From: Candidatus Melainabacteria bacterium
Lineage (GTDB): Bacteria > Cyanobacteriota > Vampirovibrionia > 2-02-FULL-35-15
Assembly (NCBI GenBank): GCA_016193285.1
Contig: JACPSL010000008.1
Coordinates: forward strand, 62,001 to 126,000
Direction of reading: 5' to 3'
Length of the DNA: 64,000 nucleotides
In this document: positions 1 to 64,000 of the stretch, piece by piece
How the letters are laid out: each line of letters begins with the position of its first letter
How positions within the stretch are numbered: the stretch's first letter is position 1
Made by a program: the position numbers and the translations under genes
The notes under the pieces: generated by a model
Seen by the model: only the letters and a program-made list of their open reading frames with translations
The model's database searches: none
What the model was told of the DNA's origin: nothing

Positions 1-70
1 ACCAACAAATCTTTTTAGAGCACAATTCAAAAAAAATATTTATGAAAAACTTACATTAGTCATACATATG

Positions 71-1768
71 TTAAAACCCCGTGTCAACCACTTCATTTGG
101 TTTATTAGCTTGTTCAAAGCCAGCTAACTGTTTAATAAAGATTGCTGTTTTAGAATTTGGTTCATTTACTAGTGACCATGAGAAATATTCATAAATTCTT
201 TCAGGGTTTAGCCTGCATGCTAAGTTTAACAATGATTGAGAATTTGCTTTCAGGGCTTTTTTGTCTTCGCTTTTAACATTTTCTATTGTTGCCCATTCAA
301 GGAATTTTTCTAGCCCTACTTTTTCAATTAAATCAATTACTTGTTCAGGATCTGTTGCCATTTGTGGATCAAATGGCGGGCCATTTTTATCTTTTGAAAC
401 TGGGCATAGTTCTACATCTTGAAGATCTACAAATGCCTCACTTAAACCTTCTGTTTTATCAAATGCAGTACTCAAAATTTCTAATAAAACTTTATAGTAT
501 TGATCCTTATTTTCAGCAATATAAAGTAAATTTAAACATCCTAGCGGTAATGATGTAATATTATTTTTTACTTGTTCTACAATAGCTTGAACCAATGCTT
601 TCTTACCTTCTTCACCTAAATCATTTGCAAGTTTACAAACAACATTTCCAGTTACATAAGGATCTTCTTCATTTAAAACAATTCTTTGTAGTAAGCCTAA
701 AAGTTTATCTCTATCACAAATATGATTAGATAAGTGACTGGCAGCATAACTTCTTCTTCTTCTTCTGTTATCCTCACTTAAATCACTTGCTATTTCTCTA
801 TTTAGCAATTGATCTAAAAATATTTCTTCAGCATTTTCTTTTCTGTACCTAGAAAGTAAAGTTGCAACATCATCACTAACTTTCTTACTTAAAGAGTTCT
901 TATAGAGTGTTACTAAATAATATTCATAATCAATTTCTGACAATTCTTCTCTCGTACTTTCTTTCTGCAAAATAGTTAATGCTATTGTTTGAACTTTTTG
1001 CTTTGCTGCTATTTGATCATTTAAAGATAAATTCACATCTGGTTCATATTCTTTTAATAAGAGATCTAAAATAAGATTTGAATCTGAAACCTCAAGCAAT
1101 TTATAAGCAAGGTTATCAGCTCTTATAACATCTTTATATTCAAAACTAAGTAAAATATCTTTTAAATCTTTTTTATCCAAGGCTTGAAGAAACTGTAAAT
1201 AAAATCTATTGTTATTTTCAACAACTTGTTTTGTTCCTATATATTCTCTTTCTTCAAGATATGGGATCATAAGTTCAGAAAGAACCTCATCTTTTCTATC
1301 CAAACAAAATAACATCTTTAAAATTACAACTTGTTCTAAGGGATCTTCACTGGATGTAAGTCTGCTTTTAAACTCACTTCCAAAGTCATAAGGTACACTT
1401 CCTAATGCTCTGTTAACTTCTAAGGATAGCTCTTCATCAGGTTTTAACGAGTTCTTTAAGAGATTACCAATGTACTCTTCTAGGTTCCCACTTAAAGATT
1501 CGCGAACTTCTTGGACTTTATTCTTTATAAATCTAGTTACAAGCTCAGTTCCATTAACTGCTCCTCTTGATATAGCAAACAGAAGAGGAAAATCACAAGG
1601 ATTAACAGCACAAGCTACTTTGTCATTATTTTTTTGTTCATTTGTAGAAGTTTGTGCTCCAGTATCAACTATACCTTTAGCGCCTTTATATTTTAAAGGC
1701 GCATTTGTACTTTTATATGGATAAGAGCTACCACTCTCTCCGCCAAGACTTCTTACAACTTTACCCAT
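71..1768 (-). CDS. Unknown 565-aa helical protein
   Basis: I do not recognise this protein. It reads as an entirely soluble, charged, largely alpha-helical protein of about 565 residues with no signal peptide and no membrane segment. The Leu-rich helical pairs resemble HEAT/ARM-like repeats but no motif is decisive. A short run of five arginines occurs near residue 340. The ATG at 1768 (MGKVVRSLGG) is preferred to an in-frame TTG at 1780. It is divergent from the aprA-like gene with about 55 bases between them, so the two could share a promoter region. In style it resembles the other large unknown proteins at 27476-28954, 30467-33226 and 33487-34479, perhaps a lineage-specific set; this is inference. 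Confidence 0.75.
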   Translation of the reverse strand: MGKVVRSLGGESGSSYPYKSTNAPLKYKGAKGIVDTGAQTSTNEQKNNDKVACAVNPCDFPLLFAISRGAVNGTELVTRFIKNKVQEVRESLSGNLEEYIGNLLKNSLKPDEELSLEVNRALGSVPYDFGSEFKSRLTSSEDPLEQVVILKMLFCLDRKDEVLSELMIPYLEEREYIGTKQVVENNNRFYLQFLQALDKKDLKDILLSFEYKDVIRADNLAYKLLEVSDSNLILDLLLKEYEPDVNLSLNDQIAAKQKVQTIALTILQKESTREELSEIDYEYYLVTLYKNSLSKKVSDDVATLLSRYRKENAEEIFLDQLLNREIASDLSEDNRRRRRSYAASHLSNHICDRDKLLGLLQRIVLNEEDPYVTGNVVCKLANDLGEEGKKALVQAIVEQVKNNITSLPLGCLNLLYIAENKDQYYKVLLEILSTAFDKTEGLSEAFVDLQDVELCPVSKDKNGPPFDPQMATDPEQVIDLIEKVGLEKFLEWATIENVKSEDKKALKANSQSLLNLACRLNPERIYEYFSWSLVNEPNSKTAIFIKQLAGFEQANKPNEVVDTGF

Positions 1769-1822
1769 TAAATTAAACAATATAGTACCTTACTTCAAGG
1801 AGAAATTGCAATAATTGGTAAG

Positions 1823-3571
1823 ATGTTGTTAATGATTATGCAATTAGACAAAGTTAAAACCGAAAGATTAAAGACAGACTTTTTAATCATTGGTGCAGGT
1901 GCAGCAGGATGTTTTGCAGCTTATGAAGCTAAAAGGTTAAATCCAAATATTGATGTTTTAATAGTTGAAAAAGCTCATATAGATAGAAGTGGCTGCCTTG
2001 CAGCAGGTATCAATGCAATAAATGCTTACATTACTCCTGGTCAAACACCAGAAACATTTCTTGAATATGTAAAAAAAGACTCAATGGATCTTATAAGAGA
2101 AGATCTTGTTTATAGTATTGCAAAAGAAGTTAATCATGTTGCACAAATTTTAGAAGAATGGGGTTTGCCAATACCAAAAGATGAAAATGGAGAAGTTTAT
2201 GTCCGGGGACGAGGATCAATTATTGTTCAGGGGGAAAGAATAAAACCAATAATTGCACAAGCCACTAAAGCTACAAAAGCAAGGATTTTAAACAGAGTTG
2301 TTGTAACAAACTTAATCATAAACAAAAATAAAACCTGTGGAGCATTTGGTTTTGGAATTAGAGATGGAAAATTTTATGTCCTTCAAGCAAAAGCAGTGCT
2401 GGTAGCTACTGGTGGAGCAAGTGGCATTTATAAACCAAATAATGAAGGGGAATCCAGGCATAAGATTTGGTACTCACCATTTAACACTGGTGCTGGTTAT
2501 GCAATTGGTATTCGTGCAGGCGCTGAAATGACTACTTTTGAAATGCGGTATGTAAGCATGCGAATAAAAGATCTTATGGCACCAACTGGAGCAGTAGCAC
2601 AAGGAGTAAAAGCCCAGCAGGTAAATTCACTGGGTGAAAGATATTTAGAAGGAAGATACAAAAATATTGGCGGTAAATTAATGCCAACTTCTATGCGGCT
2701 CCTAGCAACACTTCAAGAAAATATTGAAGGTCGCGGACCTTGTTATTTAGATACAACTCATCTAACAAAAGAACAAGCAGAAAGATTACAAGCATACTAC
2801 TTACACATGACACCAGGACTAACTTTGTACTGGTCTAGTCGTGGTACAAGACCAGACACTGATCCACCTGAAATTGTTGGAACAGAACCATTTATTGTAG
2901 GTGGTCATGCACAAGCAGGTTACTGGATAAATACAAACAGAATGGCTACAATTGAAAATCTTTATGCTAGTGGTGATGTAGCAGGTGGAGCACCAAAAAA
3001 ATACTTATCAGGTTCAGCAGTAGAAGGAATGATTGCAGCAAGAGATGTTATATCAAAATTAAATAAAATATCACAAGAAGAAATTTATGAAAAAGATGTA
3101 AAGGATGAAATCAAGAGAGTGTTTGCACCTCTGTGTAGAGACGAGGTCACCTCATCTCTACAGCCAGATGAATTAGAATTACGCATGCAAAAAATAATGG
3201 ATGAATATGCTGGTGGTATTTCAAGTGGATATATTTTAAACGAGCAAAAATTATTAAAAGCAAAAAAATATATAAAGCAATTAAAACAAGAAACAAAAAA
3301 TTTATATGCAAGTAAAGACGGGATCACCCCGTCTTTTCACGAGTTAAATAAATGTCATGAAGTTATTGATAGACTTGACATTGCTTCTGTGCTTATTGAA
3401 CATCTCTTATACAGAAAAGAAACCAGATGGCCAATTTATCAAAGCCGGGCTGATTATCCAAATCGAGATGATAAAAATTGGTTAAAGTTTGTAAACTCTG
3501 TATATGATCAAGCAAGGGATGAAATTAAAATTCTTGAGAGACCATGTAAAACATTAGAACGAGTTAAGTAA
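1823..3571 (+). CDS. aprA: AprA-like adenylylsulfate reductase alpha subunit
   Basis: A flavoprotein of the fumarate reductase/AprA family; AprA interconverts APS with sulfite plus AMP using FAD. An N-terminal FAD-binding Rossmann motif (LIIGAGAAGC, about residues 21-30) is followed by stretches that match what I remember of AprA: GERIKPIIAQATK, FNTGAGYAIGIRAGAEMTTFEMR, and a late GGHAQAGYW segment holding the conserved active-site His. The pairing with an AprB-like ferredoxin (ATG overlapping this gene's TAA) supports Apr over succinate dehydrogenase or L-aspartate oxidase. Two short palindromes lie in frame near residues 437 and 497 and add SSL- and ITPSF-like segments. The start is uncertain: ATGs at 1823, 1832 and 1838 are all possible and an AAGGAG lies at 1795-1800. 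Direction (oxidative or reductive) cannot be told from sequence. Confidence 0.78.
   Translation: MLLMIMQLDKVKTERLKTDFLIIGAGAAGCFAAYEAKRLNPNIDVLIVEKAHIDRSGCLAAGINAINAYITPGQTPETFLEYVKKDSMDLIREDLVYSIAKEVNHVAQILEEWGLPIPKDENGEVYVRGRGSIIVQGERIKPIIAQATKATKARILNRVVVTNLIINKNKTCGAFGFGIRDGKFYVLQAKAVLVATGGASGIYKPNNEGESRHKIWYSPFNTGAGYAIGIRAGAEMTTFEMRYVSMRIKDLMAPTGAVAQGVKAQQVNSLGERYLEGRYKNIGGKLMPTSMRLLATLQENIEGRGPCYLDTTHLTKEQAERLQAYYLHMTPGLTLYWSSRGTRPDTDPPEIVGTEPFIVGGHAQAGYWINTNRMATIENLYASGDVAGGAPKKYLSGSAVEGMIAARDVISKLNKISQEEIYEKDVKDEIKRVFAPLCRDEVTSSLQPDELELRMQKIMDEYAGGISSGYILNEQKLLKAKKYIKQLKQETKNLYASKDGITPSFHELNKCHEVIDRLDIASVLIEHLLYRKETRWPIYQSRADYPNRDDKNWLKFVNSVYDQARDEIKILERPCKTLERVK
3134..3162. repeat. 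Palindromic GTAG/CTAC repeat inside aprA
   Basis: Two 14-base arms (TGTAGAGACGAGGT and its complement with one mismatch) surround a single base. The element is inside the reading frame and translates without a stop. It belongs to the window-wide GTAGRGRCG family. Confidence 0.8.
3314..3336. repeat. Short palindromic repeat inside aprA
   Basis: Nine-base arms AAAGACGGG and CCCGTCTTT surround ATCAC. It looks like a degenerate member of the same family, lies in frame, and is the second such element in this gene. Confidence 0.65.
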
Positions 3572-3999
3572 TGGGGATATTTATTGATCACAATTTATGT
3601 AATGGCTGTGGATATCCAGAATCAGAGACTCCATGTAATATTGCCTGTCCAGGAGATTTAATTTTTATGCAAACAAATAGCAAGGCACAAATTTTTTCAA
3701 ATGCTGACTGCTGGGATTGTGCAGCATGTATAAAAATATGTCCACAACAAGCAATTGAACTTAAACTTCCATTTGAAATTGTTGGGAAAGAAGGTTCACT
3801 TAAAGCAAGAGCTTACAGAGATAAAACTATATGGACAGCAAAAGATGAAAATGGAGGCGAACAAATTTTTGAAACGCCAGCTAGGAATAGTAGAGGCGAG
3901 GCAACCTCGCCTCTACTATCACCTGATGAATTTACTGATTGCATTGATTCATATAAAGGTATTTCAAAAACATTTGTTGATTTAGGATCTGATATTTAA
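3571..3999 (+). CDS. aprB: AprB-like ferredoxin subunit
   Basis: A 142-residue iron-sulphur protein, the expected electron-transfer partner of AprA. Two cysteine clusters suited to two [4Fe-4S] centres are visible: CNGCGYPESETPCNIACP (about residues 11-28) and CWDCAACIKICP (about 50-61). The tail around 'KTIWTAKDENGG' matches the AprB-type segment that wraps around AprA (IMWTVKFRNG in memory). ATG overlaps the aprA stop by one base (TAATG), and its own TAA overlaps the next ATG in the same way, so the three genes are probably one operon. A near-perfect 33-base palindrome is embedded near residue 105, outside the cluster-binding part. AprB assignment is good; a generic ferredoxin beside another FAD reductase is the alternative. 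Confidence 0.78.
   Translation: MGIFIDHNLCNGCGYPESETPCNIACPGDLIFMQTNSKAQIFSNADCWDCAACIKICPQQAIELKLPFEIVGKEGSLKARAYRDKTIWTAKDENGGEQIFETPARNSRGEATSPLLSPDEFTDCIDSYKGISKTFVDLGSDI
3887..3919. repeat. Palindromic repeat inside aprB
   Basis: Perfect 15-base arms starting ATAGTAGAGGCGAGG surround CAA. It is inside the aprB frame and has the same GTAGRGGCG ends as the other elements. Confidence 0.85.
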
Positions 4000-5024
4000 T
4001 GAAAACTAACTACATAATTTCTTTACTTCTCTGCTTCTTTGTTTCTTTGCTTCTTGTTCTCCCATCATATGCTCATCATGGAGGGGAAGGCGGGCTTGGT
4101 GGTGGTGCTGGTATTGCTGGTCCTATTGTTACTATACCTGCTTATGCACTTCCAAAAGGCAGCAAATTTATTAGCTTAATTACAAACTATACAAATGCTG
4201 ATGAATCATCTAATACTAGATTAAGCAGGCTTGGTTTAAGAGGCGAAGATTATGATGTAGTTGAAAATACTTTAAGTCCTTCTTTAACTGCCGGACTAGG
4301 AATCACAAATAGATTTTCGCTTAGCTTACAACTCCCTTATATATTTAGATACGGCATAAGAAGAGTAGAAGCTATCCCACAAGTAGTCAGTCAGGGAAAT
4401 TCAATTGGTGTTGGTGATATAAACCTTTTTGGGTTATATGAATTCTTACATAGTGAGAAATATGACTTTCATGCTGCTTTACTTGCCGGATTAAAAATTC
4501 CCTCTGGAGTTGTACAAGACAAAACCCGTCAAGGTAATTTATTTAAAGCTGAACATCAAGCTGGAACAGGTTCCTTTGATCCACAAGTTGGACTTGCTTT
4601 AAGTAAGCATCTTGGAATATTTCATTTGGATTCTAATTTCATGTATAGGTTTTCAACAAAAGGAGTTCAAAATACAATTCTAGGCGATGTCATTAGTTAT
4701 AATTTTGCTATTTCATATTTGATTGGAACTCATAAGAAAGATTTTTTAAAAAAAATTTTTGTTGATCACATACTAGGCAAAAAAGCAAACTGGCATTTAA
4801 TTGCAGAGACAAATGGAAATTGGGTAGAAAAACCAAATGTTAGAGGTGTAAGAGAAGAAAATGAAGGGGGAACACTGGTTTATCTTTCGCCTGGGATTAG
4901 ACTTATCTTAGATAAAAAATGGATTGCAAATTTGTCTATTGGACTGCCAACTATTGAAAACTTAAATGGCAGAAGAAGACCACCAAATATAAGATTAATT
5001 TTTGGATTAACAAGAGTGTTTTAA
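3999..5024 (+). CDS. Outer-membrane beta-barrel (phenol-degradation MetA-like transporter fold)
   Basis: A 341-residue exported protein. A signal peptide (KTNYIISLLLCFFVSLLLVL, cleavage probably after SYA near residue 25) precedes a His/Gly-rich mature N-terminus (HHGGEGGLGGG) that could bind metal. The rest has alternating short beta strands ending in Phe, like the outer-membrane barrels annotated as 'MetA-pathway of phenol degradation' transporters; the exact substrate is unknown. It overlaps aprB by one base, so it is probably co-transcribed with aprAB and may serve entry or exit of a substrate of that pathway. An octamer tandem repeat encodes the hydrophobic core of the signal peptide. 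Confidence 0.65.
   Translation: MKTNYIISLLLCFFVSLLLVLPSYAHHGGEGGLGGGAGIAGPIVTIPAYALPKGSKFISLITNYTNADESSNTRLSRLGLRGEDYDVVENTLSPSLTAGLGITNRFSLSLQLPYIFRYGIRRVEAIPQVVSQGNSIGVGDINLFGLYEFLHSEKYDFHAALLAGLKIPSGVVQDKTRQGNLFKAEHQAGTGSFDPQVGLALSKHLGIFHLDSNFMYRFSTKGVQNTILGDVISYNFAISYLIGTHKKDFLKKIFVDHILGKKANWHLIAETNGNWVEKPNVRGVREENEGGTLVYLSPGIRLILDKKWIANLSIGLPTIENLNGRRRPPNIRLIFGLTRVF
4020..4058. repeat. Octamer tandem repeat encoding a signal-peptide core
   Basis: About five degenerate copies of TCTTTGCT in tandem. They lie in the signal-peptide codons of the barrel protein and supply its Leu/Phe-rich stretch. Confidence 0.6.
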
Positions 5025-5064
5025 AATGTGCGGTAACAGTAAATTAAATGTAAAAAATTATACG

Positions 5065-5085
5065 CATGTAACCTTTGGTTACATG
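5065..5085. repeat. Perfect hairpin CATGTAACC-TTT-GGTTACATG
   Basis: Nine-base perfect arms around TTT, in the gap between the barrel protein and the ORF6N gene. No clean T-run follows, so terminator activity is doubtful. A degenerate relative (TGTAAC...GTTACA) occurs at 22081-22097, suggesting a repeat family. Confidence 0.6.
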
Positions 5086-5131
5086 AATTTTATTCTTGAC
5101 ATGTTTTAATGTTCAGAACAATTCAAGAAAT

Positions 5132-5650
5132 ATGTCACATTTAATACCACCTGAAAGAATTGAAAATAAAATATTTCTCATAAAAGGGAAGAGAGTAATG
5201 CTCGATAGAGATCTTGCTGAACTTTATGGAGTTTCTACAAAACGATTAAATGAACAGGTAAAAAGAAACAAAGACCGTTTTCCCGAAGATTTTATGTTTC
5301 AACTAACAAGGGAAGAAGCTTACATTTCAAGGTCGCAAATTGCGACCTTGAAACATGGGCAAAATATCAAGTACCCTCCTTCTGCATTTACAGAACAAGG
5401 TGTGGCTATGCTTTCAAGTGTTTTAAACAGTAAAAGAGCAATTCAAGTAAATATCCAGATCATGAGAACTTTTACAAGGTTAAAAGAAATTATTGCAGGA
5501 AACAAAGAGCTTGCACAAAAACTTACTCGGCTTGAAAAAAGAATTGATAACCAGGATGAAGAAATTAAATCAATTTTTGATGCAATTCATAAACTTATTA
5601 ATCCAACATTTGATAGACCTAAAAGAAAAATAGGATTTCAAGTACAATAA
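5132..5650 (+). CDS. ORF6N-domain DNA-binding protein
   Basis: A 172-residue protein of the ORF6N/KilA-N type found in phages and mobile elements. The N-terminal ORF6N domain is visible from about residue 8 (IENKIFLIKGKRVMLDRDLAELYGV) through FMFQLTREE and the conserved YPPSAFTEQGVAMLS. A coiled-coil tail follows (EIIAGNKELAQKLTRLEKR). The ATG at 5132 is preferred to an upstream TTG at 5096, which reads TTGACA and looks more like a -35 box. It is probably a transcriptional regulator of mobile origin; no toxin or phage gene is adjacent. A 29-base near-perfect palindrome sits in its coding sequence. Confidence 0.85.
   Translation: MSHLIPPERIENKIFLIKGKRVMLDRDLAELYGVSTKRLNEQVKRNKDRFPEDFMFQLTREEAYISRSQIATLKHGQNIKYPPSAFTEQGVAMLSSVLNSKRAIQVNIQIMRTFTRLKEIIAGNKELAQKLTRLEKRIDNQDEEIKSIFDAIHKLINPTFDRPKRKIGFQVQ
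5325..5353. repeat. 14-base-arm palindrome inside the ORF6N gene
   Basis: Arms TTTCAAGGTCGCAA and TTGCGACCTTGAAA surround one base and encode the family-conserved 'SRSQIATLK' region. Its sequence differs from the GTAG/CTAC family. It may be chance, an internal operator, or a diverged repeat. Confidence 0.6.
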
Positions 5651-5652
5651 AT

Positions 5653-5799
5653 CTAAAACTCTGCAATTATTCCAAAACAAGCAATTAAAATTAGCCAAAA
5701 GAAAAGATGTAAATAAAAAAATACATTATGAAAAAATATTTTTATAGGTGAAACATTTGAAATATTCATTATTATTTTTGCGTCTTTAATTGTTGCCAT
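5653..5799 (-). CDS. Predicted 48-aa single-pass membrane peptide
   Basis: A short ORF read as MATIKDAKIIMNISNVSPIK followed by one hydrophobic helix (LFFWLILIACFGIIA). The GGAGGA at the end of the upstream MvhD-like gene lies about 11 bases before its ATG, so the last two codons of that gene can serve as its ribosome binding site. It would be the last gene of the respiratory operon and could be an accessory subunit of the membrane complex. Function unknown. Confidence 0.5.
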   Translation of the reverse strand: MATIKDAKIIMNISNVSPIKIFFHNVFFYLHLFFWLILIACFGIIAEF

Positions 5800-5806
5800 T
5801 TATGTT

Positions 5807-6196
5807 TTATCCTCCTAAATCTTCTTCAAACTTATTTACCTTCTCTATAAATTTTTTGTAATCACACTTTGCAAGCCAGAAACCACGAACTTTATTTTTA
5901 TCAATTGTTTTTTTAATATTTGGCGGGCGGAGTCCAAGTAATCTTTCTTGACACCATTTATTTCCTTCTCTAAAATGACAATCCCCTATCTGACAGCCCA
6001 TTACAAATACTCCTTCAGCACCTTGCTTAAAGGCTTCTTCTATCATTTGTGGCTGAATCATCCCAGAACAAATCATTTCAAGAATTGCAATGTTTTCTTT
6101 TTCTTTTAATTTGTTATTTTTAGTGTGGTTTTTTAGATCTGCACTACGTTCACAAACAATGCCCAATATTTTTTTCTTTTTGTTTTGTTCAGCCAT
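5807..6196 (-). CDS. MvhD/FrhD-like iron-sulphur electron-transfer protein
   Basis: A 129-residue protein of the methyl-viologen-reducing hydrogenase delta family, which carries a [2Fe-2S] centre and usually links HdrA-type modules to an electron donor. The family hallmark ICSGMIQPQMIEEAFKQGAEGV is followed by GCQIGDCHF. The N-terminal CxxC of canonical MvhD is reduced to a single Cys (IVCERSADL), while additional Cys occur at WCQERL and AKCDYKK, so cluster binding may differ. The start overlaps the end of the cytochrome b-ferredoxin gene by 8 bases. No hdrA, hydrogenase or formate dehydrogenase gene is in the window, so its partner is probably the fused ferredoxin; QmoB and HdrA-linked MvhD domains are the nearest known precedents. 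Confidence 0.75.
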   Translation of the reverse strand: MAEQNKKKKILGIVCERSADLKNHTKNNKLKEKENIAILEMICSGMIQPQMIEEAFKQGAEGVFVMGCQIGDCHFREGNKWCQERLLGLRPPNIKKTIDKNKVRGFWLAKCDYKKFIEKVNKFEEDLGG

Positions 6197-7307
6197 TTAA
6201 TACATCCCCTATCTTTCCAAGAATTTCTTTAGATTGTTTTTGTGGCAGTTCAATTGCCTTAAAAGCACATGCTCCAACACAAAGCCCACATTCTGCACAC
6301 CGAGCATCAATTACAATTGCCAGTTGTTTAAACTTTGGATGGTCTGTTCTTGGCACCATATAAATTGCTTCATATGGACAGTCTTTTGCACAAAGAGTAC
6401 AACCAACACAATTATCTTGTAAAACCTGAGCTGGTGATTTTTCTTTATCTACTATTAAAAATGGAACTAATAGTAAAATTACAATTGCTATAAATAAAAT
6501 TATCCAAACAGTCATTGCTGGCATACTTGAAAATAAAGGGAAAATCCAAAGATAAAACCAGTCTATCGGAAATTCACTAGGAGTCTGTGTTAAAACTGCT
6601 GGTCTTCCACTAATAGCTTGTAACATCCCTGCTGGAATAATAATTAGTGCTATAAGTAACATACCAAGACCTAGGGGGACATTTGTAACTGGTCTTGAAA
6701 TTCTAAGATAGTGTAACCAAAGCAAGTACAAAAGAAAAAATGAAACGCCAACATGTAAGAAAAATGACATTGCTAGTGTGTAATGTGTAACCATCTCACC
6801 ATTTACAAAAAACTTTGCAAGATGAATTCCAACAAGTGGTATTGATTTCAAAGCATTAGTTAGTACTAAAACAATCATGTAAGATCTTTCATCCCAAACA
6901 AGAACATAGCCAGTAATGCCAATGACTAACATGCAAACTAAAAGCACAATACCTGAATACCATGCTATCCAGCGATATTTTCTATACCTGTCTGTAAAAT
7001 AAACTCTAAGTGCATGCAATATAACTGTAATTATCATTGCATCTGCAGCATATCTGTGCATACCACGAACAATATTTCCAAAAGGTACTTTACCTGAAAT
7101 ATAGTTTACTGAAATATATGCACTGTCTAATGTAGGCTGGAAATAAACAAAAAGCAAAAGTCCAGTAATAAACAAAGTCCACATAAATAAATTTGGTAGT
7201 GCACCATGATAGTAAAGTGGATTGTACTTTTGACTAAAAACCTTGTTTAGCCACTTTTCAAGATTTATTGTTAGTATTTGTAATTTTTCTAATGTTTTTT
7301 TATACAT
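6189..7307 (-). CDS. Cytochrome b with C-terminal 2x[4Fe-4S] ferredoxin domain
   Basis: A 372-residue cytochrome b6-like membrane protein. All four expected haem ligands are present with 14-residue spacing: His84/His98 (GMHRYAADAMIITVILHALR) and His185/His199 (FLHVGVSFFLLYLLWLHYLR). Further membrane helices end near residue 285. The C-terminus carries two ferredoxin motifs, CVGCTLCAKDCP and CAECGLCVGACA, separated by about 30 residues. It overlaps the upstream 69-aa gene by 19 bases and the downstream MvhD-like gene by 8. The fusion suggests that soluble electrons (ferredoxin/MvhD) are passed to haem b and quinone, or the reverse. The domain reading is secure; the reaction is inference. Confidence 0.85.
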   Translation of the reverse strand: MYKKTLEKLQILTINLEKWLNKVFSQKYNPLYYHGALPNLFMWTLFITGLLLFVYFQPTLDSAYISVNYISGKVPFGNIVRGMHRYAADAMIITVILHALRVYFTDRYRKYRWIAWYSGIVLLVCMLVIGITGYVLVWDERSYMIVLVLTNALKSIPLVGIHLAKFFVNGEMVTHYTLAMSFFLHVGVSFFLLYLLWLHYLRISRPVTNVPLGLGMLLIALIIIPAGMLQAISGRPAVLTQTPSEFPIDWFYLWIFPLFSSMPAMTVWIILFIAIVILLLVPFLIVDKEKSPAQVLQDNCVGCTLCAKDCPYEAIYMVPRTDHPKFKQLAIVIDARCAECGLCVGACAFKAIELPQKQSKEILGKIGDVLNG

Positions 7308-7498
7308 TTTGTTTCTTCATTATCCTCACCTCTAGTTAAAAGCAAAAATGAAATTGCACTAAAAGCAATAAACAAACCAAAATATTTTGCAAAAGTTAAA
7401 TCTAAAGAATTTAACTCAGCACTTATAAGCAAGAAAAGAAACATAGCTGTAACAACAATAGTTACAAAGCCAAAAACAAGTTTAAAAACAGGTGTCAT
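7289..7498 (-). CDS. Small two-helix membrane protein of the cyt b operon
   Basis: A 69-residue protein with two predicted membrane helices (about residues 5-27 and 36-55) and a short charged tail (TRGEDNEETKCIKKH). It is wedged between the two cytochrome b genes, sharing ATGA with the upstream one and overlapping the downstream one by 19 bases, so translation is probably coupled. The position suggests a small structural subunit joining the two cytochromes b. I know no family for it. Confidence 0.7.
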   Translation of the reverse strand: MTPVFKLVFGFVTIVVTAMFLFLLISAELNSLDLTFAKYFGLFIAFSAISFLLLTRGEDNEETKCIKKH

Positions 7499-8823
7499 TT
7501 AGTTACTTTTATCTCCCCACTAACAATTTTCTTTCTAATAAACAAATGCCAAGTATAAGCAATAACAGTTGGAATCATACAAATACTTACACCGATAAGC
7601 TGCTGCTTTAAAGTAATCCAACCATTTAACAAGGTAGGAAATGACCAATATAAAACAAACAAAGGACAAGCAACATATGCAATAAAGTCACAAATTGCAA
7701 CAGGTAATTTTTCTGGTCTTTCAATTTTATGATTAATATATTGCCACATAACACCAATTGCAATTAATATCCAGGTACCTATTCTCCAAATCGGCGGGTC
7801 TCTATAAATATTTGCAACATTAAAAATAATTAAAAATGAAAATATTAAAAATTCCAAGAAACCCATTATAGTAACCATTAAAAATATTGGTCTTTTAAAA
7901 AGTCTTGTTTCAGGTCCAAGATCAAAATAAGGAAGGATAATTACAGTAATTGGAACAAGCACTGTAAGAGCAGTTGCCCAAACAGGTTCCATATATTTTA
8001 AAAACTGATAAAGTGCTAAAAAGTACCAGTCAGAAAGAATTGGGAGTGGTGTAATACTAGGATCAGCTCTATGTCCAATTTGGGCAGGAAGAATAATAGC
8101 AGTTATACATACCATTGCAATTGGAAGACATGCAAGCTTCCAGGAAATATTTAATCTCTTATGTCCCATTTTATAGATGTAAAGTTCGTAAGCAATTAAA
8201 GCAAGCAAGGTAAAAGCAATATGAAATGCATAAAATCTTGTCATTGTTGCTTGACCAATTGAGCTGCCACCTAAAAGAATTTGTGATGTGTTGGCACCAA
8301 TATGAGTTGGTCCTAGTATATAAAACTGTTCTACATAAGTTGGAAAAGTTGCAAAAACTTTTGTTGCCCAAAATGCTCTTTGATTCCAAATTAAAAGGTA
8401 GCCTGTTAATCCTGAGTACATACCAAAAAGCAAAGTAATTAAAGCAATTGCTATATTGAATTCACGGTTTGGTTTATAGTCACAAGCAATAAACATCCGA
8501 TAAAGCCTCATAGTAGCTGCAATAATCAATGCATCAGTTCCATATTTATGTACGCCTCTAATAATTGAACCAAAAGGAATTTGTGTTTGTATTTTTACAA
8601 TTGAATCATAAGCCTCAGCAATAGATGGAATATAAATTGCCATTAGTAAACAACCAGATACAATTGTTACCATCCAAAAAAGCCATACAAGCGAGCCAAG
8701 TGTATACCAAGGATTTGTTTTTGCTTTATCAATATAGTGTTCATCAAAAATATCAATGCCATTAATGTGATCGATAACCCACTTTCTTGAAATTTCAAAA
8801 TATTGTTTTACTTTTTCTAACAT
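7495..8823 (-). CDS. Cytochrome b lacking the predicted haem bH ligands
   Basis: A 442-residue cytochrome b/b6-type protein with the N-terminal haem domain and a C-terminal subunit-IV-like part containing SDWYF where PEWY normally stands (quinol-oxidation site). Aligned to the sister cytochrome b at 6189-7307, His92 and His201 are retained. The partner ligands 14 residues on are replaced by Arg106 (IIAATMRLYRMF) and Tyr215 (LIAYELYIYKMG). In known cyt b, these two positions ligate the same haem (bH), so one whole haem seems to have been lost coherently. It follows a Rieske gene by 34 bases and overlaps the next gene by ATGA. The extended C-terminus (about residues 330-442) adds further helices. 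Confidence 0.85.
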   Translation of the reverse strand: MLEKVKQYFEISRKWVIDHINGIDIFDEHYIDKAKTNPWYTLGSLVWLFWMVTIVSGCLLMAIYIPSIAEAYDSIVKIQTQIPFGSIIRGVHKYGTDALIIAATMRLYRMFIACDYKPNREFNIAIALITLLFGMYSGLTGYLLIWNQRAFWATKVFATFPTYVEQFYILGPTHIGANTSQILLGGSSIGQATMTRFYAFHIAFTLLALIAYELYIYKMGHKRLNISWKLACLPIAMVCITAIILPAQIGHRADPSITPLPILSDWYFLALYQFLKYMEPVWATALTVLVPITVIILPYFDLGPETRLFKRPIFLMVTIMGFLEFLIFSFLIIFNVANIYRDPPIWRIGTWILIAIGVMWQYINHKIERPEKLPVAICDFIAYVACPLFVLYWSFPTLLNGWITLKQQLIGVSICMIPTVIAYTWHLFIRKKIVSGEIKVTK

Positions 8824-8836
8824 TCTATTTCATTCC

Positions 8837-8857
8837 CAATTTTCAATTTTCAATTCC
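8837..8857. repeat. CAATTTT heptamer repeat
   Basis: Three tandem heptamers (CAATTTT, CAATTTT, CAATTCC) fill the gap between the Rieske stop and the cytochrome b start. This places a repeat where a ribosome binding site would be expected. Confidence 0.6.
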
Positions 8858-9424
8858 CTACGCAATTCCTCCTGTTTCCAGATCAGTTATAACTAACTGA
8901 TTATTTTCAATCTTATAAGTAAATTTTCTTGGTGGTCTTGGTGCAGGACCTGAAACAACTTTTCCTTCTTTTTGGATATCAAAAACACTTAAGTGACATG
9001 GGCATGCAAAAACAGGCCCATCTGGTCTAAAGTTATATCCTTTAGCAACCTCATCAGGATCTGGAACATAGTTAAAAACACAACCAAGATGTGGACATAT
9101 TCTGCTGTAAACTGCAAACTCACCATTTGGAAGTCTTACAGCAAATCCAGGAATATCTCTTATCTGAGTACCTAATGCTGTGTACTCTTTATTTACTTGA
9201 GTAAAGTTAAAAGATTGTACATCAAAAGGTTTTGGAAATAATGAAAGATCAAACACTACAGGTTTTAAAGATTCTGGTAGATCGGGCCCTTGCATATAGT
9301 TAAGTGGTTTAATAGTTGGTTTTAAAAATCTCATAAAAGGAGAAAGTGCTGCAAATAAAGTACCTAAAACAGGTACTGCCAACATCACTTTTAATAATTC
9401 ACGTCTTGTTGTTTCTGTGTTCAT
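8858..9424 (-). CDS. Rieske [2Fe-2S] protein
   Basis: A 188-residue Rieske subunit of a quinol:cytochrome c/plastocyanin oxidoreductase. The N-terminus has a twin-arginine-like TTRRELLK before one hydrophobic anchor (VMLAVPVLGTLFAALSPF). The cluster motifs are CPHLGC (two of the ligands) and CPCH in the C-terminal third, giving the usual two Cys and two His plus a disulphide pair. It ends in FTYKIENNQLVITDLETGG, typical of the family's closing strands. It lies between a dihaem cytochrome c and cytochrome b, in the order of a bc/b6f-like operon. Function as the high-potential branch is well supported. Confidence 0.93.
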   Translation of the reverse strand: MNTETTRRELLKVMLAVPVLGTLFAALSPFMRFLKPTIKPLNYMQGPDLPESLKPVVFDLSLFPKPFDVQSFNFTQVNKEYTALGTQIRDIPGFAVRLPNGEFAVYSRICPHLGCVFNYVPDPDEVAKGYNFRPDGPVFACPCHLSVFDIQKEGKVVSGPAPRPPRKFTYKIENNQLVITDLETGGIA

Positions 9425-9430
9425 CTTATA

Positions 9431-10201
9431 TTATTTTTTCTCTTTTCCATTAAATAATTTCTCTTGTCTTAAAATATCTACTTCTGTAGAATAACCAAAA
9501 TGTCTTACATACTTGACAAGCTCCCATCTAAATTTTTCATCAAAGGTAAAATGTTTGTCTTTATCAATTCTATTTGCCCATGGTGGCATTGCAGTCCATG
9601 GAATACCATTTGATATTCTTTCAAATAAATGCTCATCAGTTTTCTCATAAAACTTGTCAAACTGATTAAAGTTAGCAGGTGGAGGATTTAAGTAATAATG
9701 CAGTGGTCCATCTGCAAATCCTCGTGTTCCATGACACACACCACAGTTAGAAGCAAATTTTATTCTTGTATCTTCAAAATCTTTTGGCATTCCAAAAAGC
9801 TCATAGCGCAAATACATTACAATATCCCATCTCTCTATCTTGGTAAGCTTATCTTTAAATGAGGGATGTTTACTATTACTAGTTATTACTTTAAATAATG
9901 TAGATGGAGTAACACTATTCACATACTTCAAAGTAAAATTATGTTTCCTTTTTTCGTATCTAAAACCATGACACTGAGAGCAATTCTGAGCAAACAATTT
10001 TTTACCTTCAACTACAGATGGATCTTTTGTAGGATATGCAAAATCTTCTTTTGCTGCTTCTTTGCTAATTAATGGTTTTTGCTCAGAAGGTAAACTAATG
10101 TTTTTTAATTGAAAATTGGACTGACAAGCGGTTAAAAATAATCCAATCGAAAAAACAAATAAAACCAGTATTATTGTTTTTATATTTTTTCTACTCCCCA
10201 T
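9431..10201 (-). CDS. Dihaem c-type cytochrome lipoprotein
   Basis: A 256-residue exported cytochrome with a lipobox-like signal (FSIGLFLTACQS, lipid Cys near residue 26). Two haem-c motifs are present: CSQCH near residue 73 and CGVCH near residue 153, each followed by an axial Met candidate region (for example TAMPPWANR). In position it would replace cytochrome c1/f as electron acceptor from the Rieske protein and could hand electrons to the adjacent cbb3-type oxidase. It is separated from the Rieske start by 6 bases. The fold resembles two fused mono-haem domains rather than a cyt c1. Confidence 0.88.
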   Translation of the reverse strand: MGSRKNIKTIILVLFVFSIGLFLTACQSNFQLKNISLPSEQKPLISKEAAKEDFAYPTKDPSVVEGKKLFAQNCSQCHGFRYEKRKHNFTLKYVNSVTPSTLFKVITSNSKHPSFKDKLTKIERWDIVMYLRYELFGMPKDFEDTRIKFASNCGVCHGTRGFADGPLHYYLNPPPANFNQFDKFYEKTDEHLFERISNGIPWTAMPPWANRIDKDKHFTFDEKFRWELVKYVRHFGYSTEVDILRQEKLFNGKEKK

Positions 10202-10222
10202 CTTATTTTTTTACCTTAATTT

Positions 10223-10242
10223 GGGCAGGTCATGACCTGCCC
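10223..10242. repeat. Perfect 20-base palindrome in the oxidase operon
   Basis: GGGCAGGTCATGACCTGCCC, followed by CTAC but without the matching GTAG on the left. It lies between the cytochrome c and the 55-aa membrane protein, and could be a truncated family member or an mRNA-processing hairpin. Confidence 0.7.
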
Positions 10243-10249
10243 CTACACT

Positions 10250-10417
10250 TTAATAACCAAAAAACGGTACCCAAGAAATTAATGCCCATATAAAAACTAA
10301 AATAAAAAGTACTATTAAAAAAACTGGTGGTTTATGTTCGCCCATGCGGTACTCTTCTGGTTTTGTAATTTTTGGTACCTGACAAAGCGGCTTATATTCT
10401 GTAATTTGTTCATCCAT
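10250..10417 (-). CDS. Small membrane protein of the cbb3 operon
   Basis: A 55-residue protein (ATG at 10417, MDEQITEYKPLCQVPKITKP) with one C-terminal helix (PPVFLIVLFILVFIWALISWVPFFGY). An in-frame upstream start at 10450 is less likely because it lies well inside ccoQ. It overlaps the ccoQ-like gene by 8 bases. In size and position it is like the single-helix anchor part of CcoP left after the haem domain moved to CcoO; this is inference. Confidence 0.65.
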   Translation of the reverse strand: MDEQITEYKPLCQVPKITKPEEYRMGEHKPPVFLIVLFILVFIWALISWVPFFGY

Positions 10418-10607
10418 TGCTGTGAGTCTCCTTATCGTTAAACATATCAAACTTACTTTTTTCGAGATCTTTTAACTGTCCAGATGTTAATGCCCAAATA
10501 AAAAATATTAATGCAATAAAAAAAGTTATAAAACAAAACCATGCAAACATCCCTAGTCCTGGCTGTGCAATTAAGTCATGAATTATTTCTTGTACTGTTA
10601 CATTCAT
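10410..10607 (-). CDS. ccoQ: CcoQ/FixQ-like oxidase subunit
   Basis: A 65-residue single-helix protein (GMFAWFCFITFFIALIFFIWAL) with a charged cytoplasmic tail, lying directly after ccoO in a cbb3 operon. Size, topology and place match CcoQ, which stabilises the oxidase; sequence identity in this family is always low, so the symbol rests mainly on context. Confidence 0.65.
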   Translation of the reverse strand: MNVTVQEIIHDLIAQPGLGMFAWFCFITFFIALIFFIWALTSGQLKDLEKSKFDMFNDKETHSNG

Positions 10608-10625
10608 ATAATTGTCAATTCCCTC

Positions 10626-11555
10626 CTAATGCCCTTCTCTTAAAATCATTGCAGGTTTTTGAGAATTTAATTCTGCTTCTGAAATTTTATTTTGGCGGAC
10701 CCATTTTTCCGAATCTAAATCCTCATATGATTTTGGATATACTTCATTTTCTCTTGGAAGTATCTTTAAAAATGCAACCAGATACCATCTTTGTTCTTCA
10801 GTAAGTAACTTGCCCCACTGTGGCATTCTAGTTCCTGGCACACCTTCAGTAATTCTCCAAAACCAAGTTATGTCGTCATAATCCTTGTAAAATGGTCTTG
10901 AGAAATTTGCTGGTTTCTTTGAAAGTGCAATTGCATTTGGACCATTACCTAAACCATGAGTACCATGACAAGTCGCGCAATTTTGTTGAAAAATTCCTCT
11001 CCCTGCATTACTAGCTGCAGAACTATTAACATCCATCTTTCTTTTTTCTAAAACTTTTTCCAGCTCATCAGGATGATAAATTCTTTTGTATTTTACAATC
11101 CTTTTTTTTCCTAAAGATTGGATATAAGCAACAAGAGCTTTCATCTCATCATCTTTCAAGTAATTAAACGGTGGCATAACAGAACCAGGTGTAGTACTTC
11201 TTGGACCTTTAAAATGTGCAATATGCCATGCATCAGGATGTTTTCCACCTTCGTTGGATAAATCAGGACCAGTTCGAATTGTACCTAAAAGATTGGGAGT
11301 GTCATAAACATAATCGCCAGCTAAAACTAAAGGTCCAAAGTCTCTATCTTGAGGTCTTACAAATTGACTATGACAATTTACACAACCTTCTCTTATATAA
11401 ATTTTTCTACCTTGTTCTTCTAATGAAGTCCTAACAAATGCAAACTCAGAAGGTGCTGGTCTAAAAATAAAATTTGGCAATAAAACAGTAGCAAAAATAA
11501 TTCCACTGAATGAAAGCAAGAGAACAATTGCTGGAAGTACGTAATTTTTGTTCAT
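10626..11555 (-). CDS. ccoO: Fused CcoO-CcoP-type dihaem subunit of cbb3 oxidase
   Basis: A 309-residue membrane-anchored cytochrome c of the cbb3 oxidase. After one N-terminal helix (VLPAIVLLLSFSGIIFATVLL), the CcoO signature CVNCHSQFVRP (near residue 58) and the RTGPDLSNEGG and MPPFNYL stretches identify FixO/CcoO. A second cytochrome c domain follows with CATCH (near residue 193) and a typical RMPQWGKLL Met ligand. The second domain fits a CcoP module, so the usual two subunits appear fused. Lying after ccoN and before ccoQ, it should carry electrons to the haem b/b3-CuB centre. Confidence 0.88.
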   Translation of the reverse strand: MNKNYVLPAIVLLLSFSGIIFATVLLPNFIFRPAPSEFAFVRTSLEEQGRKIYIREGCVNCHSQFVRPQDRDFGPLVLAGDYVYDTPNLLGTIRTGPDLSNEGGKHPDAWHIAHFKGPRSTTPGSVMPPFNYLKDDEMKALVAYIQSLGKKRIVKYKRIYHPDELEKVLEKRKMDVNSSAASNAGRGIFQQNCATCHGTHGLGNGPNAIALSKKPANFSRPFYKDYDDITWFWRITEGVPGTRMPQWGKLLTEEQRWYLVAFLKILPRENEVYPKSYEDLDSEKWVRQNKISEAELNSQKPAMILREGH

Positions 11556-11567
11556 TTTCTTTCTGTC

Positions 11568-11615
11568 ACCGTCTCCCAGTTTCTCCGTCTCTCCGTTTCG
11601 CCGTTTCGCCGTTTC
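11568..11615. repeat. CCGTTTCG octamer tandem repeat
   Basis: About six degenerate octamers (from ACCGTCTC through TCCGTTTC to GCCGTTTC) fill the space between ccoN and ccoO. The period is 8, like the repeat at 4020-4058. Confidence 0.75.
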
Positions 11616-11619
11616 TGTT

Positions 11620-12999
11620 CTATTTTGCTGGCACCATTGCAGGCTCTACATCCTCGGCATCAAGTGGTTTTACTTCTCTTACAGTTTGAATAACATTTAA
11701 CAAAAGCAAAATATTTCCAAACCACATTAAGCTTCCACCAATTGCTCTAAATATCCAATATGGAACCATTTCAAGTCCCCATGTACTAATTGGCATTTGT
11801 GCATGCCATCCTGCTGCTTGAACTAATCCACCAATTGTAAATGCACTAAAGAAAATAAAAAATCCAATTAATGTAAACCAGTAATGTGCTCTTGCTAAAC
11901 TAACACTATACATTTGTTTATTTAATACTCTTGGTAATATGTAATAAATTGCACCAAAATTAAAAAATGAAAATGTCCCAAGAAGTGCAACATGAGCATG
12001 TCCTGGAACCCACTGTGAAAAATGAAGGTACCAGTTAATAGATCTAGTTGCTTGAAATGGCCCTTGAATACAAGTAACAAGGTAAAAGAATGCACCAGTT
12101 AAAACAAATCTTAATGGCAAATTATTTGCAAGCTGCCACCAGTTTCCTTTCATTGTCATAAAGAAATTTGTAAGGACAGTAACAACAGGAATAACAAGCG
12201 CTATGCTAAAAACTACTGCAAGTGCTTTTAACCATTCTGGAACTGGGGCTTGCAAAATGTGATGTGTCCCTGTAGGTGCATAGAAAAAAGCAATAGTCCA
12301 AAATCCAAGCATTGAAAGGCTATGACTCCAAAGTGGACAGCCACTAAGTTTTGGAATCATATAATAAGCAATTCCAACTCCAAGTGTTGTAAACCACATT
12401 CCAAGAATATTATGGCCGTAAAACCAATTTACAATTCCATCATTTAATCCTTCAAGCCTTATAAATGTTCTATTTCCAATAAAATAAACAAGCGGCATCC
12501 AAAAAAATGTACCTAAGATGTACCACATACTTACATACAATTTTTTTACAGTTCGTGTCATTGTAGTCATATAAACAATATATGAAAGTGTAAGCAAACC
12601 AACTAAAACTATTACATCAATGGGAACTGGAAACTCAGCATATTCACGCCCTTCAGTGTATCCATTAGTTATACAAATAATGCCACCCCAAATCGCAAGG
12701 TTCCAAACAAGACAAATAAAATTTGCAAGTTTTTCACTAAATAATTTTGATCTTGTAAGAGTCGGAACTATATAAAGAATAATTCCAATGTTTGCCATAC
12801 TTAGCCAACCAAATGCAACAGTGTTTACATGTGCTGGTCTTAGTCTTGAAAAAGTAATTTGTGGAATTCCAGAACTTATATCTGGAGCAGTAAATTCTAT
12901 AGCCCCAATTAAGCCCATTGTCATTCCAACAACTAACCAAAAGACTGCACTAACAATAAAATTTCTACTTGCTGAATTTTCTTTATCTGAGAAAAACAT
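11620..12999 (-). CDS. ccoN: cbb3-type cytochrome c oxidase subunit I
   Basis: A 459-residue haem-copper oxidase with about 12 membrane helices. The haem b ligands are in RPAHVNTVAFGW and WVPGHAHVALLG; the CuB ligands are in FYGHNILGMWF and the HH pair of TGTHHILQAPVPEW; the catalytic Tyr of the cbb3 type is expected in VGIAYYMIPK. This marks a high-affinity, microaerobic terminal oxidase. It is the first gene of the long respiratory cluster; the 220 bases upstream contain no other gene and probably its promoter. No fixGHIS/ccoGHIS assembly genes are in the window. Confidence 0.95.
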   Translation of the reverse strand: MFFSDKENSASRNFIVSAVFWLVVGMTMGLIGAIEFTAPDISSGIPQITFSRLRPAHVNTVAFGWLSMANIGIILYIVPTLTRSKLFSEKLANFICLVWNLAIWGGIICITNGYTEGREYAEFPVPIDVIVLVGLLTLSYIVYMTTMTRTVKKLYVSMWYILGTFFWMPLVYFIGNRTFIRLEGLNDGIVNWFYGHNILGMWFTTLGVGIAYYMIPKLSGCPLWSHSLSMLGFWTIAFFYAPTGTHHILQAPVPEWLKALAVVFSIALVIPVVTVLTNFFMTMKGNWWQLANNLPLRFVLTGAFFYLVTCIQGPFQATRSINWYLHFSQWVPGHAHVALLGTFSFFNFGAIYYILPRVLNKQMYSVSLARAHYWFTLIGFFIFFSAFTIGGLVQAAGWHAQMPISTWGLEMVPYWIFRAIGGSLMWFGNILLLLNVIQTVREVKPLDAEDVEPAMVPAK

Positions 13000-13019
13000 T
13001 TTTTATCTATAACAAGATA

Positions 13020-13046
13020 ATTGTATAAAAAAATAAAACAAATCAA
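13020..13046 (-). promoter_or_regulatory. Possible promoter of the respiratory operon
   Basis: On the minus strand TTGATT is followed after about 15 bases by TACAAT, some 20 bases before the ccoN ATG. The spacer is short, so the call is tentative. No clear FNR palindrome was seen. Confidence 0.35.
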
Positions 13047-13220
13047 TCATAAAATAGGATTTTCTTTACAGAAGAAAATAAATATGTAAATTTAATTCTA
13101 TATTGCAAGTCCGGAACTTAACAGGAACAATTTTATTATCACTCATACCTTTTGATAACCCACACAGAGAGCAGGTTTTAGAAGGAACTGTAAATTATTT
13201 TTTATCGACATCGTAGAGGT

Positions 13221-14498
13221 ATGAATAAAACAAAAGCACCTGTACAAGCAGAAGATCTTTTAAAAATCATTAATCCTAAATTTACAAACATTGAAGATTC
13301 TTATCTAAGCACTAGCAGTTACTACCTAAGAGAAACTTGGCGAAACACCCCTCGTAATTGGGGACATCCAATGCATGGCATGGCATCTAGGTCTGGTTCT
13401 TTTCCACCGGCATTGGCAGATTATTTTATAAGTAATTTTTCAAATGTTGGTGATTTAGTTTTAGATCCTTATTCAGGCAAAGGTACTGCTCCATACCAAG
13501 CATGTTTGTTAGATCGTGCTGGATTTGGAGTAGATGTAACACCTGAAGCATATGTTTTAACAGGAGCAAAAATAAATCTTATAAAACATGAAGAAGCAGT
13601 AGATTATTTAAAATCAATAAGATTTGGTGTGTCTGAAACAAACATTAGAGATATACCTCAAGATGTAAAAGTTTTCTTTTCAACTAAAACACTTGCTCAA
13701 ATTCTTGTAATAAAAGAAAAACTTTTAGAAGATTTCAATCTTGATACAAGTAAGATTGACTATTCAAATGGTGTTGTCTTTCATGAAGCTAAAACAAAAA
13801 AAGAACAATGTGCACAATATTGGCTTGGAGTATTAATTGGTATTTTACATGGTTCATCAAGTTATAGTTTAAGCTTGCCTTGTTCTCATTCATTTTCAAT
13901 GGCACCTACTTACACAAAAAACTATGCAAGAAAACATAATTTAAAAAAACCTGATAAAAATGTAATTCATTGTATGATTGAAAGATCTTTTTATCTTCAG
14001 AGTGCAGGTATTGCTTGTGTTTCAGGGAAAGCATTCCTTGGAAAAGCTCAGGAACTCCCGGATAGCTGGGAAGAAAAGTTTGATCTTATTGTTACTTCTC
14101 CTCCATATTTTACAGCTCAAAGTTATCCATGGGATAACTGGCTTCGTGAGTGGCTTTTAGGTTTTGACTTTAAAGAAGTAAGAAAACAAGTAACTCAAAC
14201 TGCAAGCTATGAGAAATATTCTCTTGCAATGTATCAGTTTTTAAGAGAAGCTTATAGAGTTCTTAAAAGAGGCCAAAGAGCATTTGTAGTAGTAGGCGAT
14301 GTGACTAAAAAATCCACTAGTGGGAAATTTATTATTAAGACAAGTAATATAATTGCTCATGAAGCAAAAAGAGTTGGTTTTGAAGTGGATTTAATTATTA
14401 ACGATGACATTCCACCTACAAGCAGATATAATTCATCCTTTTTAAAAACGAATCAAGGATTACAAATAGATAGAATTGTTTGTTTAAGGAAGAATTAA
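13221..14498 (+). CDS. Orphan DNA (N4-cytosine/N6-adenine) methyltransferase
   Basis: A 425-residue SAM-dependent amino-methyltransferase. Motif I is DPYSGKGT (about residue 82) and the catalytic motif IV is TSPPY (about residue 291), with a roughly 200-residue segment between that may recognise DNA. This motif order matches the alpha class. The C-terminal LREAYRVLKRGQRAFVVVGD is the usual motif V-VI strand. No restriction endonuclease or specificity gene lies beside it, so it could be regulatory or a remnant of a restriction system. A short decaying open frame just upstream may be a gene remnant. The ATG at 13221 lies one base after GAGG, an unusually tight spacing. Confidence 0.82.
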   Translation: MNKTKAPVQAEDLLKIINPKFTNIEDSYLSTSSYYLRETWRNTPRNWGHPMHGMASRSGSFPPALADYFISNFSNVGDLVLDPYSGKGTAPYQACLLDRAGFGVDVTPEAYVLTGAKINLIKHEEAVDYLKSIRFGVSETNIRDIPQDVKVFFSTKTLAQILVIKEKLLEDFNLDTSKIDYSNGVVFHEAKTKKEQCAQYWLGVLIGILHGSSSYSLSLPCSHSFSMAPTYTKNYARKHNLKKPDKNVIHCMIERSFYLQSAGIACVSGKAFLGKAQELPDSWEEKFDLIVTSPPYFTAQSYPWDNWLREWLLGFDFKEVRKQVTQTASYEKYSLAMYQFLREAYRVLKRGQRAFVVVGDVTKKSTSGKFIIKTSNIIAHEAKRVGFEVDLIINDDIPPTSRYNSSFLKTNQGLQIDRIVCLRKN

Positions 14499-14502
14499 GT
14501 TT

Positions 14503-16530
14503 TTATTCTTCTTCTACTCTTAATTTTTCCAATATACTTACATCCTCCAATGTAGTTGTATCTCCAACTGTTTTTTTTCCACTTGCAATATCTCTGAGCA
14601 GTCTCCGCATAATTTTCCCTGACCTTGTTTTTGGAAGAGAGTCTGTAAATCTGATTTGATCTGGTTTTGCAACTGGACCAATTTGCTGAGCTACGTGATC
14701 TTTGAGTTGAGAGTTGAGAGCTGATTGCTGATTGCTGATTGCTGATTGCTTTAATACAACAAATGCACACAATGCTTCTCCTTTTATTTCATGTGGATAG
14801 CCAACTACTGCAGCTTCAGCTACAGCGGGATGACTAACAAGCGATGACTCAACTTCCATTGTACTTAAAAGATGTCCTGAAACTTTTATTACATCATCTA
14901 CTCGACCAAGAAGCCAGAAATAATTATTAGTACCTTTGCAAGCACCATCACCAGTGAGATAATATAACGAACCTTTGGTAAGGGCGTTGCACGCAACGCC
15001 CCTACTCCAATACGTTTGCTTATACCGCTCATCATTACCATAAATTGTTCTTAGCATTGAAGGCCATGGTTTTTTTATTACAAGAAGTCCGCTTTGATTA
15101 TATGGAGCTTGATTTCCATTTTCATCAACTACATCTGCAAAAACCCCTGGGAGAGGGAAGGTCGCTGAACCTGGTTTTGTATTTGTAACTCCTGGAATTG
15201 GTGAGATTAATATTCCTCCTGTTTCAGTCTGCCACCAGGTATCTACTACTGGACATTTTTCTTTCCCTATATTTTTGTAGTACCACATCCATGCTTCAGG
15301 ATTTATTGGTTCTCCTACAGTGCCAAGTAGTCTTAGACTTGAAAGATTATATTTTTCTACCCATTCATTTCCTGCCTTCATAAATGAACGAATTGCAGTT
15401 GGTGCAGTGTAAAAAATACTTACTTTATTTTCATCAATAATTTTCCAAAATCTTCCCCAGTCAGGATAATTTGGTGCACCTTCATAGATAAGGACTGTAC
15501 TACCACAACTTAATGGACCATAAACTACATAACTGTGTCCAGTAATCCAACCAATATCAGCAGTACACCAAAAAATATCATTGTCTTTAATATCAAAAAC
15601 CCATTTCATAGTTACATTTGCCCATAGTAAATAACCTCCAGTAGTATGCAATATCCCTTTTGGTTTTCCAGTTGTACCTGATGTATAAAGAATAAAAAGA
15701 GGGTGTTCAGAATCTAATTCTTTTGGTTTGTTTTTATTTGAAATGTTTTTAATTAGATCGTGATACCAATAATATGTTGGACCAGGGACTATAGACCATG
15801 GACTAGAGACCTTTTCCTGGTCTTTGGTCTTTGGTCTCTGGTCTTTGGTCTGTAGCCTATTAACAACAATTGTTTTTTCAACAGTTGGACATTTTTTTAA
15901 TGCTTCATCTACATTTGCTTTTAGTGGAACAATTTGACCTCTTCTATATCCACCATCTGCAGTAATTACTAGCTTTGCTTTTGCATCATTAATTCTATCT
16001 TTTAGTGCTTCAATACTAAATCCTCCAAAAACAACACTATGAATTGCTCCTATTCTTGTACAAGCTAGCATAGCAATAATTGTTTCAGGAATTAGTGGCA
16101 TGTAAATAACCACTCGATCTAATTCTTTAGTTCCAAGATCTAAAAGTACATTACTAAATTTACAAACCTCATTAAAAAGTTCTTTATAAGTTAATTTTCT
16201 TTTCTCACCATTTTCACTAATCCAAATTAATGCAACTTTATTTGCTCTATCTTTTAAATGTCTATCTAAACAGTTATATGAAACATTGGTCTTACCACCT
16301 GTAAACCACTTAGCAAATGGTTCATTCCACTCTAAAACTTTTTCCCACCTTTTAAACCAAAATATATTTTTTTCTGCAAGTTCTGCCCAAAAGCCTTCAA
16401 AGTCAGTTTGTGCTTTTAAGACTAGCCTGTCATATTCTTTCTTGGTAAGATTTGCTTGGTTTACAAAATTCTCTGGTGGACTAAAAATCCTATTTTCTAA
16501 AAGAATTGATGTAATATTTTCTTGTACCAT
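14503..16530 (-). CDS. acs: Acetyl-CoA synthetase
   Basis: AMP-forming acetate:CoA ligase, here about 675 residues. The adenylation signature LFILYTSGTTGKPKG, the acceptor region VDTWWQTETGG, the YLTGDGA and WLLGRVDDVIKVSGH hinge, and the C-terminal acetylatable Lys in TRSGKIMRR are all present. Three insertions are unlike the family: KDQRPKTKDQEK (from a heptamer repeat), SRGVACNALTKGS (from a palindrome), and QSAISNQQSALNSQL (another heptamer repeat). All fall between core motifs and keep the frame, so the enzyme is probably active. The ATG at 16530 (MVQENITS) shares CATG with the divergent rsmG start; an ATG at 16587 is the alternative. Confidence 0.92.
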   Translation of the reverse strand: MVQENITSILLENRIFSPPENFVNQANLTKKEYDRLVLKAQTDFEGFWAELAEKNIFWFKRWEKVLEWNEPFAKWFTGGKTNVSYNCLDRHLKDRANKVALIWISENGEKRKLTYKELFNEVCKFSNVLLDLGTKELDRVVIYMPLIPETIIAMLACTRIGAIHSVVFGGFSIEALKDRINDAKAKLVITADGGYRRGQIVPLKANVDEALKKCPTVEKTIVVNRLQTKDQRPKTKDQEKVSSPWSIVPGPTYYWYHDLIKNISNKNKPKELDSEHPLFILYTSGTTGKPKGILHTTGGYLLWANVTMKWVFDIKDNDIFWCTADIGWITGHSYVVYGPLSCGSTVLIYEGAPNYPDWGRFWKIIDENKVSIFYTAPTAIRSFMKAGNEWVEKYNLSSLRLLGTVGEPINPEAWMWYYKNIGKEKCPVVDTWWQTETGGILISPIPGVTNTKPGSATFPLPGVFADVVDENGNQAPYNQSGLLVIKKPWPSMLRTIYGNDERYKQTYWSRGVACNALTKGSLYYLTGDGACKGTNNYFWLLGRVDDVIKVSGHLLSTMEVESSLVSHPAVAEAAVVGYPHEIKGEALCAFVVLKQSAISNQQSALNSQLKDHVAQQIGPVAKPDQIRFTDSLPKTRSGKIMRRLLRDIASGKKTVGDTTTLEDVSILEKLRVEEE
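14704..14750. repeat. Heptamer repeat in acs (GCTGATT x4)
   Basis: Two GAGTTGA units are followed by four GCTGATT units, all inside the acs frame. They encode a Gln/Ser/Asn-rich loop in the C-terminal domain. Confidence 0.85.
14978..15005. repeat. Palindromic GTAG/CTAC repeat inside acs
   Basis: Thirteen-base arms (GTAAGGGCGTTGC and its near complement) around AC. It lies just before the YLTGDG motif and adds roughly nine residues. Confidence 0.85.
15818..15852. repeat. Heptamer repeat in acs (TGGTCTT x5)
   Basis: Five tandem heptamers with single-base differences, in the acs frame, encoding the polar QTKDQRPKTKDQ loop. Confidence 0.85.
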
Positions 16531-17161
16531 GATAGAAACTTTTGGAGATTTTAAAAACGCTTGTAATAATTTTGGCATTGAAATCAATAATAATCAACTA
16601 GATCTTTTTAAAAAGTACTATGAGATATTAATTGAATGGAATAAAAAGATTAATTTAATATCCCGTAAGCAAGAAGACTTCATTCTTGAAAAACATTTTC
16701 TAGATTCAATAATTTTTTTGCCAGAGAGCGAAGATTTGTGTAGGGGCGTATTGCAATACGCCCCTACAGTGTTGGATATTGGTTCTGGCGGAGGTTTTCC
16801 AGCAATTCCTCTTGCCATAATGAAAGTAGATTGGCATTTTACATTATGTGAATCAATAAGGAAGAAAACAATTTTTTTAACACATCTTGTAAAAGAATTA
16901 GGTCTTAAGAATGTGGAGATTGTAAATGATCGTATAGAGACGTTGCACGCAACGTCTCTACACAAATTTGATTTGATTACTGCACGTGCAGTTGCAAAAC
17001 TAGATAAATTAATTAAATATTCATTACCTCTTTTAAAAAAAGGTGGTTATCTAATTGCATACAAATCAAAAAATCTAGAAGAAATAAAAAATGTAAAAAA
17101 ACAAATATTCACAAAAGAAATAAATGGGATTATTAGAAAACTTGTTGTTATTAGCTTCTAA
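16529..17161 (+). CDS. rsmG: 16S rRNA (guanine-527-N7) methyltransferase
   Basis: A 210-residue RsmG/GidB. The SAM-binding motif VLDIGSGGGFPAIPLA, preceded by EWNKKINLISRK and followed by FDLITARAVAKLDKL, is diagnostic. Two palindromic repeats are embedded: one just before the SAM motif (SEDLCRGVLQYAPT) and one near RIETLHATSLHK, adding short segments absent from the family. The ATG at 16529 overlaps the divergent acs start; an open frame continues upstream to 16286 but is only antisense to acs. Its promoter must lie within acs. It converges with atpC, overlapping by 11 bases. Confidence 0.92.
   Translation: MIETFGDFKNACNNFGIEINNNQLDLFKKYYEILIEWNKKINLISRKQEDFILEKHFLDSIIFLPESEDLCRGVLQYAPTVLDIGSGGGFPAIPLAIMKVDWHFTLCESIRKKTIFLTHLVKELGLKNVEIVNDRIETLHATSLHKFDLITARAVAKLDKLIKYSLPLLKKGGYLIAYKSKNLEEIKNVKKQIFTKEINGIIRKLVVISF
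16740..16767. repeat. Perfect 28-base palindrome inside rsmG
   Basis: Starts GTAGGGGCGTATTG and is its own reverse complement. It sits in the rsmG frame immediately before the SAM-binding motif. The archetype of the family. Confidence 0.9.
16935..16960. repeat. Second palindrome inside rsmG
   Basis: Perfect 12-base arms TAGAGACGTTGC around AC, in frame. Its inner part matches the repeat in acs (GTTGC-AC-GCAAC) although the outer part differs. Confidence 0.88.
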
Positions 17162-17579
17162 TATTTTTTAACCTTTTTGCTAATTCAGCTGCTTCAAGCA
17201 TTACAAGCAATCTGTTTAAATCTAACTCAGCTTTTTGTACATCTAATTTATCTTTTTTCTGAGCAATTCTTGCTTCTGCTAGTTCTTTTTCTTTTTCTGC
17301 TACTAAGATATCAATATCTTCTGCTAGTGCAGCATGATCTGATAAAACAGTTACTCCTTGTTTTGAGACTTCTATCATTCCACCTAGGACTGCTGCAACT
17401 TTTCTTTCACTGCCTGCCCAATATTGAAAAGGTGCTGTGGTTAGTGGAGTAAAAAGAGGAATATGATCTGGCAAAATCCCAATTTCTCCATCAACAGTTC
17501 TTGCAATTATTTGTTCTACATCAGTATCAAGAACTATTGCATTTGGAGTAATAACTTTTAAATGAATTGTCTTTGGCAT
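17151..17579 (-). CDS. atpC: ATP synthase epsilon subunit
   Basis: A 142-residue F1 epsilon subunit: KTIHLKVITPNAIVLD at the N-terminus, the beta-sandwich hallmark GEIGILPDHIPL, and a two-helix C-terminal domain (about residues 88-140, EKEKELAEARIAQKK). The usual neighbour atpD is absent; the flanking genes are rsmG (convergent) and a PHA-synthase-like gene upstream on the same strand. It therefore appears detached from the rest of the F1 operon, more isolated than the atpB-atpE pair of cyanobacteria. Confidence 0.92.
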   Translation of the reverse strand: MPKTIHLKVITPNAIVLDTDVEQIIARTVDGEIGILPDHIPLFTPLTTAPFQYWAGSERKVAAVLGGMIEVSKQGVTVLSDHAALAEDIDILVAEKEKELAEARIAQKKDKLDVQKAELDLNRLLVMLEAAELAKRLKNIRS

Positions 17580-17605
17580 ATTCTTATTTTAAATAATAAA
17601 ACAAA

Positions 17606-18763
17606 TTATGTCGATGTCGTAGAGACGTGATTAATCACGTCTCTACCTTGTATTAATTCCCCACTTCGTGTACTGAGCCAATCTACACATGTTTTCCACA
17701 CTGCAGTCCTTGCTCTTTCACTTCCCATTATAGAAATATGTCCAAATGGCAATTCATTGTATTGAAAATCTTTACTTGAAATATATTTTTGAACTGTTCT
17801 AACAGAATCAGGAGGAATAAATGTATCTCTTGATCCACCAAAAGCTAAAAGACTTGCTTGAAAATTAGCTAAGTTAACAGTTTGATCTAAAAGTTTTAGT
17901 TTCCTAGATATAAGACTATTAGACTCAATAATCTCAAAAAATTGTTTAAAAGTAACTGCAGGAAGATTCTGGAAATTTGAAAAAAAATTAGTTAAAGCTT
18001 GTTGTTTAACCAAGAAATCTCTATCCCATGATTTATTGATTACATGTAAAGGCCCATAAATATATGAAAGGGGGTTTGAAACTTTGAAAATAAAAGTTAA
18101 GAGTTCCTTTGGCACACACCCAAATTTATCTATCACTGCAAACCATTCCTTTTTAAATGGCTTAAAAAGTAATTTAAAAAACGGAAGGTTTTTAAAATCA
18201 ATTGGTCCTGCAATGTTAATTACATTTTTAATGTCATTTTTTATATCAGTTGAAGTACTTGAATATATAATGCTAAATGAACCACCAAGACAATAACCTA
18301 CTAAAGAAACTTGTTTTGAATTAGAATGTTTTTTTGTCATGTGAACTGCACGGTAAAGAAAATTTAAAATGTAGTCATCAATTCTTAAATGTGAGTCATA
18401 TTTTTCAGGCTTTCCAAAATCAACCAAATAAACATTGGAACCATTTTCTACAAGCATTTCAGCTAAACTATGTCCAGATACAAGGTCAAGAATATCTGTT
18501 GTAGTCATAAGTGGTGGTACAAGAATTACAGGTACTTCGTACAATGATTCTGTTCTTGGAATAAAGTGATAAAGAGTAATATATTTCTCCTGGTAAAGGA
18601 GTTTTTTAGGAGTAATTTCTGGTGGCCTGATATCTCTTTTTATAACAACTTCTAATCCATTTATTGCTCTTAAAAGAATTTTTTCAACATTTTCTTGGAT
18701 AATTGGTTCAATAGCTTTTGGAATTTCTAGATTAAGTATTTTTTTATAGAAATTAAATTTCAT
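17606..18763 (-). CDS. phaC: PhaC-like poly(3-hydroxyalkanoate) synthase
   Basis: A 385-residue alpha/beta hydrolase close to class III PHA synthase subunit PhaC. The lipase-like box GYCLGG (about residue 156) with Cys as nucleophile, the preceding NVYLVDFGKPEKYD, and a late FGGSRDTF and PFGHISIMGS (catalytic Asp and His regions) support the family. No phaE, phaB or phasin gene is adjacent, so a related acyltransferase or lipase is possible. The last residues (GRDVINHVSTTST) are encoded by a palindromic repeat, so the C-terminus has been rewritten by the element. Confidence 0.75.
   Translation of the reverse strand: MKFNFYKKILNLEIPKAIEPIIQENVEKILLRAINGLEVVIKRDIRPPEITPKKLLYQEKYITLYHFIPRTESLYEVPVILVPPLMTTTDILDLVSGHSLAEMLVENGSNVYLVDFGKPEKYDSHLRIDDYILNFLYRAVHMTKKHSNSKQVSLVGYCLGGSFSIIYSSTSTDIKNDIKNVINIAGPIDFKNLPFFKLLFKPFKKEWFAVIDKFGCVPKELLTFIFKVSNPLSYIYGPLHVINKSWDRDFLVKQQALTNFFSNFQNLPAVTFKQFFEIIESNSLISRKLKLLDQTVNLANFQASLLAFGGSRDTFIPPDSVRTVQKYISSKDFQYNELPFGHISIMGSERARTAVWKTCVDWLSTRSGELIQGRDVINHVSTTST
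17619..17646. repeat. Perfect 28-base palindrome at the phaC 3' end
   Basis: Begins GTAGAGACGTGATT and is its own reverse complement. It encodes the last residues of the PhaC-like protein before the stop. Confidence 0.9.
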
Positions 18764-18795
18764 ACTAATAATTTACCATCACCATACATATCTTC

Positions 18796-18825
18796 TTGAT
18801 ATTATTCTCATGACTAAGTTATAAT
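18796..18825 (+). promoter_or_regulatory. Sigma70-type promoter
   Basis: TTGATA, an 18-base spacer and TATAAT, about 25 bases before the ATG of the sigma-like gene. It is the best consensus promoter seen in the window. Confidence 0.6.
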
Positions 18826-18849
18826 AACCTTTTAAGAAAACAAATTTTC

Positions 18850-19611
18850 ATGAATACACTGCCAGTTACTGTTGGACAGCTAGAAATATATCATCCTTTT
18901 ACTTGCTTAAATCTATCTGTGCAAAAAGGAAGCAGAAGCAAAGCAGTAAGAATCTTATTTGAGAAAGCTAAAGAAGGATTGATGATTGGCAACGAGGAGC
19001 CATTTAATGAATTGTTGCAATTCCTAGAAAATGATATTAAAGCAACTGCGAGAAAAGTTTGTTATAAAATTGGCTGTAAGTCAGAAGCTTATGAAGAAGA
19101 ACTTATAAGCAATGGTTGCATAGCAATCTGGGAATTAGTAAGGGATCATGATTTAGATAATGTTGAAAGTCCAATTGCTTATATTCAACATTCCATTAAA
19201 AACAAGATGATTTGTGAACAAAGAAAGGCAAACTCTTCAAAACAAATGACTTTAATGACAGAAGATGTAACTAAATCAAATATAAAAACATTTGAAGAAA
19301 TTTCAAGAGAAGATTTAAAAGAATTAGACAGAGAAGGTATTATAGATAAAATTTTTCAACTTGGCACACTTGAATATCAAGTAGTTAGACTAGCCTTTGG
19401 TTTAAATAAAGAAGACAAAATGTACAACCAAAAAGAAATAGCTGCTCTACGTGGTAAGACAAAAGGCGGAACAGTAAATGGAAAATTTCACAGTGGAATA
19501 GCTAAAGTTAGACTTGCATTAGAGATATTAGATAGAAAAGGTCACTTAGAAAACACTGATATAGCTGCAATAAGAGACTTGGATTTAAACATACCAAGTC
19601 CTGCTGCTTAA
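18850..19611 (+). CDS. Sigma-70-family-like factor
   Basis: A 253-residue protein with a region-2-like segment (about residues 58-125: AYEEELISNGCIAIWELVRDHD, then IAYIQHSIKNKMICEQRK) that recalls core-RNAP and -10 binding parts of sigma factors. A region-4-like helix-turn-helix lies near the end (LEYQVVRLAFGL...YNQKEIAALRG). The match is clear in pattern but distant. It has its own consensus promoter and no anti-sigma gene beside it; glnA is convergent with a 4-base overlap. An alternative is a sigma-like DNA-binding regulator. Confidence 0.6.
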   Translation: MNTLPVTVGQLEIYHPFTCLNLSVQKGSRSKAVRILFEKAKEGLMIGNEEPFNELLQFLENDIKATARKVCYKIGCKSEAYEEELISNGCIAIWELVRDHDLDNVESPIAYIQHSIKNKMICEQRKANSSKQMTLMTEDVTKSNIKTFEEISREDLKELDREGIIDKIFQLGTLEYQVVRLAFGLNKEDKMYNQKEIAALRGKTKGGTVNGKFHSGIAKVRLALEILDRKGHLENTDIAAIRDLDLNIPSPAA

Positions 19612-20981
19612 TATACTCTCAAGTATCTATTTTCTTCCCAGCCTGTTACTTGAATTCTATATTCATCCCACTCAGACCATTTTAAGGCTTTAAATTGATC
19701 ATAAATATGATCTCCAAGAGCAATTTTTGCAATCTTGCTTTTTTCAAATTCTCTCAAAGCTTCTTCAAGAGTGCCTGGTAGACTGTCAACACCGAGCTCT
19801 TCCTTTTCTTTTGGATCCAAGCGATAAATATTTCTATTTATTGGCGGCGGCGGTTCAATTTTATTTTTCATACCATCCAGTCCAGCTATAAGCATACAAG
19901 CTATTACTAGATATGGATTTGCTGATGGATCTGGCGATCTAAGTTCTACCCGCGTGGAGCTTCCTCTTTTATCAGGTACTCTACAAAGTGCTGATCTGTT
20001 TCCTGGTGACCATGCAATATAAACAGGTGCTTCATAGCCAGGCACTAATCTCTTATAACTGTTTACAAGAGGATTTGTTACTGCACAAATACCACGAATA
20101 TTTTTTAAAAGCCCTCCAATATACCATTTCATTTCCTTGCTTAATTTGTCTGGTGTACTTGCATCAAAGAAAATATTCTTACCATCTTTTGAGAGAGATT
20201 GGTTACAGTGCATTCCAGATCCATTTTGTCCAAATATTGGTTTTGGCATAAAAGTAGCATGCATTCCATGCTTTGATGCAACTGCCTTTGTAACCCACCT
20301 AAATGTTGCAATGTTGTCTGCAGTACTTAGTGCGTCCTCATATTTAAAGTCAATCTCATGTTGCCCAATTGCAACTTCATGGTGAGATGCTTCTATTTCA
20401 AAACCCATTTCTTCAAGTGTATAAATTATTTCTCTTCTTACTGATTGACCTATATCAAGTGGTTCTACATCAAAATATGCAGCTACATCACTTGGATCAA
20501 TTGTCGGATTACCACTTTGATCTTTATTAAATAAAAAGAACTCACACTCTGGTCCTACGTTCATGGTATAGCCAAGTTCTTTTTCAACTTGTGCTAAAAT
20601 TCTTTTTAAATTATTTCTAGGACATCCTGGAAATGGCTTGCCATCTGGATCATAAATATCACAAACAAGTCTTGCGACTTTGCCTTCAGACGGCCTCCAG
20701 GGCAAAATTCTAAAAGTACTTTTATCCGGATAAAAATAAAGATCAGATCTTTCAATTCTTTGAAAACCTTTTATAGAACTTCCATCAAGCATTACTTCAT
20801 TGTTTAAAGCTTTATCTAGCTGCTCTACAGGAATAGCAAGATTTTTTACAATGCCAAAAATATCAATAAATTGGAGGCGGACAAACTTAATATCATTTGC
20901 TCTTGCTAATTTCATGATTTCTTCGTTTGTTGGATTTTTTGATGTATTCATTCTTGATGTATTCATAGTTGTTGTACTCAT
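19608..20981 (-). CDS. glnA: Glutamine synthetase, type I
   Basis: A 457-residue GlnA making glutamine from glutamate, ammonia and ATP. Motifs seen: MLDGSSIKGF, the metal-site GPECEFFLF, the ATP/metal segment HHEVAIGQHEIDF, MPKPIFGQNGSGMHCNQSL, and RSALCRVP. The length of about 445-457 and lack of the usual adenylylation-loop Tyr context suggest the I-alpha (Gram-positive/archaeal-like) type rather than the I-beta type. The N-terminal ATGAATAC...repeat (MNTSRMNTSK) is an in-frame duplication and the start may be one of three ATGs. No nif or glnB gene is nearby. Confidence 0.96.
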   Translation of the reverse strand: MSTTTMNTSRMNTSKNPTNEEIMKLARANDIKFVRLQFIDIFGIVKNLAIPVEQLDKALNNEVMLDGSSIKGFQRIERSDLYFYPDKSTFRILPWRPSEGKVARLVCDIYDPDGKPFPGCPRNNLKRILAQVEKELGYTMNVGPECEFFLFNKDQSGNPTIDPSDVAAYFDVEPLDIGQSVRREIIYTLEEMGFEIEASHHEVAIGQHEIDFKYEDALSTADNIATFRWVTKAVASKHGMHATFMPKPIFGQNGSGMHCNQSLSKDGKNIFFDASTPDKLSKEMKWYIGGLLKNIRGICAVTNPLVNSYKRLVPGYEAPVYIAWSPGNRSALCRVPDKRGSSTRVELRSPDPSANPYLVIACMLIAGLDGMKNKIEPPPPINRNIYRLDPKEKEELGVDSLPGTLEEALREFEKSKIAKIALGDHIYDQFKALKWSEWDEYRIQVTGWEENRYLRVY

Positions 20982-21076
20982 TTTTTTACCTTTCTATATA
21001 TAATTTTTAACATGCTCTTATAATAAATGTTTTTAGATGCTTCTACAACTATAACTCAAGTTCTATAATAAAATAC

Positions 21077-22042
21077 ATGTTCAAAATTAGATCGCCACAA
21101 CCAGCTGATTATGAAAAGCTAAAAGAATTATTTAAAGATAATTCTGTACTAAAACCTGATTTTATTAACAAATTAGTTTATTCAATGCAAGACTTTATTC
21201 CATACAACTTTCGTTATTTACCAAGCATACATGTTGCAATAGAAGAAAAAAATATTCTTGGGTACATAATTTTACAATCTTTATCAAAGCCAAACAACTG
21301 CTGGCAGATTAATGAGGTTTTTGTTCAAGATGAAGTAAGAAACAAAGGTATTGGTGAAGAGCTTTTAAGGTATGTACTTTCTTTATATGGTGGTCATGGA
21401 GTTGAACATTTTCTTGCAGAAATTGATTCACAAAACTTTCCAGCATTGTCATTATTTCATGAGTGTGGTTTTAGGAGATATACAAAGGTTGGATTTTATG
21501 AAAAAGAAATTAATGTAAAAGAATTTTCTAATGTACCTTTGCTTGATAATGATTTTATAATTCAGCCTCAGACAAATAATGATCTTACAGAACTTGAAAA
21601 GTTAGAACTTTCTTCAATACCACCAGACTTAAGACCAGCATTGGGACATTCTAAAGAATATTTTAAAAATAAAAAAGAAGCTTTAGTCTTAATTGATAAG
21701 AAAAGAAATCTCATTATAGGCTGGACGCATGTTCAAAAAATAAACAACAATTGTCATTGTATAGAATTATTAGTTAGTCCAGGATGGAATCATTTGTATC
21801 ATCAGTTTTTAAGTGTAATAGTTTGTGACTTCATTGGTGCTAAAGGGGCGTATTGCAATACACCTCTACAACTTACAATAAAAGCAAATGACTATATAAC
21901 TGAACTTTGTGAACTATTAAATAAATTAGGTTTTGTTAGAACTGAGGTAAAAGAATTGTTAGTCAAAACTATTTGGCAAAAAGTAAAGGAAAGAAAAAGC
22001 AAACTTGCAAATGTTGGAGCTCCTTCTATAGCACCTACGTAA
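21077..22042 (+). CDS. GNAT-family N-acetyltransferase with C-terminal extension
   Basis: A 321-residue protein. Residues 1-150 form a GNAT domain (IRSPQPADYEKLKELF at the start, VQDEVRNKGIGEELLRYVL as the acetyl-CoA loop, FPALSLFHECGFRRYTKVGFYEKE at the end). A second half (about 160-310) has weaker GNAT-like features (YITELCELLNKLGFVRTEVKELLVK) and may be a degenerate second domain. Substrate unknown. A decayed palindromic repeat is embedded in the second half (GAKGAYCNTPLQ). Divergent from glnA with about 95 bases between. Confidence 0.8.
   Translation: MFKIRSPQPADYEKLKELFKDNSVLKPDFINKLVYSMQDFIPYNFRYLPSIHVAIEEKNILGYIILQSLSKPNNCWQINEVFVQDEVRNKGIGEELLRYVLSLYGGHGVEHFLAEIDSQNFPALSLFHECGFRRYTKVGFYEKEINVKEFSNVPLLDNDFIIQPQTNNDLTELEKLELSSIPPDLRPALGHSKEYFKNKKEALVLIDKKRNLIIGWTHVQKINNNCHCIELLVSPGWNHLYHQFLSVIVCDFIGAKGAYCNTPLQLTIKANDYITELCELLNKLGFVRTEVKELLVKTIWQKVKERKSKLANVGAPSIAPT
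21843..21869. repeat. Degenerate palindrome inside the GNAT gene
   Basis: AGGGGCGTATTG against CAATACACCTCT: two mismatches. Its sequence is close to the perfect copy at 16740-16767, which suggests an older insertion. Confidence 0.75.
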
Positions 22043-22149
22043 AAGAGGTTTACCAACATTAAAAAAATTTAATCATTTCATGTAACCTCTAGTTACACAA
22101 ATATAAAGTCTTAAGAATTTTACTTACACTTTTCTGATAAGTTTATTTA

Positions 22150-22350
22150 ATGCCATTTATACCAACAGAAGAACAAATAAATAGTTTATATTCTCTTTTA
22201 AAACAAATGAAAAGAGAAAGGATTGAAGTCAGGCTAATTAGATTTATTAACTGGGGTGATAAAAGTGATATAAAAAATTGCGAAATTGAAGTCCTTTGTC
22301 TAGAAGATCTTGATAGATATAAAATATCGTTTGATGGTAAAATATACTAA
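22150..22350 (+). CDS. Small hypothetical protein
   Basis: A 66-residue acidic/basic protein (MPFIPTEEQINSLYSLLKQMKR...) of unknown family. It is followed after 23 bases by another small gene on the same strand, so they may be a pair. Codon use is like that of the neighbouring genes. Confidence 0.5.
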   Translation: MPFIPTEEQINSLYSLLKQMKRERIEVRLIRFINWGDKSDIKNCEIEVLCLEDLDRYKISFDGKIY

Positions 22351-22373
22351 AAATATAAGGACAGAGGTGTACC

Positions 22374-22595
22374 ATGATGAAAAACTACAGTAATGATGAA
22401 TTGAAAAAAATGTCTAATAAGGAATTAGAAAAAGAATTGTCTGCGCATGAATGGCTACATAGAGATTTATTACATGAATATGATAAACGTTGCTATGAGG
22501 GAAGAATAAAATTTGGTCCACCAATTAAACCTGAGGAATTGGAAGAACACTTTAGAAAAAGACGAGAAATGAGACAAGTAAAAAAAGCTAGCTAA
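22374..22595 (+). CDS. Small hypothetical coiled-coil protein
   Basis: A 73-residue highly charged protein (SNDELKKMSNKELEKELSAH...) with a basic tail. An AGAGGTG ribosome binding site lies upstream of ATGATG. It overlaps the convergent YqaA-like gene by 8 bases. Together with the 66-aa gene upstream it has the layout of a toxin-antitoxin pair, but nothing in sequence supports that function. Confidence 0.55.
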   Translation: MMKNYSNDELKKMSNKELEKELSAHEWLHRDLLHEYDKRCYEGRIKFGPPIKPEELEEHFRKRREMRQVKKAS

Positions 22596-23154
22596 CCTTA
22601 GCAAACTTTCTCTTCACTTGAAAAATTAATATTACAAGAACAACTACTAAAATTACAATCAATAAAAATGTCCTTTCAAATTCTATCCTTAGTTGATCCC
22701 CAATAAAACTAGCTGTGTTTGCTACTAAAATATATCTTATACTTCTTACTGGAAAACTTACTAGTGCAAATATGATTGGGTTAAACTTCATTAGTCCACT
22801 ACCTAATGTTAACGCTTTGTATGGAATAGGAGTAAATGCATCAATTACAATTGCCCAGACTCCAAATTTTGTAAATAATCTTTCTGCTTTTTCAATAAAA
22901 ATACTATTTGGAAAGATTTTATCTACAATAGTTCTTCCACCAAATCTTCCTACTGCATACCCAATACATCCTCCAATAACTGAACCAAGGCTACAAATCA
23001 TTGCAAGAATTGTAGGATCTTTGATTTTTTGTAAGGCAAGTGTAGACAATAAAAAATCTGGAGGCAAAGGTAAAATAAAGCCATCAAAAAAAGCATTTAA
23101 AAATAATCCAATGCTACCATATTGTTTAAAGAATTCTTTGACTGCTACTAACAT
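22588..23154 (-). CDS. YqaA/DedA-like (SNARE-associated) membrane protein
   Basis: A 188-residue inner-membrane protein of the DedA/VTT superfamily, YqaA branch. It shows the early PLPPDFLLSTLAL motif, GSVIGGCIGYAVGRFGG, FTPIPYKALTLGSGLM, then a final membrane helix. These proteins are linked to lipid scrambling and envelope homeostasis. The start is only 8 bases from the divergent hisC start, so its promoter must overlap hisC. Confidence 0.85.
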   Translation of the reverse strand: MLVAVKEFFKQYGSIGLFLNAFFDGFILPLPPDFLLSTLALQKIKDPTILAMICSLGSVIGGCIGYAVGRFGGRTIVDKIFPNSIFIEKAERLFTKFGVWAIVIDAFTPIPYKALTLGSGLMKFNPIIFALVSFPVRSIRYILVANTASFIGDQLRIEFERTFLLIVILVVVLVILIFQVKRKFAKVS

Positions 23155-23162
23155 AAAATAAA

Positions 23163-24269
23163 ATGAATAAAAATATTAAAAAGAATCTCAGACGAACAAT
23201 TCTTTACTTGCATCAGTATACAGCAGGGAAGTCAATTGAAGAAATAAGAGATAAATATAAACTTGATCCTAAAAATATCCTCAAGCTTGGAAGTAATGAA
23301 AATGTTCTAGGTTCATCAAAAAAAGCAATAAAAGCAGCAACTCTAGCATTAGAAAAAGTAAACCTGTATCCAGAAGTTGCATCAAGCAAGTTAGCAGCTA
23401 AGATAAAAAGTTTGTTTGGATTAAAAAACGTAGAAGTAGTAGTAGGAAATGGCATGGATCATGTTTTTGAAATGCTTGCAAGATTGTTTTTAAATAATGG
23501 AGATGAAACTATTATTTCAAATCCTACATTTTCATGTTACGAACTAAATACCTTATGGGCTGGTGCAAAATCTAGAATAATTCCACTGTTAAAAAATAAT
23601 TTCCAGTTAAATGTAAATAAAATACTAAAACTAATTAACAAAAAAACAAAAATAATTTTTATTTGCTCACCAAATAATCCAACTGGAAATTTAATGAACA
23701 AAGAAGATATTAAAACAATTTTAAAGACTGGTAAAATTGTTTTCCTGGATGAAGCATATATTGAATTCGGTGGTAAATCCCTTGTTAAATGGATTGAAAA
23801 ATATCCTAATTTAATTATAGGAAGAACATTTTCAAAAATATACGGGCTTGCTGGTTTTAGAGTTGGTTATGCATTTATACATAAAAGTTTAGTTCGTTAT
23901 TATTTAAATTCTATTACTCCATTTGTAGTCTCAAGACCAGCTCAAGCTGCTGCTTTAGCTGCCTTGGATGATAAAAACTTTGTTAAAAAAACCATTAAGA
24001 TGGTAAAAAATGGAAAAAGATTTTACTACAAAGAATTTAAAAAATTAGGAATAGAATATATTCCTTCAGATGCTAATTTTATTACAATTAAGACAAAGAA
24101 AAAATCAAAAGAATTAGCAGACAAGTTACTAAAAAAAGGAATTATAGCTAGAGAATGTTCTAGTTTCGGACAAGGCAGTGAATATCTTTTAAGAATTACA
24201 ATTGGGACAAGAGAGCAAAACAAGAGAGTTGTAGAAGAAATAAAACCTTGCAACCTTGAAACCTTGTAA
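23163..24269 (+). CDS. hisC: Histidinol-phosphate aminotransferase
   Basis: A 368-residue class I/II PLP aminotransferase. Motifs: KLGSNENVLGSS at the substrate end, SNPTFSCYE, CSPNNPTGN, FLDEAYIEF, the PLP Lys in RTFSKIYGLAGFRVGY, and LLRITIGTREQN near the end. This is the HisC pattern for step 7 of histidine synthesis (also usable for aromatic amino acids). The last residues (PCNLETL) come from an octamer repeat at the gene end. No other his genes are adjacent; it stands alone. Confidence 0.92.
   Translation: MNKNIKKNLRRTILYLHQYTAGKSIEEIRDKYKLDPKNILKLGSNENVLGSSKKAIKAATLALEKVNLYPEVASSKLAAKIKSLFGLKNVEVVVGNGMDHVFEMLARLFLNNGDETIISNPTFSCYELNTLWAGAKSRIIPLLKNNFQLNVNKILKLINKKTKIIFICSPNNPTGNLMNKEDIKTILKTGKIVFLDEAYIEFGGKSLVKWIEKYPNLIIGRTFSKIYGLAGFRVGYAFIHKSLVRYYLNSITPFVVSRPAQAAALAALDDKNFVKKTIKMVKNGKRFYYKEFKKLGIEYIPSDANFITIKTKKKSKELADKLLKKGIIARECSSFGQGSEYLLRITIGTREQNKRVVEEIKPCNLETL
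24243..24268. repeat. AACCTTG octamer repeat at the hisC end
   Basis: Three copies of AACCTTG plus one variable base, in tandem, forming the last codons of hisC. Confidence 0.7.
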
Positions 24270-24270
24270 C

Positions 24271-25572
24271 CTAATACGCTTGTACTCTTGTAGAATAATC
24301 TCTAATAATTCTAGCTGCTTCTTCATTTGCTAAAAAACTTCTTGCAATTGTACTTATTTTTTTCCCACTACTTAAAAAAGCAGGTTCATTTAACATGTAT
24401 TGAATTTGATTCTTTAGAGAACTTGTACTTAGATCTTTATAAGACAGCCTTGCAGCTAAGCCTAGCTCACAAAGCCTCTTAGCATTTGATTCTTGTTCTA
24501 CTTGAGCTGAATCTGGCACTACTAAAGCAGGCACACCTAAAGTAATTAATTCCATTGCTGTGCTATGTCCTGCTTGAGTAATAATTAAATCAGCATTTGA
24601 GTAATATACTGCAGGATTATCTACAAAACCTACAAGGAGTAAATTAGGCAGCTTTAAATCAGAAGTAAAATCACTTAAGACTATAATTAAATATTCAGGC
24701 AGTTGTTTAGCTAAAGACAATATTACATCAAATAAAGGTTTTCTGTATTTGTGTCCCCCTAAAGTACAAACTATTTTTTTCTTATAAGCATGATGACTTA
24801 ATAACAAAGAGTTTTTATCATTTGAGCTTACAATTGATTTCCAACTCCATGGCAACAATGGTCCAATGAAACGTTGTTTTTTCTTTACAAAAGATTCATT
24901 ACATAAAAGTGGCAATGACAATGAATATGGTGGAGGGAGATCTGGAATAAATATCTCATCACATGCTTCAAGCCAGTTTTTTACAACCTTTAGAAAAAAA
25001 GGTTCAGTTGCATTAGTTAGAACAGCTTTAGTTCCAACTCTAAGCCATTCCTTAAAAGACTTTTCAATTAAGCTATCTTCCAAGTCATTTATTTCAGCTT
25101 CAAAAAAAGGTGCAAAGGTAGTTTGATTTGTTAATAAAATACATGGAAGCCCAAGTTTCTTAGCAGCAAATATTGGTGCACTTCTAGAATCAGAAACAAC
25201 ACAAGTCACACAATAATTTTGCATTATTTTTTTTTCTTCTCTAATAATTTGATTTATAGCAACAGGCCATGAACTGTTTTTTAAGATAGTTAAACCAATA
25301 TCAAACTCGCCATCTCTCCCTACAAACTTAATTTCAGGATCTACTTCAACTGTTTGATAAGAAGTATTTTCAAGTCTTTTTAAAACATAACCATAACTAC
25401 TTAAGATAACCTCATTTGGATTAAATTGATTTGCAATTGCTAAAGCTCTGCTTGAGTGACCATAACCTTCGCCATTAATTGAAAAATATATTTTATGTCT
25501 TATCTGTCTTCTTTCAATTTCATTTGAAGAAAGCAGATTGGTAGAATTTTTTCGTAATATTTGGCTTTTCAT
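24271..25572 (-). CDS. Glycosyltransferase, MurG-like GT-B fold
   Basis: A 433-residue protein with an N-terminal Rossmann domain opening KIYFSINGEGYGHSSRALAIAN (about residue 23), the loop that binds acceptor in MurG/MGT-type transferases. A C-terminal UDP-sugar domain holds DLIITQAGHSTAMELITLGVPALVVP (about 340-365). It resembles proteins annotated as 'glycosyltransferase family 28-like'. Acceptor and sugar unknown; envelope glycolipid or polysaccharide is likely. The ATG at 25572 (MKSQILRKN) is preferred to a start at 25599, which would run into pstB. Confidence 0.78.
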   Translation of the reverse strand: MKSQILRKNSTNLLSSNEIERRQIRHKIYFSINGEGYGHSSRALAIANQFNPNEVILSSYGYVLKRLENTSYQTVEVDPEIKFVGRDGEFDIGLTILKNSSWPVAINQIIREEKKIMQNYCVTCVVSDSRSAPIFAAKKLGLPCILLTNQTTFAPFFEAEINDLEDSLIEKSFKEWLRVGTKAVLTNATEPFFLKVVKNWLEACDEIFIPDLPPPYSLSLPLLCNESFVKKKQRFIGPLLPWSWKSIVSSNDKNSLLLSHHAYKKKIVCTLGGHKYRKPLFDVILSLAKQLPEYLIIVLSDFTSDLKLPNLLLVGFVDNPAVYYSNADLIITQAGHSTAMELITLGVPALVVPDSAQVEQESNAKRLCELGLAARLSYKDLSTSSLKNQIQYMLNEPAFLSSGKKISTIARSFLANEEAARIIRDYSTRVQAY

Positions 25573-25586
25573 AAGATTATTATAAT

Positions 25587-26393
25587 ATGTTAAAATCACG
25601 GAGTATGCTTACAGAAACAGCAAAGCAAATAGTTATAAGACTTGAAAATGTTAACTGTTACTACAATAATTTCCTGGCAGTACAGGACGTGTCTTTAGAT
25701 ATAGAAGCAAATAAAATTACTGCCTTAATAGGCCCTTCAGGGTGTGGTAAATCAACTGTACTTAGAAGTTTAAACAGGATGAATGATGCAGTTCCAGGTG
25801 CAAAAATAGAAGGTTCAATATTTATTCACAATGAAAATATTTATAGTAATGGTGTAGATCTAATAGAACTTAGAAGAAGAATTGGAATGGTCTTTCAAAG
25901 ACCAACTCCTTTCCCTATGAGCATTTATGACAATGTTGCTTATGGACCAAGAATGCACGGGATTAATCAAAAAAAAGTCTTAGACGAAATTATTGAAAAT
26001 AGTCTGAAACAAGCAGCACTTTGGGAAGAGATTTATGACAAACTTGAACAACATGCATATGAACTTTCTGGTGGTCAGCAACAAAGACTGTGCATAGCAA
26101 GAGCACTTGCAGTTGAACCAGAAATTTTACTTTTAGATGAACCTTGTTCCGCATTAGATCCTATTGCTACTTTAAAAATTGAAGATTTACTAAATGAATT
26201 AAAAAAACAATTAACAATAATAATTGTTACTCACAACATGCAACAAGCAAGCAGAATATCTGACAACACTGCATTTTTCTGGACAACAGAAGAAAGAACT
26301 GGTTTTTTAGTAGAATACAATGCTACAGCACAAATATTTAGCAGCCCAGTGGATAAAAGAACAGAAGACTATATTACTGGAAGATTTGGATAA
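25587..26393 (+). CDS. pstB: Phosphate ABC transporter ATP-binding protein
   Basis: A 268-residue ATPase of the Pst high-affinity phosphate importer. Walker [11 protein letters not shown]-loop [20 protein letters not shown] (a PstB hallmark), signature LSGGQQQRL, Walker [14 protein letters not shown] and switch His in [10 protein letters not shown] are all present. ATG at 25587 or 25605 are both possible. pstS, pstC and pstA are not in the window, so the gene is detached from the operon. The TAATG overlap with rfaE2 suggests co-translation. Confidence 0.93.
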
Positions 26394-26869
26394 TGGCAGA
26401 AATTGTTTCACTAGATCAACTCCAACATAAGATTGATTTCTTAAAGTCTAAAAATAAAAACTTAGTAATAGTAGCAACAAATGGATGTTTTGATATCTTA
26501 CATGTTGGTCATATAAGATCTCTTCAAAAAGCAAAAACTTTAGGTGACATTTTAGTTGTTGGAATTAATAGTGATAATTCTGTAAAAAAATTAAAAGGCA
26601 ATAATAGACCAATAATTAATGAAAATGAAAGAGCTGAAGTTCTTGCAGCATTAAGTTGCATTGATTATATAACACTGTTTTTTGAAGAAACTGCAGAAAA
26701 TTTCCTTGAAAAAGTTAGGCCAGATATCTATGTTAAAGGCAGTGAATATACTTTAGACAAGTTACCTGAAGTAAAAGTAGTAAAAAAGTTAGGTGGCAAA
26801 ATAGTCCAAATACCAATGATTCCTGGTATCTCTACTACAAGTATTATTCAAAGTCTTAAAAAAATTTAA
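26393..26869 (+). CDS. rfaE2: Heptose-1-phosphate adenylyltransferase (RfaE2/HldE C-domain)
   Basis: A 158-residue nucleotidyltransferase: TNGCFDILHVGHIRSLQKAK holds the HxGH catalytic motif, VGINSDNSVKKLKG and RAEVLAALSCIDYITLF follow, and ISTTSIIQSL closes it. It would form ADP-heptose precursor for lipopolysaccharide or glycoproteins, acting without the fused kinase. The TAATG overlap with pstB couples it to that gene. Other cytidylyltransferase-like enzymes are possible, but the set of motifs is that of RfaE2. Confidence 0.88.
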   Translation: MAEIVSLDQLQHKIDFLKSKNKNLVIVATNGCFDILHVGHIRSLQKAKTLGDILVVGINSDNSVKKLKGNNRPIINENERAEVLAALSCIDYITLFFEETAENFLEKVRPDIYVKGSEYTLDKLPEVKVVKKLGGKIVQIPMIPGISTTSIIQSLKKI

Positions 26870-26991
26870 GAATCCTACTCTATCTTTTTTAGGAACATTT
26901 TTGCTAATATAAAGTTAATAAAACATTAAGGAACCAAATGCCTGGTTTTGCAAACTTATAAAAAATGTGCTTGGTATTAAAGGAGTAATAT

Positions 26992-27207
26992 ATGTTTAAT
27001 CTATATAAAAACAAAGAACTAAGCTGGGAAATAGCCTATATAGCAAGGGAATTAAGACATAAGAAAAAAGTTACCTTAAGCTGTTTAGAAAGTGAAACAC
27101 CAATAGTTCTTGAACAGCTTGGTTCTTTTAGTAGCTCAAATCCCATAACATCTAAAACAATTAATATTCCAAACTCTAGAGAGGTTTTTCTTGAAATAAT
27201 AAATTAG
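26992..27207 (+). CDS. Small hypothetical protein
   Basis: A 71-residue protein (MFNLYKNKELSWEIAYIARELRHKKKV...) with a clear AAAGGAG ribosome binding site 6 bases before ATG. No family recognised. It overlaps the convergent 62-aa gene by 4 bases. Confidence 0.55.
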   Translation: MFNLYKNKELSWEIAYIARELRHKKKVTLSCLESETPIVLEQLGSFSSSNPITSKTINIPNSREVFLEIIN

Positions 27208-27392
27208 CTTTCTAAAATTTCTTTCGAATTATCAAACTTTTCTTCTAAAGCATCTGCAACTTCCAGCAACATGCCTAGTCTTCTTAACCTGTCTTCCTTA
27301 CAAATAATATCTTTTGCAATATCTTTTCTTTTTTGATACAGCTCACTGAGCTCTTTTGCTAAATTTCTAAATTCTTCGGTAACTGTTGCCAT
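27204..27392 (-). CDS. Small coiled-coil protein
   Basis: A 62-residue, almost wholly helical, charged protein (TEEFRNLAKELSELYQKRKDIAKD...). It could dimerise as a coiled coil. It lies downstream of the 492-aa unknown gene on the opposite side of an 83-base gap, on the same strand. Confidence 0.55.
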   Translation of the reverse strand: MATVTEEFRNLAKELSELYQKRKDIAKDIICKEDRLRRLGMLLEVADALEEKFDNSKEILES

Positions 27393-27475
27393 AGCTGCCC
27401 TCTGTTTATTTCAATCAATATCTAATAAAAACATCGGCAGCTACAAAGCAAACAAAAGGGTAAATGGTGTTATCC

Positions 27476-28954
27476 CTATGCAGCTTCACCTACTACACGT
27501 TTTTTTGCAAAATCACGGAAAGAAGTAATTAAATTTGTAACTCCAGACTTAATATCAATTGAAGGAAACATCTGTGCAACTGATTCATCTTCTAATTCTT
27601 TTTGAACATCTAGAATTTCTTTCCTGAAATTCCCTGTATGATCAAAAATCAATTCGTTTGCTAGCGGGAAGAACTTTAGTGCTGTATGAACTAAAAATCC
27701 AAGTACACCTTTATGGAAGAACTTAGCAAGTATAGGCATACTTAAATTTAATGGTGTAAAAATTGCACCAAACAAATTTGTATAGTATTTAAGTTCTTCA
27801 GAAGTTACTGAATGTGCAATTCTTGTAGCCCATGAAACTATTTTTGCTACATAGTACTTTTCTGGTTCTTTATCAAATACTTTTTCCAGATCGCTACTAT
27901 TGGTTAAAGAAGCATAAAGTTTTTTTATAAAGCCACCTTCACCAGTATCATCAGTAAATTGTTTTGCAAATTGTTGGTATCCTTTATAATCACCTAGTTG
28001 TTTTAAAATACCTGTTAAACACCAAGAAGCAACAGTAGTACCTTTTCCTACTAACCTATCAAATCCTTCATCTACTTTTTTAATTATTCTTTGTAATTTA
28101 TGCTCATTTAGATCCAACGATGTAATTTCAATTTCTCCAATAACTTTTTCATCTTCTTTGTTATTAGGTTTAAGAGATTTATGAATGCCCTGGATTTCTT
28201 TTACATAATTTCCCATACACTCACTAATTTCATAACCCCAAGGATTTATTAAAACCATAAAATCAAATAATTTAACTTTAGGGAATAACGATTTTAACCA
28301 CGGCATAGCAATATTCTGTATAGAAAAAACAAACGGGAAAAATTTAGCAAAACCTATTGGCAGTCTATTATAAGTATCTAATAAAAAAGAAGCTAACTTA
28401 GCAAGTTTTATACCTGCCTTATCATCTCCAAATGCTGTATTTAAAGACTCTTTAGCTTTTAACTCATCATCTTCTTTTGCTTTCCTATATGCAGTAAGAT
28501 TCGAGACAAAATTTTCACTTGTTAATTTATTTTTTACTTGTTCAAAATCATCATCATCCTTAAAACCAAATGATCTAAGAAAAAAATATTCAAGCCATCC
28601 AACTAATGTAGTTCTTCTATGAAAAGCTCTTTCCATTATTTGAGAAAGAAAATGTAAAGCCCCTTCTTGTATTTCACCTTCTTGTGGTACATAACTATCT
28701 TGGCCATTATCTAATTCTTTTTTTATTTCATCTAAATCTCCAACCTCTTTTTTTATTATTAAAATTTCCTCATTGGTTTTACCATTGGAATCTTCTTCAA
28801 ACTTCCAGCCATTTTTATTAACTTCACCACTAGCTACCTTTACTCTTTTTAATTTATCAAGTTGTTCATTAGACAACTGTACTTTCTCTTTTAAGTACTT
28901 AAGGAGAGTTTCTCTTCCACCTTCTAAAACAGTAATTGGATTTGTTGTTATCAT
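27476..28954 (-). CDS. Unknown 492-aa protein with amphipathic/hydrophobic helices
   Basis: I do not recognise this protein. The first 130 residues are acidic and soluble (VSLSNEQLDKLKRVKVASGEV...). The rest contains several moderately hydrophobic stretches (GFAKFFPFVFSIQNIAMPWL, GVLGFLVHTALKFFPLANEL) that look peripheral or re-entrant rather than clean membrane spans. It weakly resembles the 331-aa protein at 40286-41281 in having repeated hydrophobic 'FF/PF...G' segments, possibly distant relatives. The intergenic region upstream carries several CTTAACCT motifs. Confidence 0.65.
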   Translation of the reverse strand: MITTNPITVLEGGRETLLKYLKEKVQLSNEQLDKLKRVKVASGEVNKNGWKFEEDSNGKTNEEILIIKKEVGDLDEIKKELDNGQDSYVPQEGEIQEGALHFLSQIMERAFHRRTTLVGWLEYFFLRSFGFKDDDDFEQVKNKLTSENFVSNLTAYRKAKEDDELKAKESLNTAFGDDKAGIKLAKLASFLLDTYNRLPIGFAKFFPFVFSIQNIAMPWLKSLFPKVKLFDFMVLINPWGYEISECMGNYVKEIQGIHKSLKPNNKEDEKVIGEIEITSLDLNEHKLQRIIKKVDEGFDRLVGKGTTVASWCLTGILKQLGDYKGYQQFAKQFTDDTGEGGFIKKLYASLTNSSDLEKVFDKEPEKYYVAKIVSWATRIAHSVTSEELKYYTNLFGAIFTPLNLSMPILAKFFHKGVLGFLVHTALKFFPLANELIFDHTGNFRKEILDVQKELEDESVAQMFPSIDIKSGVTNLITSFRDFAKKRVVGEAA

Positions 28955-29082
28955 AAGAAATAGCGTTCAGCTTTCAGCATTTGGCCTAAGTTAATTTTTA
29001 TCTTATAGTTGTCTATAATTATTTTCTAAAATAAAAACCAAGTCTCTTTAAAGACCTAGCTTTTAAGCTGATTTTATCAATT

Positions 29083-29153
29083 CTTAACCTTAAAAGGGAA
29101 CCTTTTCTTAATCTTCGGTAAAAATAAACCATTTAACTTACTCTTCTTAACCT
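29083..29153. promoter_or_regulatory. CTTAACCT-type motif cluster
   Basis: CTTAACCT at 29083, CTTAATCT at 29107, TTTAACTT at 29132 and CTTAACCT at 29146, in the gap shared by the 492-aa gene and the dehydrogenase. The 8-mer equals the unit of the cyanobacterial Pho box as I recall it, but the regular 11-base spacing is lacking. Confidence 0.35.
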
Positions 29154-29174
29154 AAATAAGGGAATAAGAACCTT

Positions 29175-30386
29175 ATGAGCAAAGTTGCAGTAATAGGTGG
29201 ATGTGGAAGATTAGGATTTAAATTATCACTTGTTCTTGCATGTAAAGGACATACTGTTTCAATTATTGATATTGATGAAGAAAAAATAAATGAAATTAAA
29301 GGTGGTTGCTTACCTTTTGTAGAAAAAGGAGCTGAAATATATTTAGAAGAAGCACTAAAAAAGAAAACTTTAACTTTAAATTTAGAACATGACATTGTTT
29401 CAAAAGCAGAAATCATAATAATTACAATTGGTACACCTGTTGATTCAAATTTAAATCCAAGCTTAGAACCAGTTGCTGGAATAATTTTTGATCTTTCTAA
29501 TTATTTGAAAAAAGGTCAGTTAATAATTTTTAGAAATACTTTATCACCGCAAATTGTAGATAGAATTAAAACCTTGATTGAAGATAAGACAGGACTAACG
29601 GTAGGCCAGGATATTTATCTAGCATTTGCACCTGAAATAGCTAATGAAAATGCAAACATAAATGATATTTTAAAATCCCCACAACCAATTGGAACTTACG
29701 ACAATGAAAGTTTTAAACTAGCTGAAAAGTTTTTTAAAACAATTACAAAAGGGAAAATTACTCAGTTAAATCCAGAAGAAGTTTTACTTGCAAAACTTAT
29801 GAAAAACATGTACACCTACATTCAAAATGCTTGTGCAAATGAGTTTTATTTAATAGCTGAAGCTTACAAAGCAAATATTCACAAAATTCTTGAATCAATA
29901 AATAACAAAGAAAATAATATTCCTCTCCCAAATGCAAACGCCAGTGGCCCAGGACCACATAAAGAAGGATGGTTTTTAGTAGATAAAATCCCATTTGCTG
30001 AGCTGGTTACAACGGCATTTAAAATCAATGAATCACTTCCAAATTATCTTGTACAAAAACTTGAGAACTATAAAGTAAATAAGGTAGCAATTCTTGGGAT
30101 GACAAATAAACCCAATTCTGATGATGTAAGATCATCACTTAGTTACAAACTAAGAAAAGCACTTTACTATAAAGACTATAATGTTGCTTGCTACGATCCT
30201 TATCTACCTGAATATTCAGATTCATCAGTTTTATTACATTCAGATGTAGTTATTTTAATGACTCCACATGATGAATTTAAAGATCTTGAAAAAATTAATA
30301 AATTAATAAACAATCCTAAGTGTGTTTACTTAGATGTAAATGGATTTTGGAAGGGATTAAAGACTAAATCTCATCATGCAAAATAA
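29175..30386 (+). CDS. Nucleotide-sugar dehydrogenase homologue lacking the catalytic Cys
   Basis: A 403-residue member of the UDP-glucose/UDP-ManNAc dehydrogenase family. An NAD-binding GGCGRLG motif starts at residue 8; TIGTPVD and the Lys/Asn segment LAKLMKNMYTYIQNACANEF are conserved. The family's GPGVGGHCIAVDPWF segment is replaced here by GPGPHKEGWF (residues 258-267), so the catalytic Cys is gone. The C-terminal sugar-binding Rossmann part (VAILGMTNKPNSDDVRSSLSY) is intact. It may bind substrate without full oxidation or do a different redox step. Alone, without epimerase neighbours. Confidence 0.8.
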   Translation: MSKVAVIGGCGRLGFKLSLVLACKGHTVSIIDIDEEKINEIKGGCLPFVEKGAEIYLEEALKKKTLTLNLEHDIVSKAEIIIITIGTPVDSNLNPSLEPVAGIIFDLSNYLKKGQLIIFRNTLSPQIVDRIKTLIEDKTGLTVGQDIYLAFAPEIANENANINDILKSPQPIGTYDNESFKLAEKFFKTITKGKITQLNPEEVLLAKLMKNMYTYIQNACANEFYLIAEAYKANIHKILESINNKENNIPLPNANASGPGPHKEGWFLVDKIPFAELVTTAFKINESLPNYLVQKLENYKVNKVAILGMTNKPNSDDVRSSLSYKLRKALYYKDYNVACYDPYLPEYSDSSVLLHSDVVILMTPHDEFKDLEKINKLINNPKCVYLDVNGFWKGLKTKSHHAK

Positions 30387-30466
30387 AAACATTTTATATT
30401 TTCTTAAATATATTGATAATAGCGAGCCATGTTTTAATTGTTGTACGGATCTTTGTTCTATTAAAT

Positions 30467-33226
30467 TTAACTTCCTAGCTTCCTAACTTTCTCAAATGCG
30501 GTTAATATGTTTTCTTGGGTTAGGACTTGTGGAGCAAGTTGCACAATTGCATCTGTAAATTGTTCATCAGTTAAGTTTAACTCTTGGACACGAATTGCTA
30601 ATTTTTTTGCATCTGGTGCTGGGGTACCTATTTTTTTTACCTTAAGTCCATAAACAAGAGAATTAATCGTTCCTTCCATTAAACCACTTACCCTAGGATC
30701 AAAGTGATATCTAATTACACCAGGACGTTTTTTTAATTCACTTAACATGTCCTCTTGAGTAACTTGTCCTTGAGTGGATTTTACATAGTCTTCAAATACC
30801 TTTTCAACAGTTGCAGGTGTATAGTTCATTACTGTTTTGCCCGCCTCAGCATAATTTACTTGACCTTTAATTCTTCTAGATTTTACATATGGCTCTAAGA
30901 AGCGTTTTGCAAATAATGTGCCTTGCTCTTCTGTAAAAAGTTTATGGAATATAAATATCTTTTTATCTGATCTTCCTTCCCTCATTACACCGTAATCTAC
31001 ATATTTATACAACTGCTCCTCAATTGAACCACTATATCCTTTATCATCAATTGAGCTAACATCAATTTCTTCAGTTAGTGGTAGATTAGTTGTCATAATA
31101 AGAACAACTTTTGTTGATAAGTGGGATTCAGTTCCTTTTGGTTCCATTTGAGAGAGGAATGCATCAGTTGGTATTTCATTTAGGTTAGCACCTTTTCTGG
31201 GAGGAAGAATCTTATTAACTTCATCCATTAATAAAACACATGGTGCAGTCTTGTTTACTGTATGAATAAACTCACTAACAGTTTGAGGCTTTTCTCCATG
31301 TTTAATTTTTACATCGCCTTTCTTAACGGTAACCATACCAGGAGTTAGCAAAACTAGTGGAAGTGCAAGTTGGTTTGCAATAGTTTCAGCAAGAGAAGAT
31401 TTACCAGTTCCAGGTGGTCCTGAAAGTAAAAAAGTTCTATGCGTTGCACTGTTACTATCATTCCCGTAGAGACTTCTTACAGCAGGTTTCAGCACAAGTC
31501 CTTTTAAACCATGCGCATCTACGTATCCTTCTTCATCATTAAAGCAACGGGTTAATTTGTGGTTCAAAGCTAATGCTTGAGCTGGTACAGAATCTAGGCC
31601 TAAGTGTGGCTCTGTAAAAAACTCATATCCTCTTGGAGTAGCTCTAAAGAAAATAGTGTCCTGGACAATTTTTCTACATGATTGTAAAACACGGTTCTTA
31701 TTTTCTTGGTTTACAAACTCCCTATATGGACGTGGTGGATCATTACCAATTGCAATCCTTTTTTCCATCAGTTGATTTAAATATTTAAAGAACAGTAGCC
31801 CTTTCTCTGAATTATTTTGAGTTAATTTCTGTCCTAGTACTTCAGTATCAAGTTTTAAAAGATCTAATAAACTCAAGAGTGCTTCATTAAGGTCTTCTTT
31901 TGTTTTGTAGCTATCAAACTCAGATACTACTTTTAGCAAGTTTTTTCTTTTATCTTCTGGTAAACCACCTAGAACTTCCATCTGGTCGTTATCAAATGAA
32001 GTGAAAAAGCAATTTCTTGCTTCTTCGTTTGACATTGGGGTTATATCATTAGCCCATTTTTTGAACACTACAAATCTCTTTTCATTTAACCGTTGTTGAG
32101 CTTCTAACTTTTCAGCTTCCTCGTTCCATTGTGCTTTTGGGATTTCAGAAGAAAGCTCAAGCACACCGCTTATTGTAGTAGGCACCATTATATGGTAATT
32201 AGGTGAAGTTTCGCCTAATTCATTTTCGTTTTTAAATGCTTCTACAAGCTTTTCTCTAAACTTCTCAACTTCATCTCTGAACCTGCGTGGAACTGAAACC
32301 AATGGCGTCCTTAGATAAAGCGGATCAATTCCATACAATCCTTCTTTTGTTTCTTGCTCTTCAATTGTTCCTTCTTCTACTTTTTTTGCTCTTTCAAGAA
32401 ACTCTTTCATTACAGAGTAGATTTCCATCCTGTATGTTGGTGTCTTTAAATCTGGTACTGGAATCTTGAATCCTCTTATAGGTAATTTCCAGTTTAAAGT
32501 TATTATTCTTCTAATACAGTCAAGTGAAGATTTTTCACCATATATAAGGGGAACTTCATGAGGTTTTTCAAGATACGGAATAAAAATATCTTTTACATCA
32601 TTAGGATCAACTACAGTATCACTTCTTAGATAAAGAGCCTCTAATGCTAATAATAATCCTCTAGCTGTGCGCTTATGTTCTAGGAACTCATCAAGGCTTG
32701 CCTGAGAATGTTGTGTACTGCCAAGCAACTGAATAACTGCCCTTTGTACATCATTCATAACATTTTTTGGTTTATTAAAGTCAGCCTCAAGTATAGCTTT
32801 TGCTACACGCCGTGGAGTTCTTAAGTTCACTGACAGGAGATCATCATTAAAGTATTCTTCCCCTCCTAAAGATTTAACAGCTTTTGCAATACACCCATCA
32901 ATCTCAGATCTTGCTTGTCTAGCTGCAATATTCTTTATAAGCCATTTTGCACCTGCCCAAGCAGGAGGTATTAAAGCAAAAACATACTGCCAAGCTGCAG
33001 CCAGATTTTTTATATCAGCTTCACTTTTTAGCTTTTGGATTAATTCTATTTTTTGCCTAAGATGAGGTTCATAAGCCACTTGATCTTGATTTTCTGCAAC
33101 TCCTATTGAATGTGCACTTGAACTTTCTTCTTCAGGAATAACTATAAGCTTTGCTTCTTTTACAATTATGTTTCCGGGCCAGGTCGGTGGTGTTTGTGTA
33201 ATACTGTTTACTGTAGTCATAGTCAT
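30467..33226 (-). CDS. Large AAA+ ATPase of unknown function (copy 1)
   Basis: A 919-residue cytosolic protein. About 600 residues of unrecognised helical sequence precede a classical AAA+ module. This has Walker A GPPGTGKSS (about residue 605), Walker B VLLMDEVNK (about 665; Asn where AAA proteins usually have Asp/Glu after DE), sensor-1-like VVLIMTTN, and a C-terminal helical lid. Similar length and ATPase position in the protein at 35406-38171 mark them as paralogues on opposite strands around a shared locus. The N-terminal part probably binds the client. The family is not one I can name; MoxR, ClpX and Lon were considered and do not fit. Confidence 0.85.
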   Translation of the reverse strand: MTMTTVNSITQTPPTWPGNIIVKEAKLIVIPEEESSSAHSIGVAENQDQVAYEPHLRQKIELIQKLKSEADIKNLAAAWQYVFALIPPAWAGAKWLIKNIAARQARSEIDGCIAKAVKSLGGEEYFNDDLLSVNLRTPRRVAKAILEADFNKPKNVMNDVQRAVIQLLGSTQHSQASLDEFLEHKRTARGLLLALEALYLRSDTVVDPNDVKDIFIPYLEKPHEVPLIYGEKSSLDCIRRIITLNWKLPIRGFKIPVPDLKTPTYRMEIYSVMKEFLERAKKVEEGTIEEQETKEGLYGIDPLYLRTPLVSVPRRFRDEVEKFREKLVEAFKNENELGETSPNYHIMVPTTISGVLELSSEIPKAQWNEEAEKLEAQQRLNEKRFVVFKKWANDITPMSNEEARNCFFTSFDNDQMEVLGGLPEDKRKNLLKVVSEFDSYKTKEDLNEALLSLLDLLKLDTEVLGQKLTQNNSEKGLLFFKYLNQLMEKRIAIGNDPPRPYREFVNQENKNRVLQSCRKIVQDTIFFRATPRGYEFFTEPHLGLDSVPAQALALNHKLTRCFNDEEGYVDAHGLKGLVLKPAVRSLYGNDSNSATHRTFLLSGPPGTGKSSLAETIANQLALPLVLLTPGMVTVKKGDVKIKHGEKPQTVSEFIHTVNKTAPCVLLMDEVNKILPPRKGANLNEIPTDAFLSQMEPKGTESHLSTKVVLIMTTNLPLTEEIDVSSIDDKGYSGSIEEQLYKYVDYGVMREGRSDKKIFIFHKLFTEEQGTLFAKRFLEPYVKSRRIKGQVNYAEAGKTVMNYTPATVEKVFEDYVKSTQGQVTQEDMLSELKKRPGVIRYHFDPRVSGLMEGTINSLVYGLKVKKIGTPAPDAKKLAIRVQELNLTDEQFTDAIVQLAPQVLTQENILTAFEKVRKLGS

Positions 33227-33290
33227 CTTTTATTTTTTAGAAAAAGTATACAGTCTTTTCTAGGTATCCTCAAGTTTCTTTAATTTGCCT

Positions 33291-33418
33291 TTTTGGTTAA
33301 GGACTGTCAAGTACCCAAAAGAATTTCAAAAACACTAAAGCTTGCTGATAATTTAGTTTTTTAACCCAGATTAAAATAAATATTTAGTCCGGTTAAGAGT
33401 AAGCTGGCTTCTTAACCT
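33291..33418. promoter_or_regulatory. Divergent intergenic region with GGTTAAG/CTTAACC motifs
   Basis: GGTTAAG at about 33295 and 33391, TTTAACCC at 33360 and CTTAACCT at 33411, between the divergent AAA+ and HEAT-like genes. They match the motifs upstream of the 492-aa gene. The rest of the 260-base gap holds nothing recognisable. Confidence 0.35.
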
Positions 33419-33486
33419 AAGTCGTTTAGTATCAAATTAGATAATTTAACATTTCTATTTAAGTAAATTAATATTGTAGATAAACA

Positions 33487-34479
33487 ATGCCACCACCAGT
33501 AAATGATGTAACAAAAGTAGTGAGCTTTCCATTTAGGCCAGTTGGCTTCAAGCCTCAGCAAGGTAAACAAGTTACCACAGATGATATCAAAGATTGGGCA
33601 AGAAAAGAAGATCGTGGTATCATTCAATGCCTACCTCATTTTGCTGTTTGGACAGCTGTAGGAACAATAGCTAGTGCATTAATAGGCTTTGTAGGTATCA
33701 AAAAGGATAGCAGACTTTGTAAATGGCTTGGTGGAATCTTGGGAATAGTTGGAATTGCAAGCAGCGGGTTTGGGGTATATCTTGCAAGACTTTGCCAAAC
33801 TGCCAAAACGGAAAAGAAATCAGAAGAAGTACATGAAAAGTTTTTCTTTGAAACACCTATTACAAATTCTTTGAAAAAAATATCAAAAGAAGATGAAACT
33901 AATAGAGATGAACTTAGAAGAAAATTAATTGGCGAGCACATGAAAGAAAGAGATAAACTTAAAGCTCTATTTGAAAAGTTAAAGACTGGGAATGATGATG
34001 AAGGGTTACGTAAGGAAGCCGAGTGCTGTCTCAATATTATTTCTGAACTAGAAAAAGAAATCAATGATGCAATTACTCGTTTGAAAGATAAAGATGTTAA
34101 TAAGGAACTTAGATTGAAAGCAAGAGACATTTTGAAAAAAGCTTTATATGAACAAAAAGATCAGAAAGCAATGAAAGCATTAGCTGAATGTGCAAAGGAC
34201 AAAAGTGACGATCCAGACATTAGATCAGAAGCATTAATGGCCTTGCCTGAAGAAAGTCATGTTAATTTATTGTTTGATGTACTTACAGACCCAAATGATG
34301 ATCAGGGGATTCGTCATATGGCAGCAACTCTCTTGCGGAATCTTATAGAAAGAGACAATACAGAAGTTATTAATAGGTGCAATAGTCTGGTTAATAGCAA
34401 TGACCAAGAAGTTAAAGATTTTGCAGAAAGTGTAAATGAAAGGATAGAGGAAAAAAAGAGAGATTCGAATAAAAGTTAA
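33487..34479 (+). CDS. Membrane-anchored HEAT-like repeat protein
   Basis: A 330-residue protein. Two hydrophobic helices at about residues 52-70 and 80-102 (AVWTAVGTIASALIGFVG, LGGILGIVGIASSGFGVYLA) form an N-terminal hairpin anchor. The remainder is a charged alpha solenoid with repeated LRxEAxxALP-like units (for example DDPDIRSEALMALP, DDQGIRHMAATLLRNLI) typical of HEAT/PBS-lyase repeats. It is divergent from the first AAA+ gene and leads a co-directional run that ends with the second AAA+ gene, so it may be the membrane scaffold for these ATPases. That role is inference. Confidence 0.72.
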   Translation: MPPPVNDVTKVVSFPFRPVGFKPQQGKQVTTDDIKDWARKEDRGIIQCLPHFAVWTAVGTIASALIGFVGIKKDSRLCKWLGGILGIVGIASSGFGVYLARLCQTAKTEKKSEEVHEKFFFETPITNSLKKISKEDETNRDELRRKLIGEHMKERDKLKALFEKLKTGNDDEGLRKEAECCLNIISELEKEINDAITRLKDKDVNKELRLKARDILKKALYEQKDQKAMKALAECAKDKSDDPDIRSEALMALPEESHVNLLFDVLTDPNDDQGIRHMAATLLRNLIERDNTEVINRCNSLVNSNDQEVKDFAESVNERIEEKKRDSNKS

Positions 34480-34487
34480 TTGCTTTA

Positions 34488-35165
34488 ATGAAGTTAGCTA
34501 TCCCAAAAATCACAGTACTGCCATCAAGTGGGCTTTTAAGAGGAAGGTGTTCAAAGGCTATCTTTATTACAAAACACAATTTACAAATTAATCAAGATGT
34601 TGTTGAAACTGAGACACAACAAGTTACTAGACCAACCGCAAAAAATTGGTTATTTCTTGTTGAAGGACACAAAAAATATTCTTGTGCTGAGAACGTGTTT
34701 TTAGATAGTTTAATAGAGCACTTTGAAATTAGAGCCGAAGATCCAATTGAACCTCCATTTACCGCAAATGTTGCTGAGTCAGCTTCAATTGAAAAACTGC
34801 TTGCTGCACTTTCAATTTTAGTTATGGACTATTTAGATTTTATGGCAGATAGCGATATAGAACAAATGAGAGATGAACAGCTTGAAGCATTTTTTGATCT
34901 GAATGTTAATGCAGTAGCCAAGACTTTTGAGGTAAGTCCAAAAAGATTAAGAAAAGAGTTTGATAAGCTCAAGTGGAATAATGAACATTTACTTGGTGAA
35001 CAAATTCTTAATCTTTCAGAAAAAAGAAGGAAACTAATAGATGAATCAAACTCTTTAAGTAAAACTAAGTTAGTTGGAATACTAAATGAAAATGCCCAAC
35101 CTAATTTATTTGTAATGTCTGGCATTGAGCATGCTACAATTTTTAGTCAAGAAAAAGATATGTAA
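34488..35165 (+). CDS. Unknown protein with duplicated C-terminal module (first copy)
   Basis: A 225-residue soluble protein, 8 bases downstream of the HEAT-like gene. No family recognised. Its last about 70 residues (RKEFDKLKW ... LSEKRRKLIDESN ... FVMSGIEHATIF) are repeated in the next, overlapping open frame, which starts before this gene's stop. The repeat offset is 214 bases, not a multiple of three, which explains the frame change. Confidence 0.65.
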   Translation: MKLAIPKITVLPSSGLLRGRCSKAIFITKHNLQINQDVVETETQQVTRPTAKNWLFLVEGHKKYSCAENVFLDSLIEHFEIRAEDPIEPPFTANVAESASIEKLLAALSILVMDYLDFMADSDIEQMRDEQLEAFFDLNVNAVAKTFEVSPKRLRKEFDKLKWNNEHLLGEQILNLSEKRRKLIDESNSLSKTKLVGILNENAQPNLFVMSGIEHATIFSQEKDM

Positions 35166-35409
35166 GAAAGAATTCAATAAATTAAAATGGGCAGATGAAG
35201 AAAAGCTTGCTAAGCAGCTCTTGCAGCTCTCAGAAAAGAGAAAAAAGCTTATTAGTCAGTCTAATTTACAAAGCAAAGAAAGATTGGTTAAGATATTAGT
35301 TTCCAATAAAGAGCATAAGTTGTTTATAATGTCAGATATTAAGCATGAGCCTGTATTTGCAGTCAAAGAGGTTTGTAAAACTGAGAAACTGGTGGAGCAA
35401 GAAAAATGA
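35131..35409 (+). CDS. Second copy of the duplicated module, other frame
   Basis: A 92-residue frame beginning at ATG 35131 (or TTG 35125), overlapping the previous gene by about 35 bases. Its KKEFNKLKW ... LSEKRKKLISQSN ... FIMSDIKHEPVF aligns along its length with the C-terminus of the previous protein, at roughly half identity. It could be expressed by re-initiation, as a separate gene, or by frameshifting to give a longer fused protein. Its stop overlaps the next ATG (ATGA), so it is translationally linked to the second AAA+ gene. The frame is kept open although diverged, which argues for selection. Confidence 0.6.
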   Translation: MLQFLVKKKICKKEFNKLKWADEEKLAKQLLQLSEKRKKLISQSNLQSKERLVKILVSNKEHKLFIMSDIKHEPVFAVKEVCKTEKLVEQEK

Positions 35410-38171
35410 GAATTGAAAAAGCACCCAACCCTCATCAATTAAAGATTTTCAGTTCTCCACTTGGCAGCGAGATTAAAAAATCTCAAAACTCTGATACCCT
35501 CAAAAACTCTAATGATGTTGTTGATGCTCCCAAAGAGCCATCATTAAGGAATCAAATTTTATTAATCCAAAGAGCCAAGCTAAATCTTGGTCTTGAACCT
35601 TTAGCAGCTAGCAACATAGGGTACTATATGCAGCGCCTGAATAATCATAACTCCGCTGTTTTTGGAAGGAACTCATCATTAGCTTCAATACTTAATAATC
35701 TGTTACTTGAATTAGACAAAGAAAAACCCATTAGTGATGAAGAATGTAAAAAACTGCGGAACTTTGGAAGAGATGCTCAGATTGTCAAAAATTGGCTCAA
35801 GAATTCTATTTTGAAAATTGCATGTGATAGCTCTTATACGATGGGTGCCTTCAATGTCTCTCCAACTATTGAAACCCGAGAGATCGCTGCAAAAGTTTTT
35901 GTAAGATTTCTGGAGTGGATGGGCGGCGCACTAAGTGATATAAATAGAGAAATTGGTTCATTATTAGAATCACCATATTTGTTAGTTCGGCGGCAAGGAG
36001 CTTATGCTGCTCTTAAGACTTACAGGCTTGGTAAGAGATATTTTTGGTACCCTTGTCATTTAGCAAGTGTTCTAGAAAAAGAGAAAGATGATCTTTCACG
36101 GATTATTATGGCTGGAGCAATAGCTTTGGCAGATCCAAAATGTATTTTGACTAAACTCTACAATAATAACGATTTCTCCAGACTAATAGAACTTGTTTTA
36201 TCAGATCCTAACCTAGAAGTAAGAGCTACTCTTTTAGCCGGACTAAGAGACTTGACAGAAGCAGAAAATAAAGCAGGCAGATATTTTAAAAACTTTTCAG
36301 AAGTTCCAGAGCTAACTCCTACAGATAGAGCTGAGTGTTTTAGATATTCTGCAAGATGTGTTGAAGAGTTTATCGATAAGAGACCTCTTAGTGAAGATGA
36401 AGCTATGATATTAAACAATTCTTTTGGTGTTATTGCTCCTTTACTAAAAGGAATAGGAGATGAAAGTATCATAGAAGGTCATGTGCTTGAAGAATATGTA
36501 AGGTTAAAAAATAGGATTGCCCAACTTGATTTATTTAATTTGGTACAAGTCGCTGCTAAGCACAAATTTAAAGATGATAGCGGAGAAGATATAGGATTGT
36601 GGGAGAATGTTTCACCTGTTTTTTATTGGATGTTATTAAGAAGAAGTGAATCTACTAAAAAACCTATGGTAGATTACTTTAGGTTGAAAAGAAAACTTTC
36701 TGAAAAAAAGGAGAATGCCTCAGATTCTCATGCAGTGGAAGTATTTAACAAAGCCTCAAGCAAGATAAATGATGCTATTGAGTGGTCCTTAACTAAAACT
36801 AAGTCAGAGGAGATAAAGTGGGGCGATTATACAGAATTTAATTTAGCAGCAGGTGATCTTTTTGAACTTTTGGGAACATCCGAAAATTTTTGCAAGCTTG
36901 CGGTTTTAAACTTAATTGATGACTTAAGAAAAAATGGGTTAGAGCTAAGTGGTGGTGGAAGGTTTCTACTTCATAAAGCCCTTGATGATTCAAATAGACT
37001 TAAGCTAAAAGATACTTTAAAGTCACTTATTTACTCATCAGAAATGAGCGGAGAAATAGTTGCAAGCCCACCAGCAACAACTGCTCAAGGCAAAGCTTTA
37101 CTTGTCTATAGAGAGATGGCACCATCATTTAAGGACTACTTTGGAATGGTTGATTTAAAAGAAAGAGCTTTGGGAATAGCATTAAGTTCTATAAATAGCA
37201 ATAGATTTTCAAAAGGCCTTTTGTTTTCAGGTGCCCCAGGTACTGGTAAATCACATTTCGGCGAAGTTCTTGCTAATGAATTAGCGTTACCTTATGAACT
37301 ATTATCCGATGGAATGATTACGGAAACTGAGGAAGAACAGCTCTTAATAGTAGAAAGTGCTGAAAGGAAGTACACCCTTGATCAGTACATTGAAAAACTT
37401 GCAAGGCATGGCAGATGTGTTGTATTAGTTGATGAAATTAACAAGATGGCAAACCCCGGTAATCAAGTTAGAGCAAGTAGATTTTTAGTTTTATTTCAAA
37501 AATTACAACAAGCTAATCTACATCCAATATTAATTGCAACAACTAACTTCCCAATCCTAGATAACGTGAATGAATTCCCTATAGATGAAAAGGGTTGCTC
37601 AAGGAAGCTTGACAAGCTTTTAAAAGAGTTTGTCCACCCGGATGTATTTGGTTTCTTTGAACCATGTTATTTATTTCATAAGAAATTAGTAGGCTATGGA
37701 TTTACAAAAGGTTACTTAAAGCATTTAACTCAGAAAGGGGAAATCACTGGTGATATAGATTTTGAAGCTGTCGGAGATCTTGCAAAAGGACTAAGACCAC
37801 TGCAAATAATAAATACAATTTCAGAAATTCCAGAGCACCCGTTTCCTTCTCAAGCTATTAAAAGTGAGCTGAGAAAGTTAAAACTAGACACTAATGAAAT
37901 TAAGCAACTACAAAACTTAATAGCAGGTACAATTAACATACTTAAACTTTCTATTGATGGCAAATTAGATCTTTCTGAGTTAGCTCTTGCAGCTGAAGAT
38001 ATTCCTACTAAATCAATAGCTAAGATTTTAAAAAGTGTACCTACTCCGTTAACACAAACTTCTTTGCTTGAACTTTTTAGAAACTATGACAGAAGACAAA
38101 TAATTCCTCAAAAAGGAGGGATGGGCATCGTAGTTAAAAGACTAAAAGACTTGTGGTCTTGGTTTAAGTAA
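35406..38171 (+). CDS. Large AAA+ ATPase of unknown function (copy 2)
   Basis: A 921-residue paralogue of the protein at 30467-33226. The N-terminal about 590 residues include HEAT-like helical pairs (LSRIIMAGAIALADPKCIL, FSRLIELVLSDPNLEVRATLLAGLRDL). The AAA+ module has Walker A GAPGTGKSH (about residue 610), Walker B VVLVDEINKM (about 672), ILIATTNF as sensor 1 and a C-terminal lid (LAKGLRPLQIINTISEIP). It overlaps the preceding frame by ATGA, tying the two into one operon with the HEAT-like membrane protein. The two ATPases could form a hetero-oligomer. Function unknown. Confidence 0.85.
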   Translation: MRIEKAPNPHQLKIFSSPLGSEIKKSQNSDTLKNSNDVVDAPKEPSLRNQILLIQRAKLNLGLEPLAASNIGYYMQRLNNHNSAVFGRNSSLASILNNLLLELDKEKPISDEECKKLRNFGRDAQIVKNWLKNSILKIACDSSYTMGAFNVSPTIETREIAAKVFVRFLEWMGGALSDINREIGSLLESPYLLVRRQGAYAALKTYRLGKRYFWYPCHLASVLEKEKDDLSRIIMAGAIALADPKCILTKLYNNNDFSRLIELVLSDPNLEVRATLLAGLRDLTEAENKAGRYFKNFSEVPELTPTDRAECFRYSARCVEEFIDKRPLSEDEAMILNNSFGVIAPLLKGIGDESIIEGHVLEEYVRLKNRIAQLDLFNLVQVAAKHKFKDDSGEDIGLWENVSPVFYWMLLRRSESTKKPMVDYFRLKRKLSEKKENASDSHAVEVFNKASSKINDAIEWSLTKTKSEEIKWGDYTEFNLAAGDLFELLGTSENFCKLAVLNLIDDLRKNGLELSGGGRFLLHKALDDSNRLKLKDTLKSLIYSSEMSGEIVASPPATTAQGKALLVYREMAPSFKDYFGMVDLKERALGIALSSINSNRFSKGLLFSGAPGTGKSHFGEVLANELALPYELLSDGMITETEEEQLLIVESAERKYTLDQYIEKLARHGRCVVLVDEINKMANPGNQVRASRFLVLFQKLQQANLHPILIATTNFPILDNVNEFPIDEKGCSRKLDKLLKEFVHPDVFGFFEPCYLFHKKLVGYGFTKGYLKHLTQKGEITGDIDFEAVGDLAKGLRPLQIINTISEIPEHPFPSQAIKSELRKLKLDTNEIKQLQNLIAGTINILKLSIDGKLDLSELALAAEDIPTKSIAKILKSVPTPLTQTSLLELFRNYDRRQIIPQKGGMGIVVKRLKDLWSWFK

Positions 38172-38296
38172 TGGGTGAAATAAGATTATTGCAGCTACTA
38201 TTCCATGATGGTCTAATATCTTTGTTGTTACTTTCACTACATAACTATTCTCATAAAACCTTTATTTTGGCCAGTAGCTTTACTCCTTTTATTTAA
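38171..38296 (+). CDS. Possible 41-aa peptide
   Basis: A short frame (MGEIRLLQLLFHDGLISLLL...) whose ATG overlaps the AAA+ stop (TAATG), the same coupling seen elsewhere in this window. One hydrophobic stretch. No further support, so it may be chance. Confidence 0.25.
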   Translation: MGEIRLLQLLFHDGLISLLLLSLHNYSHKTFILASSFTPFI

Positions 38297-38388
38297 TATT
38301 TTTTACCTTTCACGGAGATGTGCGGAATGTGGGATTAACTTTAACACTTCAAAACTTCTAAACACTGATATAATTAGTTCCTACAATT

Positions 38389-40203
38389 ATGTCAGAAGAA
38401 AAAGGGCACAAAATAAAATTAAGAGGTTCAGAAGCACTTTTAAATTGTTTAGTAAAAGAAGGTGTAAAAACAATTTTTGGTTATCCAGGAGGTGCTGTTC
38501 TTGGACTTTATGATGAGCTATATAAAAGGAATGACGTAAATCATATACTTGTTCGCCATGAACAATGTGCAGCTTTTATGGCCGATGGTTATGCAAGAAT
38601 TTCTGGCAAGCCAGGAATTGTTCTTGCTACAAGTGGTCCTGGAGCAACAAATATAGTTACTGGCTTATGCAGCTCTCACATGGACTCAATCCCAGTAATT
38701 GCTTTAACTGGACAAGTTTCTACAGGAGCAATTGGAAAAGATTTTTTTCAAGAAGCAGATATTACTGGCATTACAATGCCAGTAGTAAAACATAGTTATC
38801 TTGTTCTTACACCAAATCAAATTCCAAAAACAATTAGAAAAGCTTTTTTAATTTCTTCAACTGGAAGACCTGGCCCTGTTTTAATTGACTTGCCAAGAGA
38901 TGTTTTAAAAACCTCCTTTGATTATTTTGAAGGAATGGAAAATAAATTTACTTTACCAGGTTACAAACCAACTATAAAAGGAAATGCTAGGCAAATTCAT
39001 ACTGCAGCAAAATTAATTCTAGAATCTAAAAAGCCTGTTTTATATATTGGAGGGGGTGTAATTGGAAGTAATGCATCAGAAGAAATACTTAAACTAGCTG
39101 AAACATGCTCTATACCAGTGACTTATACTATCATGGGGAAAGGTGCCTTCCCAGATAATCACTTTTTAAACTATGGAATGCTTGGAATGCATGGAACTGC
39201 TTATGCAAATTATGCAATTCATGAATGTGACTTATTAATTGCTGTTGGTGTTCGTTTTGATGATCGTGTTACTGGAAAAGTAGAAACATTTGCACCTGGT
39301 GCAAATGTTATCCACATAGACATTGATCCTGCTGAAATTGGGAAAAACAGAGTCATGAGAGATGTAATTGATATCCCAATTGTAGGTGATGCAAAAAATG
39401 TTTTAACTGACTTAAATGAAAAAATTAATGGTAAAAAATGTGATACTACAGAGTGGATTTCACAAATTGAAGAATGGAAAAAACAATATCCTTTGGATAT
39501 CCCAAAAGATAAAAATCAAATTTCACCACAGCAAATTCTTTTAACCTTAAATAAATATTTTAAGGATGCAATTTATACAGTAGATGTTGGTCAACATCAA
39601 ATGTGGGCAGCTCAATATCTTGAAATAAATAAACCAAGACACTGGTGTAGTTCAAGCGGACTTGGTTCAATGGGATATGGTTTCCCTGCAGCACTTGGAG
39701 CAAAAGCAGCAGCAAAAGAGTTAGGACTTGACACGCCAGTGATTTCTATAACTGGAGATGGTGGTTTCCAAATGAACTTTCAAGAATTAGGAACAATGAT
39801 AGCTAGTGATCTTCCAGTAATAATTGTTTTATTTAATAACAGCAATCTTGGTATGGTAAGACAATGGCAAGAACTTTTCTTTGACAAACGTTACAGCTAT
39901 ATTGACTTAGGTATAGGAAGTCCAGATTACGTAAAACTAGCTGAAGCATTTGGAGTAAAAGGAATAAGAATTGAAGATCCAAATGATGTAGAGAGTGCCA
40001 TTAAAGAAGCAGTAGGGGCGTACCATGGTACGCCCTGCCGTGGTAAACCCCTATTGCTGGATTTCAAACTCCATTATGAAGCAAATGTCTGGCCAATGGT
40101 ACCACCTGGCTCCTCGAGTAATGAAATGATGGGAATAAGCTCAAATACATTACCTGCAATGCCAGTTAATAAAGCTGAACTTGAAAAGAAGATTAAGAGA
40201 TAA
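38389..40203 (+). CDS. ilvB: Acetolactate synthase large subunit
   Basis: A 604-residue ThDP enzyme of branched-chain amino-acid synthesis. GYPGGAVLGLYDEL and RHEQCAAFMADGYARISGKPG (N-terminal PYR domain), GVRFDDRVTGK (central FAD region) and the ThDP motif GDGGFQMNFQELGTM, followed by FNNSNLGMVRQW, match IlvB. Near the end AYHGTPCRGKP is encoded by a palindromic repeat inserted before the NVWPMVPPG tail. The regulatory subunit ilvN and ilvC do not follow, so the gene is separate. Confidence 0.96.
   Translation: MSEEKGHKIKLRGSEALLNCLVKEGVKTIFGYPGGAVLGLYDELYKRNDVNHILVRHEQCAAFMADGYARISGKPGIVLATSGPGATNIVTGLCSSHMDSIPVIALTGQVSTGAIGKDFFQEADITGITMPVVKHSYLVLTPNQIPKTIRKAFLISSTGRPGPVLIDLPRDVLKTSFDYFEGMENKFTLPGYKPTIKGNARQIHTAAKLILESKKPVLYIGGGVIGSNASEEILKLAETCSIPVTYTIMGKGAFPDNHFLNYGMLGMHGTAYANYAIHECDLLIAVGVRFDDRVTGKVETFAPGANVIHIDIDPAEIGKNRVMRDVIDIPIVGDAKNVLTDLNEKINGKKCDTTEWISQIEEWKKQYPLDIPKDKNQISPQQILLTLNKYFKDAIYTVDVGQHQMWAAQYLEINKPRHWCSSSGLGSMGYGFPAALGAKAAAKELGLDTPVISITGDGGFQMNFQELGTMIASDLPVIIVLFNNSNLGMVRQWQELFFDKRYSYIDLGIGSPDYVKLAEAFGVKGIRIEDPNDVESAIKEAVGAYHGTPCRGKPLLLDFKLHYEANVWPMVPPGSSSNEMMGISSNTLPAMPVNKAELEKKIKR
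40012..40038. repeat. Palindromic repeat inside ilvB
   Basis: Begins GTAGGGGCG with core GGGCGTACCATGGTACGCCC (perfect, 40016-40035); the right end has drifted from CCTAC to TGC. In frame near the C-terminus. Confidence 0.85.
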
Positions 40204-40285
40204 ACCATGGCATGTCCTTACAATATATAATAACGGTTGTTAATAAATACAATAAATATAATTTTATTTTAGGAAAATATCATAA

Positions 40286-41281
40286 ATGGCTGGTGCAACT
40301 TATCTACAAGAAACAAGAGCTCTTAGTACTAGAAGGTACTTACCTTGGAATAATTTTGGAAATATTCAAAGGAATGCAAGATCATTTCTTGATAATAATA
40401 AAACTACAATTAACTATATTGGTAATGGTGGTGCATCTTTAATTAATCTAATAACTTTTATAAATAGTAACTGGACATTTTTAGAATCACTTCAAGATTG
40501 GCTAGAAAAAATTAGCGGGATTTGGACAAAGTTTGCTACAGGAACACAAGGGCTTGTTGGAGGAATTGATCTTTGGGAAAAGAAAAATTTGGTTCCCTTT
40601 TTTGGAAATATCTTAGAAATCCCAATTGCAATATTTAGCAGTGGATTTAATTTATGGTTATTCAGGGGAATTTCACAAGGGTTAGGACAATTTTTTAGAA
40701 TTATAGACCAAAGAGAAAGAGTTAGTGATGAAAATGGGAAAAAAGAAATTATTGGTGGCAACTTTATGGAAAGAGGTTGGCTGAAAAGTCTTGAAGAATT
40801 TTTAAAAGAAATTCCTAAAATAGTTAAAGAGCTTATAGAAAAACCCCAAAATATTAGTAAATTAACACATGGACTAACTCTAGCTTCAATTTTACAGACT
40901 ACTGGTGCCATTATAGCTTTTGTTTTTCAGCCTCTTGGAGCTTTAATAAGGAATATTGGTGGAATAAGTTGTGATTTTTCTCTTATTACAGATGAAAACA
41001 AAAAAATTACTTCTGATGGTTCCTTTAGTGAAGGTAAGAAAAGAGGATTAAACTTAAACTCACGCTTTGTTCAATCAGGATTAGTGTGGGTAAGTGCAGC
41101 ATTTGCAGATGAATTAAAACGAGTTCCATTTATTGCAGAGAAAGTACAAGGATTAAATTTCCTCTCTTACTTTTTCGATAGAGGTGCAAGTGTGTTTTAT
41201 ACTCTAGGAATTCTGGAAACACATTCAGAAAATAAAAAGTTAAGCCTGTATGACGAAGGAATGAAAGTAAATCCAAACTAA
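40286..41281 (+). CDS. Unknown 331-aa protein with hydrophobic stretches
   Basis: I do not recognise this protein. It has several amphipathic and hydrophobic segments (VPFFGNILEIPIAIFSSGFN, LQTTGAIIAFVFQPLGALI) but not a clear membrane-protein pattern. There is no signal peptide. An AGGAAAA lies 8-11 bases before ATG. The texture recalls the 492-aa protein at 27476-28954. It is followed by polA on the same strand after 28 bases. Confidence 0.6.
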   Translation: MAGATYLQETRALSTRRYLPWNNFGNIQRNARSFLDNNKTTINYIGNGGASLINLITFINSNWTFLESLQDWLEKISGIWTKFATGTQGLVGGIDLWEKKNLVPFFGNILEIPIAIFSSGFNLWLFRGISQGLGQFFRIIDQRERVSDENGKKEIIGGNFMERGWLKSLEEFLKEIPKIVKELIEKPQNISKLTHGLTLASILQTTGAIIAFVFQPLGALIRNIGGISCDFSLITDENKKITSDGSFSEGKKRGLNLNSRFVQSGLVWVSAAFADELKRVPFIAEKVQGLNFLSYFFDRGASVFYTLGILETHSENKKLSLYDEGMKVNPN

Positions 41282-41309
41282 TCAACTAATTATTGTAAAA
41301 TTATTTTAA

Positions 41310-44117
41310 ATGCTAAGTGAAAACAACACTATAATTCTCATCGATGCACCTAACCTAGCTTTTAGAATGTTTTTTGCAATGGAGCGTACAAACATGCGAA
41401 CCTTAGGAGGTATTCCTACTTGGGCAACATATGGTTTTTTAAAAGCACTTTTTGATCTTCTTGATAAAACAAAACCAAAAGCAATTGCAGCAGCATATGA
41501 CTGTAAGGAACCAACGTTTAGGCATAAAGCATATGAAGAGTATAAAGCAAATAGACCTGAAGAAATGCCAGAAGAATTGTCTACTCAATGGCCTTATATT
41601 AGAGAAGGACTTGAGAGTTTTGAAATTCCAATTTATGAACTCCCTGGATATGAAGCAGACGATGTTATTGGAACACTTGCAAAAAAAGCTAGTGCCAGCG
41701 GGCAAAACGTTTTAATCCTTACAGGAGATCGTGATGCTTTTCAATTAATTAATGACAAAATAAAAGTTCTTGTCCCCTCTAAAGGTGAATTAAAAGAATA
41801 TGGCAGGCAAGAAGTTTTTGATTATTGGGGAATATGGCCTGAACAAGTAATAGATTTTAAAAGCCTTTGTGGTGACTCATCAGACAATATTCCTGGTGTA
41901 GAAGGAATAGGTGAAAAAACAGCTGCAAAGCTTTTAGCTGAATATGGAACACTTGACAACATTTTTAAAAATGTAACTAAAGTAGAACAAAAAGGACTTC
42001 AAGAGAAAATAATAAAAGGTGAAAAAAGTGCTCTCCTTTCAAAAAAATTAGCAACAATTCATACCAGTGTACCAATAGACATTAATTTAAAAGATACTCA
42101 TTTAAATATACCAGACACAAATAAACTAACAAGATTTTTACAAAAACTTGAATTTAATAGCTTTGTAAAAAGATTACCTAATGTCCTTGCTCCTTTTAAT
42201 GAAGGTAAACCATTTGAAATAAAAGACCAAGGTTCACAACAATTGAAATTAGAAGATCCTATAGAAAAACTTAAAACCCCATCCTTAAAGACAAATATAA
42301 CTGATACAGAAGAAGATCTAGATAAATTCATTAATGAATTAAGTAACAAAAATTATATTTGCATTGATCTGGAAACTAATTCAATTGATTCAATGACATG
42401 TGAAATTGTTGGTATAAGCCTTGCATGTTTTAAAAAAGAAAAACCAGATCTTGAAAAATCAGAAGATATAAGTGCTTGTTACATACCAATAGGACACAAT
42501 TCTGGCAAGCAGTTAAAATCAGAACAAGTTTTAAAAGAATTAAAACCAATTTTAGAAAATCCCAAGAAACTTAAAATTGCACAAAATTGTAAGTTTGAAT
42601 ATGAGATTTTAAAAAGGTATGGAATAGATCTTAATGAAAATATTTATGACACAATGCTAGCTAGCTATGTCTCAAACCCTGATGAAAAGCATGGATTAAA
42701 GGATCAAACAGCAAGGATTTTAGGCTTTAGAATGACAAAAATTGATGAATTAATTGGAAGTGGGAAGAAACAATTATCCATGGCAGACATTGATATAGAT
42801 AGAGTTGCACCTTATGCAATTGCAGATGCAACATTTACACTTGAGCTGGCTAAATATTATAAAGCTAACTTAGAAAAATCTTTAACAAGTGTACTTGAAG
42901 GAATTGAAAACCCGTTAATTCCTGTTTTAGCTAATATGGAATTAGATGGGGTAAGAATTGATACCAAATTTTTAAAAGAACTTTCAAATGAAATTACAAA
43001 AAAAGCCTGCGAACTAGAAGAAAAAATTTTTAAAGCAGCAGGTGAACCTTTTAACATTAATTCCCCTCAACAACTTGGAAAAATTCTTTTTGACAAACTT
43101 AAACTTGAACACGAAGGAAAAATTACTAAAACTGGTCAATATTCTACAGATGCAAGAACACTTGAAGCATTAGCTCATCACGATAAAACAAAAATTGTAG
43201 AAAACATTCTTGAATACAGACAATTAACAAAATTAATCTCTACTTATACTGATTCACTGCCAGAACAAATAGATAAAAAGACTGGAAACATTCATTGTGA
43301 TTTTAATCAAACAATTACAACTACAGGAAGATTAAGTTCAAGCAATCCAAATCTACAAAATATTCCTATAAGATCAGAGCTTGGCAGAAAGATTAGAAAA
43401 GCATTTGTTTCAAGTTTTGACCATGGATTAATACTAAGTGCTGATTATTCACAAATTGAACTTAGAATACTTGCACACATGTCAGAAGATCCAGTTTTAA
43501 TAAAAGCATTTAAAGCTGGAGAAGATATACATAAAAGAACTGCAATGGAAATTTATGATGTAAGCGAAGACAAAGTTACTCCTGAGGCGCGATCACATGG
43601 TAAAACTTTAAACTTTGCATTAATTTATCAACAAGGTGCATTTGCAACTGCAAGACAGTTAGCTATAAGTCAAAAAGAAGCACAAGATTTTATAGATAAA
43701 TATTTTCAAACCTTTAAAAAAGTAAAACCATTTTTTGAAAACCTTTTAAAACATGCCAAGAAAAAAAGTTATGTTGAAACAATGTATGGAAGAAGAAGAT
43801 ATTTCAAAAACTTAAACGTAAAAAACAAAGCTCTTCAAAGAGAAGATGAAAGAGCAGCTTGTAATGCACCTTTGCAGGGAACTGCAGCAGATATTATGAA
43901 ACTTGCAATGATAAAAGTTTATAAGGAACTTAAAGAAAAAGAATATAAATCAAAACTTATACTTCAAGTACATGACGAACTTGTTTTAGATGTTTATCCA
44001 GAAGAAAAAGAAAAAATTGAAAAAGTTGTAAAAGAAGCAATGGAATTAAATCAACCACTTAAAGTTCCACTTGTAGTAAATATGAGCTGGGGAAAAGATT
44101 GGTGTGAATTAGAGTGA
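41310..44117 (+). CDS. polA: DNA polymerase I
   Basis: A 935-residue three-domain polymerase for repair and Okazaki-fragment processing. It has a 5'-3' exonuclease (about 1-290: ILIDAPNLAFRMFFAM, DSSDNIPGVEGIGEKTA), a 3'-5' exonuclease with its catalytic pair in CIDLETNS (about residue 352), and a polymerase domain with DYSQIELRILAH, the finger motif KTLNFALIYQQGAFATAR and QVHDELVLDV. All three activities appear intact. It overlaps thiL (GTGA), so the two are co-translated. Confidence 0.97.
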   Translation: MLSENNTIILIDAPNLAFRMFFAMERTNMRTLGGIPTWATYGFLKALFDLLDKTKPKAIAAAYDCKEPTFRHKAYEEYKANRPEEMPEELSTQWPYIREGLESFEIPIYELPGYEADDVIGTLAKKASASGQNVLILTGDRDAFQLINDKIKVLVPSKGELKEYGRQEVFDYWGIWPEQVIDFKSLCGDSSDNIPGVEGIGEKTAAKLLAEYGTLDNIFKNVTKVEQKGLQEKIIKGEKSALLSKKLATIHTSVPIDINLKDTHLNIPDTNKLTRFLQKLEFNSFVKRLPNVLAPFNEGKPFEIKDQGSQQLKLEDPIEKLKTPSLKTNITDTEEDLDKFINELSNKNYICIDLETNSIDSMTCEIVGISLACFKKEKPDLEKSEDISACYIPIGHNSGKQLKSEQVLKELKPILENPKKLKIAQNCKFEYEILKRYGIDLNENIYDTMLASYVSNPDEKHGLKDQTARILGFRMTKIDELIGSGKKQLSMADIDIDRVAPYAIADATFTLELAKYYKANLEKSLTSVLEGIENPLIPVLANMELDGVRIDTKFLKELSNEITKKACELEEKIFKAAGEPFNINSPQQLGKILFDKLKLEHEGKITKTGQYSTDARTLEALAHHDKTKIVENILEYRQLTKLISTYTDSLPEQIDKKTGNIHCDFNQTITTTGRLSSSNPNLQNIPIRSELGRKIRKAFVSSFDHGLILSADYSQIELRILAHMSEDPVLIKAFKAGEDIHKRTAMEIYDVSEDKVTPEARSHGKTLNFALIYQQGAFATARQLAISQKEAQDFIDKYFQTFKKVKPFFENLLKHAKKKSYVETMYGRRRYFKNLNVKNKALQREDERAACNAPLQGTAADIMKLAMIKVYKELKEKEYKSKLILQVHDELVLDVYPEEKEKIEKVVKEAMELNQPLKVPLVVNMSWGKDWCELE

Positions 44118-44971
44118 CAACAGAACAAGAAATATTAAAAGTAATTAGAGCAATTGTTCCAAACTCAAAAAAATTTTTATTTGACGACGCAGCAATTATA
44201 GAAAAAGATTTAATAGTAACCACAGATACGCTTGTAGAGAACACGCATTTTACAACTAAAACTTATACCCCGGAGGAAATTGGATGGAAAGCGCTAGCAG
44301 TAAATTTAAGTGATATTGCTGCAATGGGTGGAAAACCTCTTTACGCCTTGGTTTCACTATCACTACCTGCTCCTCCATTGCTGTGGATAAAAAAATTATA
44401 TAAAGGAATCCTATCTTGTGCAAAAAAATATAAAACACAAATTATAGGTGGTAATCTTGCAAGATCAAAAGAAATAAATATTACGATTACATTAATTGGA
44501 AAAACTGTAGAGACGCCTCATTGGGGCGTCTCTACGGGAAAACGATCAAACGCAAAACCAGGTGATCTTGTTTTCGTCACAGGAACATTTGGCTATGCAG
44601 CAAAAAAACCAATACCACAAATAAAATTAGGACAAAAAATTATAAAGCTTACAAAAAGATGTGCACTAATGGACTCAAGTGACGGCCTTGCAGATTGTTT
44701 AATTCAAATATCAAATGAAAGCAAGGTAAAGATTATAATTGATGAAGATAAAATCCCAATTTCAAAAAAAATTTTGTATAGTGGCGAGGACTACCAATTA
44801 GTAGGTACAGCTAGTAAGGAAGATTGCAGGAAATTAAAAAAAATAAAAGAAATTAAAATAATTGGAGAAGTAGAGACGCCACGATGTGGCGTCTCCGGTG
44901 CATTTTTAAAGCAAAAAAACAATAAGCTTGTTAAACTTGACAGGAAGAGAACCTATGAACACTTCAAATGA
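44114..44971 (+). CDS. thiL: Thiamine-monophosphate kinase
   Basis: A 285-residue ThiL phosphorylating thiamine-P to thiamine-PP. DDAAIIEKDLIVTTDTLVENTHF and ALAVNLSDIAAMGGKPLYALVSLSLP contain the Asp residues for Mg-ATP, and MDSSDGLADCLIQIS the later one. GTG start at 44114 overlapping the polA TGA. Two palindromic repeats of the family add VETPHWGVSTG and VETPRCGVSG in the middle and at the end, near family-variable loops. It overlaps the ppx gene by 17 bases. thiG and thiC lie some 6 kb away. Confidence 0.93.
   Translation: MTTEQEILKVIRAIVPNSKKFLFDDAAIIEKDLIVTTDTLVENTHFTTKTYTPEEIGWKALAVNLSDIAAMGGKPLYALVSLSLPAPPLLWIKKLYKGILSCAKKYKTQIIGGNLARSKEINITITLIGKTVETPHWGVSTGKRSNAKPGDLVFVTGTFGYAAKKPIPQIKLGQKIIKLTKRCALMDSSDGLADCLIQISNESKVKIIIDEDKIPISKKILYSGEDYQLVGTASKEDCRKLKKIKEIKIIGEVETPRCGVSGAFLKQKNNKLVKLDRKRTYEHFK
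44507..44535. repeat. Palindromic repeat inside thiL (middle)
   Basis: Eleven-base arms GTAGAGACGCC and GGCGTCTCTAC around TCATTGG. In frame, encoding VETPHWGVSTG. Confidence 0.88.
44870..44896. repeat. Palindromic repeat inside thiL (end)
   Basis: GAGACGCCAC and GTGGCGTCTC around GAT; left GTA retained, right end lost. In frame. The shared GTAGAGACGCC start suggests common ancestry with the copy at 44507. Confidence 0.85.
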
Positions 44972-46568
44972 ACGAATTGCAGCTATAGATATTGGTTCAA
45001 ACTCCTTTCATATTATTGTTGCTGAAATTAATCCAGAGTCACAGTCATTTAAAGTATTAGACAGACTTAGAGAAACAGTTAGGTTTGGTACATTTCATGA
45101 ACCTAATCATGAACTAACAGAAAATGATATGAAAAGAGGATTTGAAACTCTTAAAAGATTTAAAAAACTTGCAGAAGGACATCATGTTACAGAAATTTTT
45201 GCAAGTGCAACAAGTGCAGTTAGAGAAGCTAGAAATGGCAAAGAGTGGTTGTTAAAAATTAGAAATGAATTGGATATTGATGCCCATCCTATCTCAGGAA
45301 TTGAAGAAGCTAGGCTTATTTATCTAGGAGTTTTATCATCATTAGAACTGAAAGGAAGAAAAATTGGAATAGTTGATATTGGAGGAGGAAGCACAGAATT
45401 TATAGTAGGAGACGAAGAGTTTATTTACCACTTATCAAGTATAAAATCAGGTGCAGTAAGACTTACTGAAAGAGATTTAAAAGATGAATCTAACATTTTA
45501 GAAAAAGTTGAGTGTGTTGAAAAATCTATTGAAGGCTTGATATTAACTAAAGTTCAACAAATCGAACAAGCTGGTGGATTTGACTTTTTAGTAGGAACGT
45601 CCGGAACTGTTCAAACAATTGCAAATATTGATTATCGAATACATAACTTTGCTGACTCTGAAAATATACCAAACTTAAACCAATACAAAATAACTTATGA
45701 ATCATTATGTTCAATTTTAGAAAAGATGATTCAAACTCCTAAAGAAAAACGTGCAGATGCTTTTGACATAAGCAAAAACAGGGCTGAAATAATACTAGCT
45801 GGTGCAATTATTTTAAAAGCAATAATGAAAAATTTAAACGTAAAAGAAATTTTTTATTGTGATAGAGCTTTAAGAGAAGGGCTTATTGTAGACAAGTTGC
45901 TTCAAAAAGGAATAATTAAAGACCGATTACAATATCAAAAAACTATTAGGGAAAGAAGTGTAATAGAACTTGCTAACAAGTATCACTTTCAAGAAAATCA
46001 TGCCCTCCAAGTTAGAAAGTTAAGTTCAATAATATTTGATAAAACTAAAAGTATGCTCCACAATTATGGAGCTAAAGAAAAAGAACTTTTAGAAGCCGCT
46101 GCAACGCTTCATGACATAGGTGCACTAGTAACACAAAACGATCATCATAAGCACTCTTATTACCTCATAAGAAATAGTGGATTATTAGGATTTAATGATG
46201 AAGAAGTAGAACTTATAGCTAATATAGCTAGGTACCATAGACAAAGCAACCCTAAAGATAGCCACCCAAACTTTCAGAATCTGCCAAGAGATCATAAAAA
46301 GCTTGTAAAAGAGCTAAGTTCCTTCTTAAGGATAGCTGAGGGACTAGATAAAGGACATAGGTGTGCTATAAAAGATATTGATATTAATCCTAATTCCACT
46401 AAAAAAAAGTTAAAATGTAAAATAGTAAGTGGTAAAAGAGGATATGATTGTGCACTTGAAATTTGGTCAGCAATTGGTAAAAGTAGAGAATTTAAAAAAG
46501 AGTTTGGGGTTGACATTGATTTTGTTTTACAAAAGATGGGGAAGCAACTTGTGAGTAATAAATCTTAG
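44955..46568 (+). CDS. ppx: Ppx/GppA exopolyphosphatase with HD domain
   Basis: A 537-residue polyphosphate/pppGpp phosphohydrolase. The N-terminal actin-like ATPase part has AAIDIGSNSFHIIVAEI and the phosphate-binding VDIGGGSTEFIVG. A C-terminal HD domain (LLEAAATLHDIGALVTQNDHHKHS) holds the HD pair. This two-domain layout is the E. coli Ppx/GppA type. The ATG at 44955 with AGGAAG upstream is preferred to an in-frame ATG at 44928. Confidence 0.9.
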   Translation: MNTSNERIAAIDIGSNSFHIIVAEINPESQSFKVLDRLRETVRFGTFHEPNHELTENDMKRGFETLKRFKKLAEGHHVTEIFASATSAVREARNGKEWLLKIRNELDIDAHPISGIEEARLIYLGVLSSLELKGRKIGIVDIGGGSTEFIVGDEEFIYHLSSIKSGAVRLTERDLKDESNILEKVECVEKSIEGLILTKVQQIEQAGGFDFLVGTSGTVQTIANIDYRIHNFADSENIPNLNQYKITYESLCSILEKMIQTPKEKRADAFDISKNRAEIILAGAIILKAIMKNLNVKEIFYCDRALREGLIVDKLLQKGIIKDRLQYQKTIRERSVIELANKYHFQENHALQVRKLSSIIFDKTKSMLHNYGAKEKELLEAAATLHDIGALVTQNDHHKHSYYLIRNSGLLGFNDEEVELIANIARYHRQSNPKDSHPNFQNLPRDHKKLVKELSSFLRIAEGLDKGHRCAIKDIDINPNSTKKKLKCKIVSGKRGYDCALEIWSAIGKSREFKKEFGVDIDFVLQKMGKQLVSNKS

Positions 46569-46627
46569 ATGATTACAAACACAGATTTAAAAAAATTAAT
46601 TGTTTAATGATGATGGGTTTACAATTT

Positions 46628-46711
46628 GCCGAAGTGGTGAAATTGGCAAACACACTACGTTCAGGTCGTAGCGGGCGAAAGCCCTTGTGGGTTCAACTCC
46701 CACCTTCGGCA
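46628..46711 (+). tRNA. tRNA-Leu (CAG)
   Basis: Acceptor GCCGAAG pairs with CTTCGGC; anticodon arm CTACG-TTCAGGT-CGTAG gives CAG; a long variable arm follows. CCA is not encoded. First of a three-tRNA cluster. Confidence 0.95.
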
Positions 46712-46733
46712 AATCAGAGATCAGAGAATCAGA
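46712..46733. repeat. AATCAGA heptamer repeat
   Basis: AATCAGA-GATCAGA-G-AATCAGA, directly after the tRNA-Leu gene. Confidence 0.55.
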
Positions 46734-46777
46734 AAGGAAGGATTAAAAATTAATGTTCTACTCTGATCCTCTAGTAC

Positions 46778-46860
46778 GGGCGGCTGCCCGAGTGGCCAAA
46801 GGGGGCAGACTGTAAATCTGCTGACGTAAGTCTTCGCTGGTTCGACCCCAGCGCCGCCCA
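46778..46860 (+). tRNA. tRNA-Tyr (GTA)
   Basis: Acceptor GGGCGGC pairs with GCCGCCC; anticodon loop CTGTAAA gives GTA; a long variable arm, as bacterial tRNA-Tyr has. CCA is not encoded. Confidence 0.95.
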
Positions 46861-46861
46861 T

Positions 46862-46934
46862 GCCCCTCTAGCTCAGTTGGTAGAGCACGTCCTTGGTAAG
46901 GACGAGGTCGCCGGTTCAATCCCGGTGGGGGGCT
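46862..46934 (+). tRNA. tRNA-Thr (GGT)
   Basis: Acceptor GCCCCTC pairs with GGGGGGC (one G-T pair); anticodon loop TTGGTAA gives GGT. One base after tRNA-Tyr, so co-transcribed. CCA not encoded. Confidence 0.95.
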
Positions 46935-46939
46935 AATTT

Positions 46940-46974
46940 AAGTGATAAGTGATAAGAGGTAAGTGGTAAGAAAA
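46940..46974. repeat. AAGTGAT heptamer repeat
   Basis: Five tandem heptamers (AAGTGAT, AAGTGAT, AAGAGGT, AAGTGGT, AAGAAAA) after the tRNA cluster and before fur. Confidence 0.75.
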
Positions 46975-46995
46975 AAGTCCTTAATTTATAAGCCT

Positions 46996-47001
46996 TATAA
47001 T
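46996..47001 (+). promoter_or_regulatory. -10 box directly before fur
   Basis: TATAAT ends only six bases before the ATG at 47008. If used, fur mRNA would be leaderless. No convincing -35 box. Confidence 0.35.
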
Positions 47002-47007
47002 ATAGGC

Positions 47008-47472
47008 ATGACATTTGATACTACAAGAGACAATGTTTTCCAAAACTTAAGAAGTAAGGGTCTTCGTGTAACGACTCAAAGAGAAAAAATTTTACAGATC
47101 TTTATGGATCTTCCAGATGGAACTCATTTAAGTGCAGAAGATCTTTTTAACACTCTTAGTAAAAAACATGACAATATTAGTTTAGCTACTACATATAGAA
47201 CTTTAAAATTACTTTCTCAGTTTGGGTATTTAAGAGAACTTGACTTTGCAGAAGGTCATAAGCATTATGAACTAAACAAAGATAAAAGGCCTCATCATCA
47301 TATTATTTGCTTAAACTGTAATAAGACAATGGAATTTGAAGATGACTTAGTAAATGAAGTAGGCTATAGGATTGCACAGGAAAAAGGTGTAGAAGTAGTT
47401 GATATTCAATTTAAAATCTATGCAGTTTGTTGTGGAGAGCATGATGATGAATTAAAGACTCATAGATCGTGA
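47008..47472 (+). CDS. fur: Fur-family metal-responsive repressor
   Basis: A 154-residue Fur/PerR/Zur-type regulator. The winged-helix part has LRSKGLRVTTQREKILQIFMDL and LATTYRTLKLLSQFGYLRE; the metal site follows (HKHYELNKDKRPHHHIICLNC). Only one CxxC pair (CLNC) is present; the second becomes CCGEHDDE, so the structural zinc site may be altered. Start ATG 47008 is preferred because a TATAAT lies right before it. It converges on an unknown gene with a 21-base overlap. Confidence 0.9.
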   Translation: MTFDTTRDNVFQNLRSKGLRVTTQREKILQIFMDLPDGTHLSAEDLFNTLSKKHDNISLATTYRTLKLLSQFGYLRELDFAEGHKHYELNKDKRPHHHIICLNCNKTMEFEDDLVNEVGYRIAQEKGVEVVDIQFKIYAVCCGEHDDELKTHRS

Positions 47473-47937
47473 TCGTGCTTTTTCTCGAATCTTATTTCTA
47501 AGTCCTTCTTCCTTTGGTCTTGCAAGTCTAATAGGTTCTAAAATTGTTTGCATGTATATTTTATCCGGATGATCTTTTCTGCTACCTGCAATTCCAATTA
47601 ATACTTCAGTATTTACTATCTCACCACGATAATTAAAAGTCGGCCCCACAGAACTAAGTATGTCTCTTGCAGCAGTAGCTTTTTCCAGATCGTTGTTATG
47701 TGTTCTATAAAGTGCACTTGCACAACTAGCGCTAGCTGCAAAATCTGGACCATGTTTTATATATTCTGCAGCTGCACGTTTTAAAATAGTCCTTGCAAGT
47801 TCTACATTTCCTTTAGCTCTTAAAAAAGTTGCTTTTTCTACTATTTCGCTTGCTCCTGCGATACCTCTTGAGATCAATCCTGCAGGCTCTATAGCTTTTT
47901 GTTTAAAACTTGTGGTACTACTAACTACTATGCTCAT
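47452..47937 (-). CDS. Unknown 161-aa protein
   Basis: I do not recognise this protein. It has an Ala-rich helical segment (VEKATFLRAKGNVELARTIL..., like a TPR-type hairpin) and a very basic C-terminus (RNKIREKARSRSMSL). No signal or membrane helix. The last 21 bases overlap fur in the opposite direction. Confidence 0.6.
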   Translation of the reverse strand: MSIVVSSTTSFKQKAIEPAGLISRGIAGASEIVEKATFLRAKGNVELARTILKRAAAEYIKHGPDFAASASCASALYRTHNNDLEKATAARDILSSVGPTFNYRGEIVNTEVLIGIAGSRKDHPDKIYMQTILEPIRLARPKEEGLRNKIREKARSRSMSL

Positions 47938-48041
47938 GAAATATTCTCCTTCAAATGTAAATTATTATCTAACTAATCAATTAACACTATCGTATCAAAG
48001 GGGTTAAAGCTTGTAAATAAGAAATATTTTAATATAACGCC

Positions 48042-48629
48042 TTAATTAGATTTGTAAGCTCTTTGTAACCACTTTGCAAAAGCCTTAACAGCCATGGCTC
48101 TGTGACTAAGCTTGTTTTTTAAGTTTGGACTTATTTGAGCAGAGGTTTTGTTTAAGCCGGGAACAATAAAAATCGGATCATAACCAAAACCATTTTCCCC
48201 AATTGGTTTTTCTGCAATCCTTCCGAACCAAGATTTTTTTGTTTTAAAAATAATTTTTCCATTCATGTCAGTAGCTACTATGGCACAAGTAAAGCAACAT
48301 TTCTTATTTTTTTTATTTTTTAGTTTTTGAATAATTTCATACATCCCTTTACCATTTCTAAAAAATCTTGAGGATTTTACCCCTGGCTTTTTGTTTAAGA
48401 CAAACACTTCTATTCCTGAGTCATCAGAAAATGCAATGCATTTTAACTTTTTTGATAACGATTTAGCTTTTTTATATGCATTTTCTACAAATGATTTTCC
48501 ATTTTCATTAACTAAAAAATCTCTTGGTGTTGGTTTGATGCTAATCTTTTTTAAAGGCCATATGTTTTTAATTTCATTTAGTTTATCCTTATTTGAAGAA
48601 GCAAAGTAAATGTATTTGGATTTTTTCAT
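48042..48629 (-). CDS. rdgB: Non-canonical purine NTP pyrophosphatase
   Basis: A 195-residue RdgB/HAM1 house-cleaning enzyme removing ITP/XTP. IYFASSNKDKLNEIKNI at the N-terminus, FSDDSGIEVFVLNKKPGVKSSRF, and the signature GENGFGYDPIFIVPG are present; KLSHRAMAVKAFAKWL ends it. The start codon overlaps the start of the divergent trpD-like gene within CATG. Confidence 0.93.
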   Translation of the reverse strand: MKKSKYIYFASSNKDKLNEIKNIWPLKKISIKPTPRDFLVNENGKSFVENAYKKAKSLSKKLKCIAFSDDSGIEVFVLNKKPGVKSSRFFRNGKGMYEIIQKLKNKKNKKCCFTCAIVATDMNGKIIFKTKKSWFGRIAEKPIGENGFGYDPIFIVPGLNKTSAQISPNLKNKLSHRAMAVKAFAKWLQRAYKSN

Positions 48630-49662
48630 GGATTTTAAAAATGTTTTAAGTAAACTTGAATCAAAAAAAGATCTAAATGAAAAAGATCTTAATATTATTG
48701 TGCATAATTTTAAAGAAAGATTGCTGAATGATGAAGATATTAAAAAACTTGCAATCTTGTGGAGACAAAAAAAAGAAACACCTTCTGAACTAATTAAATT
48801 AGCAAATATTTTATTTTCTTTTTCAAAACAAATTGAGCTTGATACTGAAGCAATTGATATTTGTGGAACTGGTGGAGATATGTTAAATACGTTTAATGTA
48901 TCTACCTTAGCTGCAATTGTTGCATCTTCTTGTGGGATAAAAGTAATTAAGCATTCTGGAAGAAGTACTACTAGTGTTCTTGGAAGTGTGGATATCTTAA
49001 ATAAAATCGAAATAAATTTAGATTCTAAATATAATGAAGAGTGTTTTAGAAAATATAATTTAATGTTTGTCAGCTCAAAAATATTAAGAGAGTTATTTAG
49101 TGATGTAAAAAGAGTTTGTAAAAAAAATAAAATTTCTTGCTTTGTAAATTTATTAGGTCCTCTGACAAATCCATATAAAACATCATTTCACCTTTTAGGT
49201 GTTTCAAAGATTGAATGGGGAGAATTAATGTCCAGTGCGTTAAGTTTGCAAGAAAAAAAAGAAGTACTTGTTGTATGTTCTAAAATAAATGAAAATATGT
49301 ACTTAGATGAGTTTTCATTGTGTGGAACAAATTATATTTGGTTAGTTAAAAATGGTGAAATAAAAAAAGAAATACTTGAAGCTAAGGATTTAAATGAATC
49401 TATAATGCAAGTGGATGATTTAATTATTAAAAATTCAGATGAGGGTGTAAGTGTCTTTTTTAATATTTTAAAAGGAAATTATTTTAAGGAAAAAATAATG
49501 AATAAGGCTAAATTTGTAGCAATTAATACAGGAGCAGCTTTATATTTAAGTAAGAAAGCCTCATCTTTTAGTGATGGTTATAGGATTGCATTACAACATT
49601 TACAATCTGGGAAAGTCTGGGAACATTTCCAAAATTTCACAAACTGTATAAGAGAAACGTAA
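48628..49662 (+). CDS. trpD: Anthranilate phosphoribosyltransferase-like protein
   Basis: A 344-residue TrpD/TrpD2-family protein. CGTGGDMLNTFNVST binds PRPP pyrophosphate. The family's KHGNRS...SGSAD is KHSGRSTTSVLGSVD here, a notable change near the anthranilate site. The metal-site LDEF matches the family's DE pair. No other trp genes are adjacent. A TrpD2-type protein of other function is a real alternative. ATG at 48628 (MDFKNVLSKL) is preferred; an ATG/TTG at 48610 would overlap rdgB more. Confidence 0.75.
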   Translation: MDFKNVLSKLESKKDLNEKDLNIIVHNFKERLLNDEDIKKLAILWRQKKETPSELIKLANILFSFSKQIELDTEAIDICGTGGDMLNTFNVSTLAAIVASSCGIKVIKHSGRSTTSVLGSVDILNKIEINLDSKYNEECFRKYNLMFVSSKILRELFSDVKRVCKKNKISCFVNLLGPLTNPYKTSFHLLGVSKIEWGELMSSALSLQEKKEVLVVCSKINENMYLDEFSLCGTNYIWLVKNGEIKKEILEAKDLNESIMQVDDLIIKNSDEGVSVFFNILKGNYFKEKIMNKAKFVAINTGAALYLSKKASSFSDGYRIALQHLQSGKVWEHFQNFTNCIRET

Positions 49663-49700
49663 GTTTTAGCTGGTTTAAAAAATTAGAAGAGGAAGTTTAT

Positions 49701-50216
49701 ATGCGATATTTCAAGTTTAGTTTATTGTTTTTATTAGTTTTAATTTCATTGTGTTTGTTAACTAAGTCAGTACGTTCAGAAGAGCCAAAGTCGTTAAGTG
49801 CTGAGATAATTGATAGATATGCAGAAGCTCAAGAAAAATTACTACATGCAAAAGTAAATTACAAGACTATAAGAATGCAGGAAAATGCAATTGAAAATAT
49901 GAGAAAGGCAACAAGACTATCTTTAAAAGCTTCAAAACTCAGAGCAAAAGCAGAACGTTTGCAAAATAAGGCTGATGTCTTAGTAAACAAAGCAAACTTA
50001 GCAGCATTAAGTCGAGGTTTATATATTACAAATCCGCTTACACCAGTAATGTCTCCACCTCCTCCTGAGGTTACTAGTCAGGTTGTATCATCTCCTGTTT
50101 CTCCACCAGTTCCAGGCCAACCAATTAATGTAGCAATTCCAAGAGGTGAAGAAGTTTCTTATATTATGGATTCAGGTGATGGGACTCTTACTCCACCTTT
50201 GCTTGATAATTACTAA
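49701..50216 (+). CDS. Secreted helical protein with Pro-rich tail
   Basis: A 171-residue exported protein: signal peptide FSLLFLLVLISLCLL, cut probably after VRSEE near residue 27. A charged coiled-coil region follows (about 35-105, LRAKAERLQNKADVLVNKAN), then a Pro/Ser-rich tail (MSPPPPEVTSQ...). An AGAGGAAG ribosome binding site precedes ATG. It converges on the Gly-rich gene. It is probably a periplasmic or envelope protein; family unknown. Confidence 0.65.
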   Translation: MRYFKFSLLFLLVLISLCLLTKSVRSEEPKSLSAEIIDRYAEAQEKLLHAKVNYKTIRMQENAIENMRKATRLSLKASKLRAKAERLQNKADVLVNKANLAALSRGLYITNPLTPVMSPPPPEVTSQVVSSPVSPPVPGQPINVAIPRGEEVSYIMDSGDGTLTPPLLDNY

Positions 50217-50229
50217 TTAGATGTTTTAG

Positions 50230-51054
50230 CTAAAAGAAATTTTGTCCTGACCCAAATGAAAGTAGATTTGCATTTGGAATTGGATAATTTATTGGAAATC
50301 CTACAGGCTTTCCATTGACAACTGCATACTGTAGTCTCCCGTCAGGTGTAGACATTGATTGATAGTAAGGAAATGATGAAGGTGATCTAGCACTTGGCTG
50401 TGCCTGTTGCATAAAAGCAGTAGATGACAACATATGAGCTAATTGAGGGTTGAAACCACCATAACCACCGTAACCACCAAAAGGATTTAAGCCACCATAA
50501 CCACCATAACCACCGTAACCACCAAAAGGATTTAAGCCACCATAACCACCATAACCACCATAACCACCAAAAGGATTTAAGCCACCATAACCACCATAAC
50601 CACCATAACCACCATAACCACCATAGCCACCACCGTAACCACCGTAACCACCATAGCCACCACCATAACCACCATAACCACCATAACCACCGTAACCACC
50701 ATAACCACCATAACCACCGTAACCACCATAACCATCGTAACCATAGCTGCCAAAGGGATTACCAAATTGATTAACGCTGTTACTATAAGGACTTAAATAA
50801 GGATCACCAAACTGACCAAACTGACCAAACTGATTACCGAACTGATTTCCCGCTTGGTTACCGAATCTATAATATGGGTTTGGGCCAAATAATGGGTTAT
50901 TAAATAGAAAAGGGGAAAAACTATCTCCTCTTATTACTTGAGGTGATACAACTGGTTGTCCTGCTTGAGGTAAGGCTTGGCCAGGGCGAAGAGGAGCAGG
51001 TCTTGGTGCTTGTGGCATTATTCTTCTGATGTTTCCAGGATTTAAAATAAACAT
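50230..51054 (-). CDS. Gly-Tyr-rich tandem-repeat protein
   Basis: A 274-residue low-complexity protein. A Pro/Gln/Asn-rich N-terminus (PQAPRPAPLRPGQALPQAGQ; NQFGNQFGQFGQFG) precedes about 100 residues of GGY tandem repeat. Within it a larger unit, LNPFGGYGGYGGYGG, occurs three times. It has no obvious signal peptide. Such GYGGY sequences occur in adhesive, amyloid-like or phase-separating proteins and in RNA-binding tails; none is shown here. ATG at 51054 with GGTGGG upstream is preferred to GTG at 51066. Confidence 0.7.
   Translation of the reverse strand: MFILNPGNIRRIMPQAPRPAPLRPGQALPQAGQPVVSPQVIRGDSFSPFLFNNPLFGPNPYYRFGNQAGNQFGNQFGQFGQFGDPYLSPYSNSVNQFGNPFGSYGYDGYGGYGGYGGYGGYGGYGGYGGYGGGYGGYGGYGGGYGGYGGYGGYGGYGGLNPFGGYGGYGGYGGLNPFGGYGGYGGYGGLNPFGGYGGYGGFNPQLAHMLSSTAFMQQAQPSARSPSSFPYYQSMSTPDGRLQYAVVNGKPVGFPINYPIPNANLLSFGSGQNFF
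50455..50755. repeat. Nested 9-bp tandem repeat (GGYGGY codons)
   Basis: Near-perfect 9-base units (CCACCATAA on the plus strand), with a longer unit that includes AAAGGATTTAAG, repeat throughout the Gly-rich gene. Slippage in length is expected. Confidence 0.9.
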
Positions 51055-51204
51055 AAGTTTTCCCACCTATTATTGTTTGTTAGAAGTATTAAGAAAAAGT
51101 AAAAAAGTAGTATATGTATTATTGTTATGCCAAATAATTATGTCCATTTTTTTGGGTTATCCCTATTTATGCTAGTATTTTTTGTGCTGTAAGAGGGTAT
51201 TTCT

Positions 51205-53784
<2,580 letters not shown>

Positions 53785-53809
<25 letters not shown>

Positions 53810-55077
53810 TTTAAAATATTTATAATTTCATTTATATCAATCTTACATTCAATTTCGCTATGAGTCTTTAAGTTTTTAATTTTGAAACAATTTTTCTTTT
53901 TTTCTTCATCTAGATAAAATAATACAAAATCAAAATCTTTTTTAACTGCAGCTTCAACTTGTTTTGAGATATTTACAGGGTTATAGTTTATGTCAATATT
54001 TAATTTTAAATTTTTATTTTTAGTTTCTTTATAAAGCTCTGTAGAAATATTAAATGCTTCGCTTTGATTTGTTAAAAACATTATTGAAATATTTGTTTTC
54101 TTATCTTCTTTTACTAGAAGCATTAACCTTTCAATCCCAATTGCCCATCCAAAACCTGGTGTCTTTGGTCCACCTAATGATTCAACTAAGCTATCATATC
54201 TGCCACCTGCACAAATGGTAGATTGCCCTTTTAAGATTTCACTCGTTGATTTAATTTCAAAAACAAAATCATTGTAATAATCTAATCCTCTTACTAGGTT
54301 TGGATTAGTAACAATATTTCTAATTTGCCTTTGGTTTTTATCTTTATATAGCCCAAGTAAGTTTTTAATTTCTTCCCATCTTTTATTAGAGTCAAAAGAT
54401 AAAAATTCTAATGGTTTTTTAGCTCCAGCATAAATTTCTTGATCAGCTTTTACCTTACAATCAAGCATCCTAAGAGGATTTTGCTCATACCTTCTTTTAC
54501 AATCATTACAAAGATCTCCTAAAAAGCCTTTAGTATATTTTTGAAAGTATTCTTTATATAATTTTCTTGATTCTTCATCACCAAGAGAATTTATTTCTAT
54601 TCTAAAATCAATCTCAAGATCTTCAAAAATATTTGAGAGAAGATAAATTGACTCTACTTCACATGTAATTGAATTACTTCCCAAAACTTCTGCATTTATT
54701 TGATGAAATTGTCTGTGTCGTCCTGTCTGGGATCTCTCATAGCGAAACATTGGACCATGTGTCCAGAGTTTTACAGGTTTTGACTCACGATGGAGTCCAT
54801 TTTCAATATATGCTCTAACAATTCCACAAGTTGCTTCAGGGCGAAGAGTAAGCGATCTATCACTTCTGTCTAAAAAAGTATACATTTCCTTATTTACAAT
54901 GTCTGTGCTTTCACCAACACTTCTTTGGAAAAGTTCAGTATGTTCAAAAATTGGAATTATAATTTCTTTAAAAGAGTAGTATTTTAAAATTTCTTTCGAA
55001 GCATCTAGAATTTTTTGCCATTTTTTAATTTCTTTTGGCAAAATGTCTTGTGTTCCACGTGGTGCTTGATATTTCAT
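53785..55077 (-). CDS. hisS: Histidyl-tRNA synthetase
   Basis: A 430-residue class II synthetase. PRGTQDILPKE opens the catalytic core; TLRPEATCGIVRAYIE, MFRYERSQTGRHRQFHQINAE (motif 2) and GFGWAIGIERLMLL (motif 3) are present, with LVRGLDYYNDFVFEI as the His-A segment. A C-terminal anticodon-binding domain follows from about residue 335. Upstream is an mreD-like gene, 17 bases away. Confidence 0.97.
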
Positions 55078-55094
55078 AGATATACTGACGTAAG

Positions 55095-55622
55095 TTATTG
55101 TCGAATGTTTAGCTTCTTAGTTATGTAGTTTATTACTATATAAAAAACAGGTGCAATGCAAAGATTTATAAGTGCTCCATTAAAGCTAATTAAAAAATAT
55201 CTCTCAAATAAATTAAATGAATTACTTATACCATATTGCCAGCCGTTTAGAAGTTCAAGTACTAAGGTAAATAAAAAAGAAAGGATCATATAAAATAAAA
55301 GTTCATCTGAAAAAATATTTTTCTTAAGTAAGCCTGCTAAAAGTCCAATTAAAGGATAAGAAACTAAAAAAGTGTGGTCATATAAAATGCTAGAAATAAA
55401 AAAAGAAGAAGTTATTCCATAAAACATTCCAAAATAAGGTCCAAATATAAGACCAAAGTAAATATTACTTAGCAAAATTAGATTTAATGTTGTATCTAAA
55501 AATAAAAACTTATTAATGACAGACACTTGAGTAACCCACATAAAAAGAGCAAATATGAATACAAAAATGTATTTAGATCTTTCTTTCCTAATTTTGTGAC
55601 TAAAGAAAGTTATTTCTGACAT
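55095..55622 (-). CDS. mreD: MreD-like rod-shape membrane protein
   Basis: A 175-residue protein with five or six membrane helices (LILLSNIYFGLIFGPYFGMFYGITSSF). The PYFGMFYGITSSF...PLIGLLAGLLK pattern is that of MreD/biotin-uptake-like S components. mreB and mreC are not in the window, which weakens the assignment; an ECF transporter S subunit is the main alternative. It leads a minus-strand run with hisS. Confidence 0.55.
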   Translation of the reverse strand: MSEITFFSHKIRKERSKYIFVFIFALFMWVTQVSVINKFLFLDTTLNLILLSNIYFGLIFGPYFGMFYGITSSFFISSILYDHTFLVSYPLIGLLAGLLKKNIFSDELLFYMILSFLFTLVLELLNGWQYGISNSFNLFERYFLISFNGALINLCIAPVFYIVINYITKKLNIRQ

Positions 55623-55709
55623 ATGTTTCTATTACGTATTATAATTGATAAGCGAAATATCATTTTATTTTAAGTTAAGTGAAAACTGAAAATTAGGAAT
55701 CGATCATAT

Positions 55710-55767
55710 TGGGGAGTCGCCAAGCGGTAAGGCAAAGGGTAATGACTCCCGCCATTCAAATGGTGAA
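55710..55767 (+). pseudogene. Truncated tRNA-Gln copy
   Basis: The first two-thirds of tRNA-Gln (TGGGGAGTCGCCAAGCGGTA...) are present, then the anticodon arm has an extra base and altered loop, and the T arm and 3' acceptor are missing. It lies in a 90-base tandem duplication with the intact gene, including 27 bases of shared upstream flank. Confidence 0.75.
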
Positions 55768-55799
55768 GTTGTAAACTGAGAATTAGAAATCGATCTTAT

Positions 55800-55871
55800 T
55801 GGGGAGTCGCCAAGCGGTAAGGCAGCGGGTTTTGGTCCCGCCATTCGTGGGTTCAAATCCTACCTCCCCAG
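55800..55871 (+). tRNA. tRNA-Gln (TTG)
   Basis: Acceptor TGGGGAG pairs with CTCCCCA; anticodon arm GCGGG-TTTTGGT-CCCGC gives TTG. CCA not encoded. The 3' part lies in the end of a serine-recombinase remnant. Confidence 0.95.
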
Positions 55872-56168
55872 ATAATCTCCAGATTTCACACAACCAGCAA
55901 AATCAGAAAATGGTTCTTTTAGCTCTACAGTTAGATTAGAGCCAGAAAGAGATGAGTTCGATACCATGTAATTTAGAAACTCTCGTTTTTCTTCAAGACT
56001 TTGCTGCACATAAAGCTCATAAGCTCTATTAGCCAAGTCTAAAAGCCTGCAACCGCCTTCAAAGTAATTTCGATTTGCTTCATATTCTTTATTACCTAAT
56101 TGTTCCTTTAATCTTAGTTCAAGTAGTGTTTCAAGCTGTTTATTAGACTTATTGCTTTTAATCCATTT
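55860..56168 (-). pseudogene. Large serine recombinase, C-terminal remnant
   Basis: About 102 codons without a stop on the minus strand read ...EGGCRLLDLANRAYELYVQQSLEEKREFLNYMVSNSSLSG..., which matches the C-terminal end of large serine recombinases (LLELA..AY.LY..Q...EKR.LL). There is no start codon or catalytic domain; a stop closes it at the upstream end. The frame ends with TAG inside the 3' part of tRNA-Gln, the geometry expected beside an attachment site. The rest of the recombinase is not in the window. Confidence 0.7.
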
Positions 56169-56276
56169 TTAATCAAATGTAAGTATCATAAATTATAAAA
56201 TTAGCTGTTATCCCAGGAACTTAAGGTATTATTTTATATCCCTAATAAACTGGGTAATATAATATTATAGAAAGCT

Positions 56277-56756
56277 ATGCTAACAAAATCTCAACAACTT
56301 GTATACAAAATTATAGATGAGCTTGAAAAAGTGGAAGATAAAACTAAACTTGCCAAGTTACAATATTTAGCTGATTTCATTCATTTTGCTTTTCACGATA
56401 ATTTTGTCTCTGGCAAAGAAATTGTTTACACAAAGCAAAAGCAAGGTCCACTGGCAAGCACTTTAACGAATGATTTAGAAGCATTAAAGGAAAAGAAAAT
56501 TATTGAGGAAAACCCTGCTTTCAGTTATAAGATTAAAAAAACAGCCCAGATAAATTTGACTCCTGAAGAAATTAAAACTGTTCAGTATGTTTGTAATAAA
56601 TACGGAAAATTAAATTGGAGAGATTTGGTCAGCATTTCTCATGAACAAGAACCTTACCTGTCTGCTGCTGAAGGTGGAGTAATTGAAAGCTTTACTGCAT
56701 ATAATTTAATTGACGATCATGAACAGGAGTACAATGCAATTTCTTGCCGCTCCTAA
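56277..56756 (+). CDS. Panacea (DUF4065/SocA) antitoxin-like protein
   Basis: A 159-residue protein with the Panacea domain in its first 90 residues: LTKSQQLVYKIIDELEKVEDKTKLAKLQYLADFIHF and the GPLASTLTNDLEALKEKKII part typical of the family. Panacea proteins are antitoxins paired with many unrelated toxins. A second small gene begins 23 bases before its end with its own ribosome binding site, the usual layout of such modules. It lies in the decayed island next to tRNA-Gln. Confidence 0.72.
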   Translation: MLTKSQQLVYKIIDELEKVEDKTKLAKLQYLADFIHFAFHDNFVSGKEIVYTKQKQGPLASTLTNDLEALKEKKIIEENPAFSYKIKKTAQINLTPEEIKTVQYVCNKYGKLNWRDLVSISHEQEPYLSAAEGGVIESFTAYNLIDDHEQEYNAISCRS

Positions 56757-57135
56757 GATTTTTAAAGATTTTAAGTTCTTGCATAAAAAGCTCAAATTAA
56801 ATATTTTTGAATGTTTCAGCGATAGTGAACATGATTTAGATGGATACAAAATCGGGCAAGTTCTAAAGAACATAATCATTAATAGCTTGGAAATTGAAGG
56901 ATTTTCCGATGCCCTTGATAGGCAAAAACTTATATCAAAAGGGTGGAAGATTTTTAAGTTTAGATTTGCTGTTGATAATGAAGGAAAAAGTAAAGGGCTG
57001 AGAGTGTTTTATGCAAAGAAGCTTGAAGAAGATATTTTAATTCTTCTGTATGTAAATAAGAAAAGATATTGCCCGGATAACAATGAACTGGAAGAAGAAG
57101 TTTACAGTAGGTTGTCAGATTATATAAACAATTAG
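56734..57135 (+). CDS. RelE-like putative toxin
   Basis: A 133-residue basic protein. ATG at 56734 has AGGAG 4 bases upstream, better than a start at 56710. The stretch GWKIFKFRFAVDNEGKSKGLRVFY followed by ILILLYVNKKRY resembles the RelE/HigB fold (GKSGGxRVIY...LLxVYxK). It overlaps the Panacea gene by 23 bases. Toxin activity is inferred from context and this weak fold match only. Confidence 0.55.
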   Translation: MQFLAAPKIFKDFKFLHKKLKLNIFECFSDSEHDLDGYKIGQVLKNIIINSLEIEGFSDALDRQKLISKGWKIFKFRFAVDNEGKSKGLRVFYAKKLEEDILILLYVNKKRYCPDNNELEEEVYSRLSDYINN

Positions 57136-57310
57136 TCTCTATCTGTCTAAATTAGTCAACTGTTGTCCATTTACATATCAAGCAGCTTTCAAGCGTTTTA
57201 AGCTATAATTTAGCTTATGGATCTCATCGGGATACTCTCTTATAAAAGTTAGAATCTTGTCTCGTAAGCCCAGCAATTGATTCTATATACAAAGAAAAAT
57301 TAATTAAAGA

Positions 57311-57679
57311 CTAAACTTCTCTTAGTATTTGTATAAATGTTTTTCTTAGCGGATCGTCAGTTCTTGCTTTTTCCTTTATACATCTAATATTATCTCTTAC
57401 GCCTTGCCCTGTTAAATTAAAGTATTCACATAGATCGCTCATTTTTAATCGATGAAAAACGCGTAGCAAATAAAGCAAGATAGCTCTTGCATCTCTTGTT
57501 GCATCATTATTGCTACCTCTACTTAATTTACCTTTATGTAATATTGAGTTAGTCATTAGACCAAAATGTTTTGCAACCAATGTAGCAGATTATTCCAAAA
57601 GGTTATCAAAGTTATCTATTTCTTGTGGACATATCTTTCCTGCTAAATCAATAATATTAGGAGAAATTGGTGGTTTGCC
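57311..57679 (-). pseudogene. Decayed RAYT-like (or DnaA-like) C-terminal fragment
   Basis: On the minus strand PPISPNIIDLAGKICPQ...FDNLLE is followed by an in-frame TAA (57590-57592) and then SATLVAKHFGLMTNSIL...RDARAILLYLLRVFHRLKMSDLCEYFNLTGQ. The second half has the helix-turn-helix pattern at the end of REP-associated tyrosine transposases, or less likely of DnaA. No catalytic HUH part is left. The internal stop marks it as a remnant. Confidence 0.5.
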
Positions 57680-57697
57680 TCAATCAATATTTCAAAG

Positions 57698-57853
57698 CGA
57701 AATCAAGCCAAGGTTGAAAATAGCTTTGAATTTAAATTAAGCTGGACTAGAACATATCATTTCCCAGAAAAAACTGCACAAGAGATGATAACAGTAGAAC
57801 AATTTCTAAAAGGTCAAGGCTTCGATCTATCAGATGAAGCATTACTTAAATAA
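57698..57853 (+). pseudogene. Unrecognised gene remnant
   Basis: A coding-like frame without a start (QAKVENSFEFKLSWTRTYHF, then EMITVEQFLKGQGFDLSDEALLK) ending just before glyA. I do not know the family. It fits the picture of a decayed island. Confidence 0.35.
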
Positions 57854-57878
57854 TGACTTTCTGTTATAAAATAAACTC

Positions 57879-59132
57879 ATGCACTTAGAGCATCTACAAG
57901 AAACAGATCCAGAAGTTTTTGAGTTTATTAATAAAGAATTCACAAGACAACAAACTAAGCTTGAAATGATTGCAAGTGAAAACTTTACAAGCCTTGCAGT
58001 TATGGAAGCTCAAGGAACAGTCCTTACAAATAAATATGCAGAAGGCCTTCCAAAAAAAAGATATTACGGCGGATGTGAATATTATGATGAGATTGAATTA
58101 CTTGCAATTGAAAGAGCAAAAAAATTGTTTAATGCGGAACATGTAAATGTCCAGCCTCATAGTGGAGCACAAGCAAATTTTGCAGTGTTCTTAGCTGCTT
58201 TAACTCCTGGAGATACTATTTTAGGAATGTCACTTGATCAGGGAGGACATCTTACTCATGGTTCTAAAGCCAATGTTTCTGGAAAATGGTTTCGTTCAGT
58301 TTTTTATGGTGTAGCTGAAAATGGTTTTATTGATTATGATGAGGTTGAAAAAATTGCAAAGCTAGAAAAACCAAAATTAATTATTGCAGGTGCAAGTGCA
58401 TATTCAAGAACAATTCATTTTGATAAGTTTAAATCCATTGCAGATTCTTGTGGTGCTTTACTTATGGTAGACATGGCTCATATTGCAGGTCTTATTGCTT
58501 GTGGTTTACATCCAAGCCCTTTTCCTTTTGCTGATTTTGTAACTACTACTACTCATAAAACTTTACGTGGACCAAGAGGTGGGTTAGTCTTTTCAACTCC
58601 TAAGTTTTCTAAACAAATTGATTCAGCAGTTTTTCCAGGCAGTCAAGGTGGTCCTTTAATGCATGTAATTGCAGCAAAAGCAGTTGCTTTAAAAGAAGCA
58701 TTAAAACCAGAATTTAAAATCTATCAAAAATCAATTGTTGAAAATGCAAAAACCTTAGCAAATACTTTAATAAGAAATGGAATTGATGTTGTAAGTGGTG
58801 GTACTGATAATCATTTATTACTAGTTGATCTAAGAAAAGTAAATCTAACTGGCAAAGAAGCAGAAGCATTGCTTGATTCTATTGGAATTACTTGTAATAA
58901 AAACACAATTCCAAGAGATCCACAATCTCCATTTGTAACAAGCGGTATTAGACTTGGTACACCTGCTATCACAACTAGAGGCATGAGAACTAGAGAAATG
59001 GAACTACTTGGAGAAATTATTGCAAATATTTTAAAGGCTCCTAAAGATAGTAAAGTATTAGAAACAACCAAACAAAATGTAGAAAATTTATGTAAAAATT
59101 TTCCTTTATATGTGGAATGTGCTATTAAATAA
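57879..59132 (+). CDS. glyA: Serine hydroxymethyltransferase
   Basis: A 417-residue PLP enzyme linking serine, glycine and one-carbon folate. [43 protein letters not shown] and the PLP Lys in [14 protein letters not shown] are canonical; [20 protein letters not shown] closes the active site. It overlaps the wecA-like gene by 23 bases. Confidence 0.97.
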
Positions 59133-60291
59133 GATTTTTTATAATTTAGAAACAGTTCAATTCTTTGGTTTTATTATTGCTTTAATGATTTCATATTTAA
59201 TAACTCCTTACATACAAAGTCGTGCTAGAAAACTTGGATTTTTAGATAAGCCATCCGAAAGAAAAATTCACAAAATACCAGTACCGCGTCTTGGCGGGGT
59301 AAGTGTTTATATTAGTTTCTTTTTAACTACATTATTTTTTATTACTGTTTACTGGAAATATCATTCTCTTTTAACAGGGACATTTACACTCATGGGAATT
59401 TTTGCTGGCGGTACAATTATTTTTATTCTTGGCTTATTTGATGACATAGAACCATTACCTGCTTTACTAAAATTTTTAATACAAATTTTAGCAGCAAGTG
59501 TTGCATGGTTTTTAGGAGTAAAGATCTTACAAGTTGTTAATCCTCTTTATCATGCTAATTTTTATTTCTTTGAATTTTCCATTGGAGATGAAACTATTTA
59601 CTTTAGCCATCTTGTAAGTTTTTTATTAACTCTTATCTGGATAGTTGGAATTACAAATGCAATTAATTTAATTGATGGAATGGATGGTCTAGCTACAGGG
59701 ATTTCTTTAATAAGTGCAATTGCAATCTGGGCAGTTTCAGTTGACTATAGAATAAATCAGCCTGCAGGTGCATTAATGGCAGCTACATTAGCAGGAAGTC
59801 TTCTTGGTTTTCTAAGATGGAATTTTAATCCAGCAAGAATTTTTTTAGGTGATTCAGGTGCTTACTTAACAGGCTTTGTACTTTCTTCCTTAGCTGTCAG
59901 TTGTGTAGTAAAAAAAGTAGCACTTAGCATAATGACTCCTGCTTTTATATTAATTTTTGCCCTGCCAATAATGGATACTACATTTGCAATTTTAAGAAGG
60001 ACATTTACTGGAAAATCTGTTTTTAAGCCTGATAAAGAACATTTGTATCACAGAGTCCTTGCAGTTGGCTTGTCTCAAAAGATTACTTCTTATCTTTTAT
60101 ATTTTGTTTCTGGTTCACTTGGACTTTTAGCAACTTACTTAATTAGTTTTAAATCTACTTTGAGATATGTTTTCTTATCAACTATTGTTATGTCAATTGC
60201 ACTCTTTTACACCTTTGTAATTAATTGGAGAAGACAGAAACCATTTAGGAATTTATTTAATAATCCCCAGCATCGTATCCACCTTGATTAA
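59110..60291 (+). CDS. wecA: WecA/TagO-like undecaprenyl-P sugar-1-P transferase
   Basis: A 393-residue protein with about 11 membrane helices. [23 protein letters not shown] opens the family, [18 protein letters not shown] holds the catalytic [19 protein letters not shown] and [17 protein letters not shown] follow, with a HLYHR cytosolic loop. This is the WecA/TagO type that starts a glycan on undecaprenyl phosphate. The ATG overlaps glyA by 23 bases; a slightly later start is possible. The 3' end overlaps the convergent gene by 35 bases. Confidence 0.9.
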
Positions 60292-61126
60292 AAAGTAAGT
60301 CATATGGAATTTGCCCATTCTGACCATATTGATTTCCATATGGTTGATTTGGAAATTGATATGGTGCTTGAGGTAGTCCTCCATAGTTAGGTTGTGTATT
60401 TAATAACAACGGTTCTGGAATCATTACTAATATTGGATTTCCATAACTATCCTTTACGATTTCGCTAGTCTCTTGATTAATTAAGTAACCTGTCTTTGGA
60501 TCTATTGTGTAGTTCCGAGGTGGTACTTGAGATAGTGTCTGTGCTTGTGGAATTAGCCCGCCACTCTTTTTAACAAGGATTGATATTCTTTCAATTAATG
60601 GTTTTTGTTTTGCTCGAAGAATTTCTCCTTGACTTAACATTTTTTCTTCTAATCTTGAAACCCTTGCTTGAAATGGTAAGTTATTAAATACGTGATTAAA
60701 CACTTTTTTCTCAAGCTGGCTTATAGCTCCAACTACACCAGTGTTAAACAATTCATCATAGATTATTGTTTGTTGTGCTTTTATTTCGTTTACTTCTTTT
60801 ACTTCTGATTTTTTTTCTGGTTCTATTGCAAATGTTATTTTGTTAATCCTTGTTTCAATATTTTCATTTGCATATTTTTTGCCGAATATAAACTCTTCTA
60901 TTCTGGAAATTCTTTGTTCAGATGTTTCACCCTTAAATGTTTCATGATAGATTTTTTCTTCAATTTTATCTAGCTTATTTATGTTACTGTACTCATTCTC
61001 GGTTGCATAAACACTAGCTTCTAACTTGTAGAAAAAAAATGCTAATAATATAAATATTACAGATACAAAAAACTTAAAATCTTTTCTTTCTTCTTGCTTG
61101 TATTCTTTTTCTTTTTTTCTTAACAC
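60257..61126 (-). CDS. Secreted/anchored protein with internal repeats
   Basis: A 289-residue protein with one N-terminal helix ([17 protein letters not shown]). Three units share a pattern like [43 protein letters not shown] and [24 protein letters not shown] (about residues 50-165). Similar RLxRLE...IFG repeats are known to me from Cyanobacteria-related genomes. The C-terminus is Gln/Asn/Gly/Pro-rich ([16 protein letters not shown]). The GTG start lies in the last 52 bases of rpsU, in another frame; no later start codon is available before the helix. Confidence 0.65.
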
Positions 61127-61250
61127 TTGGTTTTTCGTAATGTTCTCTTCGACGGACTTCTGTTAGTATTCCTGCTTTCTGGACCTTTTTTTTAAATCTT
61201 TTTAAAGCAGATTCTAAACTCTCACCATCATCTATTCTAATTTCTGACAA
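61074..61250 (-). CDS. rpsU: 30S ribosomal protein S21
   Basis: A 58-residue protein read as [19 protein letters not shown]...[19 protein letters not shown] followed by a basic [14 protein letters not shown] tail, the S21 pattern. It starts with TTG at 61250 preceded by GGAGGG, a strong ribosome binding site. Its last 52 bases overlap the start of the next gene in a different frame. The mgtE gene lies upstream, 47 bases away on the same strand. Confidence 0.9.
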
Positions 61251-61297
61251 TTTTTATATTCCCTCCTCTCTTCTTATTTACCCACAAAGTAATAATA

Positions 61298-62671
61298 TCA
61301 ACGTAAATGTCTTATTACAATAGAGATAACACTTAAATAAAAAGTAAAAGTTAATATATCTAGCAAAGTAGTAATTACTGGCGAGCTTGCAGTAGCTGGA
61401 TCCTTTTTAAGGAATTGCAAAAAAATCGGGAAAATTGTGCCAAGCAATACACCTAGTATCATAGAGCATATTAATGCAAAAGCTACTACAATACCTAATG
61501 CCGGCAAGCTATGTTGTTGCCATGCAATTAAACCTGTAAGTAAAGCACAAACAGAGCCAAGTAAAACACCAATCTTTAATTCATGAAAAATATGTTTAAT
61601 AGTATTTTTTAGTTCAATATCACCAGTAACTAACCCGCGTACTATTATTGTTGCAGTTTGTCCTCCAACATTACCTGAAAGCCCTGATAGTAGAGGCATG
61701 AATGAAATAGCAATAGGTACACTTGAAATTGTTTTATCGAATGATGCAATTACAAATGCAGCTATTGCTTCACCAATTAATGTTATAAAAAGCCACGGCA
61801 ACCTTGCTCTAACTGCATATGTTACTTTTCCGGAAATTAATTCATCCGATGGAAAAACATCACTAATACCTGATCCTTGATAAATATCTTCTGTAGTTTC
61901 TTCTTTTAAGATATCTACAACATCATCAATAGTTACTACACCTTTTAAGTTATCCCCTTCATCAATTACTGGAATAACAATTAAGTCATATTTTGATATT
62001 GCTTTTGCTACTGTTTCTTGATCATCTGTTACTTTACAAGTAATAACTTCTGTACTCATATGGTTTCCAACAAGATCACCTGGCGGTGCACATATAAGAT
62101 CTCTTAAACCAATTACACCAACAAGTTTGTTACTGTTGTCAACAACATATAAATAATAAATCGTTGCTTTGTACTCAGCAGCTTGCCTCCGTATAAAATT
62201 TAATGCAAGATGAATGGTCATATCTGATCTTAATCTTAAAAAATCAGTAGACATAATTCCACCAGCAGACTCTGAAGGATAGTGAATAAGTTCTTGAACA
62301 TGAGCTAGTTGTATTGGATCTGGAAGTGCTCTTAGTAATGAAGACTTTTCAGCTTCAGGTAGTCTGATAATTAAATCTGTTGCATCATCAATATCCATTT
62401 GTGCAACAATTGTTGCAAATTGTTCTGCTCCTAAGTTTTTTAAAAACTCTGTTTGAGCAGTTGAATCCAACTCTGCAAGCACTTTAGCTTGAAGCTGTAA
62501 TTCTAATAAAGAAAAACAAGCTATTTTGTCTTCATCATGCAAAGCTTTTATTACTTCAGAAATATCTTGAGGATATTGATCATTTAAAAAATCTTTAAGT
62601 TGTTTATCCTGCTTACTTTTAATAAGCTCAACAACTTTTTCAGGTATAGTAAGTTTTTTCTTAACAGCCAT
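61298..62671 (-). CDS. mgtE: Magnesium transporter MgtE
   Basis: A 457-residue MgtE. Residues 10-130 are the N-domain of helical repeats (VIKALHDEDKIACFSLLEL, LLRALPDPIQLAHVQELIHYP). Next comes a CBS pair (AGGIMSTDFLRLRSD... and VTCK...VIPVIDEGDNLKGVVTIDDVVDIL). The membrane part follows (LPWLFITLIGEAIAAFVIASF, PLLSGLSGNVGGQTATIIVRGL). These are the sensing and pore parts of the channel. The ATG at 62671 is preferred to a TTG at 62698. Confidence 0.95.
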   Translation of the reverse strand: MAVKKKLTIPEKVVELIKSKQDKQLKDFLNDQYPQDISEVIKALHDEDKIACFSLLELQLQAKVLAELDSTAQTEFLKNLGAEQFATIVAQMDIDDATDLIIRLPEAEKSSLLRALPDPIQLAHVQELIHYPSESAGGIMSTDFLRLRSDMTIHLALNFIRRQAAEYKATIYYLYVVDNSNKLVGVIGLRDLICAPPGDLVGNHMSTEVITCKVTDDQETVAKAISKYDLIVIPVIDEGDNLKGVVTIDDVVDILKEETTEDIYQGSGISDVFPSDELISGKVTYAVRARLPWLFITLIGEAIAAFVIASFDKTISSVPIAISFMPLLSGLSGNVGGQTATIIVRGLVTGDIELKNTIKHIFHELKIGVLLGSVCALLTGLIAWQQHSLPALGIVVAFALICSMILGVLLGTIFPIFLQFLKKDPATASSPVITTLLDILTFTFYLSVISIVIRHLR

Positions 62672-62701
62672 AGTACTTAGAATAGTACAAAGTGACAATT
62701 A

Positions 62702-62736
62702 AATTAAGAATTGAGAATTGAAAATTGACAATTAAA
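62702..62736. repeat. AATTGAR heptamer repeat
   Basis: Five tandem heptamers (AATTAAG, AATTGAG, AATTGAA, AATTGAC, AATTAAA) between mgtE and the NYN gene, ending across the NYN stop codon. Confidence 0.75.
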
Positions 62737-63409
62737 TCGATTTTGATTCCTGAGTAGTACTTTGAGCTATATTCTTTTTACCAATAAACGGTGAGGTCCT
62801 TTCTCTAACAGTTTGTAATACTTCTTCATCCATAAATAAAAGGCCGTTTGCTTTTGCTGCTGCAATAGCTGCTTTTTGCTCCTCACTATCAGGCTCTTTA
62901 ACTATAAAAGGAATTAAGCTGTCAAGATCAATAAATCTATCTGCTACATCTATAAGTTTTGGTGATGTATTATTCCTGAATCCTGCTACCTCAACCCTAG
63001 CTCCTTTGTATGCTACTGCATTTACTGCATATGCAAAATCTTCATCGCCGCTTACTAATATTGCTGTTTCATAATGACCACATAAACCAAGCATGTCTAC
63101 TGCAATCTCAACATCTAAATTTGCTTTTTTGGTACCATCAGGGAAAATTTTTAGTTCTTTTTGAACTACCCTGTAACCATTTCTTCTCATCCAAAGCAAA
63201 AACCCTTGTTGCTTGGCTGCATTTTCATCAACCCCTGTATAAAAAAATGCTCTAAGTAAAGAACCACAATTACAAAGTAGTCTTAATAACTTCGCATAAT
63301 CTATTTCAATACCTATCGTTCTAGCAGCATGAAATAAGTTGTTACCATCAATAAAAATGGCTACTCTGCCTCTTGAATTATCTCCAATTGGATTTAATCG
63401 GGATTCCAC
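62732..63409 (-). CDS. NYN-domain protein, LabA/DUF88 type
   Basis: A 225-residue protein of the LabA/NYN (PIN-like) nuclease family. VAIFIDGNNLFHAARTIG gives the first Asp and Asn, KANLDVEIAVDMLGL the next, and AILVSGDEDFAYAVNAV the catalytic pair; NTSPKLIDVADRFIDLDSL ends the domain. The last 45 residues are extra. LabA acts in circadian output in cyanobacteria; related proteins act in RNA turnover. Function here is not shown. Confidence 0.82.
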   Translation of the reverse strand: MESRLNPIGDNSRGRVAIFIDGNNLFHAARTIGIEIDYAKLLRLLCNCGSLLRAFFYTGVDENAAKQQGFLLWMRRNGYRVVQKELKIFPDGTKKANLDVEIAVDMLGLCGHYETAILVSGDEDFAYAVNAVAYKGARVEVAGFRNNTSPKLIDVADRFIDLDSLIPFIVKEPDSEEQKAAIAAAKANGLLFMDEEVLQTVRERTSPFIGKKNIAQSTTQESKSI

Positions 63410-63475
63410 TTTAACTACTCCTTAAATGAACTTATTTTATAAAAGCTTTTAATATTTTTACTTACTTTTTACTTT

Positions 63476-64000
63476 CTATATCTCTATATCTAGCCTTGGA
63501 AAAACTTGCTTTCCTTCCTTGACTTTAAAAACTAATTTTAGTTCTTCCTCCTTGCTTAAGTTTATCCATTCGTTATGTTCATTTAGTTTATCATACCCAA
63601 GTTGGCTATATATTTTTAAGCTTGTCTCGGGGATGAAAGGATTAATTAGAATACTTATATTCCCTAAGATTACTAAGGTTTCGTAAAGACAACTTTTTGT
63701 TTCTTCGGTTTTGCCCACCTTTACTAGCTTCCACGGCTCAAAATCATTAAAAGCTTTATTTGTGCTGTCTACAAGCTGCCAGACTATATCTAATGCTTCT
63801 TTTAGTTCTAATTTTTCCATGTGCTTTTCATACTCTTTAATTGTAAAAATTCTTTTATCTTTTAATCCTAAATAATTTTTTATTTTTGGTTCTTCTATTA
63901 CCCCGCTAAAATTTTTATTTACTAGATTTAAAGTCCTATTTAAAAGATTTCCTAAATTGTTTGCAAGATCAGAGTTAATCCTGTTTATAAAATTTTCTCT
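63476..64000 (-). CDS. metG: Methionyl-tRNA synthetase, C-terminal part (runs off the window)
   Basis: The frame is open to the window edge. The visible 174 residues begin RENFINRINSDLANNLGNLLNRTL, a hallmark of the MetRS anticodon-binding helices, and continue with ALDIVWQLVDSTNKAFNDFEPWKL. The catalytic HIGH and KMSKS parts are outside. There is no C-terminal tRNA-binding (EMAP-like) domain after the helical bundle, so this is the short form. Confidence 0.93.
   Translation of the reverse strand, partial: RENFINRINSDLANNLGNLLNRTLNLVNKNFSGVIEEPKIKNYLGLKDKRIFTIKEYEKHMEKLELKEALDIVWQLVDSTNKAFNDFEPWKLVKVGKTEETKSCLYETLVILGNISILINPFIPETSLKIYSQLGYDKLNEHNEWINLSKEEELKLVFKVKEGKQVFPRLDIEI

Follow-up and report, generated by a model that had tools for sequence, protein, structure and literature searches.

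A conserved Vampirovibrionia operon with two unequal cytochromes b, a fused ferredoxin domain and an MvhD-like protein: a candidate asymmetric respiratory complex

The window analysed here, a stretch of 64,000 nucleotides, belongs to a genome of the Caenarcanales (1.81 Mb, 96% complete) in the non-photosynthetic class Vampirovibrionia/Melainabacteria. Eleven tightly packed open reading frames run on its minus strand from 12999 to 5653, cbb3 oxidase genes first, in the 5' to 3' order ccoN, ccoO, p65, p66, dihaem cytochrome c, Rieske, b1, p69, b2-ferredoxin, MvhD, p48; aprA and aprB are convergent neighbours of this operon.

11620..12999, minus strand: ccoN, cbb3-type oxidase subunit I, first in the unit (NCBIfam ccoN, E 1.4e-79, under the curated cut-off; position kept in 51/52 testable loci)
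10626..11555, minus strand: ccoO with a fused C-terminal cytochrome c domain and two CXXCH motifs (Pfam FixO and Cytochrom_C; two CXXCH in 60/61 relatives)
10410..10607, minus strand: p65, small membrane protein, weakly FixS-like (Pfam FixS, E 8e-5, slightly under cut-off; position conserved)
10250..10450, minus strand: p66, small membrane protein, 5' end uncertain because the frame overlaps p65 (position conserved)
9431..10201, minus strand: dihaem cytochrome c (two CXXCH in 62/63 relatives)
8858..9424, minus strand: Rieske [2Fe-2S] protein (Pfam Rieske; cluster Cys/His ligands in 68/68)
7495..8823, minus strand: cytochrome b1 (Pfam Cytochrome_B; ligand alignment; bc1-type fold)
7289..7498, minus strand: p69, small membrane protein in the b1/b2 interval (homologues in 7/7 family loci fetched)
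6189..7307, minus strand: cytochrome b2 (helices A-F) with a fused 2x[4Fe-4S] ferredoxin domain, Cys 300-347 (Pfam Cytochrome_B and two 4Fe-4S motifs; bc1-type fold)
5807..6196, minus strand: MvhD/FlpD-like protein, presumed [2Fe-2S], with four invariant Cys (Pfam FlpD, 4.6e-25; Cys in 73/73)
5653..5799, minus strand: p48, small membrane peptide, last in the unit (position conserved)
1823..3999, plus strand: aprA and aprB (AprA 783 bits, cut-off 557; AprB E 1.5e-16, under cut-off)

Two further plus-strand genes flank the unit: an ORF6N-domain protein at 5096-5650, in the stretch from the end of the operon towards aprAB, which is not a conserved neighbour in the family, and an N6/N4 DNA methylase at 13221-14498, a neighbour of ccoN that is conserved in six loci of the family.

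An initial annotation had described the range 5653-9424. Its six reading frames are all present there on the minus strand, overlapping (by 4 bases for p69/b1, 19 for b2-ferredoxin/p69 and 8 for MvhD/b2) or shortly spaced (7 bases between MvhD and p48), and Pfam agrees with its assignment of a Rieske protein, two Cytochrome_B proteins, two 4Fe-4S motifs and an FlpD/MvhD protein, the last being the sole FlpD of the genome. The content of that range was right but its extent was too small, as the unit extends another 3.6 kb upstream to the beginning of the cbb3 oxidase genes at 12999. The dihaem cytochrome c is the probable acceptor linking the Rieske protein to this oxidase. Chance or a frame artefact is ruled out as the source of the arrangement by the conservation of order and ligands across dozens of loci and genomes.

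Strong b2 matches (E below 1e-100) occur in about two-thirds of 60 relatives' genomes, and whole families in that search, such as f5 and f6, have none; 292 genomes drawn from the phylum gave only 4 matches, each in the window's own family. Scanning 84,980 species genomes yielded 79 loci, among them three in Acidobacteria-type metagenome-assembled genomes (L120, L121 and L124), one in Vampirovibrio chlorellavorus NCIMB 11383 (L104) and one in Obscuribacter phosphatis (L084). A search for the same gene order had been proposed at the outset, with cytochrome b genes that are always apart named as the counter-evidence. Instead, in loci whose length permits a judgement, b1 immediately precedes b2 (68/68), MvhD immediately follows b2 (71/72) and the complete order of ten genes is kept (51/52), counts that are not independent because the loci L033-L052 and L053-L131 share genomes and most come from one class; the order supports a single conserved transcription unit. 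Twenty fetched loci likewise have a common gene order as far as their contigs extend. In relatives the b1/b2 interval holds two small membrane genes, the extra one, of about 90 residues, sitting between b1 and p69; one search of the window's genome, a weak negative, did not find it. Viral contigs gave no relatives of the complex. The Vampirovibrionia, non-photosynthetic relatives of cyanobacteria, possess a strongly conserved gene set for a candidate asymmetric respiratory complex.

The asymmetry lies in the haem ligands, read by comparison with cytochrome b6. In b1 the bL pair (H92/H201) is kept in 70/70 proteins and the bH ligands are lost in 70/70, with Arg or Lys at the helix-B site (R106 in the window) and a helix D without His. 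Since this loss is common to all 70, Acidobacteria-type loci included, it is an old, fixed trait and not decay. The emptied bH region contains an invariant Glu213, which possibly pairs with Arg/Lys106. The Qo motif of b1, TP(L/N)PILSDWY, is invariant (TPLPILSDWY in the window), with SDWY in place of PEWY. Conversely, 90/90 b2 proteins retain the complete set of four His, H84/H185 for bL and H98/H199 for bH. At the level of ligands, the initial annotation's description of one haem-deficient and one four-His cytochrome b is thus borne out; its further claim, that the second cytochrome replaces the lost bH branch, fits the complementary ligands. The Qo motif of b2 is degenerate and variable, yet Asp249 is nearly invariant (acid position: 73/74, 3/3 and 13/13), which makes a p-side quinone site on b2 possible; the operon contains no second Rieske protein to pair with it. 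An extra His34 marks 77/77 operon-type b2 proteins and 0/13 of the fused forms described below. The eight ferredoxin Cys of b2 are near-invariant, with only one or two rows truncated or altered. After CPCHxS, the window's Rieske protein has Phe at a position that is Tyr in 55/68. The Cys35 (haem cn) site is Thr in the window's b1 and Tyr in its b2, and no aligned relative has Cys there. No single protein combines a four-His cytochrome b with a Rieske-linked Qo site, b1 being without bH and b2 having a degenerate Qo motif. For this reason, and for want of the haem cn Cys, we regard the operon as a Rieske/cytochrome b variant, not a strict bc1 or b6f.

Both cytochromes are of bc1 type, as their predicted folds have Foldseek matches to bc1/b6 cytochrome b; fold and ligand spacing rule out a NarI/HdrE-type cytochrome. 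In a cytochrome b of the bc1 fold, helix D leads from the bL side over to the bH side and helix E leads back; the ef loop, which bears the Qo motif, is outside, and helix F finishes inside. With the ef loop outside, helix F ending inside and the first ferredoxin Cys about 16 residues past that helix, the fold would place the ferredoxin domain of b2 on the inner face beside bH; the models themselves are of monomers, built from 18-sequence alignments, with a mean pLDDT of 63-64 and the ferredoxin domain below 50. The two cytochromes are 25% identical. A 180-column tree with small outgroup sampling puts b1 in one clade (support 100) and b2 with its fused forms in another (100), joins the two (99), and separates this group from b6 and from the genome's other cytochrome b; whether the fused form falls inside or outside the b2 clade is supported at 47 only. 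In Obscuribacterales-type loci (L046-L048, L050 and others), b1 is longer at its C-terminus by about 150-200 residues, which match no Pfam family.

Thirteen Deltaproteobacteria-type loci (L164, L165, L166 and L169-L178; 3 from the 84,980-genome scan and 10 found by searching 247 genomes from that phylum) encode cytochrome b2, ferredoxin and MvhD as one polypeptide of about 500-700 residues. This fusion bears out the view that MvhD belongs with b2-ferredoxin and means that MvhD very probably docks on b2. The fused loci have neither b1 nor Rieske; the fused gene follows COX2, COX1 and SCO1 in several of them and is often beside a haem-copper oxidase, which shows that the b2 module is separable and repeatedly tied to such oxidases, and that b2 can function in the absence of both b1 and Rieske. 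A conserved protein of 175-220 residues and unknown family often lies alongside, some fused forms have an additional C-terminal domain (about 690 residues in total), and two loci are near rubrerythrin-like genes.

Which partner might exchange electrons with such an arm? The HdrA/Qmo-type flavoprotein core is absent from the genome, where only the HdrA2 ferredoxin/MvhD parts and a weak flavin fragment matched, and the operon has no FAD/NAD(P) reductase gene. With one FlpD and no HdrA core, we rejected the idea of a remnant of a hydrogenase or Hdr system. The aprAB neighbours are a candidate cytoplasmic electron donor in the window's family only: aprA is present in 9/11 genomes of that family and 0/50 relatives outside it, and one family genome (G006) has neither aprA nor the operon. 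DsrA was not found in the genome, the HdrA/Qmo core is missing and ATP sulfurylase is present, so sulfite oxidation via AprAB is possible on gene content. The complex also occurs in families without aprAB, and the adjacency could be chance linkage within one family. Two PF02621 (futalosine menaquinone) proteins make menaquinone the likely quinone. The same genome carries a second Rieske system (L163, G000:C36:50000-68000) with narG, narH, narJ, a NarI-Rieske fusion of 427 residues, a PEWY cytochrome b and a c-type cytochrome; it looks like a hybrid of nitrate reductase and bc complex.

The operon shares parts with several known systems. Like bc1 and b6f, it has a Rieske protein with all ligands, a bc1-type cytochrome b fold and a Qo-like motif, and its best sequence matches are to cytochrome b6; in contrast to them, its haem-ligand set and Qo site are split over two proteins, Cys35 is missing and SDWY replaces PEWY. 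The anammox complexes Kuste4569-4574 and Kustd1480-1485 also have a Rieske/cytochrome b core, cytoplasmic iron-sulfur clusters able to exchange electrons with the n-side haem and a proposed unusual second branch, but they combine a four-helix b6-like cytochrome b and subunit IV with an FAD/NAD(P) reductase module and multihaem cytochromes (PMC12954380), whereas the operon has two unequal cytochromes b, one without bH, a ferredoxin fusion, MvhD in place of a flavoprotein, and a co-operonic cbb3 oxidase. The b2 ferredoxin domain and MvhD match consecutive C-terminal parts of HdrA2/QmoB-type modules (HdrA2 profile 567-640 and 644-768), with a bc-type cytochrome b standing in place of the absent HdrA flavin core. 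ExtP, a b-type cytochrome of a selenite/tellurite operon, is the best NCBIfam match of both b1 and b2, far under the curated cut-off and with a model that spans the cytochrome b part only. A comparable ligand logic is found in the cross-inactivated bc1 fusions of the Osyczka group, in which complementary inactivated segments are connected solely through bL-bL transfer (PMC4330944); those are laboratory constructs, whereas the pattern here is natural, fixed in 70/70 and accompanied by an iron-sulfur arm.

The initial annotation knew of no such complex as described. Our search of the non-subscription literature found no description of the split design of second cytochrome b, ferredoxin and MvhD, but related systems are published. 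PMC6349859 reports Melainabacterial complex III/IV clusters (Obscuribacter, HO7A and BJ4A) in which a C-family oxygen reductase adjoins petB and petC; it calls them b6f-like, and Obscuribacter phosphatis carries the operon type described here. A Rieske/cytochrome b complex that bifurcates electrons into cytoplasmic iron-sulfur clusters is proposed for anammox bacteria (PMC12954380). Earlier genome papers list complexes I-IV (PMC4040986, PMC4451040), and the accessible sections of these two and of PMC6349859 are silent on MvhD, on a ferredoxin fusion, on a second cytochrome b and on any loss of bH ligands.

What might such a division between two cytochromes achieve? We tentatively propose, with a belief just short of even, that the operon encodes a natural, obligatory heterodimeric bc complex with the Qo site and the bH/Qi side on separate cytochromes b, joined by a bL-bL bridge only, and a ferredoxin/MvhD arm at bH for exchange among cytoplasm, menaquinone and the O2-linked chain. 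In it, b1 and Rieske would form the sole full Qo site, from which the first electron would pass via Rieske and the dihaem cytochrome c to the cbb3 oxidase. As b1 would have no bH haem, the second electron would have to exit through its bL, most simply to b2, which gene linkage and complementary ligands point to as its partner; it would cross the dimer bridge from b1 bL to b2 bL and continue to b2 bH. Engineered cross-inactivated bc1 performs bL-bL transfer on the catalytic time scale (PMC4330944). On the inner face, b2 bH would abut the fused 2x[4Fe-4S] domain and MvhD, leading to a cytoplasmic redox partner. Somewhat more hesitantly, we picture the whole as an asymmetric menaquinol:O2 unit, a b1-b2 pair with an iron-sulfur relay feeding electrons in: the relay would most likely run inward, one Q-cycle electron and one cytoplasmic electron reducing menaquinone on the n side of b2. 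Such a unit would resemble, in hard-wired form, the cyclic route that ferredoxin is proposed to drive through cytochrome b6f, and in Caenarcanales its donor may be APS reductase oxidising sulfite.

The ligand pattern and an n-side iron-sulfur domain would fit equally well if the current ran the other way, in a quinol-bifurcating complex in which the Rieske/cbb3/O2 branch drives the low-potential electron from bL to bL to bH and on through the ferredoxin domain and MvhD to a soluble acceptor. Anammox bacteria offer a precedent, with a bP/bN electron proposed to enter cytoplasmic iron-sulfur clusters and FAD, making NAD(P)H (PMC12954380). We consider this unlikely for the operon, which has no FAD/NAD(P) module, in a genome without an HdrA-like bifurcating flavoprotein; the standalone b2 module, moreover, has no Rieske to bifurcate against. 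By our estimate, reduction of ferredoxin from quinol would be steep with a menaquinone-type Rieske protein and an opposing membrane potential, leaving little drive. Entry from the cytoplasm thus seems likelier than a bifurcating output, given the likely menaquinone, the missing HdrA core, the adjacent AprAB in a genome with ATP sulfurylase but no DsrA, and the standalone b2 beside oxygen-reductase-type genes; the Phe for Tyr in the window's Rieske protein points weakly the same way. The exit of low-potential electrons suggested by the initial annotation is not established.

The standalone fused proteins beside COX2-COX1-SCO genes, without b1 or Rieske, and the deep divergence of b1 from b2 into separate clades instead suit two enzymes sharing one operon and one quinone pool: a homodimeric b1/Rieske enzyme without a Q cycle, and a b2-ferredoxin-MvhD menaquinone reductase fed by a cytoplasmic iron-sulfur donor. 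The two cytochromes could indeed form separate homodimers; but b1 would then have no outlet for its low-potential Qo electron, despite an invariant Qo motif and bL ligands, and the two genes are never apart in operon-type loci, and we judge this arrangement rather improbable. A split Q cycle has all its parts without needing the arm, so the b2-ferredoxin-MvhD arm might serve only for regulation or as a safety valve (sensing redox state or draining electrons) in a quinol oxidase that is ordinary in other respects and reduces menaquinone at b2 by the Q cycle alone. That the ferredoxin domain and MvhD keep their cluster ligands almost without exception argues instead for an obligatory electron path, and so does the retention of the arm where b1 and Rieske are absent; a regulatory or safety-valve role is very improbable.

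It is a long-standing dispute, addressed experimentally with engineered, cross-inactivated dimers, whether electrons pass between the halves of bc complexes when these turn over normally; so far, such bL-bL crossing has been studied only in engineered enzymes. If the heterodimeric b1-b2 complex proposed here is real, a natural complex with bL-bL crossing as its only outlet would answer the question of half-to-half transfer directly. In photosynthetic cyanobacteria, it has yet to be established which protein mediates ferredoxin-dependent cyclic electron flow (PMC10931702). The Vampirovibrionia operon, if its arm works as proposed, would provide a hard-wired link from cytoplasmic iron-sulfur carriers to a bc complex in the sister lineage of those cyanobacteria.

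Follow-up and report, generated by a model that had tools for sequence, protein, structure and literature searches.

The two large ATPases encoded in the window, by which we mean the whole stretch of 64,000 nucleotides analysed here, are paralogous motors that, judged from their aligned sequences, carry complementary catalytic parts, and this is the clear and testable surprise of the gene cassette in which they reside. The cassette itself is real, made of known domains and restricted to one lineage, a family of uncultured groundwater Melainabacteria. We tentatively read it as encoding one machine, a membrane-recruited mixed ring of the ATPases A and B in which A would give an arginine finger to B. 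Its role may possibly lie in membrane remodelling during normal physiology, or in defence.

Architecture of the cassette

In the 1.81-Mb host genome, the gene for A diverges from a plus-strand series in the order HEAT, X, X' and B (Table 1), and the cassette is flanked in the window by a gene of the UDP-glucose/GDP-mannose dehydrogenase family (UDPGDH) and by a gene for acetolactate synthase (ALS). A first-pass annotation had described two divergent AAA proteins of about 920 residues, with AAA modules at a like place, unrecognised N-termini and an ATGA coupling to the second ATPase. The open reading frames confirm the divergent pair and the overlap (at 35406-35409, the start codon of B overlaps the stop codon of the preceding X' frame), Pfam places the AAA core at residues 600-716 of A and 605-716 of B, and beyond this core both proteins have just chance-level Pfam matches.

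Table 1. Features of the cassette, in window coordinates.
Feature	Position	Strand	Basis
ATPase A, 919 aa	30467..33226	-	ORF; PF00004, 66 bits; relatives
HEAT-repeat protein, 330 aa	33487..34479	+	PF13646; hydropathy; alignment
X, 225 aa, fold without assignment	34488..35165	+	ORF; alignment with relatives
X', partial tandem copy of the C-terminal part of X	35137..35409	+	ORF; profile match
ATPase B, 921 aa, paralogous to A	35406..38171	+	PF00004, 40.6 bits; motif table
Walker A of A, GPPGTGKS, residues 603-610	31397..31420	-	Motif alignment
Arginine-finger motif of A, R-E-G-R-S-D, residues 749-754	30965..30982	-	R749, R752 and D754 invariant in 6/6 A
Leader common to A and B, consensus LRxxIxAIQxAKxxLGIExLAA	32993..33064 (A copy)	-	Alignment
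Walker A of B, GAPGTGKS, residues 609-616	37230..37253	+	Motif alignment
Intergenic region between the divergent A and HEAT genes, three CTTAACC boxes	33227..33486	.	Sequence comparison

A consists of the leader, a family-specific N-terminal region, a single classical AAA module and a C-terminal lid. Both window proteins have Walker A, Walker B and sensor-1, and among all copies compared these motifs, with the sensor-1 Asn, are intact in 5/5 B and in 5/6 A. The paralogy of A and B that had been claimed holds for the leader and for the C-terminal stretch of about 480 residues, which profile comparison relates in two parts (95.8% and 100% probability) from about A residue 431-435 to the end. It does not extend to the middle, where profile comparison detected no relationship over about 350 residues. 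The leader, some 25 residues long, is visibly common to both proteins, and hhalign alone gives it no score.

With classical AAA proteins (PF00004, FtsH/CDC48 type), A and B share the Walker motifs, sensor-1 and the C-terminal lid, but their single module follows about 600 residues without a recognised domain, and B lacks the arginine finger. Our searches for characterised families in Pfam, NCBIfam, PADLOC, PHROGs and PDB sequences returned the shared AAA core and the HEAT repeats only, with no strong match to any such family, in keeping with the earlier view that the named families do not fit. Among solved structures, the A profile matches best the sequences of the AAA modules of NVL and CDC48/p97; membership of the CDC48/p97 family is contradicted by the presence of one AAA module and by an NCBIfam score of 38.1 of 802.65 bits. 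Nor are A and B FtsH proteins: they reach 16-21 bits in NCBIfam against cut-offs of 600-1008, show no peptidase match over the cut-off and, by hydropathy, no predicted transmembrane helix in either window protein. Lon, ClpA, RuvB and EccA likewise score below their NCBIfam family cut-offs.

The two-helix HEAT protein described between the ATPases was recovered as such. Its PF13646 score of 30.6 bits (cut-off 27.7; HEAT_2 E=4e-7) identifies it as a HEAT-repeat protein, and scores in relatives reach 70 bits. Two hydrophobic helices at residues 53-71 and 81-99 (33643-33699 and 33727-33783) form a predicted hairpin that is kept in all five aligned relatives. This conserved hairpin is the single feature that supports the proposed membrane tether, and it suggests that the protein is a membrane platform. 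B has weak HEAT matches of its own (best E=0.024); a relation between the HEAT protein and the N-termini of A or B was not supported by hhalign.

X is the best conserved component of the cassette, 42-55% identical to its copies in three other genera, and has no convincing match in Pfam, NCBIfam, PHROG, PADLOC or PDB sequences. Its invariant residues (H30, E59 and G212-x-x-H215) form a pattern that recalls TIKI/TraB enzymes; profile comparison lent no support to X as a TIKI/TraB hydrolase, with no Pfam TraB match and an hhalign probability of 0.1% to one TraB protein. The duplicated gene noted earlier is present as X', whose stretch 35137-35361 matches positions 146-220 of the X profile, but it covers just the last 75 or so codons of X, in a different frame, and no such duplication was seen in the cassettes of relatives. 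In the relative G002, an 847-aa fusion (locus L125, 5707-8250) joins an X domain to a B-like segment, followed by HEAT repeats and a coiled-coil-like end. Such a fusion hints that X and the B arm are physically linked. This fusion gene stands near the site where the window holds the cassette.

Arginine fingers, present in A and missing from B

The arginine finger of an AAA enzyme acts in trans, on ATP bound by the neighbouring subunit (PMC9265785). All six full-length A proteins keep the R-x-x-R motif of the second region of homology; it is missing from the five B proteins that reach this region, every one of which carries the identical three-residue deletion. In alignment, the A motif, R-x-(G/K)-R-x-D, corresponds to LRPGRFD, the arginine-finger segment of the FtsH encoded in the same genome, and the A copy of G005 reads ALRPGRFDH, a motif of just this type. 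B forms a single group (support 90/98) in a tree built from the AAA and lid parts, and the A/B asymmetry can thus be regarded as inherited. A is weakly resolved in this tree, where the positions of two degenerate G003 proteins are unsure owing to long branches.

A further piece of evidence comes from A-type proteins that have lost the capacity to bind ATP. The protein of G006:C24 has degenerate Walker A and B motifs (GPPEANKL, FFGDAD) and lacks part of the lid, but retains RGGR; a 293-aa protein of G003, which sits in B's divergent position adjoining an intact A, has likewise lost Walker A and B (GPNQAELN, YLNGAE) and retains RIGR. Since ATP binding is lost while the trans-acting arginine is retained, these proteins may function as arginine donors. 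Alternatively, they could be decaying pseudogenes, given the partial loss of the lid at G006:C24 and a 798-aa A-like protein of G003 that is without the arginine motif. A third A-type remnant, in the host genome, retains one arginine. B, for its part, could use an arginine from some unrecognised position.

The retention of the finger in A, its deletion in B and its persistence in ATP-dead A-type proteins lead us to the mixed ring. A and B would assemble into one AAA ring, and both would bind ATP. The arginine fingers of A would complete and trigger ATP sites on adjacent subunits, those of B and also those of A; an ATP site facing B would be slow or silent. Anchored in the membrane through its helix hairpin, the HEAT protein would recruit the ring there as a docking platform, and X would be an adaptor or a substrate, expressed from the same operon as HEAT and B, with A made divergently. 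The ring would then spend ATP to remodel a membrane-associated target. One-ring assembly, membrane docking and remodelling are steps that we infer. As to the remodelling function proposed at the outset, a mixed ring is what the arginine-finger asymmetry leads one to expect, but the FtsH-like aromatic pore loop is absent from its expected place; because a longer insert replaces this segment in both A and B, substrate threading is unsupported.

It is conceivable, although we have our doubts, that the cassette represents a bacterial case, of independent origin, of the Torsin-LAP1 type, namely a membrane-docked mixed ring in which one paralogue, its arginine finger lost, would rely on the other, and in which further, ATP-dead paralogues would have become arginine donors. 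LAP1, which is without nucleotide-binding motifs, supplies the arginine finger to Torsin in a proposed alternating ring (PMC4358337). The likeness, the closest among known systems, would lie in the logic of a split catalytic site and not in descent, Torsin-LAP1 being eukaryotic and showing no detected sequence relationship to the cassette; A and B have the corresponding sequence pattern, and the corresponding assembly is presumed. The degenerate A proteins of G006:C24 and G003 resemble LAP1 in motif content, whereas A, the usual donor, has a complete ATPase site of its own and leaves the membrane part to another protein, HEAT. Two AAA subunits per ring are also found in Pex1/Pex6 and Yta10/Yta12, and Pex1/Pex6 has a membrane partner (PMC9265785), as the proposed A/B ring would have in the HEAT protein. 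In contrast to A and B, Pex1 and Pex6 carry two AAA domains each, with arginine fingers kept in D2 of both (PMC9265785), and for neither pair did we find a sequence relationship to A/B beyond the AAA core.

A and B might instead be two independent homo-oligomeric ATPases, with B acting as a slow hydrolyser or an ATP-bound switch. We hold this to be quite unlikely. G003 has A without B, and the unrelated middle regions of A and B are compatible with separate partners; yet B occurs only alongside an intact A in the same genome, every full copy has the divergent pairing, and leader and C-terminal tail are common to both proteins, whose motif loss is complementary. If the mixed A/B ring is right, split-active-site AAA pairs arose in bacteria within one small family, and the intact, one-sided and ATP-dead copies found side by side would make the evolution of obligate hetero-rings testable. 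It would also add an undescribed accessory membrane machine to the uncultured Melainabacteria, a sister group of Cyanobacteria.

Distribution, genomic sites and neighbouring genes

The layout A | HEAT-X-B recurs in G002, G006 and G005, which represent three other genera of the family, so that just four full cassettes are known, in four genera; relatives include those in the Melainabacteria MAGs MFRN01000043, DUDS01000032 and JACOTS010000058. Identity to the window copy amounts to 34-38% for A, 42-55% for X and 28-39% for B, and the gaps within HEAT-X-B measure at most 24 bp, except for the X' insertion in the window. The gene order within the cassette is hence conserved in relatives, as had been asked of the neighbourhood; its flanks are not. 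Profile searches found A in 5/11 and X in 4/11 genomes of the family. Among 382 genomes of the class there was no full A or X relative outside the family, the sole X match elsewhere covering 57 residues (E=7e-4), and a search of 386 genomes of the phylum with the A N-terminus gave no match beyond this family. The proposed lineage specificity stands in these genomes, with the A-specific N-terminus and X confined to one family.

Not all copies are complete. G003 lacks X and has, besides A, two degenerate A-like proteins, and G006 holds a second, variant copy with a shortened B and a different HEAT protein of 390 aa. The host genome contains copies or remnants at C8, C10/C17 and C25: contig C17 has a HEAT paralogue with an A remnant and contig C10 a B with a 796-aa HEAT protein, a second set whose parts we take to form one locus, and C25 carries a third remnant. 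The UDPGDH-ALS site is without the cassette in the eight relatives whose site was read (G001-G004, G006, G007, G009 and G010), and G002 and G006 carry it at other sites. These differing sites and the decayed extra copies mark the cassette as accessory. In G004, the UDPGDH-ALS gap holds a different unknown 665-aa ORF (L148, 924-2921), and the gap may thus be an insertion hot spot. Candidate mobile-element ends were limited to short imperfect repeats, none at the cassette borders, and the window copy proved to have no terminal repeats around it. A viral, plasmid or phage origin was likewise rejected, as the viral, plasmid and phage collections searched contain no cassette relatives.

The extra copies, the partial X duplication and the domain shuffling evident in the G002 fusion would also befit a lineage-specific cluster that is selfish or in decay, with genes that undergo duplication and recombination and encode no single conserved machine. 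Full-length frames, intact catalytic motifs and one gene order kept in four genera at low identity make this highly improbable.

The defence role proposed for the locus has circumstantial support, whereas for secretion we found none. An anti-phage or conflict system would here be an accessory ATPase cassette with the membrane-bound HEAT protein as effector or sensor arm, gained, moved and lost between genomes, and its patchy occurrence, differing sites and decayed copies fit this description. So do the neighbours of other copies: two copies have a Fic gene less than 1 kb away and a third has one within 3 kb, and AbiEi/AbiEii lie between the A-related genes of the G003 locus, an association above simple expectation (rough P 0.0002-0.0007) that was chosen post hoc, having been noticed before it was tested. 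Nevertheless, we judge a conflict system unlikely. PADLOC matches nothing beyond the AAA core that such ATPases have in common, and HEAT, X, A and B contain no recognised killing domain such as a nuclease or protease; the phages, plasmids and viral contigs searched hold no relatives; and the window copy resides among core genes and has a promoter box in common with conserved neighbours. IetA/IteA (NF042959 in PADLOC) is, like A and B, a bacterial AAA ATPase, and it belongs to a conflict system, but the cassette reaches 29 of the required 510 bits and has no recognised protease partner beside A or B. For IetAS and the other PADLOC defence systems alike, we found no family-level ATPase match together with a partner gene.

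Boxes in the divergent intergenic region

The three CTTAACC boxes between A and HEAT lie at 33295-33301 (-), 33391-33397 (-) and 33411-33417 (+), and the conserved block upstream of the HEAT gene contains the imperfect dyad TTAACC-N6-GTTTAG. CTTAACC was rejected as a Pho box. The published cyanobacterial Pho (SphR) box, CTTAACCT, forms tandem repeats with 3-bp spacing (PMC1906773); an 8-mer matches CTTAACCT, and tandem repeats of that spacing were not seen.

Elsewhere in the window, CTTAACC occurs at 27283, 29083 and 29146. Over the loci L077, L078, L080, L081, L084, L125 and L143-L149 it sits almost wholly in intergenic DNA, around the cassette and two conserved unknown gene families, with 41 occurrences in 31 kb of intergenic and 4 in 253 kb of coding sequence, counts to which non-independent loci contribute. 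The whole genome has 14 copies of TTCTTAACCT, of which 4 fall within 6.2 kb of the window, and this concentration raises the prospect that the box marks a small regulon. The two unknown protein families, encoded at 27476-28954 and 40286-41281 of the window and without a Pfam match, are found next to UDPGDH and DNA polymerase I, in unchanged position, in most of the relatives that were read, and the second of them often occurs in two or three tandem copies.

Follow-up and report, generated by a model that had tools for sequence, protein, structure and literature searches.

In the stretch of DNA analysed here (the window, 64,000 nucleotides; G000:C8:62001-126000 of a genome of 1.81 Mb in 39 contigs), a gene for a 225-aa protein is directly followed by a diverged copy of its own last third, which lies in another reading frame. 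We tentatively interpret this second copy (copy 2) as an old duplicate of the 3' part of the gene, which survives as a small gene for a truncated paralogue of about 92 aa, a reading to which we give not quite an even chance. The features on which the analysis rests are as follows.

30467..33226, minus strand: divergent AAA+ protein, 919 aa, outer gene of a conserved block
33487..34479, plus strand: HEAT-repeat protein, 330 aa, upstream, first gene of the conserved block
34488..35165, plus strand: 225-aa ORF containing copy 1, with orthologues of 221-223 aa in three relatives
34953..35144, plus strand: copy 1 of the repeat, codons 156-219 (a helix pair and the last strand by prediction)
35131..35409, plus strand: copy-2 frame, 92 aa from ATG (TTG at 35125 also possible), +1 relative to copy 1
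35145..35166, plus strand: A-rich join between the native end of copy 1 and copy 2
35167..35358, plus strand: copy 2 of the unit, 64 codons
35406..35409, plus strand: ATGA, in which the copy-2 stop overlaps the AAA+ start
35406..38171, plus strand: AAA+ protein, 921 aa, downstream, AAA domain near the C-terminus

The repeat places codons 156-219 of the 225-aa frame (34953-35144) a second time at 35167-35358, at an offset of 214 bases. At this offset the nucleotide identity was 59% over 34953-35140, while the 29 remaining offsets between 200 and 229 gave 23-34%. The 64 codons of the aligned core could be aligned without gaps, with 35 of 64 residues identical; over an alternative span (query residues 147-221) the protein identity between the copies was 51%. 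The local protein score of copy 1 against copy 2 was 183, and the maximum reached by 2000 shuffles was 66. Both the identities and the shuffle tests put the homology of copy 2 to part of the adjacent gene beyond chance, which bears out the initial annotation that the C-terminal 70 or so residues recur in the next frame at offset 214 and about half identity. The join lies somewhere in 35145-35166, and several small gaps are needed there to align it with the internal start of the unit. Therefore, 214 is the present-day offset, and the original period may have been different.

The copy-2 frame is open from 35116 to its stop at 35407-35409, giving 97 codons between stops, and overlaps the 225-aa ORF by 35 bases. 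Among 20,000 mononucleotide shuffles of 35166-35406 (241 bases), a fraction of only 0.0005 kept an open frame, and the other five frames of this segment contain 12, 3, 5, 1 and 9 stops. The ATG at 35131 sits within the tail of copy 1, 35 bases ahead of the end of the 225-aa ORF, and the copy-2 stop overlaps the AAA+ start in the ATGA at 35406-35409; a coupled short gene beginning at this ATG is therefore possible. The second frame is thus, as had been described, open, overlapping with the first and joined to the AAA+ gene by ATGA. No clear ribosome-binding site was found ahead of 35131; since this genome uses such sites weakly (they are weak or missing in many genes of the window), this carries little weight. 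The overlap of the copy-2 stop with the next start is what copy 2 shares with translationally coupled genes of the ATGA type, whereas its long upstream overlap of 35 bases, with a start inside the tail of the parent, and the lack of a strong ribosome-binding site set it apart from them.

The 225-aa protein was found in 4 of the 97 genomes in our search of relatives, its own genome included, and the named relatives carrying a gene of this type are MAGs of Candidatus Melainabacteria; the window itself belongs to one Melainabacteria family. A profile search of the class gave matches in 5 of 382 genomes. One of these, in G318 (E 8.7e-4), is a 223-aa ORF that, with the locus inspected by eye, has none of the family motifs, and was set aside as a chance match. 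Three relatives (G006, G002 and G005) carry the same block, namely an opposite-strand AAA+ gene followed by the HEAT, 225-type (221-223 aa) and AAA+ genes, the last of which runs off the contig in G005. All three have a single module, with the next gene beginning 4-24 bases later. A fourth homologue is a paralogue in G002 (L010 4707-7250, 847 aa), in which a 225-type module is joined to a long stretch resembling HEAT repeats by eye. This fused gene shares a 14-kb stretch with an acetolactate synthase gene, and the block of the window adjoins an acetolactate synthase gene too. The initial annotation had suggested comparing homologues for one-module, two-module or fused forms: the one-module form was found in 3/3 syntenic orthologues and a HEAT-fused form in the fourth homologue, and the two-module form was absent from the three orthologues (0/3) and from the fused paralogue (0/1). 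A second copy is thus missing from all four of these homologues, which lie outside the window.

These comparisons bear on two readings in which the two frames form one protein. The first, proposed in the initial annotation, is that a +1 ribosomal frameshift in the overlap produces a two-module protein. Although the two frames do overlap and both modules are under constraint, we recognised no slippery site of a well-known kind in our own reading of the overlap, and the RNA of the overlap folds more weakly than its shuffles (z +1.2 to +2.0; of 200 shuffles, 196, 199 and 181 folded equally well or better). The second frame occurs in 0/3 orthologues, so there is no conserved arrangement either. 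With no two-module relative, no unusual RNA folding and no recognised slippery site, this proposal gained no support and is very improbable. The second reading is a base error in the assembly, for example at the A-rich join, such that the true gene would be one longer ORF with two C-terminal modules. The two frames, both open across the overlap, and the A-rich composition would suit such an error, but the two-module form is missing in the three orthologues and the fused paralogue, the C-terminus of copy 1 resembles those of the orthologues with a stop within a few codons of theirs, and the longest A run at the join is five bases. We regard an assembly error as improbable, too.

The divergence of the two copies indicates that the repeat is not recent. 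Over the 64 columns, copy 2 has 42 residues identical to G002, 35 to copy 1, 33 to G006, 32 to G005 and 27 to the fused paralogue, and copy 1 has 42 identical to G002 and 38 to G006. Between the copies, synonymous sites are saturated and dN is about 0.36-0.39. Among shared residues, the copies use identical codons at 14/33, and the other pairs of the four closest sequences at 18/40 to 19/36. From the saturated synonymous sites and this codon sharing, the separation of the copies can be estimated as about that of genes from different genera; by these measures, the copies are shown to be old.

The changes specific to copy 2 were counted by codon position, using four of the six sequences (G005 and the fused paralogue were left out). 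They fell on 4/35, 4/43 and 12/23 sites at positions 1, 2 and 3, an excess at third positions of 12/23 against 8/78 at first and second positions together (Fisher p 5e-5). The orthologue in G006 showed a similar pattern (5/36, 5/44 and 8/19). Since its own changes favour third positions, copy 2 was protein-coding through most of its separate history. We also simulated neutral change. At the full observed distance, the frame remained free of stops in 6% of simulations starting from G002 and in 3% of those starting from copy 1, and the observed residue identity exceeded the simulated 95% range in both cases (42 against 20-30, and 35 against 14-25). At half the distance, corresponding to one branch, 14-21% of the frames remained open, so a stop-free frame alone is weak evidence, and we take the codon-position pattern as the stronger evidence. 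Of the 18 residues along this stretch that do not vary among five homologues, copy 2 further retains 16; the two family-invariant residues that it lacks are P205 and G212 of the MSGxxH motif. The initial annotation had inferred selection on both copies from divergence without stops. For copy 2, selection on the protein sequence is supported (12/23 against 8/78, and dN far below the saturated dS); on the other hand, selection on the fragment as such is not demonstrated, because the constraint measures would fit equally if copy 2 had sat in a full-length gene until recently.

This last point leads to the main rival explanation, according to which copy 2 is a leftover of recombination or deletion: the C-terminal part of another gene of the 225 type that had diverged, or of a resident allele from before a replacement, which was cut recently and is still open merely because there has been too little time for decay. 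We consider this explanation somewhat less than likely, though close behind the preferred one. We used four datasets to compare eight topologies. In the best trees, copy 2 falls outside the grouping of copy 1 with G006, as such a leftover would have it, and trees in which the copies are sisters were 2.0-8.6 log units worse across the four datasets. Against this, the AU test rejected one of the three sister topologies, and only on both protein alignments, whereas the other two were nowhere rejected (p 0.077-0.21). Since these tests mostly fail to reject sister copies, three origins are all possible: a duplication that preceded the split from G006 and was later lost in that lineage, an exchange by recombination with a diverged relative, and a tandem duplication that has changed fast. 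The tandem duplication of the initial annotation, taken as a simple event within this lineage, is thus a possible origin and no more: the gene is followed by a repeat of its own last third, and the copies are not joined in the best trees, even if their joining is mostly unrejected.

Upstream of the join, the window tracks the gene end of G006 (ACAATTTTTA.TCAA), and downstream it tracks the inside of the gene. In a direct reading, both partners share AAAAAGAT, which the join has in common with the internal start of the unit; this suits a short-homology event. The HEAT protein of the window is 41.5% identical to that of G006 and 24-27.5% to the three others compared, whereas the AAA+ protein is 34% identical to both G006 and G002 and shows no preference. 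This mosaic-like contrast would favour a leftover, but synonymous divergence does not point to a younger HEAT gene (identical codons at 72/127 against 40/69). We did not accept a mosaic origin as a result, given that sliding identities did not reveal a sharp breakpoint and that synonymous sites are saturated throughout, and kept it as a rival.

Truncated pieces with open frames occur elsewhere. In the same genome, the start of contig C10 (L051 158-4914) carries an AAA+ gene that lacks its N-terminal part and is open, and contig C25 (L052 3427-5503) carries an open C-terminal AAA+ piece of 198 aa; between them, these two loci have truncated, open genes of both the AAA+ and the HEAT-like kind. 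Because these pieces are open yet truncated, an open fragment alone is no proof of function, which again suits a leftover. In G006, a second block on contig C24 (L024 13785-15332) has an AAA+ gene that is missing its first part. After this truncated gene, the last 79 bases of the contig match the interior of the 225 gene on C43 exactly. The 79-base piece, which was left out of the trees, begins very nearly where copy 2 does (SPKGLKKEF) and might be taken as a similar leftover; however, assembly graphs can also produce an overlap that stops exactly at a contig end, and therefore we did not count it as a proven second event. A leftover of a second gene is also disfavoured by the absence of a second full-length 225 gene from the window's own genome, where the search gave 2 matches, both at this locus. 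A search of the same genome for contig-edge repeats of copy 2 gave 41 matches, none of them convincing (best E 0.018, the self-match aside).

We also examined what the parent protein may be. No Pfam family reaches its cut-off in the 225-aa protein. Its conserved H30, E59 and G212xxH215 served as a lead to the TraB/PrgY/Tiki superfamily: the likeness lies in a conserved H in the first strand region, an E after the second strand, and a GxxH after the last long helix and strand, and the difference in the lack of a Pfam match or a significant profile match. A TraB-type match (PF01963) was found in none of the 5/5 family members at E <= 1, and a PDB profile search gave no support for membership. 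Our own comparison of the parent with a TraB profile, which used 14 of 15 TraB-like loci (L064 gave no ORF with the motif, and the ORF picked from L067 may be in the wrong frame), gave 14.9 at the expected C-terminal place, with 3 of 50 column-shuffled controls scoring higher. In two AlphaFold models of the parent, the N-terminal third is for the most part below pLDDT 50, and Foldseek searches with them gave a best E of 0.1, none below 0.001. Membership in TraB/Tiki is thus unsupported by Pfam, the PDB profile search, our own profile comparison and the fold searches.

As for the surrounding genes, a role in defence or in phages was considered and rejected: PADLOC and PHROGs gave the two AAA+ proteins only generic AAA matches, the HEAT protein had two weak matches in PHROGs (E above 0.06), and the 225-aa protein and copy 2 had no match in either at E <= 0.1. 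A scan of genome contigs gave no confirmed match for the AAA+ protein, and, in the parts of the literature that our search returned, no paper combining Melainabacteria, AAA+ ATPase and HEAT repeat was found. The four-gene block AAA+ / HEAT / 225-aa / AAA+ (30467-38171 in the window; L007, L008, L009 and L024 elsewhere) is present in 4 of 11 genomes from a single Melainabacteria family and evolves fast. Between the window, G006 and G002, the AAA+ proteins of the block are 34-38% identical (34-36% for the downstream one), and the acetolactate synthase of the window is 81-83% identical to those of G006 and G002. The block thus outpaces a housekeeping gene and may merit more attention than the duplication itself.

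Taken together, these results lead us to favour a small, coupled gene for a truncated paralogue slightly over debris left by recombination. In this preferred reading, the operon would run HEAT - 225 - copy 2 - AAA+. Translation of copy 2 would start at the ATG at 35131 inside the tail of copy 1 and would be coupled to copy 1 upstream and, through the ATGA, to the AAA+ gene. The putative product would retain the helix pair of the parent's C-terminal third and may bind the partners of the parent (the AAA+ or HEAT proteins), as a partial partner or a competitor. It is unlikely to perform the task of the whole 225-aa protein alone, since the N-terminal two thirds are missing. Among the points against a functional fragment, besides these missing two thirds and the loss of P205 and G212, are that it begins at a helix (H151-159 in the model) amid a predicted helical region and that it is absent from 3/3 syntenic orthologues. 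The bolder version, that a diverged half-module, translated in another frame from a start within the tail of its parent, has been kept for roughly the span of a genus-level divergence as a dedicated partner or decoy tuning the AAA+/HEAT complex of this block, seems unlikely to us.

In kind, the duplication is ordinary. As in other partial (3') gene duplications, a copy of the last third lies directly behind the gene, diverged, open and without the N-terminal part; copy 2 differs in using another frame, in overlapping the end of its parent and abutting the next gene by ATGA, and in a coding constraint that persists after synonymous saturation. Since none of the relatives that we examined has copy 2, we regard it as a probable lineage-specific gene fragment and not as a novel type of system. 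Translation of copy 2 would make it a modest example of part of a gene being put to new use as an operon gene in its own right. If it is not translated, it would illustrate that a recombination leftover can mimic a gene in its coding statistics.
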